From a virus: 64,000 bases of DNA. The translations under genes and the position numbers were made by a program. The stretch's first letter is position 1; each line of letters starts with the position of its first letter. The notes below the pieces were generated by a model, which saw nothing but the letters and a program-made list of their open reading frames with translations, was not told the DNA's origin and did no database searches. Below are positions 1 to 64,000 of the stretch, piece after piece. The stretch covers positions 1 to 64,000 of the IMG/VR virus record IMGVR_UViG_3300049596_001007; one strand, 5' to 3'.

Positions 1-550
1 TCGGCTTTAGGTGCGAAAGCTTCAAGGTGTTTTTGGCACCCGTCATATTATTTTTTCCTAGCTCAGGCCTGAGTTTGAAATTTGGCCTACAAAATCCAAG
101 AACCTCGTTCTTCCAACGAACTCGCTCAAACACACCCGTCATCTCTTTTGAGCCCTGGGGCAGGCCGGAATCCACCATCGCCTCGAGCGCAATGAACGTA
201 CCATCAATTTTCCAACGGTCCACGCCTGTGACTATTCCGACGTGAGGTTGAGTCCATGGACCACCCGTTGAGAAAGAATAGAAGACAATGTCACCAGGCC
301 GAGGCGTTTTTCGCCACCGTCCACTGTAGATGAACTCAGCCAGGCCGGAAGATGTTGAAGTGCAAGATGGGATAACGCAATTTGCATCCCGTGCAACTAC
401 GTCTATGAACGCACCGTCCCAGGGCGACCCGTGACTTGCGTACCCTACCTTTTCCGCATAGAAAGAAATTCCGCCCGGTCTTGGTTTGTACCCAAGGTGC
501 GTGCGCGCTTCTTCAATCAGACGGTCGTGGTCGTTAGGCCGCGCTCTCAT
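1..550 (-). CDS. CHAP-like cell-wall hydrolase domain protein (3' end outside window)
   Basis: Reads from an ATG at 550 and is still open at base 1, so about 183 residues are visible and the C-terminus is missing. The layout is that of a CHAP/NlpC-type peptidoglycan hydrolase: SPWDGAFID (residues 42-50), GLAEF, then PRPGDIVFYSF (83-93) and QPHVGIVTGV with the expected second-motif histidine at 103. The oddity is Asp45 where the catalytic Cys of CHAP enzymes normally sits (usually W-C-x-x-F). It may therefore be a structural, wall-binding or altered-chemistry member rather than an active amidase. It overlaps the upstream small gene by 17 bases and was absent from the longer open frames because it runs off the edge. 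Confidence 0.7.
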   Translation of the reverse strand, partial: MRARPNDHDRLIEEARTHLGYKPRPGGISFYAEKVGYASHGSPWDGAFIDVVARDANCVIPSCTSTSSGLAEFIYSGRWRKTPRPGDIVFYSFSTGGPWTQPHVGIVTGVDRWKIDGTFIALEAMVDSGLPQGSKEMTGVFERVRWKNEVLGFCRPNFKLRPELGKNNMTGAKNTLKLSHLKP

Positions 551-701
551 CTGGCGCACCCTGCAGTTTGCTGAGCAAGTTCTCTGCTTCGTTCGCTCGA
601 GCCGTAAGGCGAATATGTTCTTCCCGTGTGATCGCCTTGTCCACGTCTGCGAGCAGGCTGTGAAACAGCTGCTGCGCTAATGCCGTTACTTCGAGCTCCA
701 T
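534..701 (-). CDS. small hypothetical protein (55 aa)
   Basis: ATG at 699-701, five bases after the stop of the terminase-like gene; the stop at 534-536 lies inside the start of the CHAP-like gene. The 55 residues begin MELEVTALAQQLF and are predicted alpha-helical and acidic, with no recognisable family. Tight spacing and overlap on both sides support translation as part of the same operon. Function unknown. Confidence 0.6.
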   Translation of the reverse strand: MELEVTALAQQLFHSLLADVDKAITREEHIRLTARANEAENLLSKLQGAPDESAA

Positions 702-706
702 TATGT

Positions 707-1645
707 CTAATCCTCTGCGGTTGGTTCATCTGGTTCAATAATCTCTGCATCTTGTATTTCGTCACTTTCGGTTGGGATGATTATTCCTGCCTGCGCTAAT
801 GTCGAAGCAACTTGTATTGCCCCTGCTGCCAAACGTTGAAGTCTTTCAGCGACAACCTGTGCAGGCTGTCGTCCGTCCGCTACTTCTATTCTTGCATCAA
901 ACTCTACACCACCGCGTACACCAGCGCGGTCAAGGATTTCTGTTGACGCCTTCAAGCGTACAGGTTCTGAGGCAGCGTTCTCCATCAAATCTTCTAGGAT
1001 GTCAACAGCGTACGGCGCGGCTTGTGTAAGCTTGGATCGCGCGCGCTCGACATCTTCTCCTGGCTTACGTTGAATCGAGCCAAGATGTACCCGGCAGTAG
1101 CCGTCATCTTGCATGCGTCCCGAGGACCACATCATGCAACGGATGCCATCGTCTTTGATTGCGCGGCAGCGAGTTGGAAGCGCCGCCGGTTTTCTCTTAG
1201 AGCCTGCGGGAACGCCACCAGCTTCTTGTTCTTTAATGTAAGACCTTGTTGCGCCTACAACCCAGGGTGGGACAATGTAATCCGCTGCTGATTCTGCTAG
1301 GAGATCGTAGCCAGTGATGTAGTCCGAGTTCATGTGGTCGGGATCTACTAAGATCGGTTTTTTCTCCGTAAGAGACAGAACACGGCGCGCCTTCGCCATT
1401 TCTTCCGAGCGCGCTTGGATGAGACCAGTAGGCACGCCGTTCGAGGCGTACACCGGATCCCAGCCCATCTTAGATCTACGAAGGATCGCACGGTTTTCGT
1501 ACGTGTCTTGGCAGATGCCTTTTTCTACCTCGTCAATTCCAAGTTTGGAAAGATCTGGGCGTAAATTGATTGGAGAGTCAATTTGGACTTCAGGACGCTC
1601 TGGACCTGGCTCTTGCTCAAATACAAGGTCAGTAGACATGGACAT
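707..1645 (-). CDS. terminase small subunit-like protein
   Basis: 312 residues. Two features point to the small-terminase-like proteins of actinobacterial phages. The first is a four-ligand zinc cluster in the middle, C160/C170/C184/H187, in the arrangement RCRAIKDDGIRC...YCRVH, which resembles the C-x-A-x-T/K-x(2-3)-G-x-x-C...C-x-x-H element often seen in them. The second is a helical C-terminal segment near residues 208-243 (APYAVDILEDLM, then VRLKASTEILDRAG). The family binds pac/cos DNA and hands it to the large subunit for packaging. No large subunit is seen in this window. An alternative is another phage DNA-binding protein of the same zinc-helical type. The SD-like GAAAG lies close to the ATG. 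Confidence 0.5.
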   Translation of the reverse strand: MSMSTDLVFEQEPGPERPEVQIDSPINLRPDLSKLGIDEVEKGICQDTYENRAILRRSKMGWDPVYASNGVPTGLIQARSEEMAKARRVLSLTEKKPILVDPDHMNSDYITGYDLLAESAADYIVPPWVVGATRSYIKEQEAGGVPAGSKRKPAALPTRCRAIKDDGIRCMMWSSGRMQDDGYCRVHLGSIQRKPGEDVERARSKLTQAAPYAVDILEDLMENAASEPVRLKASTEILDRAGVRGGVEFDARIEVADGRQPAQVVAERLQRLAAGAIQVASTLAQAGIIIPTESDEIQDAEIIEPDEPTAED

Positions 1646-1666
1646 CGGTTTCTTTCAGTTAGGGTA

Positions 1667-1709
1667 GGGGATCCGCCAATGGGGAGAGGGCGGGTATCGA
1701 CGGATCCCC
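1667..1709. terminator. inverted repeat, probable terminator or mRNA structure
   Basis: GGGGATCCG at 1667-1675 and CGGATCCCC at 1701-1709 form a perfect 9-bp stem around a G-rich 25-base loop. A smaller stem (CGAGC/GCTCG) follows at 1710-1726. It lies between the end of the Lys/Ala/Pro-rich gene and the terminase-like gene, both on the minus strand, so a terminator for the former is the simplest reading. There is no U-tract. Confidence 0.45.
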
Positions 1710-1731
1710 CGAGCGTACGTAGCTCGCTGTC

Positions 1732-1956
1732 TTAGGCCTTCCCGAAGAAACGTGCGATGAACGATTTCTTTTTTGCGGGAGCCGGAGCGGCAGGACGTGG
1801 AGCCGGCGCTGTGTCGATTAGAACGCGGGCTGGTTCCTGTGCTACTGGTTTCTTTGAAGCAGCTGCTGCCTTTTTAACTGGCGCTGCTTTTTTAGCAGGC
1901 GCGGCTTTCTTAGCAGGAGCTGTCTTCTTGGCTGGTGTTTTCTTTGTAGTTGACAT
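1732..1956 (-). CDS. Lys/Ala/Pro-rich histone H1-like protein
   Basis: 74 residues from the ATG at 1954-1956 (MSTTKKTPAKK...). An AGAAAG Shine-Dalgarno-like element upstream supports this start over the longer upstream frame. The first 35 residues are AKKAAP-type repeats like eukaryotic H1 tails and bacterial Hc1/HU-tail proteins. The end is KKKSFIARFFGKA, a basic amphipathic tail. This composition usually means non-specific nucleic-acid binding, so a DNA-compaction or virion-internal role is possible but inferred. A stem-loop lies just downstream. Confidence 0.6.
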   Translation of the reverse strand: MSTTKKTPAKKTAPAKKAAPAKKAAPVKKAAAASKKPVAQEPARVLIDTAPAPRPAAPAPAKKKSFIARFFGKA

Positions 1957-1999
1957 GTGTGTCTTTCTGTGTGTGTGTGGGTGTAACGAAGCTACTATA

Positions 2000-2188
2000 T
2001 TACTTCGAACGACCAAATGCGGGATCGTTTGGATTCATGTAACGCATGATGACAGGAAGTGCTGCTGCCCAGAGAGCGTTTGCTGCCATCTTGACGTCTC
2101 CTGTTGACACGTAGACCGCCACTGCTGCGCCAATAACGCTTCTTGCGTACGACGCTACCATTGCTTTTTGTTCTGCTGTGATCTTCAT
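2000..2188 (-). CDS. small membrane protein, r1t-holin-like (copy 1)
   Basis: 62 residues starting MKITAEQKAMVASYARSV. A central hydrophobic helix (SVIGAAVAVYVSTG) and a second (ALWAAALPVIMRYMNP) are followed by NPNDPAFGR. That end resembles the N-P-x-D-x-x-F/Y-G end of r1t-type phage holins. The protein at 30530-30718 is a clear paralogue, identical over most positions. A CTCC-rich SD (AGGAGG on the minus strand) lies close upstream. Holins form the lethal membrane hole that releases endolysin. The distance from the endolysin at 19769 makes the role uncertain, and a virion membrane peptide is an alternative. Confidence 0.65.
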   Translation of the reverse strand: MKITAEQKAMVASYARSVIGAAVAVYVSTGDVKMAANALWAAALPVIMRYMNPNDPAFGRSK

Positions 2189-2381
2189 TGTTCTTTCCTC
2201 CTGGAACCAAGGATATGGATCCAGTGACGATCATAGGCCAGGCATCCGAGGAGGGATGTCCGTGAAGTTTTTCACGAGAGTAGGGTTAGACGCCTAGGTT
2301 CTTTTAGAAACAATGGCTTTGCGGGCGGTCAAGTGCCTTTTCTAAAGTGCTTCTTGATTTTGCTTTTCAGGGCGCTTTTTG

Positions 2382-2453
2382 AGCCCGCTCTCGGGATTGA
2401 ACCGAGGACCACTGCATTACAAGTGCAGAGCTCTACCACTGAGCTAAACGGGC
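2382..2453 (-). tRNA. tRNA-Thr (anticodon TGT)
   Basis: The minus strand folds as a complete cloverleaf. The 7-bp acceptor is GCCCGTT with AGCGGGC. The D-arm is GCTC/GAGC, and the anticodon stem is CTGCA/TGCAG around the loop CTTGTAA. The T-arm has the TTCAATC loop. The anticodon TGT reads ACA codons. CCA is not encoded. ACA is heavily used in the threonine runs of the secreted proteins at 3911-7195 and 8363-10144, so this tRNA may help translate them (inference). Confidence 0.93.
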
Positions 2454-2468
2454 GTACCGAGGTTTTTA

Positions 2469-2657
2469 CTATAACTCAGGATCCTCACCACGCACAACAT
2501 CGAGAGCTCGGCGCACTCCAAGCGTGTACATGCTCTTATCGTCTTCTCCCATCTTGGTCTCCCAGACTTTTATAATGTCAATGAGCTTGCTTTCAACATA
2601 GGTTTTCCACTCCTCAAGTGTTGGCGTTCTTCCAGTGCTGTCAGTCATCTGATTCAT
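2469..2657 (-). CDS. small hypothetical protein (62 aa)
   Basis: 62 residues, acidic and helical (LEEWKTYVESKLIDIIKVW). A perfect AGGAGG Shine-Dalgarno five bases before the ATG makes the start clear. It follows the 26-residue membrane peptide in the same operon and lies just upstream of the tRNA gene in transcription order. No family recognised. Confidence 0.65.
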   Translation of the reverse strand: MNQMTDSTGRTPTLEEWKTYVESKLIDIIKVWETKMGEDDKSMYTLGVRRALDVVRGEDPEL

Positions 2658-2666
2658 CTGTTCCTC

Positions 2667-2747
2667 CTAGTACTTATTGTACTTATTTCTGTTTCTTCGC
2701 AACGCAAGGTACACGAGTACTAGCGCTATCAGTCCTATGATTTTCAT
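2667..2747 (-). CDS. 26-residue single-pass membrane peptide
   Basis: Encodes MKIIGLIALVLVYLALRRN and seven more residues. A hydrophobic helix is followed by a basic tail, the usual topology of a very small inner-membrane protein. The ATG directly follows the TAA of the zinc-binding gene (TAAATG), and a GAGAGG SD-like stretch precedes it. Translational coupling and the clean membrane signature argue for a real gene. Function unknown. Confidence 0.5.
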   Translation of the reverse strand: MKIIGLIALVLVYLALRRNRNKYNKY

Positions 2748-3221
2748 TTACACCGCCTCTCTGCATTCGTGACAAAGCAAGGCGTCGTACCCAGTTGCCG
2801 TATCTGTAGCGAATCCACGCTTAGTCACTGGGACTGGGACAACGTTCTTGTCGTCCTTGCCGCAGCGGTCGCACACGAGATCTGTTATCCACTTTGCTTG
2901 CTTTCCAGCTTTTGCGTGCTGAAGCATCCCTTGAATTAGTGCGTGCAAGGGTCCACCTCCACGAGTCACTCGCAAGAACTTACGAACATCCTCTACCTCA
3001 AGGACTGGTCTTGCTACTTTGCAAGGACATTCCATTCTTGATGGTTTGCAGAAGATCATCCCATTGACTGATGTGTGCCTTCCGATGCCGTGCCCACAGA
3101 GGCAGACTCGCCTATCAGTTTCTGGTCGTCTTCCTTTGGACACAATGTCTTCATTTGCTTTTTCTATTTCGTCTACCGATAGTCCCATAGACTTGAATAT
3201 GTCTTCTGTGCTATTTGTCAT
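2748..3221 (-). CDS. zinc-binding hypothetical protein (157 aa)
   Basis: The start is placed at the ATG at 3219-3221 (MTNSTEDIFKSMG) because GGAGG sits six bases upstream; a longer frame to 3284 lacks this. Two metal clusters are visible. One is CLCGHGIGRH...FC...CPC near residues 40-68. The other is a C-terminal ribbon, CDRCG...CHEC. The C-x-C-G-H-x(3)-H element recurs in actinophage proteins of unknown role. It is the first gene of a short minus operon reading from the divergent intergenic region. Confidence 0.65.
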   Translation of the reverse strand: MTNSTEDIFKSMGLSVDEIEKANEDIVSKGRRPETDRRVCLCGHGIGRHTSVNGMIFCKPSRMECPCKVARPVLEVEDVRKFLRVTRGGGPLHALIQGMLQHAKAGKQAKWITDLVCDRCGKDDKNVVPVPVTKRGFATDTATGYDALLCHECREAV

Positions 3222-3239
3222 TTGATCCTCCGAAGCTAA

Positions 3240-3260
3240 GTGTACAACAAAAGTGTACAC
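3240..3260. promoter_or_regulatory. paired TGTACA palindromes, candidate operator
   Basis: Two TGTACA palindromes, each followed or preceded by C or G (GTGTACA...GTGTACAC), lie 13 bases apart just upstream of the minus-strand operon start at 3221. Paired palindromes at one helical side are a common operator form. TGTACA occurs elsewhere by chance, so this is weak. Confidence 0.25.
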
Positions 3261-3644
3261 CTGTGTTGTTTGTAAATATAACACGTATGAATGCCTATAA
3301 ATAACATTGAAACAAAGAAGCCAACTATTTATTTTGTTACCCGCCTACACATACGTATACGCGTAGATAGAGAATAATAGGCTTTTCTATTTTATGTATT
3401 TACTCTTTTATAAGTACTAAGACTTTTTGGTATAGCCGCTGATGAAAAGCGTCTTAGTATCTTTCCAACACTTTCAGCATTTAACACGTGTGCTATTCGC
3501 CAAACGCCTTATCTTGGCACTTCCTACTAATGAATTTTGAAGCACTACTTAAGGTACGATACGATCTCTTTTTGCGAGAAATGATACATTAACTTCGTTC
3601 ATCTGCGTGTCTCTCACGTGAGCAGCCACAATGTAATATCGGGT
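3261..3644. other. AT-rich divergent intergenic region
   Basis: About 380 bases without a convincing gene, between the minus operon starting at 3221 and the plus operon starting near 3645. It is clearly more AT-rich than its surroundings and carries several TATAAT-like hexamers. It is the natural place for early promoters in both directions. I cannot fix a -35/-10 pair with confidence. Confidence 0.4.
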
Positions 3645-3896
3645 ATGGCAAAGTTTTCAGACGAGACAGATCACGAAAGAACACTGCGCAGACTCGCGGC
3701 GTGCACGTATACTTTGATTGCTGTCGCAGAAGAATTAGACGATACTGACGATCTCGAAGAGCGGGCGGACTTGCTGATCGCAGTCGAGAATTTATATGAG
3801 GTTGCCATGCACATAGTAGAATGTGGTAGGGATATCGCGTGGCAGCACACGCTGACTCCTAGTCAGATTGAAAGAGACAACCAAGAAGACTACTAA
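3645..3896 (+). CDS. small hypothetical protein (83 aa)
   Basis: Begins MAKFSDETDHERTLRR at the ATG at 3645; a GTG at 3618 in the same frame is an alternative. Neither has a clear Shine-Dalgarno. The protein is acidic and helical (EELDDTDDLEERADLLIAVE), with no recognised domain. First gene of the long plus-strand block and 14 bases before the giant secreted protein. Confidence 0.5.
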   Translation: MAKFSDETDHERTLRRLAACTYTLIAVAEELDDTDDLEERADLLIAVENLYEVAMHIVECGRDIAWQHTLTPSQIERDNQEDY

Positions 3897-3910
3897 CCAA
3901 GTAAGGTCAT

Positions 3911-6900
3911 ATGAACCACCACGGCTTACGTGGGGGAGAGCGTTCTGGGCGGAACAAGAAAATAAGAGTTCGTAAAGGCTCTTGGGTTGTAATTCCATCT
4001 ATACTTATAGCGCTAGCTTCGGCTTTTGCTCCAATAGGCCTTACGGCCAATGCTACAAGTACTACTACGTCTATTCCAAATGCCGACTTTGAAGACGGAA
4101 CGCTCACAGGCTGGTCACGAGGTTCACAGACGGGAACGCTGGGTAATTCAATCACTGGTAGCGGAACTGGCGTAACTGTCTTCACTGGCGCACGTACTTT
4201 TAATTATGGCTCAGGCAGTTGGACATTCTCGCCAAACAATGCTACATACGCGGCACTACTGCAGCCGAAGGGTGAGCAGACGTTTACCCAAGCTACTACA
4301 GCACTCGGGCTTTCTGGAACTCAAACTTCAGAGATAGCACAAATGCTGTCCAGCCAAGCATCCACAACAGGTCTAGGCCAAGGCAACCCAACCGATGCTG
4401 CGTGGATTACTCGTGAAGTAGAACTTACCGCTGGTGTCACGTACACAATGTCTTGGAACTACATGGCAACTGACTACGTTCCATACAACGATGGTTCTAT
4501 CACGTCTCTTGTTCCTGTCTCCGTTGCGTCGACTCCAGCAATAACAGTCAACAACTTTGAACAGCAATACGCGCTTCTTGGTTTCACCAATCCAGGAACT
4601 GGCGACTATTCAACCAATTCATATGGTTCAACTGGCTGGCAGATGTCAACATATGAAGTTTCCGTTACTGGAACTTACAAGCTCGGCTTTGCGGTGTTCA
4701 ATCTCGACGACAGTGCACTGTCACCAGTTCTGATGCTCGACAGCGAAGTCGGCACAACGCAACTTTGCGGACAAAACGGCTCATGTGAAACTTTTGGAGC
4801 TGTTGCTCCAAACAATGAAACAGCACCAACAGCTCCACCGACTACAACTACTATTCCCGAGCCTTCAACGACTACATCGACAACGACAACGCTTCCTCCA
4901 GCAACATCTCTTGAAGTAACAAGTCTCGATGACACTACTTCCGATGGAACACTGCGCTGGGCAATCACACAAGCGAACGCTCAAAGTGGTGGCATTTACG
5001 ACAGCATCACTTTTGCAAGTGGCCTTACTGGCACAATTACCCTCACTGCTGACCTGCCAGCGATTACGCAAGACGTGTCAATTACTGGCAACGGAACAAC
5101 AAGCACAATCATTGACGGTAGCGACTTGTATCGTCCTATCTATAATAATGGTCAAAGAACAATAGCTATTAGTGATATGACATTGAAAAATGGCAAGGCT
5201 GCATCGGGCGGTCTTGTCTGGGCAAACCAAGGGACATTCACAGTTACAAATGTTGAGTTCTTAGACACCGCGCACTACGCGTGGTACCAGCAAAACCAGA
5301 CAGTCACTACGTTTGACTCTTGCTTATTCGCAGACAACTACGCAGGTATTCGCTCTGACTACGGAAGCACGCCAGTGACAAAGAGTCTCACAGACTCTGA
5401 CTATCAAAACAGAATCTACATTGACAACTCACAATTCGTAGACAACACCTACGGACTTGCAACTGAGCGCTTTGTGAAGATTGAAAACTCAGTGTTCTTT
5501 GGCAATACGCAAATCGCTGCGCAACTGCAGGGACTAAACAGAATTCAGGTTATTGATTCTACATTTACTAACAACTTAGTTGGCGTCCGCACTTACTCGG
5601 GTATCCCAGCAGGTTGGACACCTGGTGTAGACAATCAGTTAATAGAAGGAAACACTTTTACCAACAACACACTAGCCATACAGTTTGACAACAGAATTGC
5701 TGGTCAGGTTTCTTACAACGGTGTTAGCGCTAACTCGTGGTCAACTTCTAGAGACAACACATTTAATAACAACGATGGGATTTACTCCGGCCTAGGCTTT
5801 GTTGAAGATAGCAACACAGTTGTGACAACGACAACGACAACTACCACGTCTTCCACAACAACAACTACTGTTACTCCAGTGCCAGAGGGTACAGTCCCTA
5901 GCATTACAGTGCCAACTGAGCTTCCAGTGGACACCCCAGTAGTAACAACGTTGCCAGCGGTAATAGAGCTTCCAACTACAGAAACAGGAACAACAACAAC
6001 ACTTCCAGGAGAGGAACTTCCAATTGCGACATCCCCGGGTACGAGTGATTCCAAAGACGATGAACCCACCGCCACGATACCGGAATACGTCCCAGAAGAA
6101 GAAATACCGACAGACGTTCTTCCAGAAATAGTTGTCCCAGAGGATATTCAAGATGCAGCCGATGCTGCAGTTGCAGATATTTTTGACGGTCCTATGTCTG
6201 ATGCAAAACTTGAAGATGCAGTTGATGATTTAGTTGCAGACGCGGAAACACCTGAAGCACTAACCGCCGTTGTTACCGCGCTGCTTGACCAAGAACTAAC
6301 AGACACTCAGTTTTCTACAGTTATTGATTCAGTGTTTGATGGACCTATGTCTGACGAAAACTTCTCTGCTGCAGTTGATGCTGTCTTTGCGGATACTTCA
6401 ACGCTGAGCGACGAACAGTTTGACACTGCAGTGCAAGCAGTTTTTGATGGGCCTTTGTCAACCGAACAGTTTAGCGACGCTCTTGAGGCCGTCTTTAGCG
6501 AACCGATTTCTGATGAAAAGTTTGATGCGATCATTGACGCCGTTTTGGATGAACCGCTTTCAGATGAACAGTTTGCAGAAGTTGTTGGGATCCTTGAGTC
6601 CGACGCTGTCTCTGAAGAGCAAGTATCCGCAGCCATTGATAGCATCTTGGAAAGCGAAGTCACTGCCGAACAAGCAACAGACCTTGCCACAAGCGAAAAG
6701 GTTTTGGAGAGCATTGACGGTGACCAAGCAGCGGAGATCTTCGATGCAGTTGCAGTTGACGAGCTAACTTCAGCAGAAGAAGCAGCACTTGTTGCAGCAG
6801 TAACCGACGCACCTGAAGAAGTAAAGAACGCATTCGAAGAAACGATTGACATCTTTGCTGAAGGTCTCGATGAGTACGTGGCTGTTGGTTCTCAGGTTGA

Positions 6901-7195
6901 CGTAGGAACGCGTAGAAGCCTTATCGCAGCCTCTGCCGCAGTATCAACCATGGCAGCAGCCGGTGCTGCTGGAGCAGCAGCAGGCGGAGGCGGAGGGTCT
7001 TCAGGTGGAGGCAATGGTGGTGGAGGAAGCGGCAACAGCAACAGCGGTGGCAACGGAAACGGAAACACTGAAGGACGCAGCAAAAAAGAAGAAGAAAGCG
7101 AGCAAGAAGCTGCTGGCGAAATTGCTGGCCCAGAAGAAGACGAAGATAAGAAACCCTTTACACGTAATAGTATTTTCAAGTACCAGGAGAACTAA
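3911..7195 (+). CDS. giant secreted beta-helix protein with Thr linkers and helical repeats
   Basis: 1094 residues, with an AAGG SD six bases before the ATG. Order of parts: basic N-terminus and signal peptide (about 20-48, ending TANA). A jelly-roll-like domain follows, starting NADFEDGTLTGWSRG (55-295). Next is a threonine linker (310-331) and a right-handed beta-helix region (335-630) opening LEVTSLDDTTSDGTLRW. A second Thr/Pro linker runs from 636 to 745. About seven degenerate helical repeats of the type D-A-V-F-D-G-P-x-S-D-E-x-F cover 750-960. The end is a hydrophobic segment near 997-1022, glycine-rich sequence and an acid/base tail. Secreted adhesins or glycan-cleaving proteins of aquatic Actinobacteria have this make-up. 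In a phage it could be a surface or tail-associated glycan-binding protein, or host-derived cargo; neither is proven. Confidence 0.65.
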   Translation: MNHHGLRGGERSGRNKKIRVRKGSWVVIPSILIALASAFAPIGLTANATSTTTSIPNADFEDGTLTGWSRGSQTGTLGNSITGSGTGVTVFTGARTFNYGSGSWTFSPNNATYAALLQPKGEQTFTQATTALGLSGTQTSEIAQMLSSQASTTGLGQGNPTDAAWITREVELTAGVTYTMSWNYMATDYVPYNDGSITSLVPVSVASTPAITVNNFEQQYALLGFTNPGTGDYSTNSYGSTGWQMSTYEVSVTGTYKLGFAVFNLDDSALSPVLMLDSEVGTTQLCGQNGSCETFGAVAPNNETAPTAPPTTTTIPEPSTTTSTTTTLPPATSLEVTSLDDTTSDGTLRWAITQANAQSGGIYDSITFASGLTGTITLTADLPAITQDVSITGNGTTSTIIDGSDLYRPIYNNGQRTIAISDMTLKNGKAASGGLVWANQGTFTVTNVEFLDTAHYAWYQQNQTVTTFDSCLFADNYAGIRSDYGSTPVTKSLTDSDYQNRIYIDNSQFVDNTYGLATERFVKIENSVFFGNTQIAAQLQGLNRIQVIDSTFTNNLVGVRTYSGIPAGWTPGVDNQLIEGNTFTNNTLAIQFDNRIAGQVSYNGVSANSWSTSRDNTFNNNDGIYSGLGFVEDSNTVVTTTTTTTTSSTTTTTVTPVPEGTVPSITVPTELPVDTPVVTTLPAVIELPTTETGTTTTLPGEELPIATSPGTSDSKDDEPTATIPEYVPEEEIPTDVLPEIVVPEDIQDAADAAVADIFDGPMSDAKLEDAVDDLVADAETPEALTAVVTALLDQELTDTQFSTVIDSVFDGPMSDENFSAAVDAVFADTSTLSDEQFDTAVQAVFDGPLSTEQFSDALEAVFSEPISDEKFDAIIDAVLDEPLSDEQFAEVVGILESDAVSEEQVSAAIDSILESEVTAEQATDLATSEKVLESIDGDQAAEIFDAVAVDELTSAEEAALVAAVTDAPEEVKNAFEETIDIFAEGLDEYVAVGSQVDVGTRRSLIAASAAVSTMAAAGAAGAAAGGGGGSSGGGNGGGGSGNSNSGGNGNGNTEGRSKKEEESEQEAAGEIAGPEEDEDKKPFTRNSIFKYQEN

Positions 7196-7197
7196 CA

Positions 7198-7395
7198 ATG
7201 AAAAGAACATTCAGCCCAATTGGATTCATCAAAAAGTTTGCAGATGAGACAGCCGCCTTGGCTTTCACACTTGCAGGAAGCACCATTGTGTTTGTCACCC
7301 TCTCAGGTAACACCCGCAAAATTGCTATCATTGCAACAGGCGTAGCTCTTCTTGTTCATTACATTCGTGTAATGGCCAAGAACGACATGGACTAG
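7198..7395 (+). CDS. small two-helix membrane protein
   Basis: 65 residues; AGGAGA lies seven bases before the ATG and only two bases separate it from the previous stop. Two hydrophobic stretches (AALAFTLAGSTIVFVTL and IAIIATGVALLVHYI) joined by a short basic turn give a hairpin topology. Size and topology fit a holin or a membrane partner of the upstream secreted protein. No family recognised. Confidence 0.6.
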   Translation: MKRTFSPIGFIKKFADETAALAFTLAGSTIVFVTLSGNTRKIAIIATGVALLVHYIRVMAKNDMD

Positions 7396-7404
7396 AATAT
7401 AGAC

Positions 7405-7809
7405 ATGTTCACATACTACGTAAAAAAAGTAAACAAAATTGTAGACGGCGACACCATTGATGTTGACATCGATCTTGGCTTTGACATCTCGTTCTCGTCT
7501 CGTGTTCGTCTTGCTGGCATTGATACTCCAGAGTCGCGAACAACAGACAAGGCAGAAAAAGTTCTTGGTCTTGAGGTAAAAGAAAAGCTCAAGCACGACA
7601 TTGAAAAAGCAAAGTCCATTGTCATTAAGACAGAAAAAATGGACAGCTCAGAAAAGTATGGTCGTATCCTCGGCTGGCTTTACCTCGATGGCGCAGAACT
7701 TTCAGTCAATGAAGCTCTCATTGCAGGCGGGTACGCATGGCCGTACATGGGCGACACGAAAGTAAAAGACTTTGAAGCTCTCCGCAAGAAGCGTTCTGAA
7801 AACAAATGA
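7405..7809 (+). CDS. thermonuclease (staphylococcal nuclease family)
   Basis: 134 residues covering one SNase domain. Visible signatures are VDGDTIDV (residues 14-21), VRLAGIDTPES and EKYGRILGWLY, which hold the calcium-binding aspartates, catalytic Arg and Glu of the family. These enzymes cleave DNA and RNA at phosphodiester bonds with Ca2+. No signal peptide is seen, so an intracellular role such as host-DNA breakdown or nucleotide recycling is likely. Its stop overlaps the ferredoxin start (ATGA). Confidence 0.88.
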   Translation: MFTYYVKKVNKIVDGDTIDVDIDLGFDISFSSRVRLAGIDTPESRTTDKAEKVLGLEVKEKLKHDIEKAKSIVIKTEKMDSSEKYGRILGWLYLDGAELSVNEALIAGGYAWPYMGDTKVKDFEALRKKRSENK

Positions 7810-8051
7810 GAGTCTGGATTGACCAAGACCTATGCACTGGAGATGGTCTCTGCGCAGAAATAGCTCCCGATGTATTTACGATGATGCCAGATGGTTTGGC
7901 ATACGTAAAAGAAGGCGACAAGATATTTGCCTCATCTGTGGGAAACCCAGAAGGCGCGGCTGGTTTAGCATCTTTCGCAGACGATAGGCTTGAAGACGTA
8001 ATTGAATCCGCCGAGGAATGCCCCGGCGAATGCATCTTTATTGAACCCTAA
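7806..8051 (+). CDS. small ferredoxin (3Fe-4S/4Fe-4S type)
   Basis: 81 residues beginning MRVWIDQDLCTGDGLC, with C10 and C16 spaced as in the soluble one-cluster ferredoxins of Actinobacteria. The second half of the cluster is EECPGEC near residues 71-75, followed by the usual IFIEP end. Such ferredoxins pass electrons to cytochromes P450 and other oxygenases. It is translationally coupled to the nuclease (ATGA). A phage ferredoxin is an auxiliary metabolic gene; possible partners here are the oxygenases and reductase in the window, but that link is inference. Confidence 0.85.
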   Translation: MRVWIDQDLCTGDGLCAEIAPDVFTMMPDGLAYVKEGDKIFASSVGNPEGAAGLASFADDRLEDVIESAEECPGECIFIEP

Positions 8052-8054
8052 GCG

Positions 8055-8195
8055 CTAGTACTTAAGCCGTTCAGACTGGAACACTTCCCACTCGTGTTTG
8101 TTGTAGCCATAGCCAGAGTAGTTGTCAACTGACTTCATAAGAAATAAATGAGCTGCGGCAGTTACAGCTATTAGTGCGATAAGAAAAATGATCAT
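8055..8195 (-). CDS. small membrane protein (46 aa)
   Basis: The ATG at 8193-8195 gives MIIFLIALIAVTAAAHLFLM, a single N-terminal membrane helix, followed by a short polar Tyr-rich tail. It is the only minus gene in this stretch and its 3' end meets the ferredoxin gene tail to tail. No Shine-Dalgarno is evident. Plausible but weak. Confidence 0.4.
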   Translation of the reverse strand: MIIFLIALIAVTAAAHLFLMKSVDNYSGYGYNKHEWEVFQSERLKY

Positions 8196-8362
8196 AGATC
8201 TATTATGGCACCTATCTGGATAAAAAATACTCTGTTTGCCTAGTATCAAAGAATTAGATAGGCCTTATCATCGGTCCTGCCATGCTTACTTTTACACGAA
8301 GACAGGGCAGAAGCGAGTGAGTTCTCTTCTACAATAGGATACTATTAGATCTATAAGCAACA

Positions 8363-10144
8363 ATGACAAAAAGACACAGAGACCAAATGACAAATAGAAC
8401 TATTAAATCAATAGTTGCATTAAGTGTGCTGCTCGCTCCAGTGAGTGTTGCGCGCGCTGACAACACTCAAGCTACTCCATACATAGTAGCACTCCGAGAC
8501 GGCGTATCTACTCAGAACTTTGTGAGTACGGAAGTCAGCCGCGGCACAGATGTCATTCGCACATTCACTTTAGCTACATCTGGATTTTTGGCAAATTTAA
8601 CTGACGAAGAGTACACAGCGCTTAAACAAAATACTCGCGTTGAGTACATAGAAAAAGATGCTGCGATTGGCTTAAGCACAGAGCAATCGCTACAAAACAA
8701 CAACGGCTGGCGTCCTCAATGGGGACTAGACAGAATAGATCAAGTCAGTGCAGTGCTTGACGACGTCTACTCATACGAGTATGGCGGCAATGGAGTAGAC
8801 GTATATGTCATTGATAGTGGAATAAACTCCAGCCACACTGAATTCATAAACAGAATAAAGCCTGGGTACTCAGCAATAAGCGATGGAAAAGGGACTGAAG
8901 ATTGCAACGGCCATGGAAGCCATGTCTCTGGGATTGTTGGCGGAACTGTCTACGGAGTAGCTAAAGCCGTAAGTGTTGTTCCAGTGCGCGTGACTGGGTG
9001 CAATGGCATTGGTTCAGTGTCAACTGTGCTTGCTGGTATCAACTGGATGATAGCTCACCACCAATCAGGTGTTCCAGCCGTGGCCAATCTAAGTATAGGC
9101 GCAGGCATGTCGTTAATTTTGAACGATGCGATTGTCAGTGCAATTAGCGATGGAATCACAGTAGTAGTCGCTGCAGGCAACAACAACGCAAACGCGTGCG
9201 ACTATGCGATGGCTTCGGAACAAACAGCACTCACAGTTGCTGCGATAGTGCCAAGCAATGCAAGAGCGTCCTACTCAAATTACGGCCCCTGCGTTGACAT
9301 ATTTGCTCCAGGGGCAGATGTAGTTTCAGCGTGGTACGGTTCGTCAACAATTCTGCGAGGCCGCTCTGGCACGTCAATGGCTGCTCCGCACGCGGCAGGA
9401 GTGGTAGCGCAGATACTAGAACAGCATCCAACATGGACACCGCAAGAGGTGCACACTCAAATTGTATCGCAATCAACGCCTAATGCAATTAGCACGCTAC
9501 CAGCGGACACTGTCAATTTGCTATTGTTCAACAACTATCAGCCTATGCTTACTGAGGCTCCAGCCCCTGCTCCAGCCCCTGCAACTACAACGTCAACTAC
9601 AACGTCAACTACAACTATCCCAGAAACTACAACAACAACGACACCAACGACACCAACGACACCAACGACACCAACTACTGTTGCGCCTACAACTACAACT
9701 ACAACTACAACTACAACAACTACAGTTCAGCCGACAACGACTGCAACTACATCAACAACAACTCTTCCTCCTACAACTTCTTCTTCCAGTACCACGATCC
9801 CTTCAAGTCCGCAAGAAGAACAAAAAGAACAACCAACATCGCCAGCGAAACAGTCACAGACGCCGCCACCCACAACCACACAAGTACCCAATGAAACATC
9901 GTCTACCTCCTCTACTAGTTCTACCATAGCGACGGCCATGCCAACGGCACCAATGGCAGTTGACACTGCTACGCCAACGACCACTATAGCTAACAAAGTC
10001 AATTACGCGCAATCGTGCAAAAAGGTAAAGCAACAAAAGAAACTAAATGGCCGTACGTACGTATGTCAAAAAAAGAGTAAAAAACTACAGTGGTTAGTAG
10101 TTAAAAAGCAATCTACAAAATTCACGCCTACTCGCACTTCATAA
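8363..10144 (+). CDS. secreted subtilisin-like serine protease (S8, proteinase-K-like)
   Basis: 593 residues. A signal peptide (about 12-32) is followed by an I9-type propeptide opening YIVALRDGV. The catalytic domain has Asp151 (VIDSG), His184 (GHGSHVSG), oxyanion Asn273 (AAGNN) and Ser338 (GTSMAAPH), so all active-site residues are present. A Thr/Ser/Pro linker of about 130 residues follows (395-555). The end is a small basic Cys-pair domain (SCKKVKQQ...YVCQKK...LQW) of the sort seen on exported proteins of freshwater Actinobacteria. Start could also be ATG 8387. Secreted subtilases are rare in phages. The gene looks captured from a host, and may process surface proteins or the fibre proteins. 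Confidence 0.9.
   Translation: MTKRHRDQMTNRTIKSIVALSVLLAPVSVARADNTQATPYIVALRDGVSTQNFVSTEVSRGTDVIRTFTLATSGFLANLTDEEYTALKQNTRVEYIEKDAAIGLSTEQSLQNNNGWRPQWGLDRIDQVSAVLDDVYSYEYGGNGVDVYVIDSGINSSHTEFINRIKPGYSAISDGKGTEDCNGHGSHVSGIVGGTVYGVAKAVSVVPVRVTGCNGIGSVSTVLAGINWMIAHHQSGVPAVANLSIGAGMSLILNDAIVSAISDGITVVVAAGNNNANACDYAMASEQTALTVAAIVPSNARASYSNYGPCVDIFAPGADVVSAWYGSSTILRGRSGTSMAAPHAAGVVAQILEQHPTWTPQEVHTQIVSQSTPNAISTLPADTVNLLLFNNYQPMLTEAPAPAPAPATTTSTTTSTTTIPETTTTTTPTTPTTPTTPTTVAPTTTTTTTTTTTTVQPTTTATTSTTTLPPTTSSSSTTIPSSPQEEQKEQPTSPAKQSQTPPPTTTQVPNETSSTSSTSSTIATAMPTAPMAVDTATPTTTIANKVNYAQSCKKVKQQKKLNGRTYVCQKKSKKLQWLVVKKQSTKFTPTRTS
9580..9775 (+). repeat. low-complexity ACA/ACT/ACG repeat encoding Thr linker
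   Basis: Tandem ACNACN triplets with short internal units (ACACCAACG, ACAACT) encode the protease's threonine linker. Such tracts expand and contract by slippage. Smaller relatives are at 4840-4905 and 5818-5880 in the giant secreted protein. Confidence 0.85.
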
Positions 10145-10158
10145 GATATAGTAAGCGT

Positions 10159-10818
10159 ATGACCCGAGTACTTATCGTCGCCGCAGGAGCAGACAGACGC
10201 TGGGCCAATCACAATGGCACGCCAAGACATCTTACTGTAGTGGAAAAAGAAGTACTTATTAAGCGAACAGCTAATCAGTTCTTGAAGTACACAGATCAAG
10301 TGTGCATTGTTGCGCCAGACAGCTCATACGCTATTGACGGCGCAAAGCTGTACATCATTAAGACTTCAAATACTTTCTGGCAGGACGCAGCAAAGTTTTT
10401 ATCATCTAAGGCACTTTGGAATCCAGATGGTAGAACAGTTATTGTTTTTGGTGACGTGTGGTTTACGCCTGACGCAGTGAACAAGATAATGAAAAACAAA
10501 GACTCGTTTAAGTGGTTCTTAAGAAAAAACGGTTCAAAGATAACTGGAAAACAACGTAAAGAGATCTTTGCGTTTTCTTTCCATTCTTCACAGGCAGACA
10601 GTCTCTTGCAAACGCTACTTCACGCAATTTCTGTTGGCGCCTGCTCAGAAAATGCAGAATGGGCTTGGTACAAAGCAACTACAGGGCCAACTAGCCAGGA
10701 CCTATTTACTAATTCGCACTATATAGATATAGACGACTGGACAGAAGACTTTGACTACCCTGTAGATCTAACTACATGGGAAACCCTGCGAAAAGAAAGT
10801 CGTAAGAAAACTAAATAA
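10159..10818 (+). CDS. nucleotidyltransferase-like (GT-A fold) protein
   Basis: 219 residues beginning MTRVLIVAAGADRRWANHNG. The L-I-V-A-A-G-x-x-x-R-W form is a variant of the L-x-A-G-x-G-x-R nucleotide-binding loop of sugar-nucleotide transferases. TVIVFGDVWF (near 94-103) matches the metal-binding Asp strand that follows. These enzymes join a nucleotide to a sugar phosphate. It stands apart from the other sugar genes at 51155-55434, so it could serve the tail or cell-surface sugars instead. Substrate unknown. Confidence 0.65.
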   Translation: MTRVLIVAAGADRRWANHNGTPRHLTVVEKEVLIKRTANQFLKYTDQVCIVAPDSSYAIDGAKLYIIKTSNTFWQDAAKFLSSKALWNPDGRTVIVFGDVWFTPDAVNKIMKNKDSFKWFLRKNGSKITGKQRKEIFAFSFHSSQADSLLQTLLHAISVGACSENAEWAWYKATTGPTSQDLFTNSHYIDIDDWTEDFDYPVDLTTWETLRKESRKKTK

Positions 10819-10854
10819 TTCCGAAGTTAGGCACGAGAATTATTATTTCTTAGG

Positions 10855-10860
10855 TATAAT
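10855..10860 (+). promoter_or_regulatory. candidate -10 box (TATAAT)
   Basis: A perfect TATAAT sits 51 bases before the ATG of the gene at 10911, in the short gap after the nucleotidyltransferase. No good -35 is visible at 16-18 bases. A stem-loop follows before the Shine-Dalgarno, which fits a transcribed leader. Confidence 0.45.
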
Positions 10861-10868
10861 GAACCAGA

Positions 10869-10889
10869 CAGCTACACCCTCCGTAGCTG
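10869..10889 (+). promoter_or_regulatory. 5' leader stem-loop
   Basis: CAGCTAC and GTAGCTG form a perfect 7-bp stem around ACCCTCC. It lies between the TATAAT box and the AAGGAGA ribosome site, so it would be at the very 5' end of the message. It may protect the mRNA or modulate expression. Confidence 0.5.
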
Positions 10890-10910
10890 CACACAAGGAG
10901 ACATACACTT

Positions 10911-11378
10911 ATGAGCGAAGAGCTCACTAAAGAATACGCCGAAAAAATCAAGCCAATGCTTGAGTTAGCTAAAAAAGCCTACGGCTCTAGGAACCAAACT
11001 ACGCCTGCGCATATTGCAAGCAAAGCGTACACAGCGCTGCTTATTGAGTACACAGAAAAAGACGGAAGTCTATTGCGCCTTGCCAATGAACTAGGCGTAG
11101 CCTACTCTGGAATGCGGAGAAGGGTATTCACAGCAAAGACACCTTCAGCGTTAAACTCGTGGACAAATAAGAATCTTGCCGCGGACGAAATTGCTGCTGC
11201 AATTGAGCGAGTACGTTTGGCTAAACAAACTGGCGGAACACGCGCGTATCACAGGCAACTTTCAACTGAGTACTACAAAAATGGAGTCTCACTTGGAGCG
11301 ATTGCAAAAGGTCTTGGAATTAAGAATGCTGCGCCGCTATACTACGGAGTAAATCGGCACACGCTTCGAGAAGTATAA
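10911..11378 (+). CDS. helix-turn-helix DNA-binding protein
   Basis: 155 residues with AAGGAGA ten bases before the ATG. Two helix-turn-helix-like units are visible: SLLRLANELGVAYSGMRRRV (about 53-72) and SLGAIAKGLGIKNAAPLYYG (about 128-147). The basic flanks suit DNA binding. It has its own likely promoter and leader hairpin and heads a run of small genes, so a regulatory role for that run is plausible. The exact family is not recognised. Confidence 0.6.
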   Translation: MSEELTKEYAEKIKPMLELAKKAYGSRNQTTPAHIASKAYTALLIEYTEKDGSLLRLANELGVAYSGMRRRVFTAKTPSALNSWTNKNLAADEIAAAIERVRLAKQTGGTRAYHRQLSTEYYKNGVSLGAIAKGLGIKNAAPLYYGVNRHTLREV

Positions 11379-11384
11379 CCGCCA

Positions 11385-11549
11385 GTGCTTGCGCAAACAA
11401 CACACTCAAAAAAAGAAGAAGTCATAAAGAATGCGCTCGTGCATAAAGGTATTGTCTTTTGGGGAGGTATCCCAGAGCACATCATTGAAGAGCTAAAAAT
11501 ACATGGATACAAAATCAAAAAGCGTAAGCACTGGCATGCCGAAGTTTGA
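11385..11549 (+). CDS. small basic protein (54 aa), GTG start
   Basis: GTG six bases after the previous stop, in the same frame, opens 54 codons reading LAQTTHSKKEEVIKNALVHK and then GIPEHIIEELKIHGYKIKKR. The pattern of charged helix, turn and second helix looks like a genuine folded peptide. It overlaps the next gene by 47 bases. No ATG is available. Function unknown. Confidence 0.45.
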   Translation: MLAQTTHSKKEEVIKNALVHKGIVFWGGIPEHIIEELKIHGYKIKKRKHWHAEV

Positions 11550-11781
11550 CAACGAAGGCGAGACGCCTCAAGACCTCTTACGGTTGCTTGGGGAGATATA
11601 CGCGGAGGACAGAGTACAAATCATGCTGTACCCAGACTTTTTACTGGACTTGGCTGCTCGTCTTGACTTATTAGATAAGACATACGCTTTCCTAATAGCA
11701 AATGAACGTTTGCTGGAAAATCAAGAAGTTTCCGAGGAGTACTTCGCATTAGTTGCCGAGTATTTGGACTTTTGGAAATGA
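11503..11781 (+). CDS. small acidic hypothetical protein (92 aa)
   Basis: Starts MDTKSKSVSTGMPKFDNEG; an internal ATG at 11536 is an alternative that would reduce the overlap with the previous gene. Helical and acidic (LLRLLGEIYAED, LLDLAARLDLLDK), with no recognised domain. It ends eight bases before the oxygenase gene and is probably coupled to it. Confidence 0.55.
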   Translation: MDTKSKSVSTGMPKFDNEGETPQDLLRLLGEIYAEDRVQIMLYPDFLLDLAARLDLLDKTYAFLIANERLLENQEVSEEYFALVAEYLDFWK

Positions 11782-11788
11782 CAAACCA

Positions 11789-12559
11789 ATGAGCTGGGAA
11801 CTAGTCAAAGGTGCAGACATTGGCGAAATACCTCCTACGCCGACGTCTTTAGATGAAACACCGCAAATAGACCAGGCAATTAGTGTCCTTAGAAAAATAG
11901 CTTATAAAAATGGAATACCGACAGGATACAAGCAAGAACAAAATGGTCGTCTAATCCAGAGTATCTTTCCAATTAAGAAACTAGAAACAGCACAAATATC
12001 TTCATCTTCAAAGACAAACCTAGAGCTCCACACCGAAACAGCATTTCATCCATATCCGCCGTCCAAGGTAATTTTGATGTGCTTGCGCGGAGACACAGAG
12101 GCGTTTACTACTTTTGCAACAGTTGACAGCATAGTTGCGTCACTAGACAAAAAAACAATCTCTTGCTTAAAAGAGCCGTTGTTTGTTACGGCAATAGATG
12201 AAAGCTTCCGCACGAATGGAGAGCCGAATAGAAGCGTGCTTTTGCCTATCTTAAGAGACACGCCTAACGGATTAGAAATCTGTTTTGACCAGTTCTTTAT
12301 GCGAGGGAAAACTTTCCAAGCCCAAGAAGCTCTAGACGCCATTACTATAGCGATAGCAGACAACACAAAAGAAGTATCTCTTCAAGCAGGAGACGTGTTG
12401 ACACTGGACAATCATAAACTAGTGCACGGTAGAAAATCATTTACTGCCAGATACGATGGAACAGACAGATGGCTCCTACGGGCTCTTACTGTAAGTGCCT
12501 CTCCGCCAGACACTCAATACGCGTACGACGACCACATGATCATTACTACTGAGCTATAA
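11789..12559 (+). CDS. clavaminate-synthase-like Fe(II)/2-oxoglutarate oxygenase (TauD superfamily)
   Basis: 256 residues from the ATG at 11789; an upstream in-frame ATG at 11753 lies inside the previous gene. The iron ligands are the HTE triad start (H81, E83 in ELHTETAFH) and H213 in NHKLVHGR. The 2-oxoglutarate-binding Arg lies in DRWLLRALT (R227/R231). H-x-E rather than H-x-D, plus VHGR...F..RYDGTDRW, matches the clavaminate synthase / arginine beta-hydroxylase branch. Those enzymes hydroxylate free or carrier-bound basic amino acids. The phage substrate is unknown. It sits in a cluster of tiny genes; the ferredoxin is 4 kb away and not required for this chemistry. Confidence 0.8.
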   Translation: MSWELVKGADIGEIPPTPTSLDETPQIDQAISVLRKIAYKNGIPTGYKQEQNGRLIQSIFPIKKLETAQISSSSKTNLELHTETAFHPYPPSKVILMCLRGDTEAFTTFATVDSIVASLDKKTISCLKEPLFVTAIDESFRTNGEPNRSVLLPILRDTPNGLEICFDQFFMRGKTFQAQEALDAITIAIADNTKEVSLQAGDVLTLDNHKLVHGRKSFTARYDGTDRWLLRALTVSASPPDTQYAYDDHMIITTEL

Positions 12560-12581
12560 AATAAAAAGGAATGGTGCTTTT

Positions 12582-12725
12582 GTGAAGAACGTAAATGTAA
12601 CTATAGCAAATGTAATATCCTGGTTTGAAGAATCAGAGCAATGCATGCTACACAATCACGCCGAGCTTATACCGAACTCTCTCGACAATAAAGAACAAAA
12701 CGAAGAAGAAAAAAAGCAACTATGA
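12582..12725 (+). CDS. small hypothetical protein (47 aa), GTG start
   Basis: GTG after AAGGA. The product begins MKNVNVTIANVISWFEESEQ and ends in an acid/base helical tail. Its TGA overlaps the next ATG in the ATGA form, which supports real coupled translation. No family recognised. Confidence 0.5.
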   Translation: MKNVNVTIANVISWFEESEQCMLHNHAELIPNSLDNKEQNEEEKKQL

Positions 12726-13075
12726 CAAGATCAACAACTTCATACACAACAGCAGTCCCAGTACCGGCTGTGACAAAGTATATGATCACTCCAGGCAACG
12801 ATGACCTCGCAGACTTAGAACTAGACTCTGACTCTGAAATAAAGTTTCATTCAACTGAAGACGCTCTTGCGGCGGTTAGCTACGACATAGGAAAACAAAT
12901 CACGCTGTCGTGCCCGCTCTGCGAAGCGCCAATTGAAGCACTGGTAGCAGACAAGCGGTCACGACGATATGGGTCTTCTCCAACTACTGAGTATCATCTT
13001 ATTGTCAAATTCACTACCAAGTACTGTGACTGTCCGACTGTGACTGTTGAGCCAATTACATTCGTCAATGAGTAG
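12722..13075 (+). CDS. hypothetical protein with Cys pairs (117 aa)
   Basis: The first 20 residues are Ser/Thr/Pro-rich, followed by an acidic part. A central CPLCEAP and a later KYCDCP could form one zinc site. The next gene's ATG lies inside its last codons. Function unknown. Confidence 0.6.
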   Translation: MTRSTTSYTTAVPVPAVTKYMITPGNDDLADLELDSDSEIKFHSTEDALAAVSYDIGKQITLSCPLCEAPIEALVADKRSRRYGSSPTTEYHLIVKFTTKYCDCPTVTVEPITFVNE

Positions 13076-13250
13076 CGCGCAAATCATCACGCTGTGCTTA
13101 GTTGGTATTATCACTACAGCATTTATTGCTAGCAAGTGCAGGCGCTTGCTCGCTAGGCAGCAAAAAGAAATAGACAGGTTAAATAGAATAATAGAAGAAA
13201 AAGCAAGCGATATGCAAATGCTACAGGCGCTACAAAGAGAAAGCTACTGA
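13068..13250 (+). CDS. small membrane-anchored coiled-coil protein (60 aa)
   Basis: The ATG at 13068 overlaps the previous stop by eight bases (MSSAQIITLCLVGIITTAF). One N-terminal membrane helix is followed by a basic patch and a coiled coil (LARQQKEIDRLNRIIEEK). Short N-anchored coiled coils are typical of phage spanin-like or holin-accessory proteins, but no signature fixes it. Confidence 0.55.
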   Translation: MSSAQIITLCLVGIITTAFIASKCRRLLARQQKEIDRLNRIIEEKASDMQMLQALQRESY

Positions 13251-13252
13251 CT

Positions 13253-13390
13253 ATGTTTGTAAAAGTACTATACGTTGTACTGGGACACGTCTCCGGGTAC
13301 TTCTTCCATAGATGGTGGATAGATCCAGACATTAAAAATATGAAGCAAGAGCTTGCAAAATACAAAGCAATGGCAGATAGGAACAAGTAG
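13253..13390 (+). CDS. small membrane-associated protein (45 aa)
   Basis: MFVKVLYVVLGHVSGYFFHR starts two bases after the previous stop. It has a short hydrophobic aromatic helix and a basic amphipathic tail. The next ATG follows one base after its stop. Close packing and composition support it. Too short for family assignment. Confidence 0.5.
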   Translation: MFVKVLYVVLGHVSGYFFHRWWIDPDIKNMKQELAKYKAMADRNK

Positions 13391-13391
13391 C

Positions 13392-13640
13392 ATGTCAGAC
13401 ACAGATGAAATGCGTACAGCAATGTGGAATGCTGGTTGGTGTAAAATCTCACATATGAATTACAAAGATATGTATGACACAACGTACGCCGCGCTTGCTC
13501 ACGACGGGTATGCGCACGAGGATTTGCACAGGGCCTCAATTAGAATAACAGATGCAATCTTAGGACTAATGGCTGCTGGAAAAAATAAAGAACAGTCAGC
13601 CGCAGAAGCGGTTGACGCAGTATTAAATACGCTTAGCTAG
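13392..13640 (+). CDS. hypothetical protein (82 aa)
   Basis: The ATG at 13392 directly follows the previous stop (MSDTDEMRTAMWNAGWCKI); a longer upstream frame overlaps that gene and is unlikely. Helical, ending AAEAVDAVLNTLS. Its last eight bases overlap the convergent WhiB gene. Function unknown. Confidence 0.6.
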   Translation: MSDTDEMRTAMWNAGWCKISHMNYKDMYDTTYAALAHDGYAHEDLHRASIRITDAILGLMAAGKNKEQSAAEAVDAVLNTLS

Positions 13641-13956
13641 GCGTGCAACCGCCTCGAGCTGTTCTAGCTTTTATCCTTCTGGATATTGTCGGGTCCTTAA
13701 GGAATCCACCAGCGTAGCGTTCGTCTTCGTTTTCGCCGCCCCAAAAGCCGTGCTCATTGTTTCTTCTAGCGTATTCTCTACACTCCGTAGATACTTCACA
13801 GGCAGCACAAATTGCAGCGGCTTCCTGTTCACGTTTAGCTTTTGCCGAAGGTCTCTCAGAAATGTGGCCAAAGAAAAGATCAGACTTTCCTTTGCAACTT
13901 GCTTGAGCTAACCAGGTTGTGTCTGTGTCTATAATGCGTATTTTGTATAGTTCCAT
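13633..13956 (-). CDS. whiB: WhiB-family iron-sulfur transcription regulator
   Basis: 107 residues with the full WhiB signature: C21, C50, C53 and C59 (SCKGKSDLFF, then ICAACEVSTEC) to hold a [4Fe-4S] cluster, and GFWGG at 70-74 for binding sigma region 4. A basic Arg/Lys tail would touch DNA. WhiB proteins are confined to Actinobacteria and their phages, so this fixes the host phylum. Phage copies (for example WhiBTM4 of mycobacteriophage) can override host WhiB control. Confidence 0.93.
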   Translation of the reverse strand: MELYKIRIIDTDTTWLAQASCKGKSDLFFGHISERPSAKAKREQEAAAICAACEVSTECREYARRNNEHGFWGGENEDERYAGGFLKDPTISRRIKARTARGGCTPS

Positions 13957-13994
13957 GTTACATCAAATAATACCATCGCCTACGGCGATACGGC

Positions 13995-14171
13995 TTAATC
14001 CTTTAACATATTTTGAGTAATTAGTTGCCTAATGTCTAAAAGAGTATCTGACATTGTTGCAGTTGAACATATTGTTTGTGCAACAATTTCAAGCAACGCG
14101 TCATCAATAATCTTAATCGCACTTTCAAGACTAGATAGCTTAACTATTTCTTCAGCAATAGCAATAGTCAT
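13995..14171 (-). CDS. small hypothetical protein (58 aa)
   Basis: Start at the ATG 14169-14171 (MTIAIAEEIVKLSSLES), where AAAGG lies nine bases upstream. An in-frame ATG at 14258 would add a hydrophobic helix (VVYWIASLWLIIVYI) and is a real alternative. The core is a helical, four-helix-like sequence. Function unknown. Confidence 0.5.
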   Translation of the reverse strand: MTIAIAEEIVKLSSLESAIKIIDDALLEIVAQTICSTATMSDTLLDIRQLITQNMLKD

Positions 14172-14281
14172 TTTTAGTGCCTTTCGTATGTAAACAATAA
14201 TTAGCCACAGGCTTGCAATCCAATATACAACTTTAAGCTTGTGGACTAACTTCAGCATCTAAAGTTAATTTATCAAAAGCG

Positions 14282-14521
14282 TTACTCTTGCTTTCGGTCT
14301 ACCTTAGCAAAAACTTGATTGATTTCTGCAACTGACAATTTGCCATCGTCTAAGAATGCTCGGCTGAGTCCTTCGACGACCATAGCAACACCGGCGATGC
14401 CTGCCATAAAGACTGCTTTGTACAACGGCACTCCTGCGATCGCACCGGCGCCGATGACGCCTAGGCCGCTAGCAGCAAATGTAGCAATAATCCTCATCAG
14501 GATGTTTTTAACTTGTTCCAC
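14282..14521 (-). CDS. small membrane protein, candidate holin (GTG start)
   Basis: 79 residues. The GTG at 14519-14521 has AGGAGAG five bases upstream, so the non-ATG start is well supported. Two hydrophobic helices (IIATFAASGLGVIGAGAIAG and AVFMAGIAGVAMVVEGL) precede a cytosolic EF-hand-like tail, DDGKLSVAEINQVF. This helix-helix plus DDGxLx-E-I tail is common in actinophage small membrane proteins, sometimes annotated as holins. Together with 2000, 20596 and 30530 it makes several holin candidates, so the true holin cannot be chosen. Confidence 0.6.
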   Translation of the reverse strand: MEQVKNILMRIIATFAASGLGVIGAGAIAGVPLYKAVFMAGIAGVAMVVEGLSRAFLDDGKLSVAEINQVFAKVDRKQE

Positions 14522-14573
14522 GTATCTCTCCTAGAGTAATTGCCCTCTCCAGGATAAGACCATTTTATCTCAT

Positions 14574-16622
14574 TTATTGGTTGTTCTTTATGAACTTTAT
14601 TTCGCAAGCGTCTGTTGTGCAGTACGCCTCGCCAATAGCATCTGCGGCAAGTCCACCATAGACTCCAGAAAAGTCAATTGGGAAAAGCTTTGCAGATGCT
14701 TCATTATATTTTTCTTCAGTAATCTGAGTGTATGGCATCTGCGGATATGTAGCGTTCCCAGAGGGCAAGAATGACACTGTCTTGAGCTGGCCGTCGTACA
14801 TGTGAAGAACCGTCCCCACGTGCTCAGACTCGGTCTCAGGGTCAAATGAGATGGTTACAGAGACTGAGTTATCTGACCAGTAACGCTGGGCAACAGCCGC
14901 AAGCGACATCTTTTCAAAAATTGTTACATCTCGTTCTGCGCGTTCCGCATCTGATTTGATTGGAAAGAAAACAACGCTAGTAGTCTTTGGAGACTCTGAC
15001 GCTGGTTCAATACGGTAGTTTGCCATTTTGAACAGTGGCAGCATAGGATCTTCATTAGCAAAACGGATAGCTCGGTCAAAGTACTTTCCACCCGGTGTCC
15101 AGTGAACTCCAGGCGACTCACCAGCAAGGATTGAAACTGTGCCAGACGGCTTGACAGTTGTCATCTTGATTGATTCCCGAATACCTAACCATTCAGAGTA
15201 AGTTACGTCATAGTTCTTGATCGTCGCGTACCCAGCGTCCATCCACTCACGAAGCGTTGGTAGTCCAACACGGTCAGCAAAGTTAGCGACACCAGACATT
15301 GAAGTGCCAATGCGGCGATTACGCTGCATGATTGCGTTAGTCTCTTCCCAATGCGTTGGAAGCAGTGTAACTGTCTTAGCGTAAAGGTAAGCAAACTTCA
15401 ATGTACGCTTATAGTCTTCAAGAGATTCATGACGATTAAGGTATGTCTCAACAAGTGTGCAACACTCGTACGACTCAAGCGACTGTTCTGCGCAAGGATT
15501 GTACCCAGCTACACGCCAGTCTTTATTGTTAGCAGGGTCGGCAAGACGTCCGTACTTGCGTGACATGTCTAACCAAATAACTCCAGGTTCTCCGTTGCGA
15601 GCGATGCCGTCAACAATTCTAGATAAGTCCGTCCCAACAGACGTCTCAACAGAGTTGTTTGACATCCACCCCCACCCAGGTGTGGCTGGATCATACGAAT
15701 TTCTTTCTGGGAATACTTCTGCATTCTTAAGGTTAAGAAACTCATCATCATCAATTCGTCCAATTAACAATTCAGCAGAACGTCGTACGTTTCCAGATAC
15801 AACGCAAACACCAATTAAGTTACCGATGTCTGCAATATCCTTGCGTGTAACCTTTTCTCCAGCTCGGTTGCCGAATGTCTTAGCAATGTACTTGTGAAGT
15901 CGCTCGAGTGGCTCGTGCCCCGCAGCAGTTCCACCAAACGTCTTGATTGGCGCACCAAGCGGACGAACCAAAGAATAGTCAAACACAACTGCATCTTGAT
16001 CAGCTTTAAGATACGAGTTGATAGCCAGCGCCACAGACTCAACCCAACCTTCTCTGGTGTCTGGTACTACATAGACATTAGGGACGTCGGAAACTATGGG
16101 CTCGTAAATAGTGAAATCTTTGTCTGCGCCTTTATCGTTGAACCCGACGCCGACGCCAAGCATTGACGCTTCCATAAGAAATGCAAAAGGACGCGCAGGG
16201 TTGTTCTTTGTCATCTCGCTTGTAGACACAAAAGCACAGTTTTGCAATGCAGCAGAGTTCTTCTGAACATTGACAAGTGGCGTACCCATTACCCATAAGC
16301 CTCTTCCAGGCGGTGTCCACTTCAAATTGAACAAACGATCAAAAGCTTCTTTTGCCGATGCTTGAGCTTTTGTATCGTTCCACGGAAGACGGTTTGTTTT
16401 GCAATGATCTTTTTGCAACGAGTACATACCATTGATTACTCGCTCGCAAACATCAACCCATGTCTCTTTTGTGCCGTCTTCCTTAAGACGTGAATACGTC
16501 CTTAAAAAAGTAATTTCACCAACTGAGTTTCCACCAGCATCGCGGTATCCAAACGGAGCGCTCTTTGTCCTATACCCACTAAGGAAATCGTCAGAAACAC
16601 GAAAGGAAAACATTGATGACAT
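14574..16622 (-). CDS. class II (adenosylcobalamin-dependent) ribonucleoside-triphosphate reductase
   Basis: 682 residues from the ATG at 16620-16622, chosen because GGAG lies seven to eight bases upstream; a frame nine codons longer exists. It matches the monomeric B12 enzyme: C129 (NCAFVS), the radical Cys and Glu in NPCAEQ (C377, E379), the partner Cys eleven residues on (C388), and the C-terminal redox pair C668/C673 (CTTDAC). It turns NTPs into dNTPs for phage replication using cobalamin. No small subunit or activase is needed. The phage therefore depends on host or environmental B12. It supplies the dNTP pool used by the replication and modification genes on the right. Confidence 0.93.
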   Translation of the reverse strand: MSSMFSFRVSDDFLSGYRTKSAPFGYRDAGGNSVGEITFLRTYSRLKEDGTKETWVDVCERVINGMYSLQKDHCKTNRLPWNDTKAQASAKEAFDRLFNLKWTPPGRGLWVMGTPLVNVQKNSAALQNCAFVSTSEMTKNNPARPFAFLMEASMLGVGVGFNDKGADKDFTIYEPIVSDVPNVYVVPDTREGWVESVALAINSYLKADQDAVVFDYSLVRPLGAPIKTFGGTAAGHEPLERLHKYIAKTFGNRAGEKVTRKDIADIGNLIGVCVVSGNVRRSAELLIGRIDDDEFLNLKNAEVFPERNSYDPATPGWGWMSNNSVETSVGTDLSRIVDGIARNGEPGVIWLDMSRKYGRLADPANNKDWRVAGYNPCAEQSLESYECCTLVETYLNRHESLEDYKRTLKFAYLYAKTVTLLPTHWEETNAIMQRNRRIGTSMSGVANFADRVGLPTLREWMDAGYATIKNYDVTYSEWLGIRESIKMTTVKPSGTVSILAGESPGVHWTPGGKYFDRAIRFANEDPMLPLFKMANYRIEPASESPKTTSVVFFPIKSDAERAERDVTIFEKMSLAAVAQRYWSDNSVSVTISFDPETESEHVGTVLHMYDGQLKTVSFLPSGNATYPQMPYTQITEEKYNEASAKLFPIDFSGVYGGLAADAIGEAYCTTDACEIKFIKNNQ

Positions 16623-16673
16623 ATATAAACTCCACGGTTGGCTAGGCAATCTTCAAAAGAAGGATGTATGAAA

Positions 16674-16904
16674 TTATACTCTGCCGTTGGTCAGCCAAGA
16701 CAATTGATCGTACATTTCTTTGCACCGTGGGCATATAGGAAAGCTGTCAGGCGCCCTTGTGGGGATCCATATCTTTCCGCACATTGCAACAATTGGAATT
16801 CCCTCAACTAATGCTCGGGTAATTTCTTCTGCCTCCGCGTAGTGGGCAAACATGTCTTTTCCTTGCATGTGTACAGTGATTGTGTCGTACGATAGCTCAG
16901 TCAC
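16674..16904 (-). CDS. DUF3039-like zinc-binding protein
   Basis: 76 residues, GTG start overlapping the previous TGA (GTGA). The pattern FAHYAEAEE, then GIPIVAMCGKIWIPTRAP, then FPICPRCKEMY is that of DUF3039, a small actinobacterial family with one zinc site made by Cys43 and CPRC. Function of the family is not known. It is another sign of an actinobacterial host. Confidence 0.75.
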   Translation of the reverse strand: MTELSYDTITVHMQGKDMFAHYAEAEEITRALVEGIPIVAMCGKIWIPTRAPDSFPICPRCKEMYDQLSWLTNGRV

Positions 16905-17083
16905 GCGGTTAAGTCGCCAAGAGACGCTTGTGACTTTTCCTCGTAAAGCGACTCTATTTTTTCATTTGCCTCGGCTAACGCACGACTGAGGTCTTCAATC
17001 TGGTACTCAAGATCTTTGACATAGACGAAAGTACTCTTATCCATTTTCATCAAAATACTCTTATTCATATATGTAACTACCAT
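16901..17083 (-). CDS. small coiled-coil protein
   Basis: Up to 60 residues, mostly coiled coil (LEYQIEDLSRALAEANEKIE). Several Met codons lie near the start. The one at 17050 (MKMDKSTFVYVK) has AAGAG upstream and may be the true start. Coupled to the DUF3039 gene by a four-base overlap. Function unknown. Confidence 0.5.
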   Translation of the reverse strand: MVVTYMNKSILMKMDKSTFVYVKDLEYQIEDLSRALAEANEKIESLYEEKSQASLGDLTA

Positions 17084-17101
17084 AATATGATTTTACTAAT
17101 T

Positions 17102-18037
17102 TTACTCTGGCACTGGCAGCAATGAGGCAAATACTAGCTTTTGAGGCAGTATCGCTATATGAGATGAAACATCGCTACTTCCGTAACTAATAAGGAAGGT
17201 CTCTCCTTGAGTGGTAAGACCAGCAGCGTACTCTGTGCCACGATTCTCAAAAATAAAACCTCGTGAAAGAGCAATGATTTTTCCTTTTTTATCGTACTTT
17301 GCAAAGTAGTGGACATAAAATCTATGAGCGTTGTTGACAATAGTTCGCGTAAAAAGCCTATGAACAACTGCTAGATAAGTTCCATCTTCAAGTGGATAAA
17401 GATTACTGCTACCTCTAAGACTTGCAATTTCTTGATTATCATTCATATGAGTAATCATTTTTTTGTCTTTAATAGTAGATGTTGGACCATAAATCCAATC
17501 AAAGTACTCATTTGGTTCAGGAGATAGCATCCAGTTTTTTTCTGGCTTATGCGCATCAATTCCGCAAAACTTTTCAAAGGAAACTATTGATGTCAAATCG
17601 TCGCTCAGACGACATATGGCCATACGAGCTTTTTCTGTGTGCCCTTTTTCCAAGGTCACGCAAGTAAAGTGCCAAGCGTTGTCGCGCCAAAAAAGCTTTG
17701 GATCTTCTAACCCTCTACGCAGCGGTCCTTCTTTTGAAAGGTTGTCAACATTAAGCATTCGTAAATTAGTAAGTTTGTAGGTCTCTGGATCAAGCTCGGA
17801 AATGTAAATCTTGCTGCGAATAGTGTCTCCAGTAACAACTTGATACGCACCTGCAGCAGTGATGACATAGTTACCAGAGCGAAGCATTCCAATATATCCA
17901 GTTGATTCGTGGTAGCCAATAGACAAGTTAGTAGCAGACCACTCTTTAATGCTAGGGTCAGCTAAGCGACGAACATTCTTAATTTCTCCACCTAGTTGGT
18001 GAATAGAGGGAGCGTTTTTCTCGTTATCAATTAACAT
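17102..18037 (-). CDS. five-bladed beta-propeller glycosidase-like protein (GH130/GH43-like)
   Basis: 311 residues. Repeated blade motifs are visible: SATNLSIGY, GLEDPKLFWRDNAWHF (near 108-123), KNWMLSP, DWIYGPTS, LRGSSNLYPL, and a late GTEYAAGLT. The EDPKLF and RGSSNL elements recur in viral proteins related to GH130 mannoside phosphorylases. Such proteins cleave, phosphorolyse or bind mannosides or other glycans. It overlaps the upstream methyltransferase by 11 bases, so the two may act on the same sugar or glycan. No signal peptide, so an intracellular role or virion role is likely. Confidence 0.6.
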   Translation of the reverse strand: MLIDNEKNAPSIHQLGGEIKNVRRLADPSIKEWSATNLSIGYHESTGYIGMLRSGNYVITAAGAYQVVTGDTIRSKIYISELDPETYKLTNLRMLNVDNLSKEGPLRRGLEDPKLFWRDNAWHFTCVTLEKGHTEKARMAICRLSDDLTSIVSFEKFCGIDAHKPEKNWMLSPEPNEYFDWIYGPTSTIKDKKMITHMNDNQEIASLRGSSNLYPLEDGTYLAVVHRLFTRTIVNNAHRFYVHYFAKYDKKGKIIALSRGFIFENRGTEYAAGLTTQGETFLISYGSSDVSSHIAILPQKLVFASLLPVPE

Positions 18038-18830
18038 AAATCACCTTTGGGTATCTATCAACGACACCGCTTACCTTCTTAGTTACTGCAAAGATATTAT
18101 CTCCAGTATTCTTAAGGATGAATCCTGCCATCTCAAGACAAGGTCCGATAGCAGTTTGCGGTTCTTCAAATGAATCTTCAGTCCATGCACGGCCATCAAA
18201 CCCTGCAGCTTTAAGAACGGCTGTAAGAGAATGAATGCTGTACTCGTAGTTGTGCCTATAGGGCGATCGATCACGCTGGTACTGCATATAAAAGTACGGC
18301 TCAATGCCATTTAGTATTTTATGTATTGCCCAAGTGCTAGCACAGTTGGGTGTAGTAACTAAAAGAGTTCCACCAGTCTTAAGGACCCTATTCATTTCTG
18401 CGAGCATATACATAGGGTCAACTTCCATATGCTCAATTACTTCTGAGAGAAGAATAAAGTCAAAGTAGTCGTCTTCAAAAGGTAGCGGCTCATCTTCAAT
18501 ATTGACACGAGCAACCTTGAGGTTGATTGACTCATCTTGAAGCGTAAAAGTATCTTCACCAAGCTTAGGTTTATCTAAATTAAAATCAGTAACGGTTAAA
18601 TCTAAATCTGGTGCAAGTTTGCTAAGAACCAGTGGAATGAGCGTTGTTGTTCCAACCTCTAAGAATTTACCCTGAGGGTTCTGGTCAAGGATTGTTTGAA
18701 GTGTTCTTGCCATACGACGAGCATGCCCGTAGTGGTAGTGGTCAGTTTTTTCAACGAGTGGTTTCATTGCGTTGACAATTTCTAGGGAGACGTCTTTATA
18801 TGTTTCTATAATCACGCAATAACCTCGCAT
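18027..18830 (-). CDS. class I SAM-dependent methyltransferase
   Basis: 267 residues. Motif I is FLEVGTTTLIPLVLSKL (about 55-71). The acidic end of strand 2 is LTVTDFN. The catalytic strand is YFDFILLSEVIEHME (about 121-135), followed by LKTGGTLLVTTPN, the standard type-11/12 layout. The EVIEHM and TTPN motifs occur in methyltransferases of surface-glycan loci. The neighbouring GH130-like gene supports a sugar or small-molecule acceptor rather than DNA, but this is inference. A GTG six codons in is an alternative start. Confidence 0.82.
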   Translation of the reverse strand: MRGYCVIIETYKDVSLEIVNAMKPLVEKTDHYHYGHARRMARTLQTILDQNPQGKFLEVGTTTLIPLVLSKLAPDLDLTVTDFNLDKPKLGEDTFTLQDESINLKVARVNIEDEPLPFEDDYFDFILLSEVIEHMEVDPMYMLAEMNRVLKTGGTLLVTTPNCASTWAIHKILNGIEPYFYMQYQRDRSPYRHNYEYSIHSLTAVLKAAGFDGRAWTEDSFEEPQTAIGPCLEMAGFILKNTGDNIFAVTKKVSGVVDRYPKVIYVN

Positions 18831-18846
18831 TCTTATTCATCACTAC

Positions 18847-19644
18847 TTACGCCTGGCAAGTAGGGCACCAATATAGCGTTCTTCCTGCCATGTCGGCAGC
18901 CCGAACCAGCTCGCCACAGACGCGACAAGGATTGCCAGCTCGTTTGTACACATAACTGTTGTGAGCATGGCCGTGAAGTCGCACCTCGGCGTCGGTTAAG
19001 TGGTCGTCTGCCACCGTTCTGATTTTACCGTCTTCGGCACCAAGTATTAGTAACCGCACAGCATTTCCCCAAACATCATCAAAGACTTGCTTAGACACTT
19101 CTTTGCCCGGGACGTATGGGGAGTAGCTAGAAAGAAACAGTAGCTCAGCCCTGTACACGTTGCCTATCCCAGCAATGATAGATTGGTCCATAAGCAATTG
19201 CCCTATTGGTTTGGAGCTTTTATGAATTTTTACCCACGCATTCTCGGATTGCGCATCATTATGAATTGGATCTGGACCAAGCTTGCTGATTTTGTTCTGC
19301 CGCCCAGCGTCATCAATGAGCTCGCACCGCGTCGGTCCCGTGAGGTCGGACGTGAACATCTCATTACGAATGCGCATCCTAGTGCTTTTACCAGGTTCTT
19401 TCGCGCTACTGCTCTTCCTCCCGGTAAAAAACCCGTATAGCCCTAAGTGGATATGAACGATGTCCTCGTCAAAGTGAAAAAACAGATGCTTTCCATGCGC
19501 ACTTGTTTTTGTCATTTTTCTTCCGTTTAGTTTAGACGCTTCTTCAGCAAATCTCCCCTGCGGGCTGGTTATCTCTAATTCAGTTCCTACAAAAGCGTTG
19601 GAATGAACTGTTGCGTAATGGCGTATACTGTGTCCTTCTGGCAT
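18847..19644 (-). CDS. Fpg/Nei-family DNA glycosylase/AP lyase
   Basis: 265 residues starting MPEGHSIRHY; mature Pro2 is the catalytic nucleophile and Glu3 the proton donor. SAHGKHLFFHF (about 48-58) gives the conserved lysine. IAGIGNVYRAELLF is the H2TH region, and the end is a four-Cys zinc finger (CRVCGE...CPTCQ). The enzyme removes oxidised bases and nicks the DNA. MPEGHSI is closest to the actinobacterial Nei2-type enzymes. A phage copy may repair virion DNA or, in view of the proposed base modification, remove damaged or unmodified bases (speculative). Confidence 0.9.
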   Translation of the reverse strand: MPEGHSIRHYATVHSNAFVGTELEITSPQGRFAEEASKLNGRKMTKTSAHGKHLFFHFDEDIVHIHLGLYGFFTGRKSSSAKEPGKSTRMRIRNEMFTSDLTGPTRCELIDDAGRQNKISKLGPDPIHNDAQSENAWVKIHKSSKPIGQLLMDQSIIAGIGNVYRAELLFLSSYSPYVPGKEVSKQVFDDVWGNAVRLLILGAEDGKIRTVADDHLTDAEVRLHGHAHNSYVYKRAGNPCRVCGELVRAADMAGRTLYWCPTCQA

Positions 19645-19768
19645 AAGCCAATTATATCAATGCAATTGTCGCAATTCCCAAAAAGCCTAAAATAAGAAAC
19701 ATAGAGGCGGTATAAGATATGTCCAATCGCTGCCCATTAAGTAGAAATACTTAGCAATAGGAGAAAAT

Positions 19769-20596
19769 ATGTCAAAGGTAAGTTGGGATTACATTGTTCC
19801 AGTAGTTCTTCCAAAAGACCTCAAAGGAATTGAGCCAGGCAAACTGCCTGCCAATCTTTTGAAGGCTGTTCCTGGTGGCGGAAAGATGCATTCAATTGCA
19901 GCCTGCGCGTGGATGGCAATGATTGAAAAAGCAAAGGCAGAAGGCGTTGAGCTTAAGCCTACTTCAAGCGGCGACACATATCGCGATTACGATAGTCAAA
20001 AGCAAGGTTTCCTCACACGTTATCAACTCGAGGCAATTCCAGGCCAAAGCACAAAAACCTTTGAAGGCAAGACTTGGTATCTCAAAAAGGGTATGGCGAT
20101 GCTTGCTACGCCTGGCAAGAGTCAACACAATCTCGGTTTAGCAGTTGATGTTGCCAGCGCTTCAGAGCCAAAGCGTTTGAACTGGCTTATTGAAAACGTA
20201 AAAGAGTTTGGTTTTAGTTGGGAAGTTGTTCCTGAAGAGCCATGGCACCTTCGTTACGTATGTGGAGACAACATTCCAGCTTCCGTAAAAGCGTGGATGA
20301 ATGCCAATGGAGCAAACGCTCCAGCAGCCCCTGCTCCAGCGGCCCCTGCTCCAGCACCGGCCCCTACAGCAGCAGCAGCAAAAAGCTCAGGCGCAGTAGC
20401 GTATCCTGGCACGCCAGTTACGACTGGTTCAACTGGAAATGCTGTCAAAGCTATTCAAACAAAGCTCGGGCTTACTCCAGTTGACGGAGACTTTGGCGCA
20501 AAAACAGCAGCAGCAGTTAAGAAGTTTAAGACGAGCAACGGCCTGCCACAGGACAGCATTGTTGGTCCCAAGGTATGGGCTAAGCTGTTCAGCTGA
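19769..20596 (+). CDS. endolysin: M15 (VanY-like) peptidase plus peptidoglycan-binding domain
   Basis: 275 residues with AGGAGA before the ATG. The peptidase shows SGDTYRDYDSQ (68-76), the zinc ligands H120 and D127 in SQHNLGLAVDVA and H160 in EEPWHLRYV, so the active site is complete. An Ala/Pro linker (183-200) joins it to a PG_binding_1 domain with IQTKLGLTPVDGDFG and AVKKFKTSNGL. It cuts peptide stems of the host wall at lysis. The next gene is a membrane protein overlapping its stop, the usual endolysin-holin pairing. No signal peptide, so export needs a holin. Confidence 0.92.
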   Translation: MSKVSWDYIVPVVLPKDLKGIEPGKLPANLLKAVPGGGKMHSIAACAWMAMIEKAKAEGVELKPTSSGDTYRDYDSQKQGFLTRYQLEAIPGQSTKTFEGKTWYLKKGMAMLATPGKSQHNLGLAVDVASASEPKRLNWLIENVKEFGFSWEVVPEEPWHLRYVCGDNIPASVKAWMNANGANAPAAPAPAAPAPAPAPTAAAAKSSGAVAYPGTPVTTGSTGNAVKAIQTKLGLTPVDGDFGAKTAAAVKKFKTSNGLPQDSIVGPKVWAKLFS

Positions 20597-20934
20597 TGTT
20601 TGCAGCCGAAACACTCATAACGCCTGCTGCCGACATGACAAATTGGCAGAACATTATCGTTGCGATAATCACAGCAAGCAGTCTTGTTGCTGTCGCGTAT
20701 CTTCAGTTCGTGTATAAGGCTGGCAAGAAGCGCGGCGAAGAAGCAAGAGCCGACTGGGCACAGAACAAAGAAGACCATGCGTATGTTGTTGCAAGAATAA
20801 CTGACCTTGGCAGGTCTCTTGGAATATCAATAGATCGTGTAGAAGCAACAGCAATTCGCACTGAAGAAAAGCTTGATCAGCATATAAATGATCACGCAAC
20901 AGGAAAGCTAGACACAGCTAAAAGACGGGGATAA
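20596..20934 (+). CDS. DUF2746-like membrane protein, candidate holin
   Basis: 112 residues, start overlapping the endolysin stop (TGATG). One N-terminal membrane helix (NIIVAIITASSLVAVAYLQFVY) is followed by a charged, coiled-coil cytosolic part (ARITDLGRSLGISIDRVEAT). This topology and the place next to the lysin match the DUF2746 proteins of mycobacteriophages, regarded as putative holins or holin partners. It is the best-placed holin of the four candidates in the window. Confidence 0.65.
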   Translation: MFAAETLITPAADMTNWQNIIVAIITASSLVAVAYLQFVYKAGKKRGEEARADWAQNKEDHAYVVARITDLGRSLGISIDRVEATAIRTEEKLDQHINDHATGKLDTAKRRG

Positions 20935-20936
20935 CT

Positions 20937-21155
20937 ATGGGGAAAAAGAAAAAGAGTAGCCTAGCAGGCCGAGCAGGCTATAGAACGCGAAAGCATCCAG
21001 TAACTGGCGAAGTCGAGCAAGTCCCAGGAACTCGCGCAGGGAGAAAGCGTAATCGTCTTCCGTTTGGCCATCCATTGCGCACACACGACTTGAACTTTAG
21101 GCCAGCGAGCACACGCAAAGAACGAGCAACTGAGTCAGGAAAAGCAAAAAAGTAA
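20937..21155 (+). CDS. small basic protein (72 aa)
   Basis: Two bases after the previous stop. Very rich in Lys/Arg (GKKKKSSLAGRAGYRTRK, then a long basic tail), with HPVTGEVEQVPGTRAGRKR in the middle. It resembles a nucleic-acid or wall-binding peptide; no known domain. Last gene of the lysis operon. Confidence 0.55.
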   Translation: MGKKKKSSLAGRAGYRTRKHPVTGEVEQVPGTRAGRKRNRLPFGHPLRTHDLNFRPASTRKERATESGKAKK

Positions 21156-21282
21156 CGGTCTAGTCTCAAGCGACGCACGAGCAGTAGTGATGCCGGCATA
21201 GTTAGGGAAAGGATTTAGCAATAAGCGACGATAGCAGGTTAAAGCTTTAGCGCTAGGCTATATAGATCTAAGTGCTACCTTA

Positions 21283-21328
21283 GGGGGGTCACTCCCGCCG
21301 CTCGGAGGTGACGGCGGGATACCTCCCC
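21283..21328. terminator. long G/C-rich two-part hairpin between convergent genes
   Basis: Inner stem CCCGCCG (21294-21300) with CGGCGGG (21312-21318); outer GGGGGG (21283-21288) with CCTCCCC (21322-21328). The loop contains GGAGGTGAC, which could alternatively pair with GTCAC or with ACCTCC, so competing folds or a pseudoknot are possible. There is no U-tract on either side. Its site between the lysis operon and the convergent transglycosylase suits a two-way terminator. 21156-21449 holds no gene that I can support. Confidence 0.5.
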
Positions 21329-21449
21329 ACATTACGCACGACGCCACACACAAAACAACACTCTTACTCAAGTTTGCTACAACGTTTTCCCTGTCGTATT
21401 TAGCTACATTACCTGCAGCGGAAAAATTCGGTTTTGGCAGCTTCCCAAC

Positions 21450-22235
21450 CTAGTTGGTGCGATACACTCGCCAGTTGCCTAATTTACCTTGTGAGTTGTC
21501 CATAATGTATTTTGCTACTTTAAGGTTGCAATCTAGGACAAGTAGAACTTTTAAGTCGCCACGTTCTGCTTTGCAGACGTTAGCAACAACAGTCTTCCAA
21601 GAAGAGTTGATTTGCAAAAGCCCAGAGTCATACGACCCATCTTTGTTTAGCGTCCAGACAATCTTGCCGTTTTTCCAAATGGCGTTAATTGCGCCAACTC
21701 TGCAGCGGCTCTCTCTGTACGCAATGTACGAAAATACGTCTACAGGTTCAAGTCCAGCGGCGCGGATAGCCTCTTCAAATGCTGGGCATCTTTGCTCTGG
21801 ATTACTCGAGATGTTGTACTGCGGCTCAGTACTTAGAGCTACCGACGCTGGAATTGCTGGAACTATGTCCGTAGGCAATCCTACCGCCTGGAGGGCTTCT
21901 ATGTGCTCTCGCCGTGTTATGGAGCCGTAGACTCCATCGACACGAACGGTCTTAAGAGCTTTTTGAAGGATTGTAACTCTTTTGCTCTTTTCGTTAAATC
22001 TATACTTGACCATGTAAACCGACTGCTCAGGCACGACTGCAAGAGAACCTGCCGGTGCTGCGAGCCTGTCGGCCTGTGTTTGGGTGGTCACGGATTGCTG
22101 AGGCAAATTATGTACCACCAAAGTGATACTAGGTTGCTCCTGCGGCTTGAAACTATTGTGTGACATTGCCACATCAGTTCCAGTAAAGCCTACCGTACCT
22201 AATATAGATAATAGTAAACCACTAAGTGTTTTCAT
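21450..22235 (-). CDS. secreted lytic transglycosylase-like protein
   Basis: 261 residues. N-terminal hydrophobic segment (LSGLLLSILGTVGFTG) as a signal peptide or anchor. A peptidoglycan-binding-like part has ILQKALKTVRVDGVYGSITRR (near 90-110). The C-terminal half has the SLT-type catalytic Glu in AYRESRC and YDSGLLQINSSW. These proteins cut the glycan strand. A secreted form could thin the wall during lysis or block superinfection; a virion-entry role is less likely with a signal peptide. It is convergent with the endolysin operon. Confidence 0.75.
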   Translation of the reverse strand: MKTLSGLLLSILGTVGFTGTDVAMSHNSFKPQEQPSITLVVHNLPQQSVTTQTQADRLAAPAGSLAVVPEQSVYMVKYRFNEKSKRVTILQKALKTVRVDGVYGSITRREHIEALQAVGLPTDIVPAIPASVALSTEPQYNISSNPEQRCPAFEEAIRAAGLEPVDVFSYIAYRESRCRVGAINAIWKNGKIVWTLNKDGSYDSGLLQINSSWKTVVANVCKAERGDLKVLLVLDCNLKVAKYIMDNSQGKLGNWRVYRTN

Positions 22236-22516
22236 GTTGTTCAGTCTCCTCGGTTGGTTGCCTTCTCCGGTGGCTGGTATCTATAACTATAACCAGTTAG
22301 CTCTATAAAAAGAACATTCGACAGCAAAAAACCAACGAAAGCCTTTGTTTCCAATGAATAAAGCTCAAATAAATATCTAAGCCAATGATAGCAACGGTTA
22401 GAGAACTGCCAAAGTTGTACATACTTAACATTAAAATTGTATGGTAAAGTTTGTACAGTAAGCCGAGAAACCCTTTAGCAGCAACAAGTTTAGCACGCTC
22501 AAACAGAGAGTAGCAC

Positions 22517-23209
22517 ATGGCAACTAAGAAAAGTAAACCAAAGTCTGACCTAGCGCTGTTGTACGCACGAGTGTCTACGCAGATGCAAGTCAATGATGGA
22601 ATGTCTCTTGACGCACAGGAACGAGACCTAAAGCGCGCAGCGGAACACGCAGGTTTTACTGAGTTTGAACTTCTGCGTGAAGAAGGTAGATCAGGCAAGT
22701 CAATCAAAGGAAGACCGATTCTTAAGGCAGCTTTGGAAAGACTGGACAAAGGTGAAGCGGCCGCTATCTTTGTTACTCGCATTGACCGTCTTGCTAGGTC
22801 AACTCAGGACTTTCTTACCATCGTAGATAGCGCGCATAAGAACGGTTGGCGAATTGTGATGCTGGACTTAAATCTAGACACGGCCTCATACCAAGGAAGA
22901 TTCGTCGTAACGATCATGTCGGCGCTTGCGGAAATGGAACGAGCTATCATAGCAGAACGCCAAAAAGACGTCCACAGGGATCGTAGAGAAAAAGGAAAGG
23001 TTTGGGGTGTTGATCTCGGCCTTAAGACAAAAGTGCCTGCCGAAGTTAGATCGCAGATCTCGGAGTACAGAAGCTTAGGAATGTCGTACAACAAAATAGC
23101 TGAAAAGCTAAATAACGAGAAGATTCCGCCAACTCGTGGAGCGAAATGGTACGCATCTACTGTTCACAGCTTGGTAAACAATCTAAAAGACAAAGGGTCT
23201 TCTTCGTAA
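22517..23209 (+). CDS. serine recombinase (resolvase/invertase family)
   Basis: 230 residues. YARVST at 16-21 holds the nucleophile Ser20. VTRIDRLARST and GRFVVTIMSALAEMERAIIAER carry the remaining catalytic arginines and the long helix. The C-terminal part (GMSYNKIAEKLNNEKIPP) is a short DNA-binding domain. It lacks the several hundred extra residues of large phage integrases, so it is nearer to resolvases and invertases, although small integrases exist. The 281-base upstream gap holds two TGTACA palindromes (22416, 22452). Possible roles are integration, dimer resolution or inversion of fibre genes. Confidence 0.9.
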   Translation: MATKKSKPKSDLALLYARVSTQMQVNDGMSLDAQERDLKRAAEHAGFTEFELLREEGRSGKSIKGRPILKAALERLDKGEAAAIFVTRIDRLARSTQDFLTIVDSAHKNGWRIVMLDLNLDTASYQGRFVVTIMSALAEMERAIIAERQKDVHRDRREKGKVWGVDLGLKTKVPAEVRSQISEYRSLGMSYNKIAEKLNNEKIPPTRGAKWYASTVHSLVNNLKDKGSSS

Positions 23210-23220
23210 AGAACAAGGTC

Positions 23221-23266
23221 GAGCTGGGCGGGCGATTCATTTGCCGTGCCTCGGCCCACCCAGCTC
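23221..23266. terminator. long imperfect inverted repeat downstream of the recombinase
   Basis: GAGCTGGGCGGGC (23221-23233) pairs with GCCCACCCAGCTC (23254-23266) at 12 of 13 positions, 12 bases after the recombinase stop. It lies between convergent genes and so is likely a terminator. Position next to a recombinase also makes it a candidate recombination site. No U-tract. Confidence 0.5.
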
Positions 23267-23268
23267 TG

Positions 23269-23290
23269 AACGTCTCTCTCCCTAGACGTT
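23269..23290. terminator. second hairpin, perfect 7-bp stem
   Basis: AACGTCT (23269-23275) and AGACGTT (23284-23290) enclose eight bases. It follows the previous hairpin within three bases, giving a tandem structure between convergent genes. Confidence 0.45.
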
Positions 23291-23352
23291 AAACCTCTAA
23301 TAAGAACCTTATCTTAGGTTGGGTGCAAAATAGGTAATTGCCAGCACTATTT

Positions 23353-23526
23353 TTATTTTTCTGCGGCAACTCTAATTGCTCTAGCTATGAATTGATCTAG
23401 AGGCATGCGAGCGTCCTGCGCAGTTGACTTAAGTAGTTGTAGTTCATCAGAAGTTAAACGAACTACGGCTATCTTTTTTCCAGTCTCAGCAGAGCGAAAC
23501 ACTAGGCGGTGCCATCTAACTTTCAT
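23353..23526 (-). CDS. ribbon-helix-helix-like DNA-binding protein (57 aa)
   Basis: ATG at 23524-23526. After a short basic start, KIAVVRLTSDELQLLKSTAQ and MPLDQFIARAIRVAAEK give the beta-strand, helix, turn, helix plan of Arc/MetJ/CopG repressors. It is 18 bases downstream of the primase-helicase in the same operon, and the recombinase is convergent. A repressor role for the replication or recombination genes is plausible. Confidence 0.6.
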   Translation of the reverse strand: MKVRWHRLVFRSAETGKKIAVVRLTSDELQLLKSTAQDARMPLDQFIARAIRVAAEK

Positions 23527-23544
23527 TGATAGACCCTAGTGAGC

Positions 23545-26211
23545 TCACGATCCTCGTGCAAATCGTGAGGCAATTCCCCAATCCACTTCTGTGCTTTGCA
23601 CTGCTCGTGGCATTAGCAATCTGCCGTGGAGTTCAGCTCGTGACCCGTGACCGATAATGTCTACGCCACGGTCCATCATTTTTCTCTGAAAAGCAATTTG
23701 CGTCATTGCGCGCTCTCCACGCTCTTCAGACCATACGCGGTACACAGCGTACAGTGACTTAATTGGAATTGACGCTCCTTCAGATTCTTTTGTTTCTTCT
23801 GATAAAAAGAAACCAATTCTGTCTTCGTTTTTTCTGTAAATCTCAGCAGCTTCGCTTACAGCTGTGCACCAGCCAAGCGCGTCTCTAGCGCTTGAACCGA
23901 GTAACTTAATTGCTCCCTCAACTGCCCACGAAAGCACTGCAGGCAACGCGCCTTCAGGATCAAATATGTAATGCTTAAGATCTGGATCTGGATTTTCTGG
24001 AACCTGCGTAAGGGGTACTGGACGAATACGTCGCCACATAGCGTCATCGCTAATGATAGGCCTGTGGTTTGTTGTGACCCACAGTTTTGCTCGAGACTGA
24101 AATGTAAATGGTTTTTCACCAGGAGAGCGCGCAGAAATTTCAGAAGAACCAGTAAGTTTCTTTACAGAGTTTTCTTTCAGTCGCTCTGACTCTGGAAGCT
24201 CGTCAACCCATACCATTCGTCTACCACGGAGTTCAGCCCAGTGGTACAAGTCGGATCCGTGAGCGTTACCGTCGCCTTGAGCAAGAACACTTGAGTCAAG
24301 AGGCCATGCGTATTGTGATGTACCCATCGCTTTTACTAATGCCTCAACCATTGTGTTTTTACCAGAGCCAGATGGCCCATACACTAAAAACATAACATCG
24401 TAAGTTCGCAATCCAGTGAGTGAGTACCCAGCAGCTTTTTGTAGCCACTCTTGTAACTCTTTATCTCCACCAGTTGCAAAGTCAATAAATTGCTCCCAAC
24501 GCACGTTGCGAATTCCAGGGTTGTAAGCTACTGGAGCTCTGCGCGTGATGTATAGGTCTGGGCGTCCTTTTAGCAACTCACCAGTGCGCAGGTCAATAAC
24601 TCCATTAGTAACTCCTAATAAAGTTTCATTGCTGTCCCACTGATCAACGCCAACCAATACTCGCGGATCGGATGTCGCGCTTTCAATCGCTCCATTGATA
24701 CGAGAGTTTGATTTTGCTTGCTGAGCCCACTTGATTACTTCAGATTGCTTATCCGCATCGTCAAGATAATGAACAACTTCACTTGCAACAATCGGAGCAA
24801 TCTTTTTAGAAAGCTCGCGCATTTCAAGACTTTCAACATCTGGTTTCCAGTACCCGCCATCCCAGTGAAACCAGCCAAGGCCCGGCGTGTATCGCACTGC
24901 TGCTCCAAAAGAGTCAACCATTCGCCTGCCGTTGCCAGTGTCAGTTAGACTTCGCTTACCTGGCTCACCGCCTTCTTCTTCGCCAAGAGCATCGGGGTCA
25001 TGTGGAATATCTAAATTAGTAAGGTTGGCAGCGGCCGTAACAGAGCTTCCTCCCATGATTGACGTATTTATAGTTCCGCCAATTGTGCCAGGATAGTACT
25101 CAGTTTTTTGTTGCTGAGGTGTATGTGAGTTTTCAGCGTGGGACTTTGCTTTAGCTAGTGTTGCACGGCTTTCTTCTTGAGACTTCGCAGCCCAATCCTG
25201 AAGACCAGGCCAGAGCCGCTCTGTTTTAGGATTGTCAATAACAAATTGTATTGCACGCCGCACGTGCATAAGCAATCCGCCTGGGCCTTCAAGCTCAAGA
25301 GGTGGTCGTACTTTTTCTGCGTTAAAACGAATCATCATTGTTTCAACAGCAAGTTTCCCTGCTTCAGTGTTGACTGGAAACTTATTTGCTAAAGCGCAAG
25401 CCATTGAATAAATGTCAACGGCTCGTGAACCTTCGTCAATTCCCTCTGCGAGAAGACGATCAACATCTACGCGCTCGCCACCCCAATCCATTGACTCAAG
25501 AAAACCCCAATCGCCTTGACCTAACGCGGTACCACTGGCAGAGCGAGAACCTTTCTTTCGCAATGCTTGCAATAGTTCTTCTGGCGCTGTGGCCATCTCA
25601 ATTTCCCAGGGAGCTTTGCCAGTCACCCATTCGTAGCATACTCCAGAAAAATGGCGTGACGGCGTAATTAGCACATATCCATTGTGCTTAATGTCAACTC
25701 CGCCAAGCCCTGATTTTTTTAAGTTCCCAACCAGTTGCTCTGACTCGCTGCACTTATAAAATAAGTGGCGGCCGCGCTGCACTTTTCCACCCATTGAGTA
25801 CTCACCAGTGATTGCCTCAACAGTAGGCGGCAATGCGCCCTCAACAAGTTGCTCAAACTTTTCAAATGAATCGGGACCACCAGAGCGTGGGTCAATATCA
25901 ATTACAAAAAATCCGCTAGGACGACAAAAAACTGCAACGTTTGTTTCGCTTCCTTCTGGCCACCAATTATTAGCAACAGCAACATCGCTTGTTGCTTGCG
26001 AATTCCACTCGGGAATACTAGGGTGTTTGCCTACGTCTTTTGGCTCTGTGTGCGTTCCACCACACGTACATCGCCCATTGACGATGCCAAAGCACGGCAT
26101 AACTTTCCATCCATGTGATGCGTACCAAGTGGCGGCTGGGCCTAATCGGCCGCTAGCAGAACTCCAAGCATCCACTAAATAGCTCGTGTCTGCAACAATA
26201 AATTGTCGCAA
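23545..26211 (-). CDS. primase-polymerase / D5-like SF3 helicase fusion
   Basis: 888 residues. The N-terminal third is a prim-pol (AEP) domain with GFFVIDIDPRSGG (about 100-112) as the metal-binding D-x-D and RGRHLFYK as the catalytic His strand. The C-terminal half is a D5/SF3 helicase with GPSGSGKNT as Walker A, RMVWVDELPE as Walker B and LWVTTNHRP as sensor. It primes and unwinds DNA for replication. The residue after the Walker Lys is Asn rather than Ser/Thr. Start is uncertain: 26211 is a TTG without SD, and a GTG 12 codons in (26175) is an alternative. It reads away from the gene at 26392. Confidence 0.9.
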   Translation of the reverse strand: MRQFIVADTSYLVDAWSSASGRLGPAATWYASHGWKVMPCFGIVNGRCTCGGTHTEPKDVGKHPSIPEWNSQATSDVAVANNWWPEGSETNVAVFCRPSGFFVIDIDPRSGGPDSFEKFEQLVEGALPPTVEAITGEYSMGGKVQRGRHLFYKCSESEQLVGNLKKSGLGGVDIKHNGYVLITPSRHFSGVCYEWVTGKAPWEIEMATAPEELLQALRKKGSRSASGTALGQGDWGFLESMDWGGERVDVDRLLAEGIDEGSRAVDIYSMACALANKFPVNTEAGKLAVETMMIRFNAEKVRPPLELEGPGGLLMHVRRAIQFVIDNPKTERLWPGLQDWAAKSQEESRATLAKAKSHAENSHTPQQQKTEYYPGTIGGTINTSIMGGSSVTAAANLTNLDIPHDPDALGEEEGGEPGKRSLTDTGNGRRMVDSFGAAVRYTPGLGWFHWDGGYWKPDVESLEMRELSKKIAPIVASEVVHYLDDADKQSEVIKWAQQAKSNSRINGAIESATSDPRVLVGVDQWDSNETLLGVTNGVIDLRTGELLKGRPDLYITRRAPVAYNPGIRNVRWEQFIDFATGGDKELQEWLQKAAGYSLTGLRTYDVMFLVYGPSGSGKNTMVEALVKAMGTSQYAWPLDSSVLAQGDGNAHGSDLYHWAELRGRRMVWVDELPESERLKENSVKKLTGSSEISARSPGEKPFTFQSRAKLWVTTNHRPIISDDAMWRRIRPVPLTQVPENPDPDLKHYIFDPEGALPAVLSWAVEGAIKLLGSSARDALGWCTAVSEAAEIYRKNEDRIGFFLSEETKESEGASIPIKSLYAVYRVWSEERGERAMTQIAFQRKMMDRGVDIIGHGSRAELHGRLLMPRAVQSTEVDWGIASRFARGS

Positions 26212-26391
26212 CTAAACTTAATACTGTTACTATTCGTCATTTAATTACCTGTCGTGAGAGAGAAAGATGTTTTACCGTGGAACAACATATTATCATAGGT
26301 TCAGTCCCGTCGCCTGAATATATGTTACTATACATCTTCTAGTACAGAGTTTGATACTGTATTGAATAACCACTAGCATGGAGGCAAAAGC

Positions 26392-26631
26392 ATGGGGTCA
26401 CTATTTGAAGAAATTCAATCTGAAAAATCTAAACAAGGTAACCGATCTAGAATAGCTGAAATTCTAGCGGCTTTACCTAACGACGACAAAAAAGATTTTT
26501 TGAAGGCGCTAGACGATCACAGCATTCCAGCTTCAAGTATCTCCAAGGCAATGTCTAAGCGTGGCCACAAGTTGGCAATCAACGTAATAAGCCGCTACCG
26601 CCGCGGAGAATTGATGATAAAATTCAAATGA
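26392..26631 (+). CDS. small HTH-like DNA-binding protein (79 aa)
   Basis: GGAGG lies seven bases before the ATG. The sequence LKALDDHSIPASSISKAMSK and then INVISRYRRGEL looks like a helix-turn-helix of the kind found in small phage regulators. Divergent from the primase-helicase and first gene of the long plus operon. Its stop overlaps the phosphoesterase start (ATGA), so it may regulate or assist it. Confidence 0.6.
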   Translation: MGSLFEEIQSEKSKQGNRSRIAEILAALPNDDKKDFLKALDDHSIPASSISKAMSKRGHKLAINVISRYRRGELMIKFK

Positions 26632-27635
26632 GTAGCCTATCTGATGACATTAAAAAAGAAGATGAAATTGCTGAACTACGGGCAGCATTAAAAAAGTCGC
26701 AACAATCGCATTACAAGGCTAAGCGAGCAAATGACATTATTGTAGATGCTGTGTATGAAGCTGCTCGTGAATCAGCTATTGCTTGCGGCCCTGGTAAATC
26801 GCTAAAAGTGCCAGCGCAGCCTGGACAAAAAGACACTAGAAAAACCAAACCAGAGGTGGCACTAGTCCATGCGACAGACTGGCAAAATGGAAAAAGAAGC
26901 ATTACATACGGAATTGAAAAGTGCTCACAACGCATTGAGCAATTGGCCACTAAGGTTATGGAGCTCACCGCAGTCCAAAGAACGCACCACCCTGTCCGCG
27001 AATGTGTTGTAATGCTCGGCGGAGACATGGTTGAGGGAATCACTATTTTTCCTGGCCAAGCCTGGGAAGTTGAGGCACATCTCTTTGAACAACTTTTTGA
27101 GACTGTTCGTATTGAAGAAACTCTTATCAGAACCTTTGCTGCATTTTTTGACAAGGTGCACGTTGTTTGCGAGTACGGAAACCATGGCCGCCTCGGCCGC
27201 AAGGGCGAACTACCAGCAAACGATAATATAGATGCCATATCTTATAGAATAGCTCAGGACAGAACAAAAGATCTAAAAAATGTCACTTGGCAGATGTCTC
27301 CTGATTGGTACCAAATGGTCACGATAGGAAACTACAAAGCGCTCTTAGTGCACGGCGACGAATGCAAAGCTCAGGCTGGTATTCTACGAAAAGCCAATGC
27401 ATGGGCTACTGGAGTAGTTGAGCCGTTTACTGATGTGTACATGGGGCACTTTCACACACCGACTACATACACGATGGCAAATGCTGGAAGAGTGTTTGTA
27501 ACTGGTTCTCCAGAATCTCATAATGAGTACGCGCGAGAAGTGATTGCCGCAGTCGGCAAGCCGTCCCAACGACTTCACTTTATTGATCCAGAAAAAGGAA
27601 GAGTCACAGCAGAATACACGGTGTGGCTCGACTAG
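26628..27635 (+). CDS. calcineurin-like metallophosphoesterase (Mre11/SbcD-like nuclease)
   Basis: 335 residues. After a coiled-coil start (IAELRAALKKSQQSHYKAKR) come the metal motifs: VHATDWQNGK, LGGDMVEG (about 127-134), EYGNHGR, LVHGDE and MGHFHTP. This is the full D-x-x, GD, GNH, H, GHxH series of the family, although the first motif is T-D-W-Q rather than D-x-H. Members act as DNA nucleases or phosphatases. The N-terminal coiled coil and replication context favour a nuclease. ATGA-coupled to the small HTH-like gene. Confidence 0.8.
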   Translation: MSSLSDDIKKEDEIAELRAALKKSQQSHYKAKRANDIIVDAVYEAARESAIACGPGKSLKVPAQPGQKDTRKTKPEVALVHATDWQNGKRSITYGIEKCSQRIEQLATKVMELTAVQRTHHPVRECVVMLGGDMVEGITIFPGQAWEVEAHLFEQLFETVRIEETLIRTFAAFFDKVHVVCEYGNHGRLGRKGELPANDNIDAISYRIAQDRTKDLKNVTWQMSPDWYQMVTIGNYKALLVHGDECKAQAGILRKANAWATGVVEPFTDVYMGHFHTPTTYTMANAGRVFVTGSPESHNEYAREVIAAVGKPSQRLHFIDPEKGRVTAEYTVWLD

Positions 27636-27649
27636 GATAGTATTTCCAG

Positions 27650-28036
27650 GTGGGGATACTCAAGCCTAGAGGCTTCTTCAAAAAAGAAAATACTCTTCTT
27701 CAAAATGCAGAAGAAGTGCTGACCGACCAGCTTTCTGAAAACTATGACGTAGATCTTTCACGAATTGGCCTTATGTGGTCTGGTGTACTTGGCTTAGACA
27801 CGCCAGTGCCCGCATCAGAAGTAGCAGCAATGCTGTCCTGCGTAGATCTAATTAGAGCAACTACGCTGGTTGACTCACTTGAGCATTGGACTAGCGCTGC
27901 GGCTCATGCTGCTTTAGGGTATGAAGCCGAGCCAAGTCTAGAAGAAAACGAAGAAAAAGACACAAGAAAAGTGTCAGAAAAAAATCCTATAGGCTTTGTC
28001 GTACAAGACACATCAAAAGCATTAAGTACAGAATAG
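27650..28036 (+). CDS. DUF6378-like helical protein (128 aa), GTG start
   Basis: GTG with AGGA about nine bases upstream. The middle (LSRIGLMWSGVLGLDTPVP and VAAMLSCVDLIRATTLVD) repeats the pattern of the clearer DUF6378 protein at 49998-50288: an I-x-x-x-W-S segment, then an all-helical metal-poor core, then AAHAALGYE. That fold is related to MazG-like NTP pyrophosphohydrolases, but no complete acidic site is seen here. It lies just ahead of the tail-fibre genes. Confidence 0.5.
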   Translation: MGILKPRGFFKKENTLLQNAEEVLTDQLSENYDVDLSRIGLMWSGVLGLDTPVPASEVAAMLSCVDLIRATTLVDSLEHWTSAAAHAALGYEAEPSLEENEEKDTRKVSEKNPIGFVVQDTSKALSTE

Positions 28037-28077
28037 TTTGATAAGATCGCGTTCTAGCAGACGAATGGAGCGCATAC

Positions 28078-28821
28078 ATGCCTTGGCCTAACAGCATTAC
28101 CGTGCGCACCGTTACTGGGACATACTTCACTGCTTCTGGAAGTCCAGCAAAGGGACGTGTCACTTTTACGCCATCATCACGAGTACTGGACCAAGACGAC
28201 GCTGTAGTTGTTGAATCGGCGTTGACCGCGACGCTGAACACAAGCGGGTCTTTTTCAATATCTCTTCCAGTAACTGATAATCCTCTTTTGTACCCAAATC
28301 AGTGGCTATACAATGTAAAAGTAAAGCTCTATGGCGCAAAACCTTATGAGTTTGCGGTGTATATCCCGTACGGCGACGGCACTAGCATTGATCTTGCAGA
28401 ACAAGTAAACTCGTCAATAAACACAGAAGTTACAGGCGCTTCTGTGGCAAGCGCGCCGCAAGGGCCAATAGGGCCAAGAGGCGCGAGCATTGTTGCTGGA
28501 CAGGGCCTGCCGATTTACACTATTGGCTATGACGGAGACGTATTCATTGACACGGATACTGGCGACTTTTACGGACCAAAGGCAGCAGGCGAATGGTCTG
28601 GTACTCCGTTTTTCTCAGCCAACTTCACTACTAGACACGTTCATACGCAAGGTGCGGCAACGGCTACATGGACAATTACACACGGGCTAGGTGGCAAGCC
28701 CTCTGTGGCAGTAGTAGACTCGGCTGGAACTGTCGTGGTTGGAGAAGTAAGATACGATAGCAATACAGTAGTGACAGTTTTGTTTACTACACCATTTTCA
28801 GGGTACGCGTACCTTACGTAG
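28078..28821 (+). CDS. tail protein with short collagen-like segment
   Basis: 247 residues. The first half is beta-rich with SLPVTDNPLLYPNQWLYNVK, like minor tail proteins. A short G-P-x-G-P-R-G element follows, then YDGDVFIDTDTGDFYGPKAAGEW, a small domain common in phage fibres. The end (TWTITHGLGGKPSVAVVDSA) resembles fibre C-terminal domains. Likely a baseplate or fibre component. First of the fibre genes. Confidence 0.7.
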   Translation: MPWPNSITVRTVTGTYFTASGSPAKGRVTFTPSSRVLDQDDAVVVESALTATLNTSGSFSISLPVTDNPLLYPNQWLYNVKVKLYGAKPYEFAVYIPYGDGTSIDLAEQVNSSINTEVTGASVASAPQGPIGPRGASIVAGQGLPIYTIGYDGDVFIDTDTGDFYGPKAAGEWSGTPFFSANFTTRHVHTQGAATATWTITHGLGGKPSVAVVDSAGTVVVGEVRYDSNTVVTVLFTTPFSGYAYLT

Positions 28822-28850
28822 CTTGAATAGACAATAAGGAGCTGCTCCCC

Positions 28851-30509
28851 ATGGCACAGAAATTTCTTACAAATATTGACCTTAATCAGAATCAGCTGAT
28901 TAACTCCAAGTTCGAAGTACTTGCAACTAACCCATCTACGGGAAACTTCGAAGGACGGATGTATTTTAACTCCACCACGTTTACTCTTATGCTCTACGCC
29001 AACTCCGCGTGGAGAAAGACTGTGCATAGCATCGCAACTGGTGGAGCAAATACTGATGCCATTACGCTTTCTGAAGCAAACGGAACGACCACTGTCACGC
29101 TCAATGTTGCTGACGCAGACAGTGCTGGTCTCCTTACTGCCGCCTTCTGGAACGACCTTACTGACGCAACGTCTAGCGCCACGGCAAGCAAGCTCGTAAA
29201 GCGCGATGCGAGTGGGAATATCTCTGTTGCCACACCAAGCGCCGACGCCCATGCGGCGACAAAAGGTTATGTAGACGCAGCCCGTTCTGGTCTTGATGTC
29301 AAAGCGTCAGTGAGGGTTGCCACAACTGCCGCCGTTCTTCTTGCCTCTGGCTTAGAAAACGAAGACACAGTCGACGGCGTGACACTCGCCACAGGTGACA
29401 GAGTTCTTGTTAAAGACCAATCAACAGGTTCGGAAAATGGCATCTACGTTGTTCAGGCTTCTGGTGCCGCAGTTCGTGCAACAGACGCAGACACATCGGC
29501 CGAAGTAACGGCAGGAATGTTCACCTTCGTCTCTGAAGGTACAGTAAACGCCGACTCTGGTTGGGTTTTAACAACAAACGATACGATTACCCTTGGAACT
29601 ACAGCACTTGCTTTTGCTCAATTCTCTGGTGCTGGTCAAGTTACAGCAGGCGATGGTCTTACTAAAACTGGTAACACAATCAATGTCGTCGGCACTTCTG
29701 CCCGTATTACTGCTAACGCTGACAGTATTGACATTGCATCAACTTACGTCGGTCAATCTTCGATTACGACACTTGGAACAATTACCTCGGGTGTTTGGAA
29801 TGGCACGGATATTGCGATTGCAGATGGCGGTACTGGGGCGTCAACCGCAGGCGACGCTCGCACAAACCTTGGTCTTGCAATCGGTTCTGACGTCCAGGCG
29901 TATGATGCAGAACTTGCCGCGATTGCTGGCCTCACTTCTGCTGCCAATAAACTCCCGTACTTCACCGGATCTGGAAGCGCCGCTTTAACAGACATCACAA
30001 CGCACGGCCGCGCAATTATTGATGATGTTGATGCCTCTGCGTCACGAACAACGCTCGGATTAGTTATTGGAACTGATGTTCAAGCGTACAATTCCACGCT
30101 TGCAGCAGTCGCAGGTGGAACATACTCTGGCGATGACAGCATTACTACGCTTGGAACGATTGCAACAGGAACATGGAATGGTTCCGATATCGCCGTTGCT
30201 GACGGTGGCACTGGCGCCTCAACGGAGGCAAACGCAAGAACAAACCTCGCGGCCGGTGGCTCACAGGGCGCCGGAGTCAGCACTCCCGCTCTTGCTCGTA
30301 AAGTCACAAAAACAGTTGGCGACGGCACTGCCACTTCTATCGCTGTTGTCCACGCATTCAATACGCGCGACGTGACAATTCAAGTGTATGACGCGGCAAG
30401 CTACGACACAGTCATTGCGGATACAGTTCGTACTGACGCAAACACAGTAACAGTTACGTTTGCGACAGCTCCTACTTTAAATGCATATATAGTTGTGGTT
30501 ATCGGCTAA
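28851..30509 (+). CDS. long tail-fibre protein
   Basis: 552 residues, AAGGAG upstream. After [20 protein letters not shown] it shows [19 protein letters not shown] and [19 protein letters not shown], domains typical of long fibres of large phages. [15 protein letters not shown] and the paired [19 protein letters not shown] and [19 protein letters not shown] repeats follow, with linkers [17 protein letters not shown] and [17 protein letters not shown]. The end resembles that of the 28078 protein (fibre C-terminal fold). Likely a trimeric host-binding fibre. Confidence 0.88.
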
Positions 30510-30529
30510 AAAATCAAGGACAGTTAAAC

Positions 30530-30718
30530 ATGAAAATTACAGCAGAACAAAAAGCAATCGCGGCATCATACGCAAGAAGCGTACTTGGTGCAGCAGTAGC
30601 AACATACGCAGCAACGAGCGATGTTAAATTAGCTGCTAATGCTCTCTGGGCAGCAGCACTTCCTGTCATCCTTCGCTATATGAATCCAAAAGACACTGCC
30701 TTCGGCAAAAAAGCTTAA
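30530..30718 (+). CDS. small membrane protein, r1t-holin-like (copy 2)
   Basis: 62 residues, MKITAEQKAIAASYARSVLG; same length and near-identical to the product of 2000-2188 (N-terminal MKITAEQKA, core AANALWAAALPVI, end MNP-x-D-x-A-F-G). The copy sits between two fibre genes, not in a lysis cassette. Holin function is possible, but a duplicated virion or membrane peptide is an alternative. Confidence 0.65.
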   Translation: MKITAEQKAIAASYARSVLGAAVATYAATSDVKLAANALWAAALPVILRYMNPKDTAFGKKA

Positions 30719-30731
30719 TAAAACGCCCTGA

Positions 30732-33159
<2,428 letters not shown>

Positions 33160-33160
<1 letters not shown>

Positions 33161-33924
33161 TGGCGGCAATTACTTTTCCTGCTTCTCCGTATGTAAACCA
33201 GATTTACACTGTTGGCTCTAAGAGTTGGCAATGGGATGGAGTGGTATGGAACTCCTATTACAACGAAGCCGTTGATTCTGTTTACGGAACTGGTGCTGAT
33301 GGTGATGCTGTACTAGACGGAACCACAACAGTTCTAAGCATGGCTCCTTCTTCAAGTGTTTATTCCATGACACGGGATTTGTATTTAAATGATTTGACGA
33401 TTAATGCGAGCGTTCGTCTTGCGCCTAACGGGTATCGAATATTCGTTAAAGGCACATTGAAGTTCATGGGAGCCAACTCCATAATTGGCTACACGACTGG
33501 ATTTTCTACTGCCGGCTCAATTAAGCAAGGTGGAGGAATACTGGAAGCAGTTTCTCATTCTTTGGGTGGTGCGGCAACTGGCTACCTATCAACACTCCCG
33601 ACTGCTGCACTTGGCGGTGCTAACTATTTTAAAGTTCCTAGTCAAGCAGTAACTGGTTATTCAATAACTGCTGCAGGTGGACCAGAATTTCTTCGTGGAG
33701 GAGCAGGTGCGCTAGGTCAAGCAGGTGGAGGAATAATCATCATTGCTGCTCGTTACATTTCTGGGCCAGCAACAGGTACTGCTTATATCAAAGCTCCAGG
33801 AACTGCTCCTGCTGGAGGTGGCGTGATTCTTATTGTATCTTCTGCCGAAGCATTGGCCGCTGGAATTACTACTGATGTGACTGGGCAAAACGCAGGCACC
33901 GTCCACTACATGTCGCAGGTGTGA
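33160..33924 (+). CDS. fibre or adhesin protein, beta-rich
   Basis: 254 residues. Starts with ITFPASPYVNQIYTVGSKSW and AVDSVYGTGADGDAVLDGTT. Its N-terminal half is homologous to the start of the next protein (DSVYGxGxDGD..., then NGYRIFVKGTLKFMG versus NGFRVFVRNTLMLDG). The rest is Gly/Ala-rich beta structure (GGGIIIIAARYISG), like phage adhesin repeats that trimerise. Likely part of the fibre complex. Confidence 0.7.
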
Positions 33925-33925
33925 T

Positions 33926-35653
33926 ATGCCAATCTTACGAATAGAAAAAAGTGTTGCAAGAGCAGCAAACGATTCCGTATATGGTTTGGGAATTGATGGT
34001 GATGTCACGGTTTCCTCGGTCGTTACCTTGACTTCAGACATGTTTTATAATTCGCTAACAATTACCTCATCAGGGGTATTGCTAACAAACGGATTTAGGG
34101 TGTTCGTCAGAAACACGTTGATGCTGGATGGACACATGGGGATAGGTTCCGTTTCTGGTGAAACTGTCAGTCCTTCAGCCACTGTTGTTACAGACGGAAC
34201 AGTTAAGGGTCATTCGCAGGGTGTAATAACATACAGAGCAGGTGGTCAAGGTGGAGGAGCATCGGCTCCCACTATTCCACAACTGCCTTCGTATTTGTAC
34301 AAAAACATAAATATGATGCTTTCGGGAATCATGGTCGACACCACTGGGACAATCGTTCCCGTGGGTGGTGGCTCAAAAGGAAACGCTGGTGCTACGGGCG
34401 CAACAGGTGCCTCTGGTGCTTCTGGTGCTACTGGTGATACGGGAACACCGAGTACAACCCCAGCATCATGGCCTGGCAAGGCGGGCGCTGTTGGCTCTAA
34501 TGGAGGGTACGGACCTAGCGCAAGTACGGTCAATGCACCTGGAGGAAAAGGCAATCCTGGAGCAGATGGTTCAGCAAACCCTACCGCCCCAGGCGGAGCA
34601 GGAGGTACTGGAGGGGCAGGCGGTGCTGGAGGTGCTGGTGGGGCGGGAGGTTCAGGAGGAAATGGTGGAGGAGTAGTTCTTGTGGTTGCCAAGACAATCT
34701 TGGGAGCGGGAAAGATAATCTCTATTGGTAGTCACGGTGATTCTGGTTCTGCTGGAAGTCCTGGAAGTTCTGGTTCTGCTGGAAGCTCTGGTTCTGTTGG
34801 AACACACGTACCCAAAGGAGCAAACGGTGCAAACGGAGCGGCTGCACCTACTCGCACAGACCACCACCATGTTGCCCCACATGTAAGCCACGCCCCTAGA
34901 ACACATAATCACCATAACCATACGACAAGACACTCTGACCGACATGGTCATGCAGTAAAACCGCATAGGCATCAAAATTTTGGTAAATTTATAGGCTCTG
35001 GTGAGGTTGAAGATTCTCACTGGCATCACGGGGGACACTTCCATCATCCACACAATGATGGTCCACATGGTGGCGTACATCACTGGGATGGGCATTACTG
35101 GCATGCGTGGTTCCCGCACTATATCCATGCGTATGGGTCCTGGCAGCATTATCCGCTACACGACCATAAAAAACCAAACGGTCACCACAGTCATGCTGAA
35201 CCATCAGGCAATGGACACCACCACAACCTGTATTATCACGGCTCTTTCGGTGGTCACGATGGGCATACCCATTTTCATTTCGGACATCCAGGGCATACAC
35301 ACACGCATGCACCTACTTTGCCTACTTCCCAGGCTGATTACCATCACCACACTACGAGTAGCGCTAACCCAGATGCTTCTGCACACTATCTAGGCGGTGC
35401 TGGCGGAGTAAACGACGGTGTAAACACAGGCGCAGGAGCACCAGCAAGAACTGGTGGAACTGGAGCAACTGGAGCAACAGGAGCAACTGGGGCAACAGGA
35501 GCAACTGGAGCAAACGGTGGAGGCGGAGGCGGTGGTGCGATATTGGTTGTATCAGATGCCGTTGCTAATACAATTGTATACGATACAACAGCAGGGTCAT
35601 ATGGTACTGTAGGTGCTACCACTGGCTCGGCATACTTACTCATCAACTCATAG
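33926..35653 (+). CDS. glycine-rich fibre with an extended histidine-rich region
   Basis: 575 residues. The N-terminus is paralogous to the 33160 protein. Glycine-rich blocks (GGAGGTGGAGGAGGAGGAGG near residue 230) and G-A-T triplets follow. Residues about 310-488 hold roughly 50 histidines by my count, many as H-x-H (HTHFHFGH, GHTHTHA). The end is GATGATGAT triplets and a beta-rich cap. H-x-H repeats in phage fibre tips (T4 gp37) bind iron inside a trimer, so a long metal-filled stalk is a reasonable model; the length here is far greater. A metal-storage role or a wall or surface-binding role is also possible. Confidence 0.75.
   Translation: MPILRIEKSVARAANDSVYGLGIDGDVTVSSVVTLTSDMFYNSLTITSSGVLLTNGFRVFVRNTLMLDGHMGIGSVSGETVSPSATVVTDGTVKGHSQGVITYRAGGQGGGASAPTIPQLPSYLYKNINMMLSGIMVDTTGTIVPVGGGSKGNAGATGATGASGASGATGDTGTPSTTPASWPGKAGAVGSNGGYGPSASTVNAPGGKGNPGADGSANPTAPGGAGGTGGAGGAGGAGGAGGSGGNGGGVVLVVAKTILGAGKIISIGSHGDSGSAGSPGSSGSAGSSGSVGTHVPKGANGANGAAAPTRTDHHHVAPHVSHAPRTHNHHNHTTRHSDRHGHAVKPHRHQNFGKFIGSGEVEDSHWHHGGHFHHPHNDGPHGGVHHWDGHYWHAWFPHYIHAYGSWQHYPLHDHKKPNGHHSHAEPSGNGHHHNLYYHGSFGGHDGHTHFHFGHPGHTHTHAPTLPTSQADYHHHTTSSANPDASAHYLGGAGGVNDGVNTGAGAPARTGGTGATGATGATGATGATGANGGGGGGGAILVVSDAVANTIVYDTTAGSYGTVGATTGSAYLLINS
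34855..35390 (+). other. histidine-rich coding segment
   Basis: CAC/CAT codons dominate about 180 codons, with aromatic residues (Trp, Tyr, Phe) in between. This is the His-rich part of the 575-residue fibre and has no similarity to the flanking Gly-rich blocks. Confidence 0.9.
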
Positions 35654-35664
35654 AGGAGACAAAC

Positions 35665-35892
35665 ATGGACTACGGTATAAGTGCACAACAAAAAAACTAT
35701 ATACTGCAAAGCAGTTTAGCAAATGTTAAATCAGAGATTTACCATTTGCTTCTTCGTTCAGGTATTGACCCAGATACTTTTGACCCAGAAAACTATACTA
35801 TGGCTGAAATTCTCATAGGCGAGCAACAGAGACTAGAAACTCTCTTGAAAAGCGTGGAATTGATTAACAGAAAAGTAGCCGAGATTGAATGA
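35665..35892 (+). CDS. small hypothetical protein (75 aa)
   Basis: GAGGAG before the ATG. Helical, with LRSGIDPDTFDPENYT in the middle. The gene at 39146-39352 encodes a relative (GRDPDTLDVDVF, then a helix ending in E-I/Q). The pair bracket the oxygenase-halogenase genes, which suggests duplication or a two-part assembly. Function unknown. Confidence 0.6.
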   Translation: MDYGISAQQKNYILQSSLANVKSEIYHLLLRSGIDPDTFDPENYTMAEILIGEQQRLETLLKSVELINRKVAEIE

Positions 35893-36287
35893 AACGGTTT
35901 GTTTGCGTCCCACTTAGTATGAGGGATGTACCAGATGAGGCAACGGAATTGTCAAGAAAGTCTCAACTGGCAATTCGCATGGAAAAGGGTATTGATAAAA
36001 TCTGTATTATGTCATTTCCGGAAAACGACATTGCCGACTGTATGGATGAGGTAAGAGCAGGCTTCATACACAAAGTGGACATTACAAATGAATTTGTAGA
36101 CTTTCCAAAGGATACTCATATGGAAGTAATGGACTTAAACTTTTTTACCCAAATTATAAAACCAACGGTAAGAACAAAAAATCTGCTTATGTTTCGTTCA
36201 CGACACCTCACGCTAGGATTGCATCGGTTTCGCATTGCTGCCGACAACAACGATGCCTACTACGAGGGAGAGTTTACCGTAATATGA
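35889..36287 (+). CDS. hypothetical protein (132 aa)
   Basis: ATGA-coupled at both ends, so part of one transcriptional unit with the oxygenase. Alternating alpha/beta (KRFVCVPLSMRDVPDEATEL, KICIMSFPENDIADC, FRSRHLTLGLHRFRIAAD). No known motif. Perhaps a structural partner of the neighbouring enzymes. Confidence 0.6.
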   Translation: MKRFVCVPLSMRDVPDEATELSRKSQLAIRMEKGIDKICIMSFPENDIADCMDEVRAGFIHKVDITNEFVDFPKDTHMEVMDLNFFTQIIKPTVRTKNLLMFRSRHLTLGLHRFRIAADNNDAYYEGEFTVI

Positions 36288-36865
36288 AACACACGAAACT
36301 GGGGACATGCATATCGCTTTACGAAGATGTTTTTACCGAAAATAACGCAAGCAAGTTTTTGCAAAAACTAGAAAAAGAAACAGACTCCGACTGGTCAGAA
36401 TTATCATGGGACGGCTCTACCGTGGGGGCTGGAAAATCAACATCGCATAGAACTTCTTTAAATTGCACTCTCATCCCGCTAATGAAGCCATACCCAGAAA
36501 CTGAATTGTCGCAGTTTTTTACAGAAAAAATTCGTGGGCCTATTGAAGAAGTCTCGGAAGACTACAGGTATGAATTTTTACTTTCAAGCGCCATGCATGA
36601 AGCGTACTCTCTTTTAAAGTATTTAGAACAATCTGAATACAAACCACACTATGACCACGGCCCAGACAACCGTAGGGTTTATAGTATGGTGTCATTTTTA
36701 GCCACGCCAGAAGAGGGTGGTCAATTGGAGTTTCCGCATTTTGATGTTACTGTCGAAGCAGTATGCGGAAGGGTTCTGATGTTCCCATCAAACTTCCCAT
36801 ATCTACATATTGCACACCCTGTAACCAAGGGTGTAAAGTACTCACTTGTTACTTGGTATCAATAA
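36284..36865 (+). CDS. prolyl-hydroxylase-like Fe(II)/2-oxoglutarate oxygenase
   Basis: 193 residues. The facial triad is H122-x-D124 (KPHYDHG) and H175 (YLHIAH), with K185 in VTKGVKYSLVTW as the 2-oxoglutarate anchor; the spacing is that of the P4H/PiuC type. FLATPEEGGQLEFP is the usual loop of the fold. Such enzymes hydroxylate prolines or other side chains. Collagen-like fibres (G-P-T repeats) are encoded 3-5 kb upstream and 5 kb downstream, so fibre hydroxylation is an attractive inference. It ends 10 bases before the halogenase start. Confidence 0.8.
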   Translation: MKHTKLGTCISLYEDVFTENNASKFLQKLEKETDSDWSELSWDGSTVGAGKSTSHRTSLNCTLIPLMKPYPETELSQFFTEKIRGPIEEVSEDYRYEFLLSSAMHEAYSLLKYLEQSEYKPHYDHGPDNRRVYSMVSFLATPEEGGQLEFPHFDVTVEAVCGRVLMFPSNFPYLHIAHPVTKGVKYSLVTWYQ

Positions 36866-36875
36866 TGGGAGCCCA

Positions 36876-38369
36876 ATGAGAAACCGTATACAAAACTTTG
36901 GAGTAGTAGGTTCTGGTACTGCTGGATTAATAACTGCACTCATTTTACGTAGGGCCTTTCCTGCTTGTAGAATAACAGTATTGTCATCTTCCAAGATTGG
37001 CATTATTGGGGTAGGTGAAGGCTCTACAGAGCACTGGAAACAGCTCATGGAGTTAGTCGACATCCCCCTTGAGGAAATGTTGATAGAGACATTGGCTACC
37101 CACAAATACGGAATTCGTTACGAAAATTGGACAACACATACAAAGGACTACTTTCATAGCGTGGGTCATGTGGATGACATTTTTTGTCACGGCCTTTTTG
37201 CGGGATATATGGGAATTATTGAGTCTGGGAAAATGTTGACAAGCCAAACATCAACTGTCGGCATGGTGCGAAATAAAATCAGAAAAGAAAACCTACACAA
37301 AAACACTAATCAGTTTCATTTTGACACAATTAAGCTTAATGAGTACTTTACGAAATTGGCTTTTAAAAGAAGCATCAAGTTTGTCGATGGAGAATTTGAA
37401 TCTGTCACAAAAGACGAAGACGGGCTCATCAGTTCGGTGCGCACCCAACAAGGCGACATAATTGAAGCTGATTTTTGGTTTGATGCCTCTGGTTTTAATA
37501 AAGTTTTAATTAATGAAATCGGCAATGTAGAGTGGAATTCCTTTAGTGAGTTTTTGCTTTGCAACTCAGCCATACCTTTCCCAACAGAGAGCGACCCCAA
37601 TGGACAAATTCGTCCGTACACCCGTGCTCGTGCAGCATCTTCTGGGTGGATGTGGGAAATACCGACACAGGAACGAAGAGGTAACGGCTATGTTTTTTGT
37701 GATGCCTTTATCTCGGTAGAAGAGGCTGTTCGGGAAGCAGAACAAATGTCAGGGTACAAACTTCCTGATGACCCAAGAGTAATCAAGTTTGACGCTGGGC
37801 ATCTTAAAGAGCCTTGGCAAAAGAATTGCATTGCTGTGGGTTTGGCTTCTTCGTTTGTAGAACCATTAGAAGCAACCAGCATTGGTTCTACAATTCAACA
37901 GGTGCGAAATGCTATTCCGTATCTTGCGTCGTATCTTCCATCGCACACCGCTTCTCAAAAACACTACAATAAGAGTTCGCATGAGATGATGCGTAATATC
38001 TTGACAATGATACGAATGCACTACTACAGCGATAGGCAAGATTCAAAGTTTTGGCAGGAAATGTTTCACATGCCAGTCAACTCAGAATTGCAAGAAATAA
38101 TTGAGTTATGGTCTGAACGTCCACCTAGTAGATATGATTTTACCGCTAATCACGGAGAAATGTTTAGTGCTCCTCACTTGATACATGTTGGGCAAGGGCA
38201 GGGAATTATTAGCATAGATGCATGCACAAGAGCAATCGAGTCGCTCAACTTGCGTGGACCTATAGACAAACAATTAGGCGATTACAAGCACGATAGACAC
38301 GACCATGTATTAGTTGACCATGCTCAAGCATTGCAGGAAATCAAACTGATAGATGAGGAGTGGGACTAA
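36876..38369 (+). CDS. tryptophan-halogenase-like FAD-dependent enzyme
   Basis: 497 residues from the ATG at 36876; an earlier in-frame start at 36846 lies inside the oxygenase gene. Halogenase signs: G-x-G-x-x-G at 12-17 (GSGTAG), GEGSTEHW, a Lys in ATHKYGIRYENW (K77) at the place of the PrnA catalytic Lys, W-x-W-x-I-P at 257-262 (WMWEIP), and SSFVEPLEATSIG near 324-336 with the expected Glu. These flavin enzymes make hypohalous acid and chlorinate or brominate tryptophan or indoles. Related genes are known in cyanophages. No flavin reductase is seen nearby. Substrate unknown. Confidence 0.87.
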   Translation: MRNRIQNFGVVGSGTAGLITALILRRAFPACRITVLSSSKIGIIGVGEGSTEHWKQLMELVDIPLEEMLIETLATHKYGIRYENWTTHTKDYFHSVGHVDDIFCHGLFAGYMGIIESGKMLTSQTSTVGMVRNKIRKENLHKNTNQFHFDTIKLNEYFTKLAFKRSIKFVDGEFESVTKDEDGLISSVRTQQGDIIEADFWFDASGFNKVLINEIGNVEWNSFSEFLLCNSAIPFPTESDPNGQIRPYTRARAASSGWMWEIPTQERRGNGYVFCDAFISVEEAVREAEQMSGYKLPDDPRVIKFDAGHLKEPWQKNCIAVGLASSFVEPLEATSIGSTIQQVRNAIPYLASYLPSHTASQKHYNKSSHEMMRNILTMIRMHYYSDRQDSKFWQEMFHMPVNSELQEIIELWSERPPSRYDFTANHGEMFSAPHLIHVGQGQGIISIDACTRAIESLNLRGPIDKQLGDYKHDRHDHVLVDHAQALQEIKLIDEEWD

Positions 38370-38370
38370 A

Positions 38371-39162
38371 ATGAGCAAGAAACACAAAGTCAAACCAGGA
38401 GAGATACGTTTTACCCCAACAGATAATAGGTTGATGGAGTCTGCTCCTTTTGCAAATAGCACAGCAAATTTACCAAACTGGTTTAAGCGTGTTAGCAAAG
38501 AGGGAGCAGCCTTACGGAAATGCGTTGGCACCATTGACCTTCTTACGGCTGGCGTTACTCTTCCAATGTGGACCAACTATCGTTTTCGCCCAGACGGTAA
38601 CGGCGCATGGGAAACTGGTGCAGATGACTTTCATCCTCCAGCAATAACAGGTGGACAGCCTACGCCAATTGGGCAGGCATCAGGATTTAATTACCAATCC
38701 ACTGGTGAGTGCCCCATGACGAGTGTGCGAAAGATTGAGACAGGGCAATATCCAAAGTTGGTAAATCCATGGAGAATGGAGACTGCTCCCGGATGGTCGA
38801 CGCTGATAATTCCTTGCTACTGGGAACCTAGCGAAGACTACACTGTGGTACCAGCAATTGTCCACACAGACTTTTACCACGCAATAAATGTTGTTTTGAA
38901 CTTGACGGGGGATAGGCCGTTTACGCTGAAGTACAATACCCCGATTGCACAACTTATTCCGTTCAAGAGAGATTCAGACTTTACAAAAGTTTTATTCAAT
39001 GATGAGTCGGAGTTCAAATATTACGCAAACACCGGTTTTGGAACTGGTTTTATTTCCCCTAAGGAAACGGGCGCCCCGTATAGGCGAGAAAGAATACGAG
39101 TAGATAATCGTCTGAAAGAAAAAAGCAAGAATAGATGGTGGTCTCGTGACAAAAAAAAGTGA
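38371..39162 (+). CDS. conserved hypothetical protein (263 aa), possibly cupin-like
   Basis: Start at ATG 38371, after a GAGGAG 11 bases upstream. Features: ANLPNWFKRVSKEG, KLVNPWRMETAPGW, PAIVHTDFYHAINVV, and YNTPIAQLIPFKRDSDF near residue 195. This order is seen in a family next to phage halogenases and oxygenases (recall, perhaps DUF6065); the histidine strands suggest a jelly-roll, possibly metal-binding. Follows the halogenase by one base, so likely a partner. Ends in a basic tail. Confidence 0.55.
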   Translation: MSKKHKVKPGEIRFTPTDNRLMESAPFANSTANLPNWFKRVSKEGAALRKCVGTIDLLTAGVTLPMWTNYRFRPDGNGAWETGADDFHPPAITGGQPTPIGQASGFNYQSTGECPMTSVRKIETGQYPKLVNPWRMETAPGWSTLIIPCYWEPSEDYTVVPAIVHTDFYHAINVVLNLTGDRPFTLKYNTPIAQLIPFKRDSDFTKVLFNDESEFKYYANTGFGTGFISPKETGAPYRRERIRVDNRLKEKSKNRWWSRDKKK

Positions 39163-39352
39163 ATTAGAAGCAATTCGCCAATCTATCTTGAATGAACTTT
39201 TCAGAATGTGTATAGAGATGGGGCGAGACCCAGACACACTTGATGTAGATGTATTTGCGTGGGACGAACCAAATATGATTTTTCAAAACAACTTTAATGT
39301 ACACTGCCATAAACTACAAGTAGTAGAAAAACAATTAAGGGAGATTCAATGA
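39146..39352 (+). CDS. small hypothetical protein (68 aa), GTG start
   Basis: GTG start overlapping the previous gene by 17 bases. Helical, with MCIEMGRDPDTLDVDVF; related to the 35665 protein. Ends ATGA-coupled to the next gene. Likely an accessory of the cassette. Confidence 0.55.
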   Translation: MTKKSELEAIRQSILNELFRMCIEMGRDPDTLDVDVFAWDEPNMIFQNNFNVHCHKLQVVEKQLREIQ

Positions 39353-40044
39353 CATTGGATTTAGACAGATTACTGCTAGAAGCAGGTCCATTAGAACGGG
39401 GGGTGTTCATGCTCTCAAAATGCGCATTTATTGAAGAAGGGCGCAACGCCCCTCGAGGGGGGCGCTGTGAAAACCTTGCATATGGGAGCCTTAGTCCTGT
39501 TCTTGGAACACCTTACGAAAACCAAACTTGGGATACAGCACACAAATCGGGTTTTGATGAATTTGAGGTAAAAGTGAAAGCATTGTCACATTGGTGGCAT
39601 GCAATTTCTGTAGTACCTCATTTTTTTATTGATTATGCCCAATTCAAACAGGAAACCTATGACGGTGATTCAGGTCCTGGCGACTTGCAGACAAACCCAA
39701 CTCCTAGCGTTATGTGGTTTGGACGCTCCATCTATCAACTGTTCAAGAATATGCGCGAATGGTCTTTTATGGTTGAAGAGCCGTTCAGTAGCGACCACCC
39801 GGTTGCAATTTATTCAAAGATGGCTATTGACATGCTTGAAATTCCCCAAGCCATCTTGGACGAGATTGATGCTATGCCAGACATGCACTTAGCAATGTTT
39901 CTAAAAGGGCAGGAAAACTACAAGTCAATTCCAGCACACCCTGCTATGTCACAGGATTTCAAGCAGTGGATTGTTGATATGGTCGAAAAGTACCCAACTT
40001 TGACTTTTGAGGAAAAACTTACCGCTGCCATGCGTCCACTGTAA
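39349..40044 (+). CDS. hypothetical protein (231 aa)
   Basis: ATGA start. His/Trp-rich region SHWWHAISVVPHFFIDYAQF (about 81-100) and helical C-terminal half. FIEEGRNAPRGGRC and GQENYKSIPAHPAM are other fixed-looking segments. No known family. Placement inside the coupled cassette suggests a role with the halogenase or oxygenase. Confidence 0.6.
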   Translation: MTLDLDRLLLEAGPLERGVFMLSKCAFIEEGRNAPRGGRCENLAYGSLSPVLGTPYENQTWDTAHKSGFDEFEVKVKALSHWWHAISVVPHFFIDYAQFKQETYDGDSGPGDLQTNPTPSVMWFGRSIYQLFKNMREWSFMVEEPFSSDHPVAIYSKMAIDMLEIPQAILDEIDAMPDMHLAMFLKGQENYKSIPAHPAMSQDFKQWIVDMVEKYPTLTFEEKLTAAMRPL

Positions 40045-40053
40045 GTAGAAACT

Positions 40054-40188
40054 ATGTTTCTTAATAAAGTCGTTTTAGCCGTTAAAACTATGTCGTCCAA
40101 GAAATATTGGACAAAAGTTAATACCGTAGAGGCTTGGGGATTTTCTACCAAGATTGTTATCATCTTTCCTGTCCTTATTCTTGGTTAA
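40054..40188 (+). CDS. small membrane protein (44 aa)
   Basis: Begins MFLNKVVLAVKTMSSKKYW and ends in a hydrophobic helix (KIVIIFPVLILG). It sits nine bases after the previous gene and 25 before the antiporter. Could be a small partner subunit of that transporter. No family. Confidence 0.5.
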   Translation: MFLNKVVLAVKTMSSKKYWTKVNTVEAWGFSTKIVIIFPVLILG

Positions 40189-40213
40189 GATACACTATTT
40201 TAAGAAAAAGAAC

Positions 40214-41392
40214 ATGAAAACACCAACAGAAACCTACCTACTGATTATCTTTGGGATATTTACAATCCCCTACCTTTTATGGAAGATATGCAAAACAGAC
40301 AGATATGCGCCGCTAGTTGTCGTACAGATTGTCTGTGGGGTTGTTTTTGGTCCTGGAATATTTGGTTATTTTTTCCCAAATCAGTATTCAGCCATCTTTA
40401 CTACTGACACAACAAAGTTCATGACAGGCGTTGCTACTTGGGCTGTTGTTATGTTTGTCGCAACTGCTGGCGTAGAGGTTAACTTAAAGGCCGCAAAAGA
40501 AGACTGGAAGGAAACAATAACAACATCAGCATTTGCCCTAATGACTCCTCTTGTTGTTTCTTTGCCGCTTGCATATCTGCTCAGTTCCAGCAACAGATGG
40601 ATGGGCGTAGGCGGTCAAAGGTGGCAGTTTTCACTATCTGTAGGAATGTCTCTTTCAATAACGGCATTACCTATTTTGATAATCCTTCTTGAAAAAATGG
40701 ACATTCTAAAAAAAGATATTGGAATCAGGTGCTTGCGTTACGCAAGTTTTGACGATGTTGCCATATGGACTGTTTTTGCAATAATCCTACTTGAATGGGA
40801 AAAGGTTTTAAAGCAGGCAATATTTCTTTGTTTTTATTTTATTGTTTCTCTCGCAATACGAAAGTTTTCTAATTTAATGAAACAAGAAGACAGGCTTCCG
40901 TTTTTTCTTATATGGATTGCGGTGTGCTCTCTTGCGGCCGACTGGTCTGGGCTTCACTATATAGTTGGAGGCTTTCTTGCTGGTCTTGTCATTAATGAAG
41001 AATGGATAGGCGAAGAAGTGGTTACCCAATTTAGAAAATATGTTCTTTTGCTGATGATGCCGATTTTCTTTTTGAGCACAGGATTGCGCACGGCTTGGGA
41101 GTTAAAAAATCCTATAGTTATTGGTCTTGCGATTGTTTTATTTGTTGTTCAGGCTTTTGGAAAAATGCTTGGCATTAGACTCTCGGCAATAATCAATGGT
41201 TGGAACAGAAAAGATGCCACGACAATTGGATGGCTTCTTCAAACCAAAGCGCTTATTGAAATTATATTTTGCACAGTAATGCTTGACAAAGGTATTATCA
41301 GCGCACAAATGTTTACTGCGCTTCTGTTTATGGCTATATTCAGCACCATTGCTACGACGCCAATAGTCACAAGAAGACTGAAATTTCTCTAA
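40214..41392 (+). CDS. CPA2-type cation/proton antiporter
   Basis: 392 residues from ATG 40214 (MKTPTETYLLIIFG); the earlier frame start lies in the small gene before it. About 11-12 hydrophobic helices. CPA2 signs: ATAGVEVNLK, MSLSITALPILIILLEKMDIL, ASFDDVAIW with the transport Asp pair, VGGFLAGLVIN, and MPIFFLSTGLRTAW. These membrane proteins exchange Na+ or K+ for H+. A full transporter is rare in phages. Here it closes the oxygenase-halogenase cassette and could adjust pH or ion balance of the infected cell, or move a halide- or metabolite-linked ion; the role is unknown. Confidence 0.88.
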   Translation: MKTPTETYLLIIFGIFTIPYLLWKICKTDRYAPLVVVQIVCGVVFGPGIFGYFFPNQYSAIFTTDTTKFMTGVATWAVVMFVATAGVEVNLKAAKEDWKETITTSAFALMTPLVVSLPLAYLLSSSNRWMGVGGQRWQFSLSVGMSLSITALPILIILLEKMDILKKDIGIRCLRYASFDDVAIWTVFAIILLEWEKVLKQAIFLCFYFIVSLAIRKFSNLMKQEDRLPFFLIWIAVCSLAADWSGLHYIVGGFLAGLVINEEWIGEEVVTQFRKYVLLLMMPIFFLSTGLRTAWELKNPIVIGLAIVLFVVQAFGKMLGIRLSAIINGWNRKDATTIGWLLQTKALIEIIFCTVMLDKGIISAQMFTALLFMAIFSTIATTPIVTRRLKFL

Positions 41393-41400
41393 TCAAGACC

Positions 41401-41481
41401 ATGCCAACAATCATTCTTTTTAATGTCCTATGGGTTGTTCTGGCATCCCTTTCAATACTCAAGCATTTCTGGTGGTTCTGA
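41401..41481 (+). CDS. 26-residue membrane peptide
   Basis: MPTIILFNVLWVVLASLSIL is one hydrophobic helix with an aromatic end, eight bases after the antiporter stop. A second frame (41423-41559, 45 residues, Ser/Asp-rich tail) overlaps it and could be the real product instead; I cannot decide between them. The rest of 41482-41734 shows no clear gene. Confidence 0.35.
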   Translation: MPTIILFNVLWVVLASLSILKHFWWF

Positions 41482-41734
41482 CGACAGTTCAAGCCGTAGC
41501 ACGTTAGAAGAAAGACCAGACGGTGCTGGCGACACTAATACCCAAAGTCAAGGGGGCTAGCCGGTCGCGGCCAAACATATCGCGGCAGCACTAATTCAAG
41601 GATTGTTACGATTTGCCACTCAGACCCTCTGTGACCGCAGCAGCCATCGAATGTGGGTGTGGATTTTCGAATAAGTATAAATGATAAAAAAGCAAAATGG
41701 TATAGAATGTATCAGCAACAGAAAATGGGAAATT

Positions 41735-41893
41735 ATGGCAAATTTTGCTAAAATTAGCGAAAACAGCATGGCATCGCGGGTCATCAGGGCGTCCGACAAC
41801 GACCACTTAGACGTAGATAGAGATAAGTCGGAGCCCGAGACGGAAATAACAAACACATTGAGCGAATGGATGAAAAGGAACGGGTGGAACTAG
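41735..41893 (+). CDS. small protein with MANFAKI start (52 aa)
   Basis: The ATG at 41735 gives MANFAKISENSMASRVIRAS. The MANFAxI/L opening is typical of short proteins encoded beside fibres in other phages, although here the body differs from the usual form. Upstream Met codons extend the frame to 41681 without support. Confidence 0.5.
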   Translation: MANFAKISENSMASRVIRASDNDHLDVDRDKSEPETEITNTLSEWMKRNGWN

Positions 41894-41919
41894 CTCTTCC
41901 CGCCTAATTTATGTCTCTA

Positions 41920-42910
<991 letters not shown>

Positions 42911-42911
42911 T

Positions 42912-43247
42912 ATGGCATCGGGTGACAGAGTTGAATCTAGGTTGGGTGGTCCAACACAGTTGGGTACTTCGACTACAACTATTTGTACTGCAGCTTCGGG
43001 TGTCACTGAGGTTATTAAGCAGATTGTTATTTGTAACACGGATACGGTTGACCGTACTGTGACGTTGGCTATTGGTTCTGCGGCTACTGCTGCGAATCGT
43101 TTGATGTCTTCGTTGCCGATTGGTGCGAATGATGTGATGGTTTGGGATACGGCTTTGGTGTTGTTGACTGGTGAGACGTTGCAGGGTTTGTCTGATACGG
43201 CTTCTAAGGTGACGGTTACTGTTGTCGGTTGGGAAAAGACTAACTAG
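42912..43247 (+). CDS. small beta-rich virion protein (111 aa)
   Basis: Starts one base after the fibre stop. Sequence GTSTTTICTAASGVTEVIKQ and VTLAIGSAATAANRLM fit a small jelly-roll seen in fibre loci. Codon use shifts: TTG, GTG, ACG, GCG and other T/G-ended codons dominate, unlike the ACA/GCA/CTT pattern of upstream fibres, so it may be a recent import. Confidence 0.65.
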   Translation: MASGDRVESRLGGPTQLGTSTTTICTAASGVTEVIKQIVICNTDTVDRTVTLAIGSAATAANRLMSSLPIGANDVMVWDTALVLLTGETLQGLSDTASKVTVTVVGWEKTN

Positions 43248-43249
43248 TT

Positions 43250-44188
43250 ATGGGTTTGGATTTTGCTCTCGGTTCGTCGGCGTTGTTGCCTGCTGGCTTG
43301 GGGTTTCGTAACGTTCTAATTAACGGTGATTTTAGGGTTTGGCAACGTGGTACTTCAATCACGGTAACTACTGGTTCACCTTATACAGCCGATAGGTGGT
43401 GTGTCACGCCAGGGGGAACTGCCAACTTTTCTGCATCCCGTCAAACAGCAAGCCTTGATGGTTTTCAATATTGTTTGAGACTTCAACGTACGGCATCCAA
43501 TACAAACACTTCGGCACTTTATTTGAGCCAACCTGTTGAAACGGTAACTTCGATTCCTTTAGCAAATAAACAAGTTTCTTTTTCTTTTTATGCTAGGGCT
43601 GGAGCAAACTTTTCTGCTGCAAGTTCTGCTTTGAATGTTCGTCTTGTCACGGGGACTGGAACGGATGGCAACTATCTTGCCGCAACCCTTACTGGTCAGG
43701 CTATACCGTTGGATACAACAGCAACGCTTACTACATCTTTCCAGCGTTTTACATATTCTGTATTTGTTCCTTCGGGGGTGAATCAAGTGCAACCCGTATT
43801 TTTTTACACTCCCGTTGGTACTGCTGGTGCTAATGATTATTTTGATGTTACGGGTGTGCAGTTGGAACAGAATTATTCTTCAACCCCGTTTGAGCAACGC
43901 CCTATCGGTGTAGAACTAGCATTATGCCAAAGGTATTACTGGAAACACAGTTCCTCTGCTGGTATTTCTTATCTATCATTTCAGTACGCAGGAACACAGT
44001 ATAGATTGACAATCCCCAATCCAGTACAGATGCGCATTAACCCTCATACAGTTACTACTTCTACATGGCAGGGTGGGACTACTCCGTCTTTAGGTGCAGC
44101 CAATGTTCTTTCAACCAACTGGTCAACAACTGGTGGCTGGTATTATGCAGACGGTTCAACTTCTATTGAAATAAGTGCGGAGTTATAA
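43250..44188 (+). CDS. receptor-binding fibre C-terminal protein
   Basis: 312 residues. GFRNVLINGDFRVWQRGTS opens a jelly-roll domain and [19 protein letters not shown] closes it, as in the last 370 residues of the 30762 fibre. It seems to be that domain as a separate gene without the collagen stalk. Likely host-surface carbohydrate binding. The first 80 bases share the T/G-rich codon bias of the previous gene. Confidence 0.8.
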   Translation: MGLDFALGSSALLPAGLGFRNVLINGDFRVWQRGTSITVTTGSPYTADRWCVTPGGTANFSASRQTASLDGFQYCLRLQRTASNTNTSALYLSQPVETVTSIPLANKQVSFSFYARAGANFSAASSALNVRLVTGTGTDGNYLAATLTGQAIPLDTTATLTTSFQRFTYSVFVPSGVNQVQPVFFYTPVGTAGANDYFDVTGVQLEQNYSSTPFEQRPIGVELALCQRYYWKHSSSAGISYLSFQYAGTQYRLTIPNPVQMRINPHTVTTSTWQGGTTPSLGAANVLSTNWSTTGGWYYADGSTSIEISAEL

Positions 44189-44347
44189 ATGTATTACACA
44201 CACACTGATTTGTTGGACAATTCAACAACGCTGGCTTTGCATGATGGTGAAACCGTTACCTATTTCACAGAACAAAGCCCTCTACATGAGGCGTATCTTG
44301 CGTGGGTTGCAGAAGGTAACACGGCAGAAGAATGGAATTTACAATGA
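44189..44347 (+). CDS. small fibre-associated protein (52 aa)
   Basis: The ATG directly follows the previous stop. Ends AYLAWVAEGNTAEEWNLQ, the same motif as the 32999 protein, and shares a stretch of near-identical DNA with it. Stop overlaps the next ATG (ATGA). Each jelly-roll fibre in this region is followed by one such gene, suggesting a paired module. Confidence 0.65.
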   Translation: MYYTHTDLLDNSTTLALHDGETVTYFTEQSPLHEAYLAWVAEGNTAEEWNLQ

Positions 44348-44994
44348 CTATTTCTGCTACTACACAAGGGCTTCGACCAGGCGTTTGTACTTCGTCTAAC
44401 AGACCTGCAACACCGTTTGAAGGTCAAATGATTTATGAGACTGATACCGATTTGACTTTCATTTATGGTGGGTCGGCTTGGCAACAGGTGTCGGGTGGTA
44501 CCGCTGTCGGCAACTCAGGGCTGGTATATGTAAAATCGCAAGCGATTACTGCGGGTTCGGCAACAACGGTTCTAACCAATGTGTTCTCAACCACCTATGA
44601 CAATTATCGAGTGATAATCGATGGAGTGCAAACAACTTCTTCACAAGGGTTAGTCATTAGGATGGGTTCTGCGGCTACTGGGTACTATGGCAATTTTTGG
44701 TATGTTTTATATTCTGCAACGTCTTGGACATTTGTCCCTATGAACAACGCAACCTTTTGGTATGTAGCCTTGTCGGATAGCACTGCCCCATCATCATCTA
44801 GTAGTTTTGATTTAGTTGCCCCATTTTTGGCGGCTAGAACTCAATACAATGGCAACTATTACGGGCGAGGTTATTCAGGCGGCTTCTCTGGGTCTATTGA
44901 AAATACAACCAGTTACACTGATTTAACTTTGTTAAACGAATCAGGAACCCTTAGCGGTGGAACTATCACCGTGTACGGATACAGGAAGCCATAA
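44344..44994 (+). CDS. fibre head protein
   Basis: 216 residues from ATG 44344. LRPGVCTSSNRPATPFEGQM and YETDTDLTFIYGGSAWQQV form the fibre-linked start; the rest is beta sandwich ending SGTLSGGTITVYGYRKP. The 45095 protein is a paralogue (same start, same VYGYR end). Probably alternative receptor-binding tips. Confidence 0.75.
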   Translation: MTISATTQGLRPGVCTSSNRPATPFEGQMIYETDTDLTFIYGGSAWQQVSGGTAVGNSGLVYVKSQAITAGSATTVLTNVFSTTYDNYRVIIDGVQTTSSQGLVIRMGSAATGYYGNFWYVLYSATSWTFVPMNNATFWYVALSDSTAPSSSSSFDLVAPFLAARTQYNGNYYGRGYSGGFSGSIENTTSYTDLTLLNESGTLSGGTITVYGYRKP

Positions 44995-44997
44995 ACG

Positions 44998-45105
44998 ATG
45001 ACACGACCAAATATCCAAATAGATGATGAAGTTCGTGAAATGACCGAAGAAGAATACGCTGACCTGTTGGCTTCGGGTTGGACTGAGGTTGCTGATGCCT
45101 CTTAG
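44998..45105 (+). CDS. small acidic protein (35 aa)
   Basis: MTRPNIQIDDEVREMTEEEY and a short end LLASGW. Such R-E-M-T-x-E-E-Y-A peptides often follow fibre genes. Overlaps the next gene by 11 bases. Tiny, but composition and position support it. Confidence 0.5.
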   Translation: MTRPNIQIDDEVREMTEEEYADLLASGWTEVADAS

Positions 45106-45799
45106 TTCTGTTGTTGGTGCGCAATCGATTATTAAACCTGGTGTGTGTACGTCGTCTACTCGCCCTGCTGTGCCGTTTGAAGGTCAAATGATTTTTGAGA
45201 CAGACACAGACCGTCTTTATGTTTACAACGGTACGGCTTGGGTTATCCCCAACAGCCCCGCACAAAATCCAATGGGTTTGGAACTTGTTACTACGGCTAC
45301 CTGCACATCGGGTGGCACAGCATCAGGTGGTGTGGTCACTATCGGCACAACACAAGCAACCGTCACTGTTACCAATGCTTTCAATGCGACCTACTCAGAT
45401 TACAGAGTTGTGATTTCAGGTGTTACTTGCTCAACAGCAAACAACGATATTCGTGTGAAATTTGAAACTTCCCTTTCTACATACAACTGGGCTGGAACAT
45501 ATCAAACATATTCAGGACCAACAACCATTACTGGAACAGGTGCAGCAAATACAAGTAACGGAATTGCAGTAGGCGCATCGGAAACATCAGGAAACTTCAG
45601 TTGCTCATTTGATGTTCAACGCCCGAACCTTGCGTCATCAACAGTAGTTACTGGAACCCACGCAAACGCTGCATACCGAACTACATATTCAGGGATAATG
45701 AATACTTCAACAGCGTACACAGATTTGATTGTCAATCAGAGTGGTGGCGCAACCATGACTGGTGGGACTATTCGTGTCTACGGATACAGGAACTCGTAA
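45095..45799 (+). CDS. fibre head protein (paralogue of 44344)
   Basis: 234 residues from ATG 45095; a TTG six bases earlier is unlikely. It shares IKPGVCTSSTRPAVPFEGQM and the VYGYRNS end with the 44344 protein, while the middle (AQNPMGLELVTTATCTSGG) differs. Conserved ends with a variable middle point to diversification of the receptor contact. Confidence 0.75.
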   Translation: MPLSSVVGAQSIIKPGVCTSSTRPAVPFEGQMIFETDTDRLYVYNGTAWVIPNSPAQNPMGLELVTTATCTSGGTASGGVVTIGTTQATVTVTNAFNATYSDYRVVISGVTCSTANNDIRVKFETSLSTYNWAGTYQTYSGPTTITGTGAANTSNGIAVGASETSGNFSCSFDVQRPNLASSTVVTGTHANAAYRTTYSGIMNTSTAYTDLIVNQSGGATMTGGTIRVYGYRNS

Positions 45800-45809
45800 C
45801 AGGTAGCAA

Positions 45810-45926
45810 ATGGCTACCCTCTATAACCAAACAGGATACACCTACAACCAAATAGGTGCAATCTACAACCAGGCTGCAATCGAACGCACAGCCACAGGCT
45901 CAGGTACAAAAACACTGGCAGAATAG
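45810..45926 (+). CDS. small YNQ-repeat protein (38 aa)
   Basis: Starts MATLYNQTGYTYNQIGAIYN, three YNQ units, then a Thr/Gly tail. Similar YNQ peptides end fibre operons of other actinobacterial phages (recall). Last gene of the fibre block. Confidence 0.5.
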   Translation: MATLYNQTGYTYNQIGAIYNQAAIERTATGSGTKTLAE

Positions 45927-45961
45927 CCACTAAGAGAAGGAAACCTTGTTAGTATCTCACT

Positions 45962-47020
45962 ATGCGCTTTCATTTAGTTTCCCTGCCGCACACAAATACG
46001 ACCGAAGCCTTCACCGCCTGTGCCTATACGGAGAAAGTCCGCAAATTCGCAATCATGATGAAGAACCTCGGGCATACCGTGTTTCTCTACGGCGGAGAAT
46101 TCAATGAAGCACCCTGCGACGAACATATTACTTGTATTACAGAAGAACAGCGACTAAAAGCCGTAGGCAACAATCACTATTCGGCAGCATCTTTTGACTG
46201 GAACCTCCCACACTGGATTGAGTTTAATAACAATGCGATTAAAGGAATCAAAGAACGCCTAGAACACAAGGACTTTATTTGTCTTATAACAGGATTTGCA
46301 TCTAAGCCAATCGCCGATGCTTTCCCTGATGAGCTAAGCGTGGAGTTCGGTATTGGTTATGGTGGCTCGTTTGCTCCATTTAAGGTTTTTGAGTCATACG
46401 CATGGATGCACTCTTGTTACGGGTCAAAAGTAACCGACCCCCACACTCTTGACGGCAAGTTCTATGACGCTGTAATTCCAAGTTACATAGACGTTGACGA
46501 TTTCCCTCTACAGGAAAAGCCTAATGACTACTATCTGTACATAGGACGGCTTATAGAGCGTAAAGGCTATCAGATTGCAGTTGACATTTGCAAAGCCTTA
46601 GGCAAGCGTCTTGTTATTGCTGGTCAAGGTGTACCGCCAGAGTACGGTGAATACGTTGGGGTGGTCGGCACCGAGGAACGAGCAAAACTGATGGGCGGAG
46701 CCATTGCAACTTTTACTCCAACTATCTATGTTGAGCCATTTGGAACTGTTGCAGTAGAAGCAATGGCGTGCGGTTCACCTGTAATTTCAACCGACTGGGG
46801 CGCGTTTACCGAAACCGTCATTGACGGAGTTACTGGGTTTAGATGTCATACTCTGCAAGAATTTATTAATGCTGCGAAAGCAGCACCGTACCTAGACCGC
46901 AAAGCAATCAGCCAATACTCAAAAGATCGCTATGGTTTGAATACAGTAGGTATAATGTATGAAGAGTACTTTACTCGGCTGCAAACTCTATGGGGTAAAG
47001 GCTGGTATGAACTTACATAA
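45962..47020 (+). CDS. glycosyltransferase, GT4-like
   Basis: 352 residues, GT-B fold. YLYIGRLIERKGYQIAVDIC marks the start of the nucleotide-sugar half. VEPFGTVAVEAMACGSPVIS (about 259-278) gives the E-x7-E motif that binds the donor. It adds a sugar from an NDP-sugar. Placement after the fibre genes suggests glycosylation of fibres or surface; the modification block lies on the other strand after 47137. No membrane segment. Confidence 0.85.
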   Translation: MRFHLVSLPHTNTTEAFTACAYTEKVRKFAIMMKNLGHTVFLYGGEFNEAPCDEHITCITEEQRLKAVGNNHYSAASFDWNLPHWIEFNNNAIKGIKERLEHKDFICLITGFASKPIADAFPDELSVEFGIGYGGSFAPFKVFESYAWMHSCYGSKVTDPHTLDGKFYDAVIPSYIDVDDFPLQEKPNDYYLYIGRLIERKGYQIAVDICKALGKRLVIAGQGVPPEYGEYVGVVGTEERAKLMGGAIATFTPTIYVEPFGTVAVEAMACGSPVISTDWGAFTETVIDGVTGFRCHTLQEFINAAKAAPYLDRKAISQYSKDRYGLNTVGIMYEEYFTRLQTLWGKGWYELT

Positions 47021-47048
47021 CGAACACAACAAAAGGAAAACATACGCA

Positions 47049-47183
47049 ATGGATATTGATGCACAGACAATAGTAAACGATCTTTTAGAGCAGATTAAGC
47101 AACTGACATTTCAACTTGCAGTTGCAAGAGCAACAATTACTCAGTTGCAGAGTCAGAGTCAGAGTCAGACTGAAAAGGACTAG
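47049..47183 (+). CDS. small coiled-coil protein (44 aa)
   Basis: AAAGGA before ATG 47049. MDIDAQTIVNDLLEQIKQLT is a coiled coil, ending in a Q-S-Q-S tail. Its last 47 bases are antisense to the C-terminus of the WhiB-like gene. Often such peptides follow glycosyltransferase or fibre genes in actinophages (recall). Confidence 0.55.
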   Translation: MDIDAQTIVNDLLEQIKQLTFQLAVARATITQLQSQSQSQTEKD

Positions 47184-47664
47184 CTCCTTTAGACGTCTTA
47201 GACTTCTTTGAAGTCTTACTTGCGTGGTACGCGTCTACTGCATTTGCGCTTGTGCGACTTCTCCATGTAAATTCGCACTCACCGCATACAACAAGCTTCA
47301 TTGTTTTCCAGCGGCCACCTTCCGGTGAGTCTGCTACAATAACGCTAAGCTTAGAAGGCCGTCCACCGCATGCTGGACAATTTGGAAATCTTTGTCTACG
47401 AATTTCTTGTCCAGTGTGCGACACAGACAACGCTCTGCGAATTTCTCCTTCGTCTTTTCCGCCCCACACGCCGTGAATTTGTTTGTTTTCAAGAGCGTAC
47501 TTTAGGCAGTCTAGACGCACATCGCAGGTAAAGCACAGGTTGCGGGCGGTGTACTTTTCATTTGGAATGCTAGAAAAAAAGAACTTTCGTATATGCTTAT
47601 TGACAGGCTTTACGCACTCAGCGTTGTCTTGCCAGCCGACGTTGCTTAACCCTTTTTTGTTCAT
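47137..47664 (-). CDS. WhiB-like protein with extra zinc ribbon
   Basis: 175 residues. WhiB signature C17, C44, C47, C53 (LCFTCDVRLDC) and GVWGG at 65-69. After it comes an extra ribbon, CPACGG (near 95-100) and CGECEF, then a Ser/Lys tail. It is larger than usual WhiB proteins (80-130 residues). Redox-sensing regulator bound to sigma in Actinobacteria; the added ribbon may bring a second nucleic-acid contact. ATGA-coupled to the upstream 112-residue gene. Confidence 0.85.
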   Translation of the reverse strand: MNKKGLSNVGWQDNAECVKPVNKHIRKFFFSSIPNEKYTARNLCFTCDVRLDCLKYALENKQIHGVWGGKDEGEIRRALSVSHTGQEIRRQRFPNCPACGGRPSKLSVIVADSPEGGRWKTMKLVVCGECEFTWRSRTSANAVDAYHASKTSKKSKTSKGASPFQSDSDSDSATE

Positions 47665-47999
47665 AAAGCTACTAGAGTTATTTCAACTATTCTGTCAACT
47701 TTGTCACCGTCTCTTGTTTCACCGTTGCTATTGCATATTGTAAGTTCTGTGTCATTGTCAACTTCTCCAGCAGACACGTGAAACACATTTCCTTTTTCTG
47801 CCATTTTGTATCCATCGCCAAGTGATACTGCAGACCCGTCGTGTTGAAGAGCAGATGCAAGAGCTCTTAGCACTATTTCATTTTCAAGTCCTACATGGTC
47901 TTCAGTGAAGAACACTAAACTTGAGACAGGTAAAAGCGCTTCTGCGCCGATGCCAGTCCACTCAGACCAGAGACACTCGCCTTTTCTTGAATCCTTCAT
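47661..47999 (-). CDS. hypothetical protein (112 aa)
   Basis: Beta-rich (LLPVSSLVFFTEDHVGLENE and GNVFHVSAGEVDND). No recognised domain. ATGA overlap with the WhiB-like gene, so transcribed together. Confidence 0.55.
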   Translation of the reverse strand: MKDSRKGECLWSEWTGIGAEALLPVSSLVFFTEDHVGLENEIVLRALASALQHDGSAVSLGDGYKMAEKGNVFHVSAGEVDNDTELTICNSNGETRDGDKVDRIVEITLVAL

Positions 48000-48115
48000 T
48001 ACTAGAAATAATATCCTGCATTCTAGTGAATTCTAAGCACGTGGCCTAGCAAGATGCATACACGATTTACAAGCAACCTTTAAGAGCTTCTATGATGATC
48101 TAGGCCGCAATGGCG

Positions 48116-48622
48116 TCAAGCTACGTAACCGTCCTGATGCGGCCAAATATAGTCGTACGTACTTGGTGCTTTTCCAGTGTTTTCGGCCCAGTCAAATTGC
48201 GAGTACCATTCGTAGTTTTTGCACAGTAGCGCTGTCCTATGGGTAGAGCAGAGCGACTCAAAGTACTCAGTATTTTCCATCCACCTTGGGAGAACAAGAT
48301 CACTAGAAATGCGATTGAGCGCTATTGCTTTATCGTACGTGCGGTACGTTTTATCAAGCAACGTAGACTTAAATCCACGAGACTTCCATTCAAAGTATGT
48401 GGCCGAGATATAAGAAACGAATAACGTTTCATGGCCTCGCCACATTTTTACTACTGGATGGTTTGACCAGCCTTTTGGCGTACGATGATTTCCGTCAGGA
48501 TCAAGCTCGCACATAGTCATTAAGCATTGCCACGCTTCAAGAGTTTGTTTGTGCAGCCGTTTGTTGTCGAGATGGCTAGCAACTAAAGCGAATGAAGAAG
48601 TGTCCGTAAGAAATGATTGCAT
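48116..48622 (-). CDS. pyrimidine-dimer DNA glycosylase-like protein
   Basis: 168 residues. SHLDNKRLHKQTLEAWQCL (17-35) and GWSNHPVVKMWRGHETLF are the N-terminal marks of the Pyr_excise family, the T4 endonuclease V relatives found in viruses and Actinobacteria. THRTALLCKNYEWY stands where the family has R-x-x-L-x-x-K-x-x-x-x-Y. Such enzymes cut DNA at UV photodimers, useful to a phage in sunlit water. Enzymatic activity is inferred. AGGGAC lies upstream of the start. Confidence 0.7.
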   Translation of the reverse strand: MQSFLTDTSSFALVASHLDNKRLHKQTLEAWQCLMTMCELDPDGNHRTPKGWSNHPVVKMWRGHETLFVSYISATYFEWKSRGFKSTLLDKTYRTYDKAIALNRISSDLVLPRWMENTEYFESLCSTHRTALLCKNYEWYSQFDWAENTGKAPSTYDYIWPHQDGYVA

Positions 48623-48679
48623 GTGTGGTGTCCCTTTGTCGTTTTAGCCATTATACCACACTTACTTTAAAATATGCTA

Positions 48680-49930
48680 TTAGCCTTGCTTATTCGCATA
48701 CCAGGTTTTCTTAACAGTCTGGCGGCTAAATCCTTTGTCAGTATCAATCAGCCACTCTCTGTTACCAATGAGTTCGCCCTGCGGTCCGCTTGGCTGACCG
48801 TCTAAAGCAGCAACTGCTGCTTGACCAATCCAATTAGCGGCCTGTACTGCAACGGCTTTGCCCCATGTTGCTCCCAGTGCGGAATACGTTTTTGCCTTAG
48901 AAAATTCCCAGTTGTCTGGAAGACCTTGAATGCGGGCGGCTTCTCTGTGTGTAATTCTTCGTTGAAGCGTTGGATGTACGATGTGATCAAGCGCGCCGCC
49001 TGTCATCACGTGGCACCACGAGTCGCCGTTCCAGCGGCAAGGCATAGAAAATCCCATGTAAAAATCTTTAGCACGGATCTTTTCTTCTTGACCAAGCCAG
49101 GCTTGTGGGAACCTATCGCCGTTGCGGTCAACAGCTTCACGAAGCGCTTTGTTGATCGGCATCATTGGCTTCCATCCGTCGTTGCCGAGGATGTCAAAGA
49201 TTTCTTGAATTCTCTGGGAATCCAAGTTGTTCTTATTCATGTGGCCATCAACAACGCCGCTTGCGTTGCGCAAGTGTTTTACGTACTTGGATGGCTCCGA
49301 AACGTATCGCTGTGCGTCCCATGTGATCTCAAGATCAGCTAAGTCACCGATTACATCCATCATTGTTGGCATTTCAGCGGGAGCAATTGCTTGAGCGCCA
49401 AACGGCATTCCTTTTTCAACAGCAGTCCAGAAGTACCGCGCTCGGTACGAGAATCCACCGACCTGAAGGTTATTCATTTTTACATGATACAGGTCATACT
49501 CTTTGCCAGACAGTTCTTCAACCATGTCGCGGTACTTAACCATCGTGTCACGGCCTTGCGTGTACGCCTGCTGAACACACTCAAAGATGATCATTTTTGG
49601 TTTGATCCGTGCCGCGTACTTCATGAACGCGACTGTGTGCTCGTGTGCTTTTGCGTCGGCACCTCGGTTTGCTGGGCCTGACCATACGGACCAGCCCGAA
49701 CACGGTGGACAACCCAGCACTACATCAGCTTTTACATCAGGCCATTCATTTGGGTCGTCAGAAAAGAATGAACTCCAATTGTCTCCAAGATGGTGCCTGT
49801 TCAACTCTGCAACAGGGTTGCCAAAATTAAGCGTCCCTGTTCTGATATTCATTTCCATTCCAGAGTTTACAAACCCAAGACTCATGAAAGCTGCAAGTCC
49901 ATTGCAGTCTGCGAATGTGTATTTTGCCAT
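48680..49930 (-). CDS. DNA cytosine-C5 methyltransferase
   Basis: 416 residues. Motif I region TFADCNGLAAFMSLGFVNSG; motif IV GCPPCSGWS with catalytic Cys77; motif VI as FECV at 116-119 instead of the usual E-N-V; motif VIII RARYFW; late motifs REAARIQGLPDNW and GATWGKAVAVQ. It puts a methyl group on cytosine C5. The E-C/S-V-Q-Q form is typical of a clade of actinophage enzymes (recall). No restriction enzyme is beside it, so it is likely protective or part of the modification system with the genes at 50707-55434. Confidence 0.85.
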   Translation of the reverse strand: MAKYTFADCNGLAAFMSLGFVNSGMEMNIRTGTLNFGNPVAELNRHHLGDNWSSFFSDDPNEWPDVKADVVLGCPPCSGWSVWSGPANRGADAKAHEHTVAFMKYAARIKPKMIIFECVQQAYTQGRDTMVKYRDMVEELSGKEYDLYHVKMNNLQVGGFSYRARYFWTAVEKGMPFGAQAIAPAEMPTMMDVIGDLADLEITWDAQRYVSEPSKYVKHLRNASGVVDGHMNKNNLDSQRIQEIFDILGNDGWKPMMPINKALREAVDRNGDRFPQAWLGQEEKIRAKDFYMGFSMPCRWNGDSWCHVMTGGALDHIVHPTLQRRITHREAARIQGLPDNWEFSKAKTYSALGATWGKAVAVQAANWIGQAAVAALDGQPSGPQGELIGNREWLIDTDKGFSRQTVKKTWYANKQG

Positions 49931-49997
49931 GATGTAGTTCTCCGTGTGTCTAATTCGTTAGTACAACCGTATCAAGTGAGGGCCGATGTACGTGACA

Positions 49998-50288
49998 CTA
50001 GTCTTTGTGTATTGACCCTACTTCAAAGCCGCAAGCTGCGTATCCAGCAATGTCAGTCCAAGTGTCTGGCTGAAATCCAGATTTTGAGGCGTACCTAGCA
50101 ACTTTTACTGCAACCATAGCCATGGCAACATCTTCGTTAGTGACTGGAATACCAAAGATCACAGACCAGATTTGCGCAATGCGGTTAAAGTTACTTTCCG
50201 GGCCGCCGTACTGAACATCACGCTCGCCCGAGACGATGCGCGCTGCTTCTTCGAGGCATACCTGCCGTGGTTGCTTGTTACTCGGCAT
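49998..50288 (-). CDS. DUF6378 protein (MazG-like fold)
   Basis: 96 residues. ARIVSGERDVQYGGPESNF, IAQIWSVIFGIPVTNEDVAM and DTWTDIAGYAACGFE are the full DUF6378 pattern, common in phages and related in fold to MazG NTP pyrophosphatases. Possible nucleotide-pool role. Overlaps the upstream gene by 11 bases. Confidence 0.75.
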   Translation of the reverse strand: MPSNKQPRQVCLEEAARIVSGERDVQYGGPESNFNRIAQIWSVIFGIPVTNEDVAMAMVAVKVARYASKSGFQPDTWTDIAGYAACGFEVGSIHKD

Positions 50289-50478
50289 TGTCTATTTTCA
50301 TTCGTACAAACACCTTAGCACTGTAGTCGCTCCCGGCGTGCGGGACAATATGTATTTCAGCATCACTAGGTATTTCAGCATCTATATCTTCCATAAGGTC
50401 TTTCCAAGATTTTCTAGCTTCATTAAGCATTAGTGGAAGTGTTGACCCTAGTACTTCAAACTCAATTGCTGCTCTCAT
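50278..50478 (-). CDS. small hypothetical protein (66 aa)
   Basis: MRAAIEFEVLGSTLPLMLNE and a beta end (SAKVFVRMKI). Overlaps both neighbours (11 and 4 bases), so coupled. The plan recalls small ferredoxin-like fold proteins; no family recognised. Confidence 0.5.
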   Translation of the reverse strand: MRAAIEFEVLGSTLPLMLNEARKSWKDLMEDIDAEIPSDAEIHIVPHAGSDYSAKVFVRMKIDNAE

Positions 50479-50705
50479 TCAACTACTCTCTTTTCTAGTG
50501 TGTGCGGAGCATGATGCGTTCTGCTGAGATAAGGCAACATTTCGTCTATAGAGCATACGATAATGTCACCGTCTCGTGCCTCAAGCACTTTGCACAATCT
50601 TCCATTGTGTATTTTTCCAAGCTCTCCGCGGTATGCGCTAGACCGTACTCTGACAACGTCACCGGCTACAACATTTTTTGAATGAACTGCCAGCCAGTAG
50701 TCCAT
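50475..50705 (-). CDS. small KOW/SH3-like protein (76 aa)
   Basis: The ATG at 50703-50705 has AGGGAG eight bases upstream; the longer frame start is not supported. VVAGDVVRVRSSAYRGELGK and CKVLEARDGDIIV look like a small beta barrel of the KOW type. Stop overlaps the next ATG. Function unknown. Confidence 0.55.
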   Translation of the reverse strand: MDYWLAVHSKNVVAGDVVRVRSSAYRGELGKIHNGRLCKVLEARDGDIIVCSIDEMLPYLSRTHHAPHTLEKRVVE

Positions 50706-50706
50706 G

Positions 50707-51174
50707 TTAAGCTCCCTTTGCGGGGCAAAGTGCGTCATTACAATTGCTTACGTCGTAGTCATCTAAGGCTCTATTGCACCTTGTACATTTCATTCCATCG
50801 TCAAGTACTCGGTAGCCATTCTTTTGGCGGTCAGCATTTTTTTGCATTTTCTTAAGATATTCCATGTCGAGTTCTTCGTCAGTGGCCCCTGCTGCGCAAA
50901 GAATGTTCGCAACAAAGTGCAAGACATCAACGCACTCTTTGACAATCTCCTTGCGATCTGCGTACGGCTCATCGTGCTGCCACGGCTTCCAAGAAATGGC
51001 TTGACGAACTTCGGCAAGCTCATCGTCAATGGCGAGCATATTCCAACGGATGTACTCAATCAACTCATTAAGGTCGCTTGGCTCGTTACTGTGAAACTTG
51101 TCGTAGTTCGCGTTGTACACATCTGTTTGCAGCTTTGTGGTCATTTCAAGCCATCTATTGAATAATACTGACAT
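50707..51174 (-). CDS. all-alpha dUTPase/dCTPase-like NTP pyrophosphatase with zinc ribbon
   Basis: 155 residues from ATG 51174 (a TTG nine bases earlier is unlikely). AIDDELAEVRQAISWKPW gives the E-x-x-E pair, and VKECVDVLHFVANILCAAG the E-x-x-D pair of the dimeric dUTPase/MazG family, followed by NADRQKNGY. The C-terminal CTRCNR...C...C is an added ribbon. The family removes dUTP, and the T4 member (gp56) also dCTP, giving dUMP/dCMP. In this genome the product could feed the thymidylate-synthase homologue at 62747. Next to the glycosyltransferase block. Confidence 0.78.
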   Translation of the reverse strand: MSVLFNRWLEMTTKLQTDVYNANYDKFHSNEPSDLNELIEYIRWNMLAIDDELAEVRQAISWKPWQHDEPYADRKEIVKECVDVLHFVANILCAAGATDEELDMEYLKKMQKNADRQKNGYRVLDDGMKCTRCNRALDDYDVSNCNDALCPAKGA

Positions 51175-52177
51175 GGTTGTCAATTCTCATTTCCTTGTGT
51201 AGTTGTGTAAGTGTTTCGTGTGGTGTTGGAATAGCTTCAGCATACTCTTCTCGCTGAGCCGCCGCGAGCTCGTACCTATCAATTGAAGACATTTGTTCAA
51301 TACCCGCGGCTAAATGACTCCACGAGCTACCTATTGTACCCGCCGTTCGCCATTCGGTAGCAACAGGCGTAAGTGTGTTCATAGCTTGAAAAAATCTAGG
51401 AGACCACCAAGTGATCTTATCGTCGTGCGGTCCAATTAGCAAACCGACGCTTTTAGATATAACTTCCATTGCTTCAGCATCTCCGTCAGTCTTAACCTGC
51501 TTAGTTGCTATGCTTGGGAACATAAGATTTTCTGAGGTTTTTACTGCCCAAGAAGACCGCAAAGATTCAACAGCCCACCGATTGCTACGCTCTTTTACTT
51601 TAGAAGAATTTTCTATATAAAAAGAATCAACGTTGATTCCAACAAATGAACTAGTGACGTTTTCTGGAAGTCCTGTAGCTGAAAAGTGTTTAGCGTTCCA
51701 CGGAAGAGTTGGGTACAGCGTTGTTGGCCACTTCTCGTTTAGCAAGTAGTCGGCAGCGTCTACTATCTTCGGAAGATCTACCGCTATCTTAAAATCTTTT
51801 CTTTTTGAATAGAACTCTTTGAATAGTCGTGAGCTATAGTCCTTGCTTGCTGACCGAAGACTTGCGTGTACTTTAGACGGCTCGGGAGCATCGATAAATA
51901 AGCAAAGTCTTTTGTCATTTTTCATCGTGTCAATCAGTGACAAGATGCCGTAAGACTTATTCGCTGTAAGACTTAAAACTGGAGCAATTCCAAGCAGCAC
52001 AGCGTCATATTCTGCAACACTGTCAATCGTCCACCCAACCTGCGGATCTTGCCAGACAACTTCAACTCCGCTGTACTCAAGAATTTTACAAATCGCACCC
52101 GCAAAAGAAATGTTCTTTTCGTTTAGCAATTTAGAAGACTGCGGTGCAGTCATTCCAGATATAAGTACTTTTGTCAT
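51155..52177 (-). CDS. glycosyltransferase-like protein
   Basis: 340 residues. N-terminal VLISGMTAPQSSKLL, then YDAVLLGIAPVLSLTANKSY and LCLFIDAPEPSKVHASLR give a Rossmann-like half. KWPTTLYPTLPW and VGINVDSFYIENS start the second. This is a GT-B-like plan known from a family in actinophages (recall), without a clear E-x7-E. Start abuts the nucleotidyltransferase stop. Likely sugar transfer to DNA, protein or glycan. Confidence 0.55.
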   Translation of the reverse strand: MTKVLISGMTAPQSSKLLNEKNISFAGAICKILEYSGVEVVWQDPQVGWTIDSVAEYDAVLLGIAPVLSLTANKSYGILSLIDTMKNDKRLCLFIDAPEPSKVHASLRSASKDYSSRLFKEFYSKRKDFKIAVDLPKIVDAADYLLNEKWPTTLYPTLPWNAKHFSATGLPENVTSSFVGINVDSFYIENSSKVKERSNRWAVESLRSSWAVKTSENLMFPSIATKQVKTDGDAEAMEVISKSVGLLIGPHDDKITWWSPRFFQAMNTLTPVATEWRTAGTIGSSWSHLAAGIEQMSSIDRYELAAAQREEYAEAIPTPHETLTQLHKEMRIDNHVSIIQ

Positions 52178-52950
52178 TAAACTACGCCACCTGACTCAGT
52201 GTACGCTGACGGAATTCCAACGTCAATTGCTTTTACATCAACAAGCGTCGTACGAGTGCTTAGTATTTGAGACAGATACGGCCCAATCTTGAGCTCGCTT
52301 TGCTTCAATTCAGGACTAAAAGATTCAGCACTTTCCCATGCTTCTGAAAAAACTTGAAGTGCTCTACTTGTATTGAATATGACAGGCCCGCACCAGACTT
52401 TAACCATTGTAGATCCCTCCCAGGCGTCATCTAGTGACACGCTAGACCCTTCAACATAGTCGTATGATTCGTTACCGGTGCTGCGGATACGCGTGAATCT
52501 GTGCGCTTGCTGCATTGAAACAGTTCTTACGCCTATGGCGTTATCGCCAGTCATAGCGCTGTCTAGCGCCATTTTGACAACAGTGTCTTGGTCCATAATG
52601 TTGTCGCTCATTAACAGCATAACTGTATCCGATTGGATACATTTAAGTGCAAGCAACGTGGCATGCCCGGGACCAAGCGGTTCTTCTTGAACTACAATTT
52701 GTACCCATTGAGAGTAGGCCGAAAGAACACTAGAAACTTCTTCTTTATTGTGCGGCGACACTACTACATGACACGCAGTGGCGCCAGATGCCGATGCGTA
52801 CTCTACAGCGTATGCAAGTAGTGGGATCCCGTTTAGCTCTAGTAAAGGCTTAAAGAATGGCTTAGCAACTCCAGCCATGCGTTGGCCTCGGCCTGCTGCA
52901 AGTACTACTGCTTCCAAGGCCAGTCCTGCTTGGCCCAAATAAAATCCCAA
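52177..52950 (-). CDS. sugar-nucleotide nucleotidyltransferase
   Basis: 257 residues. EAVVLAAGRGQRM near residue 13, then KPFFKPLLELNGIPLL, the classic NTP-transferase start. PLGPGHATLLAL and VMLLMSDNIMDQD (metal Asp) follow. It makes NDP-sugars from sugar-1-phosphate. The ATG at 52950 overlaps the HAD gene by 46 bases; a TTG at 52917 is an alternative start. The next gene downstream is a glycosyltransferase-like gene. Confidence 0.85.
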   Translation of the reverse strand: MGFYLGQAGLALEAVVLAAGRGQRMAGVAKPFFKPLLELNGIPLLAYAVEYASASGATACHVVVSPHNKEEVSSVLSAYSQWVQIVVQEEPLGPGHATLLALKCIQSDTVMLLMSDNIMDQDTVVKMALDSAMTGDNAIGVRTVSMQQAHRFTRIRSTGNESYDYVEGSSVSLDDAWEGSTMVKVWCGPVIFNTSRALQVFSEAWESAESFSPELKQSELKIGPYLSQILSTRTTLVDVKAIDVGIPSAYTESGGVV

Positions 52951-53435
52951 CCCGCTGCATGCGCAGGCGCTTGTCCTTCAATGCGATCGTCAATGTACAC
53001 ACCGCGACTTCCAAGCTTGCGGAAGACTGCTTCTCTTTCAGTAGTTGAAACTCCGTGGCCAACTAAGTTTTTGTGGTTGAGACCAAGTTCTGTAAGAATT
53101 GTGAGTGCCGTGTCATTGGCTGCGCCGGTGACGTAGTACACCAAGCACGCTGGGTCACGCTCCAACGCTCTAGCAATGTCAGCAAATGGAAGCTTGTGTT
53201 TTATCGCTGCGCCATTTTTTAGTGTTTCTACATATTTTTTAGTTTTTTCCGCATGAAGTTCTCTTGCTTTTTCCAGCGAACCTAAGGCGTTCGGCAACCA
53301 TGTCTGCCACGGGTGACCCCAGGCTTGCACAGGCATTTCAACACCAACAGCAGCGTATGATTCGCGAACAAGTTCACGAGAATCAACAAGCACGCCGTCA
53401 ATGTCAGAGCACCATATTGTCATCTGTTTTACCAT
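52905..53435 (-). CDS. HAD-family phosphatase
   Basis: 176 residues. WCSDIDGVLVDSRE (8-21) is motif I with both Asp. YYVTGAANDT is motif II, and GVYIDDRIEGQ the motif IV Asp pair. HAD enzymes remove phosphate from sugar phosphates or nucleotides. Placed between kinase and nucleotidyltransferase in one overlapping operon, so a sugar-phosphate step is likely. Confidence 0.82.
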   Translation of the reverse strand: MVKQMTIWCSDIDGVLVDSRELVRESYAAVGVEMPVQAWGHPWQTWLPNALGSLEKARELHAEKTKKYVETLKNGAAIKHKLPFADIARALERDPACLVYYVTGAANDTALTILTELGLNHKNLVGHGVSTTEREAVFRKLGSRGVYIDDRIEGQAPAHAAGWDFIWAKQDWPWKQ

Positions 53436-54190
53436 CGTTCTATCGCTCTCTCTAGCACTGTAAGTACTCTTGGTAGTGAGTCAGGAATGTTTCTTAAAAC
53501 GTAAGGCACAGCGCGCATCACGTGAACAACAGCCCATGCCTCACCTACAACAAATAGCCTATCATCATCAATAAGATCTTTTACGTCTGCTCTGCGGTAC
53601 GCAATCACTCCGTTATTGTACTTAGCATCTTCCCAGCCGCATGCACTCTGCAGGATCTTTCCAATGTCAACTGCTGGTGAGTCGGGAACAGTTTCTGTCG
53701 CCCGAATTGGGTCAATGAATACTCTTCCGTACCCAGCACGGTTCATTACGTTTTCAGCCGTCGGGTCTCCATGTGAGAGACAGTGCTTCATTCTAAAAGC
53801 GCCATCGCCTGCTATTTTAGCAGAGTTAATTATTTCTTTCTTAGTTGCTTCATCAATATGCTCTGCTAAGTACTTGTCAATCGTGTGTTTCATTTTGGCT
53901 TCAAGTAGCTCTTGTGTGTTAGCTGTAGGCGGAACTACGGCTGGCTGAGTCCACACATGATTAGCAAGCGCGGGAACAATAAATGACGGAGTACTTTCCC
54001 AGTACTCGACGTACTCAAGTTCTTCCATTGTGTACCCGTCGTCTGTGATTGAAAGCACCTGCGGAAATATGACTCCACCATGCTTCATAATCCACTCGCC
54101 TTGTTCTCGAGTGCGCTCGACTATGCCACCAGACTTTTTTACTATTCCATTAGGAAGTATCTCGACAACAGCCCCTGACAAACCCCTCAC
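53429..54190 (-). CDS. APH/choline-kinase-like small-molecule kinase
   Basis: 253 residues. The catalytic loop is LSHGDPTAENVMNR (about 138-151), with FIDPIRATE in place of the D-F/P-G-like metal site. The N-terminal lobe is short and beta-rich (VVEILPNGIVKKSGGIVER). The family phosphorylates hydroxyls of aminoglycosides, choline or sugars. The operon suggests a sugar-1-kinase step before the nucleotidyltransferase, but an acceptor on the modified base is also possible. Overlaps on both sides. Confidence 0.75.
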   Translation of the reverse strand: MRGLSGAVVEILPNGIVKKSGGIVERTREQGEWIMKHGGVIFPQVLSITDDGYTMEELEYVEYWESTPSFIVPALANHVWTQPAVVPPTANTQELLEAKMKHTIDKYLAEHIDEATKKEIINSAKIAGDGAFRMKHCLSHGDPTAENVMNRAGYGRVFIDPIRATETVPDSPAVDIGKILQSACGWEDAKYNNGVIAYRRADVKDLIDDDRLFVVGEAWAVVHVMRAVPYVLRNIPDSLPRVLTVLERAIERW

Positions 54191-55434
54191 GAGAACGCGC
54201 TTTCAATCATAATTTCAGCGCTCTTGCGTGGATCATTTCGTGTACGCAAGACTTCTCTGTTGTGACGAGCAATTTCAAGTCTGTCGCTGTCAGAAATCTC
54301 TAGACACTTGACAAAAGCTGCAGTGACTTGGTCAATGATTTCTCGGCCTTCAGGCTTCACGAGCCTCCCTTGTGTTGGAGATCCCTTATACCAATCAAGC
54401 ACCATCATACGAAACTGCGGGTCAGATAGATGCTGCGGAACAATACACATGGCGCCAGCATCGGCTGCTTCAAGCGTGGAGTACTCCACAAGTCCTCGAG
54501 CAAAGTTATACGCAGTCAAGTTCATATGAACCTTAAAGCGCGATGCGATTGCAGCAGAATCAGTGTAGTTGCCAAGATAGCGAACTAAGGCTTTTCCTGG
54601 AATCCGTGCGTCCCAAGCGTACGGAGTAATTATGTTTCCATCCTTACGTCCATCTGGCCTATCCATATCTGCTTGCTTAGCATAGCGGATAACTTTAGCG
54701 CCAAAATTGTCGCGAAGTTGTTCATACGTAATGTACGTCGGTGAAGGACCTAGCCCTACTGAACACGATCCCCATATCTCAACCACAATGTCTTCTGGCA
54801 ATTGTGCGCCTGCAAGAGCAATTAACGGCTGTCCTTTATTGTAGATAAATCTTCCAGATGTTCCTACAATGTTTTCCTGCGGAATTGGGTCATCAATCGC
54901 AAAGCTTGGAAGAAACGGCATACATCCTTTGATCCATTTCATTCCTTTGAATAGATCATTGCTATCCGTAGCTGAGTCGTCGCTCATTGTGACGAGCATG
55001 CTGCCTCTATTTTCAGCCTCGAGCAAACGTGGAACAAACGGAATTGTGCTCGCTGGGTAAAAAGATCCGTGTAATGAAGTTGTCCACCTAGCTTTTGTGC
55101 GAAGAAGCGCATCAACGTACTCAGGTATGACATCTTCGCCTGCTTTGATTGCCATTTTGTCGTGCAAAGGGACTTTGATTTCTGGAAGAACAACCATGTC
55201 GTATTTATCTAGCAACTCGACAAGGTTAGCGCTCTTGACAACTACGTCTGGCGCTTCATTCCACCATCGGCCGCCTGGTTGAGGCTTTCCCCACGATGAT
55301 CTGACTTTTCCACTCTTTGTAAAAGAAACTACGTCGCACTCGTGACCTAGTTCTCTAAATCCATATCTCATTCTGAAAGCCCAAGCCGTTGGGCCTTTTA
55401 CTCCTGGCTCTGGTTCAAGTATCGCTACCCGCAT
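54187..55434 (-). CDS. glycosyltransferase, GT-B-like
   Basis: 415 residues. N-terminal VAILEPEPGVKGPTAWAFRM and RELGHECDVVSFTK as in GT4-type proteins. TSGRFIYNKGQPLIALAGA starts the donor half, and ARGLVEYSTLEAADAGAMCI has the E-x7-E-like acidic pair. First gene of the sugar operon (ATGA into the kinase). Upstream is a long palindrome. Acceptor unknown; modified DNA is a strong candidate. Confidence 0.75.
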   Translation of the reverse strand: MRVAILEPEPGVKGPTAWAFRMRYGFRELGHECDVVSFTKSGKVRSSWGKPQPGGRWWNEAPDVVVKSANLVELLDKYDMVVLPEIKVPLHDKMAIKAGEDVIPEYVDALLRTKARWTTSLHGSFYPASTIPFVPRLLEAENRGSMLVTMSDDSATDSNDLFKGMKWIKGCMPFLPSFAIDDPIPQENIVGTSGRFIYNKGQPLIALAGAQLPEDIVVEIWGSCSVGLGPSPTYITYEQLRDNFGAKVIRYAKQADMDRPDGRKDGNIITPYAWDARIPGKALVRYLGNYTDSAAIASRFKVHMNLTAYNFARGLVEYSTLEAADAGAMCIVPQHLSDPQFRMMVLDWYKGSPTQGRLVKPEGREIIDQVTAAFVKCLEISDSDRLEIARHNREVLRTRNDPRKSAEIMIESAFS

Positions 55435-55478
55435 ACACTCTCCTTGTTTCGCTGTGTCGTATTAGAAATGATATCACG

Positions 55479-55549
55479 GATGCGGCATAAACGGTGTGCC
55501 TACACAAATAAATATAAGTGTAGTAAACACGTTCCGTCTATGCCGCATC
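55479..55549. other. long palindrome with nested hairpins
   Basis: GATGCGGCATA (55479-55489) and TATGCCGCATC (55539-55549) form a perfect 11-bp stem. After one mismatch ACGG/CCGT continues it, and CTACAC/GTGTAG (55500-55505, 55518-55523) forms an inner stem around an AT-only loop. It lies between the SSB-like gene's end and the glycosyltransferase start. It could be a terminator, an operator or a cruciform-type replication element. Confidence 0.55.
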
Positions 55550-55576
55550 ACACGACAAACTCCTATGATCTAGTGA

Positions 55577-56158
55577 TCAGAAAGGAGCGACTGGCGGTGT
55601 GTTGATGTCTACTGGTGCTGCTGCTGGAGCAGGAGCTGCTGCAACTGGTGCCGGTGCAACTGCAGGAGCAGGCGCTGGGGCCGGTGCTGGAGCAGGAGCC
55701 GGTGCAGGGGCTGGAGCAGGAGCTGCCGCCGCTGCAATAACAGGTGCTGACGCAACTGCACTGTAGTATGACTTGATTTCATTCTTCTTTTGACCCTGCC
55801 AAGTGCGTGACCCAATTTGCGCACGGAATGTGCGTCCCTTGAGTGCTTGCTCAATTTGAGCGTTGGTTGGGCTTGTTGCGAAGAAATCGCGGTTAAGACC
55901 AAGCGCATTCATTTTGCGGAAAAAGATTCCAAGCGCAGTTGGGTTGTCGGTTGAGACAACCAAGTTGTCCCAGACGAGACGCTTCATGTGGGCGCCTGTC
56001 TGAACCTGTGCTTTAACTGCGAACATTGTTTTTCCTGATTGCGTTGTCTTTGCGACGCCTTCTACGATTGCAAGATCGTAGTCACCGTCTGGAAGTGGAT
56101 CATAGCTGCCGACATCGCCAGCTTCTTTAACTAGGTCTCCCCAATTGAGTGTACTCAT
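55577..56158 (-). CDS. single-stranded DNA-binding protein, DUF669-like
   Basis: 193 residues. NWGDLVKEAGDVGSYDPLP, then GDYDLAIVEGVAKTTQSGKT and MKRLVWDNLVVSTDNPTALG, the pattern of phage DUF669 SSB-like proteins. The tail is (Ala-Pro)n, ending PPVAPF, a flexible arm like that of SSBs that binds partner proteins. It works with the Sak4 ATPase directly upstream. Confidence 0.75.
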   Translation of the reverse strand: MSTLNWGDLVKEAGDVGSYDPLPDGDYDLAIVEGVAKTTQSGKTMFAVKAQVQTGAHMKRLVWDNLVVSTDNPTALGIFFRKMNALGLNRDFFATSPTNAQIEQALKGRTFRAQIGSRTWQGQKKNEIKSYYSAVASAPVIAAAAAPAPAPAPAPAPAPAPAPAPAVAPAPVAAAPAPAAAPVDINTPPVAPF

Positions 56159-56188
56159 GGTATTTACCGTGTCTTTCTGTGTTTGTTG

Positions 56189-56950
56189 TTATTTGGTTTC
56201 TGAAGCAGGACGAGGCCCAAAGACGATGTCAAGCATCGCCTCTATGCCTAAGTTCTGTTGTTCTACTACTTTTCCAAGCCTACCCTGAACTCGCTCACCA
56301 GCTTCGTACTGGTTGGTGCGCTCAACGTGCATCCTACGTGCTTTTATTGGAAGCTGCGTAGGATCTGGGTTTGGAAATTCCTCAACGGTGATAGCGCCAA
56401 GGATGTCGTAGAAATACGGGGCTTGAATTGCAAGTTGTCCTTGCAAGTATGGACGGTATCTGCCGTCTTGCCCTTGTCGTGCCATCGCTGTCAATACGAC
56501 GGCTTCGAGAGGATTAGTAGCGTGCATTGTAAGGTCACGGAGATCTCGAAGCAACGCGCCCATGTGACGAAGAAGCTCGCCCCACTGTTGCATTTGCATT
56601 TGATTCTTTCCAGCAATGTTATCAACGCACTTTACTTGAAGCTCAGATACTGAGTCAATAATCAACGACTTAAACTGATGCTTGCCAAGTTGCAACCACT
56701 GGTACGCTTTGATAACAGTGTCGTATTCAATTACGTTTACGACGCATGTGTCCCATGTTCCGTCTGCGACAGGCGGCTCTTCTCGTAGTGGGTCCCAATA
56801 CTTGACATTGATGGGAAGGAACCTGTGTCCACCCTCTACGTCAAGCATCAGTCTTGGGTACGGTGCTGTCACCGCAAATGTAGACTTACCTACCTTAGAT
56901 TCTCCGTAGACCATCATGGTCAATGAACGTTGTACTCTTGACATTGTCAC
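56189..56950 (-). CDS. Sak4-type RecA-like ATPase (single-strand annealing)
   Basis: 253 residues. Walker A is GESKVGKST (16-24) and the Walker B-like strand is KSLIIDSVSELQ. The AAA_24/Sak4 family promotes strand annealing and homologous recombination in phages, usually together with an SSB, as here. Overlap with the nuclease gene by four bases. Confidence 0.85.
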   Translation of the reverse strand: MTMSRVQRSLTMMVYGESKVGKSTFAVTAPYPRLMLDVEGGHRFLPINVKYWDPLREEPPVADGTWDTCVVNVIEYDTVIKAYQWLQLGKHQFKSLIIDSVSELQVKCVDNIAGKNQMQMQQWGELLRHMGALLRDLRDLTMHATNPLEAVVLTAMARQGQDGRYRPYLQGQLAIQAPYFYDILGAITVEEFPNPDPTQLPIKARRMHVERTNQYEAGERVQGRLGKVVEQQNLGIEAMLDIVFGPRPASETK

Positions 56951-57930
56951 TCGTTTCCTTTTAGCTCTGTTGGTTTGTAGTAACCGTACGGGTCATCGAC
57001 CACATACAATTCGGCAATTGCTTGTTCGGCGGCGCTTCCGTCGTCAAACAGTGGGCAAATGGCGAAGAATTGGCATTTCCACTTACAGTCTCGGCTAGGC
57101 CGAGGATACGCTACGTTGTGATGGTCTTGGCCATCATCAAGCGCTTTGCGCACTATAAGCATGTCACGAACCGTGCCATGTATTCGCGACCAGAATGATC
57201 TGAGAGCGAATGTGTTATGCCGAACTTCAATTTGCTCGTAGAAAGGAGGCTTTGCGTTAGCAGTACGCTTCACTTTCTTGAGCATTGTAAATATACCGCC
57301 TTCGCTGCGCTCTCCTTCAGCGTTTTGTGCAGCTTCAAGAAGCATGTACGTCAAGATTTGTTCGTTCATGTGCGCAAGAGATGCGAACTCAGTGAACGAT
57401 CCGCCAACTGTCTTGAAGTCTCTAAACATGCGTACTCCATCGCCTTTGCGACGGACTCGCATATCGAGCTTTCCTTGAAGTATCACTTCACCATCAAACA
57501 TCGGCATCGCAATAATCTCTTCAGTAGAAATCATCTCGAGTTCTGCGTCAATGCCGTTCTCGTCTACCCATTGAAGGTATCCTTCGAGCATAATGCGGCC
57601 AAGCTCGGCTTCAGTGTCTAGATCCATAGTGTCACGGAAGCTATCAATCAACAACTGCTTGTCACGAGCAACAAGCGTTGCGTGCGCGTCAAGAAGAGGA
57701 GTGTCTGTTGAGTAGTACATATCAAGAGCGCCGTGAATTCTAGAGCCAAGTGCAAGAGCACCAGTGAAGTTAGTGCTTTGTGGTTGAAGCCTACGATAGT
57801 AGTTAAGCCACCACTTACGACGGCAATCTTTAAATGTCTGGATTTCTGAGTTAGAAATCTTTAGTGGTTTCTTTATTCCAATTTCTACTGGAACACCCAT
57901 AACACCATCAGTGACGTTAAACTCTGTCAT
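56947..57930 (-). CDS. PD-(D/E)XK nuclease, RecB/Cas4-like
   Basis: 327 residues. SNSEIQTFKDCRRKWWLNYY (28-47) gives the first Cys; GKLDMRVRR and MFRDFKTVGG the D and D-x-K of the nuclease core. A late CKWKCQFFAICP gives the other three Cys for an Fe-S cluster, as in Cas4/AddB-type exonucleases. It resects DNA ends for recombination and pairs with Sak4 and SNF2 helicase. No Cas genes nearby. Confidence 0.85.
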   Translation of the reverse strand: MTEFNVTDGVMGVPVEIGIKKPLKISNSEIQTFKDCRRKWWLNYYRRLQPQSTNFTGALALGSRIHGALDMYYSTDTPLLDAHATLVARDKQLLIDSFRDTMDLDTEAELGRIMLEGYLQWVDENGIDAELEMISTEEIIAMPMFDGEVILQGKLDMRVRRKGDGVRMFRDFKTVGGSFTEFASLAHMNEQILTYMLLEAAQNAEGERSEGGIFTMLKKVKRTANAKPPFYEQIEVRHNTFALRSFWSRIHGTVRDMLIVRKALDDGQDHHNVAYPRPSRDCKWKCQFFAICPLFDDGSAAEQAIAELYVVDDPYGYYKPTELKGNE

Positions 57931-59723
57931 TAAATCCCTGCCTTTTCGTCTCGTAGCATTTTCATTAGCTGTGCCTTGTCTCTTACGATATTCTCGAAGT
58001 TGTCAGCTTTGCTGTCAAGCACTTGAATAACTCGTTCTTCAATAGTTCCTTCGGTAACATAGTCCATAATGACGATGCTGTCGTGTATTTCGCTACCGAT
58101 GCGGTGTACACGGTCAAGAGCTTGCTTGTAGTCAACCAGTGACCAAGGACGCTGAAGCATTACGAGCCTGCGAGCTGCTGTAAGCGTGATGCCGACACCA
58201 CCAGCCTGGGCTGTAAATAGGATCCACTTAATCTTTCCAGACTGAAAATCATCAACCGCTTGTTGACGTTCGTCTTCATTCTGCGCACCTGTGATCAATC
58301 CGTGCGGGATTTTAGCTTTTGTCATTGCTGTGCTGAGAAGCTCAATGAGCTGCCGCGATACTGCGCAAACTGCTACAGAGTCATCGCCGAAGTCGCCACT
58401 TGAAATGTCATCCATAAGCGCATCAACTTTGCATGAAGGCTCAGATAGCAGTACTTTCATTTGGCCTGTCAATTCGTCTATATCTATAGAAGCGAAAGAG
58501 CTAGCAAATTGAAGCAAGCGTGTTGTCTGCGTAAGCGGACTTGGCGCAACTACTGCTTCGCCAACCTCGAGCTCAGCAATCATTGTATCGCGCATTTGCT
58601 GATATGCTTTCTTTTGCTTAGTTGACATCTCAACGTCACGGCGTTCGCGTAGGACCGGCGGAAGCCATGGAAGCACTCGTGCTTTAAGCATTCTGCGCAT
58701 GCGAGGATGCACTCCAGCGTAGAACTCATCGTTCATGTGCGGCTTTACGCCGATGACAATCATTCCCCCAAAAGCGTTAAGCATTGTGTCAACCATACGA
58801 TCAATCCATCGCGTCTTGCTAGGCCATTCAGTTGGCGATAGCCAGTGAAGAATTGCCCAAAGGTCAAGTACGTTGTTTGCAATTGGTGTACCAGTCATCG
58901 CATACCGAATGTCTGCGTTGCCAGTGGCTGCCCACAGAGCACGAGTTTGTTTTGACTTAGGTTCTTTAGACCTGTGAATTTCGTCAGCTACTACGGCTTT
59001 GAAATCAATTTTATTCAGCTCGCGTAAGTGGACTTCACAGCGGTTTTCAGTTACTTTTTCATCGTGACCGCCACACTCTGGGCATCGCGCCAGAGCGACT
59101 GAACCGTACGGTGCTAGGCGAGAGTGGCCGCGGAGGGATTCCCAGTTAATAACGAATACATCAGCTTCTGTCTCAAGCTGCGCTCGGCGCTGCGATGCAG
59201 ATCCAGAGATCACTTGAACCTTTACGTCTGGCCACCACATCGCAAACTCACGCTTCCAGTTTTTCTTTAGCGTGTTTGGGCAAACGATAAGAGCAGGAAA
59301 TACTTGCTCAGTTTCTTTAAGCTTTTTTAAAGCACGGATTGCCTGTGCTGTTTTACCAAGGCCAGGCTCATCGGCCAGTAACGCACGGCGTGCTTGCGAA
59401 AGAAATGCAACTCCAGCGCGCTGGTGAGGATACAAATCTTCGTCGCCTTCGTACGTATCTAAGTCTCGTAGTTCGTTTGCTGGCGTGACTCGTATAGCAA
59501 GCTCGTTGCCTGCCCACGCAGCTAACCGTGGGCCAATTTCTAAATCAGACTTAAACACTGACCTAAGAGCCAAGCATGTTGTCCAACCTAAAGGAGCTCG
59601 CCACGCTTGATCTCCAGCATTCCATGTCGCGCCAGGAATACTCTTGCAGAGTTCCTTATAGCGCCATTCTGTCTCAATTCGGATGTGCTCGCCCGACTCG
59701 TTGAGCTCGACTGCTACTGGCAC
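57930..59723 (-). CDS. SNF2-family DNA helicase/translocase
   Basis: 597 residues. LLADEPGLGKTAQAIRAL (about 114-131) is motif I, VVADEIHRSK motif II (DEIH), and AMTGTPIANN motif III. FTAQAGGVGITLTAARRLVM and QALDRVHRIGS are V and VI. A small Cys/His insert (CPECGG...CEVH) interrupts lobe 1. Phage members help replication and recombination by remodelling DNA. Its stop adjoins the nuclease start. Confidence 0.9.
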   Translation of the reverse strand: MPVAVELNESGEHIRIETEWRYKELCKSIPGATWNAGDQAWRAPLGWTTCLALRSVFKSDLEIGPRLAAWAGNELAIRVTPANELRDLDTYEGDEDLYPHQRAGVAFLSQARRALLADEPGLGKTAQAIRALKKLKETEQVFPALIVCPNTLKKNWKREFAMWWPDVKVQVISGSASQRRAQLETEADVFVINWESLRGHSRLAPYGSVALARCPECGGHDEKVTENRCEVHLRELNKIDFKAVVADEIHRSKEPKSKQTRALWAATGNADIRYAMTGTPIANNVLDLWAILHWLSPTEWPSKTRWIDRMVDTMLNAFGGMIVIGVKPHMNDEFYAGVHPRMRRMLKARVLPWLPPVLRERRDVEMSTKQKKAYQQMRDTMIAELEVGEAVVAPSPLTQTTRLLQFASSFASIDIDELTGQMKVLLSEPSCKVDALMDDISSGDFGDDSVAVCAVSRQLIELLSTAMTKAKIPHGLITGAQNEDERQQAVDDFQSGKIKWILFTAQAGGVGITLTAARRLVMLQRPWSLVDYKQALDRVHRIGSEIHDSIVIMDYVTEGTIEERVIQVLDSKADNFENIVRDKAQLMKMLRDEKAGI

Positions 59724-59810
59724 CTGTTTCCTCTCGTCATTTTGATATGTGTCACTGTATCATATACTAAGACAAATATGTCATAGTTTTGCAATTTATT
59801 TTCTTAGTAT

Positions 59811-60278
59811 CTATTGAAGTAGTCTAAGAGGTGTCCAACCGTTTTTTGCTAGGAATAGCAGACCGTGGCGTATGGCGTCTAAAGCGTGTCCTCCACCACC
59901 AACATGCCAGTACCCTAGTTTCTTTAACGCTTCATTTGGAAACATTCTTTTGGCATCTGACGGGTTTTGATACTTCAGATCTATATCTTTCATTCCACAG
60001 TCGCGCATTATCTGCTTAAGAACTCCAATTTGTTCTAGAGAGTAGGGTGCCTGCGAGTTTCTCACTGTTTGAGCGTTTATTGTAAACCGCTCGCATACTA
60101 TTTCTATATTGCAGTTGCCTGCTGCGTACTCAGCAATGGCCTGTCTAAGAGGCTGCGCGTATTCCTCTGGCTGATACTCGCCTGACCACAGCAGTACTGG
60201 CTCTTCTCCTTGCGCAATGCTAAATGCGCACATTCCACTTGCCTTCCCTGGGTCTACAGCTATTACTACTCTTTTCAT
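59811..60278 (-). CDS. RuvC-like Holliday-junction resolvase
   Basis: 155 residues, RNase-H fold. VVIAVDPGKASGMCAF (4-19) has the first Asp, IEIVCERF the Glu, and GGGHALDAIRHGL the last Asp. Such enzymes resolve four-way junctions before packaging. Adjacent to PolA (one-base overlap of stop and start). Other RNase-H-fold nucleases are possible. Confidence 0.8.
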   Translation of the reverse strand: MKRVVIAVDPGKASGMCAFSIAQGEEPVLLWSGEYQPEEYAQPLRQAIAEYAAGNCNIEIVCERFTINAQTVRNSQAPYSLEQIGVLKQIMRDCGMKDIDLKYQNPSDAKRMFPNEALKKLGYWHVGGGGHALDAIRHGLLFLAKNGWTPLRLLQ

Positions 60279-62101
60279 CAGTACTTATCCCCCCAATTTT
60301 CAAGTGGACCGTCAACGTCTGCTGTTAAAGGAACAGCCCAGCCTTCGGTTGTTGTCATGCATTCTTTTACAATACGTTTGATTTCTTCAGCATCTTTGCG
60401 TGGTGCATTGAGCACTATTTCGTCGTGAACAGGAACGATAAGCAGCTCTGTAAGATCCGCTTGATCCAACTTAATGAGGTTGCTCTTGAACACCTCTGCT
60501 GCTCCACCTTGAATTAGGTAGTTGACTAAGGTGTATACGCGGTTATCGTCGCATGGAAGTCTACGCCCAGTCCATGTGTACACGTAGCCTTGGCCTTCAG
60601 CTCTAGTCCTCCGCATACCGACATCTTCAATTTGTTTTTGGAAATGCGACATGCCGGGGAACCTGCTATCAAAAGCGTCTGAAGTATGCTTCATCTGCGC
60701 CTCGTGCACTCCAGCAGTTAGCGCCTGCTTTGCGACGCCTGCTCCATATAGTCGCCCGTACACCATGCTCTTAATAAGCCCACGTCGTTTGTCTGACTTC
60801 TGCATTTCAGGATCTGCGTAAACCTCACGACCGATTTCAGTAAAAGGATCTGATCCAGTGGCGTCTGCCAGATGGAAAAGATTAACTAAGTTCTCATCTT
60901 GAGACAGACTTGCAAACATTCTAAACTCAACCTGGTCAAGGTCGCTTGTGACAATCACATGGTCATCATCTTTTGGAATAAACGCGCTACGGACTACATT
61001 GTCGCCTTTTGGAAGAGTCTGTAGGGCAGGACTCGTAATAGACATACGACTTGTCCTAGCACCAAGTGTTCTAACAGATGGATGAACGAAGCCGTTGACG
61101 TTGTCAGTAATGAAATTAGAAAAATAAGTATTGGCCAGTTTGTCGGCTTTTCGTTGCTTCAAGCACGTGTCGGCTAAATTGGTTATTTCTGGCGTAGTGT
61201 CAATCATCAGCATTCTGAGCTGATCTTTAGTGCAAGACTTCTGGCCAGTAGGAGTGTACTCACTAATTTCTGCGCCAAGACTCTCAAACAAACGAACTAA
61301 CTGCTGGTTGCTTGTAATTGACACTCCACCATATTGCTGCTTAGCCCAGACTTTGACCGAGTCTGCGTACGCTGTCAGCTCTTCGTATTTCTTCTTTGAG
61401 TAGTCTAAGTCAATTCGTGCGCCGTTTAGTTCCATGCGTGTGACAATTCGTCGTGTCTGCATTTCAAGTTCATACGGTTTTGAGTACGCAGCACCAGGGC
61501 CGCACTTTTCGTAAAACTGTTCCCAGAGACGAGTAGTCAATACGCAGTCAAGCGCGCCATACGACCAATATGGTTGGAAGTTAATAGGCACAGTTCCCCA
61601 TGTCCAACCATTCTTTGCTAGTTCAGTGTCTAGCGTGTCCTGAAGAGCAACTGCACGGCTATCAATGTGCAATGCTGCAAGACGCTTGAGAGCGCCAGAT
61701 CCAAGTGGGTCAATAATATGAGCCATAATCATCGTGTCATGCGCACGGTGCCAAGGTAGTTCCCAACGAGACTGAACAGCAAACCATCGCGCTTCAAACG
61801 CAATGTTGTGGCAGATGATAGGACCGTCAAACTTATCCATGCCTTCGTAGAAGACACCTTTCCATTCGTCCCACGGAATAGACCAACCTTGCTCACCGTC
61901 GCCAACCTGGACTAAACGAAGACGACCATGCCATGGAGAAAATGCGTGGTCCCGAGGATTGCCTGGAAGCTCGCCAGTTTCAGTGTCAACGGCAAGCGCG
62001 TTGTGCGGACGCCGCTGGCTCAACCACTCAAGAAACTGAGTAGCTTTTTCGGCCGAGTCTACTAAGTGTAGTTGTACGTTTGATAAGTCTGTTGTTGTCA
62101 T
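60278..62101 (-). CDS. polA: DNA polymerase I family A with 3'-5' exonuclease
   Basis: 607 residues. Exo: DTETG (39-43), HNIAFEARW (98-106) and YGALDCVLTT (Asp185). Polymerase: DLDQVEFR (387-394), RRGLIKSMVYGRLYG (R440, K444, Y448), and the late VHDEI. Tyr448 is at the O-helix position (Phe762 in E. coli), as in T7 polymerase, and predicts easy use of dideoxy- and altered nucleotides. No 5' nuclease domain, normal for phage. Main replicase, with the primase-helicase at 23545. Confidence 0.95.
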   Translation of the reverse strand: MTTTDLSNVQLHLVDSAEKATQFLEWLSQRRPHNALAVDTETGELPGNPRDHAFSPWHGRLRLVQVGDGEQGWSIPWDEWKGVFYEGMDKFDGPIICHNIAFEARWFAVQSRWELPWHRAHDTMIMAHIIDPLGSGALKRLAALHIDSRAVALQDTLDTELAKNGWTWGTVPINFQPYWSYGALDCVLTTRLWEQFYEKCGPGAAYSKPYELEMQTRRIVTRMELNGARIDLDYSKKKYEELTAYADSVKVWAKQQYGGVSITSNQQLVRLFESLGAEISEYTPTGQKSCTKDQLRMLMIDTTPEITNLADTCLKQRKADKLANTYFSNFITDNVNGFVHPSVRTLGARTSRMSITSPALQTLPKGDNVVRSAFIPKDDDHVIVTSDLDQVEFRMFASLSQDENLVNLFHLADATGSDPFTEIGREVYADPEMQKSDKRRGLIKSMVYGRLYGAGVAKQALTAGVHEAQMKHTSDAFDSRFPGMSHFQKQIEDVGMRRTRAEGQGYVYTWTGRRLPCDDNRVYTLVNYLIQGGAAEVFKSNLIKLDQADLTELLIVPVHDEIVLNAPRKDAEEIKRIVKECMTTTEGWAVPLTADVDGPLENWGDKY

Positions 62102-62571
62102 TTGTCCTCGATAGCTAATACTTCAATGCCGCACTTTATCAGGTAGTCAATAACGTCGTACGGACGCCGATGCATATCTGCCTGGCGAAGTCGGCATACA
62201 ACTCGGTATATGCCAGAGTTAGAAATAAGTTTAGCGCATTGCGTGCACGGTGCGCTTGTTATGTATATAGTTCCAAACTCACTTACAGAGCGGTCTACGT
62301 ACAAAAGAGCGTTTGCTTCGGCGTGAATTGCTGGACAGCCGTCGTACATATTGTCTAGTGGAGTTTTGCCCTGAGCTCGTTCGCACCAGTTCATACAGTC
62401 ACCAGCTTCTGGCCAAGTAGCCGCCGGCCCGTTGTATCCAGTTGACACAATGTGCTGATCGTGAGAAACAATGACAGCGCCCATCTGAGCGCGAGAGCAT
62501 CTAGAGCGTTTGCTTATAGTTTCGGCTACAGCGAGCCATGTCTCGTCCCACGAAGGACGTGTGTCCGTCAC
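62098..62571 (-). CDS. dCMP deaminase
   Basis: 157 residues. H83-A-E85 in AIHAEANALL, and C109/C112 in APCTQCAK, the zinc-deaminase site. N-terminal SRCSRAQMGAVIVSHD and GYNG are typical of deoxycytidylate deaminases. It makes dUMP for thymidine synthesis and so balances dC and dT pools. ATGA overlap with the polymerase. It competes with the homologue at 62747 if that acts on dCMP. Confidence 0.92.
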   Translation of the reverse strand: MTDTRPSWDETWLAVAETISKRSRCSRAQMGAVIVSHDQHIVSTGYNGPAATWPEAGDCMNWCERAQGKTPLDNMYDGCPAIHAEANALLYVDRSVSEFGTIYITSAPCTQCAKLISNSGIYRVVCRLRQADMHRRPYDVIDYLIKCGIEVLAIEDK

Positions 62572-62744
62572 TATTGGTCGTCCTGACTGTGTCTAATTGC
62601 GTCACTAACTGCGGATGTCATTATTTTAGAAACCAGCTCGAGAGCTTCTCGTCTAGAGAATCCTGCTTCTTTAAGTGTTTCATACAACTCATGCATGCTT
62701 ACCGCAGCATCTTTCATCGGTGTTGAGTTGAACTTGTCGTCCAT
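62571..62744 (-). CDS. small hypothetical protein (57 aa)
   Basis: Start ATG 62742-62744 with AAAGGAAA upstream; a longer frame is unlikely. MDDKFNSTPMKDAAVSMHEL and AGFSRREALELVSKIMTS are helical, a short form common next to thymidylate-type genes in actinophages (recall). Function unknown. Confidence 0.55.
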   Translation of the reverse strand: MDDKFNSTPMKDAAVSMHELYETLKEAGFSRREALELVSKIMTSAVSDAIRHSQDDQ

Positions 62745-62746
62745 AT

Positions 62747-63601
62747 TTATTTTCCTTTGTTCTTGTCTATTGCTTTGATCATTGCGTCTGCGTACCACCG
62801 CTCGGCTGGTGATAAACGTTCAAGTGTGTCTGGGTGCGTAGTTGCGTACAACGCTAAAGATGCAGAAGCTTCGACTTCACGCCACGATCTTCCTGTTATT
62901 TCTGGCGGTACTTCAACATTGCTTGTTTTTCTAAGAGCGTCCGCTGCTTCATAGTTGTTTTCGTAAATGTGAAGAGAACCGACGTGGTGGGCATAGGCAC
63001 CTGGCTCAATACCAAGAACGGAGCACATAGCCAATTGCACTCGTGTGAATTGAAAGAAATCGTATGCGGCGCCAAGCCACACGTCATTTGATCGCATATA
63101 TACGCTCATGTTAAGCTTGTTATTGCGGATACGGAACTGATGCAAAATTGTGCAAGGGTAGTCGCGCTTCTTTTCAAGCATGTCACGCTCAGGATTCCAA
63201 ATAGTGACTACTGCTTGTCTCGTATCTGGGTCTTTGCGTAGTCTTTCAATCATCACATCGTATTGACCTTTTGTTCTTGTTCCGTACGAGCCGTGAAATA
63301 GCCCGTCGTCCTCCGTGTAATTGGCAAACTGCGGACCAATGTCAATCACCAATTGCGGAATGCTTAGCCCTGACATCAATTGGCATGCTTCAACAGCACC
63401 GATACCTGGAACAGTGCCTCGGTTTACACCTAAAGGAAGCGCGGCTCTGACGTCTGAAATATAAATAGTAGCATCTTCTATTTCTCTAGTATTCATTCCT
63501 CTAGGCGCGACATGCTCGCCGTGCTTTAACACGTGTTGAACAAGATCAACGTAGCCGTTTACGCCGTCTTCAATCTCAATCGTTTTTACCTTTACATCCA
63601 T
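62747..63601 (-). CDS. thymidylate-synthase homologue with dCMP-type active site (putative dCMP hydroxymethylase)
   Basis: 284 residues. Catalytic Cys150 in YPCTILHQF; RSNDVWLG (170-177) binds phosphate. Then AAYDFFQF has Asp181 where thymidylate synthases have Asn (E. coli N177, L-P-F-N). That Asn-to-Asp change switches selection from dUMP to dCMP and is found in T4 dCMP hydroxymethylase. HHVGSLHIYENN follows, as in both groups. So it may make 5-hydroxymethyl-dCMP (or 5-methyl-dCMP) from dCMP and methylene-tetrahydrofolate. If it is an ordinary ThyA, the Asp must be tolerated. The dCMP deaminase is in the same operon. Confidence 0.8.
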   Translation of the reverse strand: MDVKVKTIEIEDGVNGYVDLVQHVLKHGEHVAPRGMNTREIEDATIYISDVRAALPLGVNRGTVPGIGAVEACQLMSGLSIPQLVIDIGPQFANYTEDDGLFHGSYGTRTKGQYDVMIERLRKDPDTRQAVVTIWNPERDMLEKKRDYPCTILHQFRIRNNKLNMSVYMRSNDVWLGAAYDFFQFTRVQLAMCSVLGIEPGAYAHHVGSLHIYENNYEAADALRKTSNVEVPPEITGRSWREVEASASLALYATTHPDTLERLSPAERWYADAMIKAIDKNKGK

Positions 63602-63606
63602 TATTG

Positions 63607-64000
63607 CTATATCCTTTCAATCTCGGGATTGCCAAGAATTGTGATAAGGCTGGTTAGCCTTCCAACAGACATATTGTTCTGATTGACTACACCAGCGCTT
63701 CGCCACACAGTATCTGGCAATGACTCAATAAGCGCTTCTTCTGAGCTTCCTTCTGCTGGGAAGCATGGAAGAATGCTGCCATTAGTGTCCCAGCTACCGA
63801 TGTAAAGAATTTTAGGGTTTGGAGACCCGATGTACTCGCCAAATTGCGCTAACTTTTTGGCCTCATCGTGTACTTCTTCTGCGCGGTGTATGACATATTG
63901 AGCAAGCAAGTCAATGGAGGCAACGCTGTCAGCGCGAGGAGTCAGTTTGCCAGCAAGACTGAAAACTTCCTGAGAAGTCTGTTCATATAGATCTACGATT
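63607..64000 (-). CDS. hypothetical protein, 5' end outside window
   Basis: The frame is open to the right edge, so the start is not seen; at least 130 residues. It continues SIDLLAQYVIHRAEEVHDEA and ILYIGSWDTNGSILPCFPAE. Mixed alpha/beta, no known family. Ends five bases before the thymidylate-synthase homologue and is probably in its operon. Confidence 0.65.
   Translation of the reverse strand, partial: IVDLYEQTSQEVFSLAGKLTPRADSVASIDLLAQYVIHRAEEVHDEAKKLAQFGEYIGSPNPKILYIGSWDTNGSILPCFPAEGSSEEALIESLPDTVWRSAGVVNQNNMSVGRLTSLITILGNPEIERI

Follow-up and report, generated by a model that had tools for sequence, protein, structure and literature searches.

The fibre gene and its genomic context

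The DNA analysed here (the window, 64,000 nucleotides) comes from a viral record of 86,020 bases and contains an ORF for a 575-aa protein, the parts and neighbours of which are listed in Table 1. Residues 310-488 of this protein (coding bases about 34853-35389) contain 50 His in 179 aa (28%). Only 4 of its 54 His lie elsewhere, and the background over 28 other ORFs of the window is 209 His in 11,784 residues (1.8%), which gives a binomial probability of about 1e-44. A previous sequence-only reading of this DNA had remarked on about 50 His in some 180 residues and on an abrupt switch from Gly-rich blocks, and our counts bear out both observations: the Gly-rich sequence ends sharply at 34850 (...GANGANGAAAP/TRTDHHHVAPHVSH..., with the slash at the border) and resumes as sharply at 35393 (...AHYL/GGAGGVND...). 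The His-rich segment, referred to below as the tip, also contains 5 Trp, 8 Tyr and 7 Phe.

Table 1. Coordinates of the fibre protein, its predicted parts and associated genes, in positions of the window
Feature	Position	Strand	Basis or remark
Upstream partner/paralogue, 254 aa; has a base domain of similar kind but hardly any stalk and lacks the His tip	33160..33924	+	38% identity self-match
His-tipped fibre protein, whole ORF	33926..35653	+	575 aa; relatives found
N-terminal domain, mostly beta (predicted), conserved motif TLTSDMYYNNLTV..TNGFRVFV	33926..34363	+	Alignments, AlphaFold2
Gly-X-X strand S23, inferred outward	34364..34513	+	Length covaries with other strands
Conserved turn PSASTVNAPGGKG, inferred distal	34514..34552	+	Conservation
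Gly-X-X strand S4, inferred inward	34547..34672	+	Length covariation; AlphaFold2 pLDDT 82-95
Base beta segment VVLVVAKTILGAGKIISIG	34673..34729	+	Predicted strands E250-260, E263-266
Gly-X-X strand S5, inferred outward	34730..34849	+	Length covariation, boundaries
His-rich tip, residues 309-489, 50 His	34850..35392	+	His count; 8 related tips compared
Gly-X-X strand S6, inferred inward	35393..35536	+	Length covariation, boundaries
C-terminal base beta segment AILVVSDAVANTIVYD... and protein end	35537..35653	+	Predicted strands E538-543, E551-553, E568-573
Conserved 75-aa downstream gene	35665..35892	+	tblastn matches in most family loci; no confident Pfam match
Conserved 132-aa downstream gene	35889..36287	+	tblastn matches in many family loci; no Pfam match
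2OG-Fe(II) oxygenase (PF13640), HxD present	36284..36865	+	Domain match, motif
Tryptophan halogenase (PF04820), GxGxxG and WxWxIP present	36846..38369	+	Domain match, motifs
WhiB-type regulator genes, two	47431-47634; 13714-13914	minus for 13714-13914	Support actinobacterial host

The assignment of this protein as a tail fibre, also made in the sequence-only reading, is supported indirectly, by weak matches through the Gly-X-X repeats to PHROG families annotated as tail fiber protein or collagen like minor tail (phrog_8745, 6320, 5073, 1806 and 366), by collagen-like tail-fibre genes that neighbour the fibre gene, and by a related phage genome from a lake, which has a comparable fibre module. 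The window protein scored 24.3 bits against PF01391 (Collagen), short of the gathering cut-off of 27.2, and PF01391 matches at E <= 0.01 were obtained for 17 of the 45 members of the fibre family described below. Pfam revealed little else in the family besides collagen repeats, and no PHROG or Pfam model found covers the architecture of base, stalk and tip. Two further fibre genes of the window, at 30762-33002 and 43250-44188, both match phrog_4492 (tail fiber protein) in a C-terminal region that they share, and the fibre module thus contains duplicated parts.

The gene order around the fibre is strongly conserved. A paralogue-like gene lies directly 5′ of the fibre in 45 of 45 family loci, and in the loci that extend far enough downstream the fibre is followed by a halogenase (33 of 33) and a 2OG-Fe(II) oxygenase (31 of 33), which suggests a modification cassette linked to the fibre. 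Just beyond this cassette, the ORF at 40154-41392 matches the Na+/H+ exchanger family PF00999 (E = 3.7e-33), an unusual gene in a phage.

WhiB genes were found in 8 of 12 family records, this genome included (7 of the 11 others have at least one), and in a control set of 14 genomes only Corynebacterium glutamicum was positive. Their presence points to a virus of an actinobacterial host. Over 64% of its length, the primase shows 82% identity to the record of Actinomycetia phage DSL-LC01, the genome of which was assembled from Dishui Lake metagenomes (PMC10611076).

A family of fibre proteins with a His-rich insert

Relatives were sought in viral contigs with the protein and then with its alignment, and the best 80 of 300 candidates were taken, which favoured close relatives. 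Once identical proteins had been removed, at least 54 distinct full-length members remained, the window's own sequence included, and among the matches listed all 54 carry, at one and the same position between Gly-rich segments, an insert rich in His. Members on so many contigs rule out an accident of one genome or assembly. In the 45 aligned members the tip measures 60-242 aa and contains 18-66 His; with an earlier set of anchors the lowest His count was 17.

When 50,697 phage records were searched by tblastn with the protein, its tip and three relatives, no match to any named phage was obtained, although the BLAST low-complexity filter may hide the tip in such a search. Cellular genomes gave none in a first scan and later a single match, in a Phycisphaerae MAG, where a short contig shows the two-gene layout of the family but a His-poor tip. 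Likewise, the distant relatives L110 and L111 share this layout and the Gly-rich backbone, but their tips contain little His, and in L112, which has that layout and backbone too, the tip is intermediate. The His-poor tips of L110 and L111 indicate that the His tip is a trait of a large clade and not of the backbone fold.

Four Gly-X-X strands that lengthen in lockstep

The Gly-X-X strands range from 24 to 98 residues across the family, and their lengths change together. Over the 45 aligned members, S5 = 0.98 x S4 + 2.1 (Pearson 0.93) and S6 = 0.95 x S4 + 0.7 (Pearson 0.95), and tip length was uncorrelated with the length of any strand. The standard deviation of S4 minus S6 was 3.3, whereas 10,000 shuffles gave 14.6 on average and never less than 8.7; because many of the aligned members are related and not independent, the shuffle p-values should not be taken at face value. 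The cleanest case of lockstep, which is independent of the correlation statistic, is provided by the pair L106 and L096. These two proteins have the same 120-aa tip with 43 His, and their four strands differ by +45, +42, +42 and +42.

The simplest way to account for segments forced to equal length is that they pack alongside one another. We infer a chain path that leaves the base along S23, turns and comes back along S4, forms a beta hairpin in the base, runs out along S5 into the tip and returns to the base along S6, an arrangement that would place the tip at the far end of the stalk. Judged by their sequence and by analogy with S16 gp38, the strands are probably polyglycine-II-like (PGII) helices. 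A metal-loaded stalk, as the sequence-only reading had put it, thus probably has the wrong location, since the stalk corresponds to the Gly-rich part and the His-rich segment sits on top of it. What is new here is the anatomy, co-lengthening Gly-X-X strands that carry a tip. The lockstep provides direct sequence evidence for a tunable stalk, whether or not metal is involved, as well as a marker by which adhesins of this kind, tips included, can readily be picked out in viromes.

AlphaFold2 models were consistent with an ordered base and stalk. For the window protein (18 sequences, monomer) mean pLDDT was 52.6, with most Gly strands at 82-95 and the N-terminal domain at 75-89 over residues 31-80; a short relative (45 sequences, monomer) reached a mean of 79.5, with the Gly strands and base mostly at 90-97 and the N-terminal domain, in a relative, at 91-97. 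A predicted disordered region had been named beforehand as an outcome that would weigh against a metal-holding segment, and the tip did score below 50 (23-35 in the window protein, about 40 in the short relative), but these are scores of metal-free monomers modelled from shallow alignments, so that this expectation is only half borne out. Foldseek found no solved structure resembling base and stalk, and for the first model searched against viral predictions it returned only low-TM collagen-like matches. Profile and tip searches of PDB sequences gave no relevant match to solved fibre tips.

Composition, conservation and exchange of the tips

The inserts sort into about 17 sequence types. Their mean His content is 25.7%, as compared to 0.5% for these proteins outside the tip, and every type has at least 17% His. 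Trp and Tyr are present in many types and Trp is absent from several. Vicinal Cys pairs occur in some, and over the 17 types Cys-Cys was seen 8 times versus 0.6 expected (z = 10). On average I, L, V, M and F together make up 8-10% of the tip, which makes an ordinary hydrophobic core unlikely.

The many H-x-H pairs pointed out in the sequence-only reading are present (16 in the window protein), but they are no more numerous than in shuffles of the same composition (13.7 +/- 2.6, p = 0.24) and are thus attributable to the His content. The same was found over the 17 tip types, with 185 seen and 182.4 expected (z = 0.3), and the H-x-H pair is thereby ruled out as an organising motif. H-H spacings over these types were also at the level given by composition, with mild enrichment only at wider spacings (5-7 residues), reflecting repeat units. 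The arms of the tip lengthen pairwise, with HSA[VT]IHxP units present as 1+1 or 2+2 and, in other relatives, NPHH/HH[TSN] units as 4+4; such paired growth suggests a hairpin.

The sequence of the tip is under constraint. Where dS could be estimated, dN/dS was about 0.1-0.2 in backbone and tip alike, and of the 45-46 His retained between the window and distant relatives, 27-30 differ silently (CAT/CAC). Purifying selection therefore acts on the protein sequence, and because the codons of retained His differ silently, a simple expansion of a DNA repeat is excluded. Among 8 related tips 23 of the 50 window His are invariant, as compared to 22 of the 131 other residues (Fisher p = 1e-4), and these 8 tips of the main group, carried on divergent backbones, have 45 invariant positions, including the motifs PHNDGPHGG, WHA, KPNG and GGHDGHxH. 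This rules out an unconstrained hypervariable loop within the main tip group. PHNDG is present in some form in 30 of the 45 members, and the tips of the remaining 15 are equally rich in His plus Cys. These observations support the view that a His-dense segment of a fibre protein is conserved and under selection.

Tips and backbones do not share a single history. In some pairs of members the N-terminal domains are 70-74% identical, yet the tips are no more alike than shuffled sequences; in other pairs the N-terminal domains are about 50% identical, yet the tips are 70-76% identical. Exchange of tips and strongly differing rates of change may each have a part in this pattern; a specificity module fits either. 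None of the new loci read in a tip-only search had a tip on a backbone of another kind. Contact of the tip with a receptor, as the sequence-only reading had suggested, fits the exchange of tips between backbones, and it is from this exchange together with the distal position that we infer contact with the host surface.

A putative metal-organised tip and its alternatives

Taken together, these results are consistent with a phage adhesin in which a beta-rich base would carry a stalk of four co-registered strands running out, back, out and back, with a length that varies between phages, and in which the tip, inserted between the third and fourth strands, would be displayed at the far end. The tip, always largely His together with Gly, Pro, Asn, Asp, aromatics and sometimes Cys-Cys pairs, would owe its shape not to a hydrophobic core but to bound ions of a transition metal (Zn, Fe, Cu, Ni or Mn). 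Its sequence would then be free to diversify and to be exchanged so long as the density of ligands is kept, and the metal-organised tip would contact the surface of the actinobacterial host. To this reading as a whole we give an even chance. Putative metal coordination is the best explanation because His density is kept across unrelated tips and Cys-Cys pairs occur in some of them, and a metal-loaded tip is likewise the best available reading of the conserved His, the silent codon swaps and the low hydrophobic content. Several points speak against a metal tip: AlphaFold2 predicts no fold for it; H-x-H pairs and H-H spacings are at composition level; His can also serve in proton sensing or in sugar or aromatic contacts; and the fold does not require a His tip, as the backbones of L110 and L111 carry His-poor ones.

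If 3-4 ligands are allowed per ion, the 50 His of the window tip may, at a guess, correspond to some ten ions or more in each chain. That the family represents a new class of viral adhesin, with metal ions replacing the core of an exchangeable tip and a lockstep stalk setting its reach, is a possible but more doubtful extension. If true, a metal-built tip would allow receptor-binding diversity without dependence on a conserved core, the hosts concerned would be abundant, hard-to-culture actinobacteria of freshwater type, and the tip would be far more densely packed with His than the phage tips for which a role as metal carrier has been proposed to date. The question of phage metal could in that case be tested with one recombinant protein.

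Alternatively, the same stalk and tip may present His in a metal-free state, as a polar, aromatic and imidazole surface, perhaps switched by pH, that binds wall glycopolymers or other receptors. The invariant motifs, which contain conserved residues other than His, resemble a binding surface, a choice among receptors would agree with the exchange of tips, and Trp and Tyr occur in many tips. However, several of the 17 types keep their His content without any Trp, and a metal-free surface leaves unexplained both the Cys-Cys pairs and the fact that His richness is the sole trait common to tips that otherwise differ. We regard this alternative as unlikely, though worth keeping in view.

The tip could instead be an intrinsically disordered, multivalent sticky brush and not a folded domain, comparable in composition to the His-rich proteins of mussel byssus and worm jaw, which coacervate or are cross-linked by metal. 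Low hydrophobic content, low pLDDT and the retention of composition while sequence changes across tip types would all be expected of such a brush, and mussel preCols offer a precedent in which collagen-like or Gly-rich rods are joined to Zn-coordinating ends of about 20 mol% His (PMC6477608). These are animal structural proteins, and the likeness is a functional analogy with no sequence relation claimed. Invariance of 45 positions over the main-group tips on divergent backbones is more order than a brush needs, and the paired repeats of the arms suggest a hairpin, which together make a brush improbable.

The conserved oxygenase and halogenase, with their catalytic motifs present, raise the question of whether the tip or the neighbouring collagen-like fibres are their substrate, giving virions with hydroxylated or halogenated residues. 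As loci with Trp-less tips keep the halogenase, Trp of the tip is ruled out as a general halogenase substrate. Moreover, DSL-LC01 has a halogenase together with collagen-like fibres and no His-rich fibre, and cyanophages carry relatives of the halogenase. We consider this role of the cassette very improbable as an account of the tip.

Least probable of all is a needle of the T4 gp37 type, in which three intertwined chains would hold a line of octahedral H-x-H iron sites and possibly take advantage of siderophore receptors, as the Ferrojan or Trojan horse hypothesis has it, since H-x-H is not enriched, no sequence match to solved structures was found, the model of the short relative is confident for base and stalk with one chain only, and WhiB points to an actinobacterial host. 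To our knowledge, the outer-membrane siderophore receptors of the Ferrojan hypothesis are not expected in such a host.

Comparison with known fibres

For stalk and base, the closest functional analogue is the single-chain adhesin gp38 of Salmonella phage S16 (PDB 6F45), which has ten short PGII motifs, short loops and distal segments that determine host range (PMC6851490). The window protein would resemble it in a beta base whose turns extend lengthwise as Gly-rich strands, with variable segments at the distal end of a single chain. The family differs from gp38 in its roughly four long strands and its one very large His-rich tip (60-242 aa). Homology to gp38 was not detected: hhalign gave a probability of 0.3% over 12 columns, and Foldseek returned no match.

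The T4 gp37 long-tail-fibre tip, invoked in the sequence-only reading, holds seven H-x-H irons in a trimer and its His are essential (PMC6957217). Its distal domain is formed as an insertion (the tip being an insertion in an insertion), and its needle is held by iron; the window fibre, in contrast, has 50 His per chain, a Gly-rich stalk and no H-x-H enrichment. As the H-x-H, sequence and fold tests all fail, gp37 is not a relative, and the analogy survives only as a precedent in principle for a metal-dependent fibre tip. In Alteromonas phage R22Y, six H-x-H iron sites have been predicted in gp12 (PMC11705849), a further proposal that tail-fibre His bind metal, and one that could favour a T4-type needle; these sites are few and regularly placed in a trimeric fibre, which has no exchangeable tip dominated by His.

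Within the family itself, the most extreme member seen is a relative of 1,122 aa (L117:4004-7369) with 95 His and many internal repeats in its tip, and L110, L111 and L112 form a useful outgroup for the origin of His tips.
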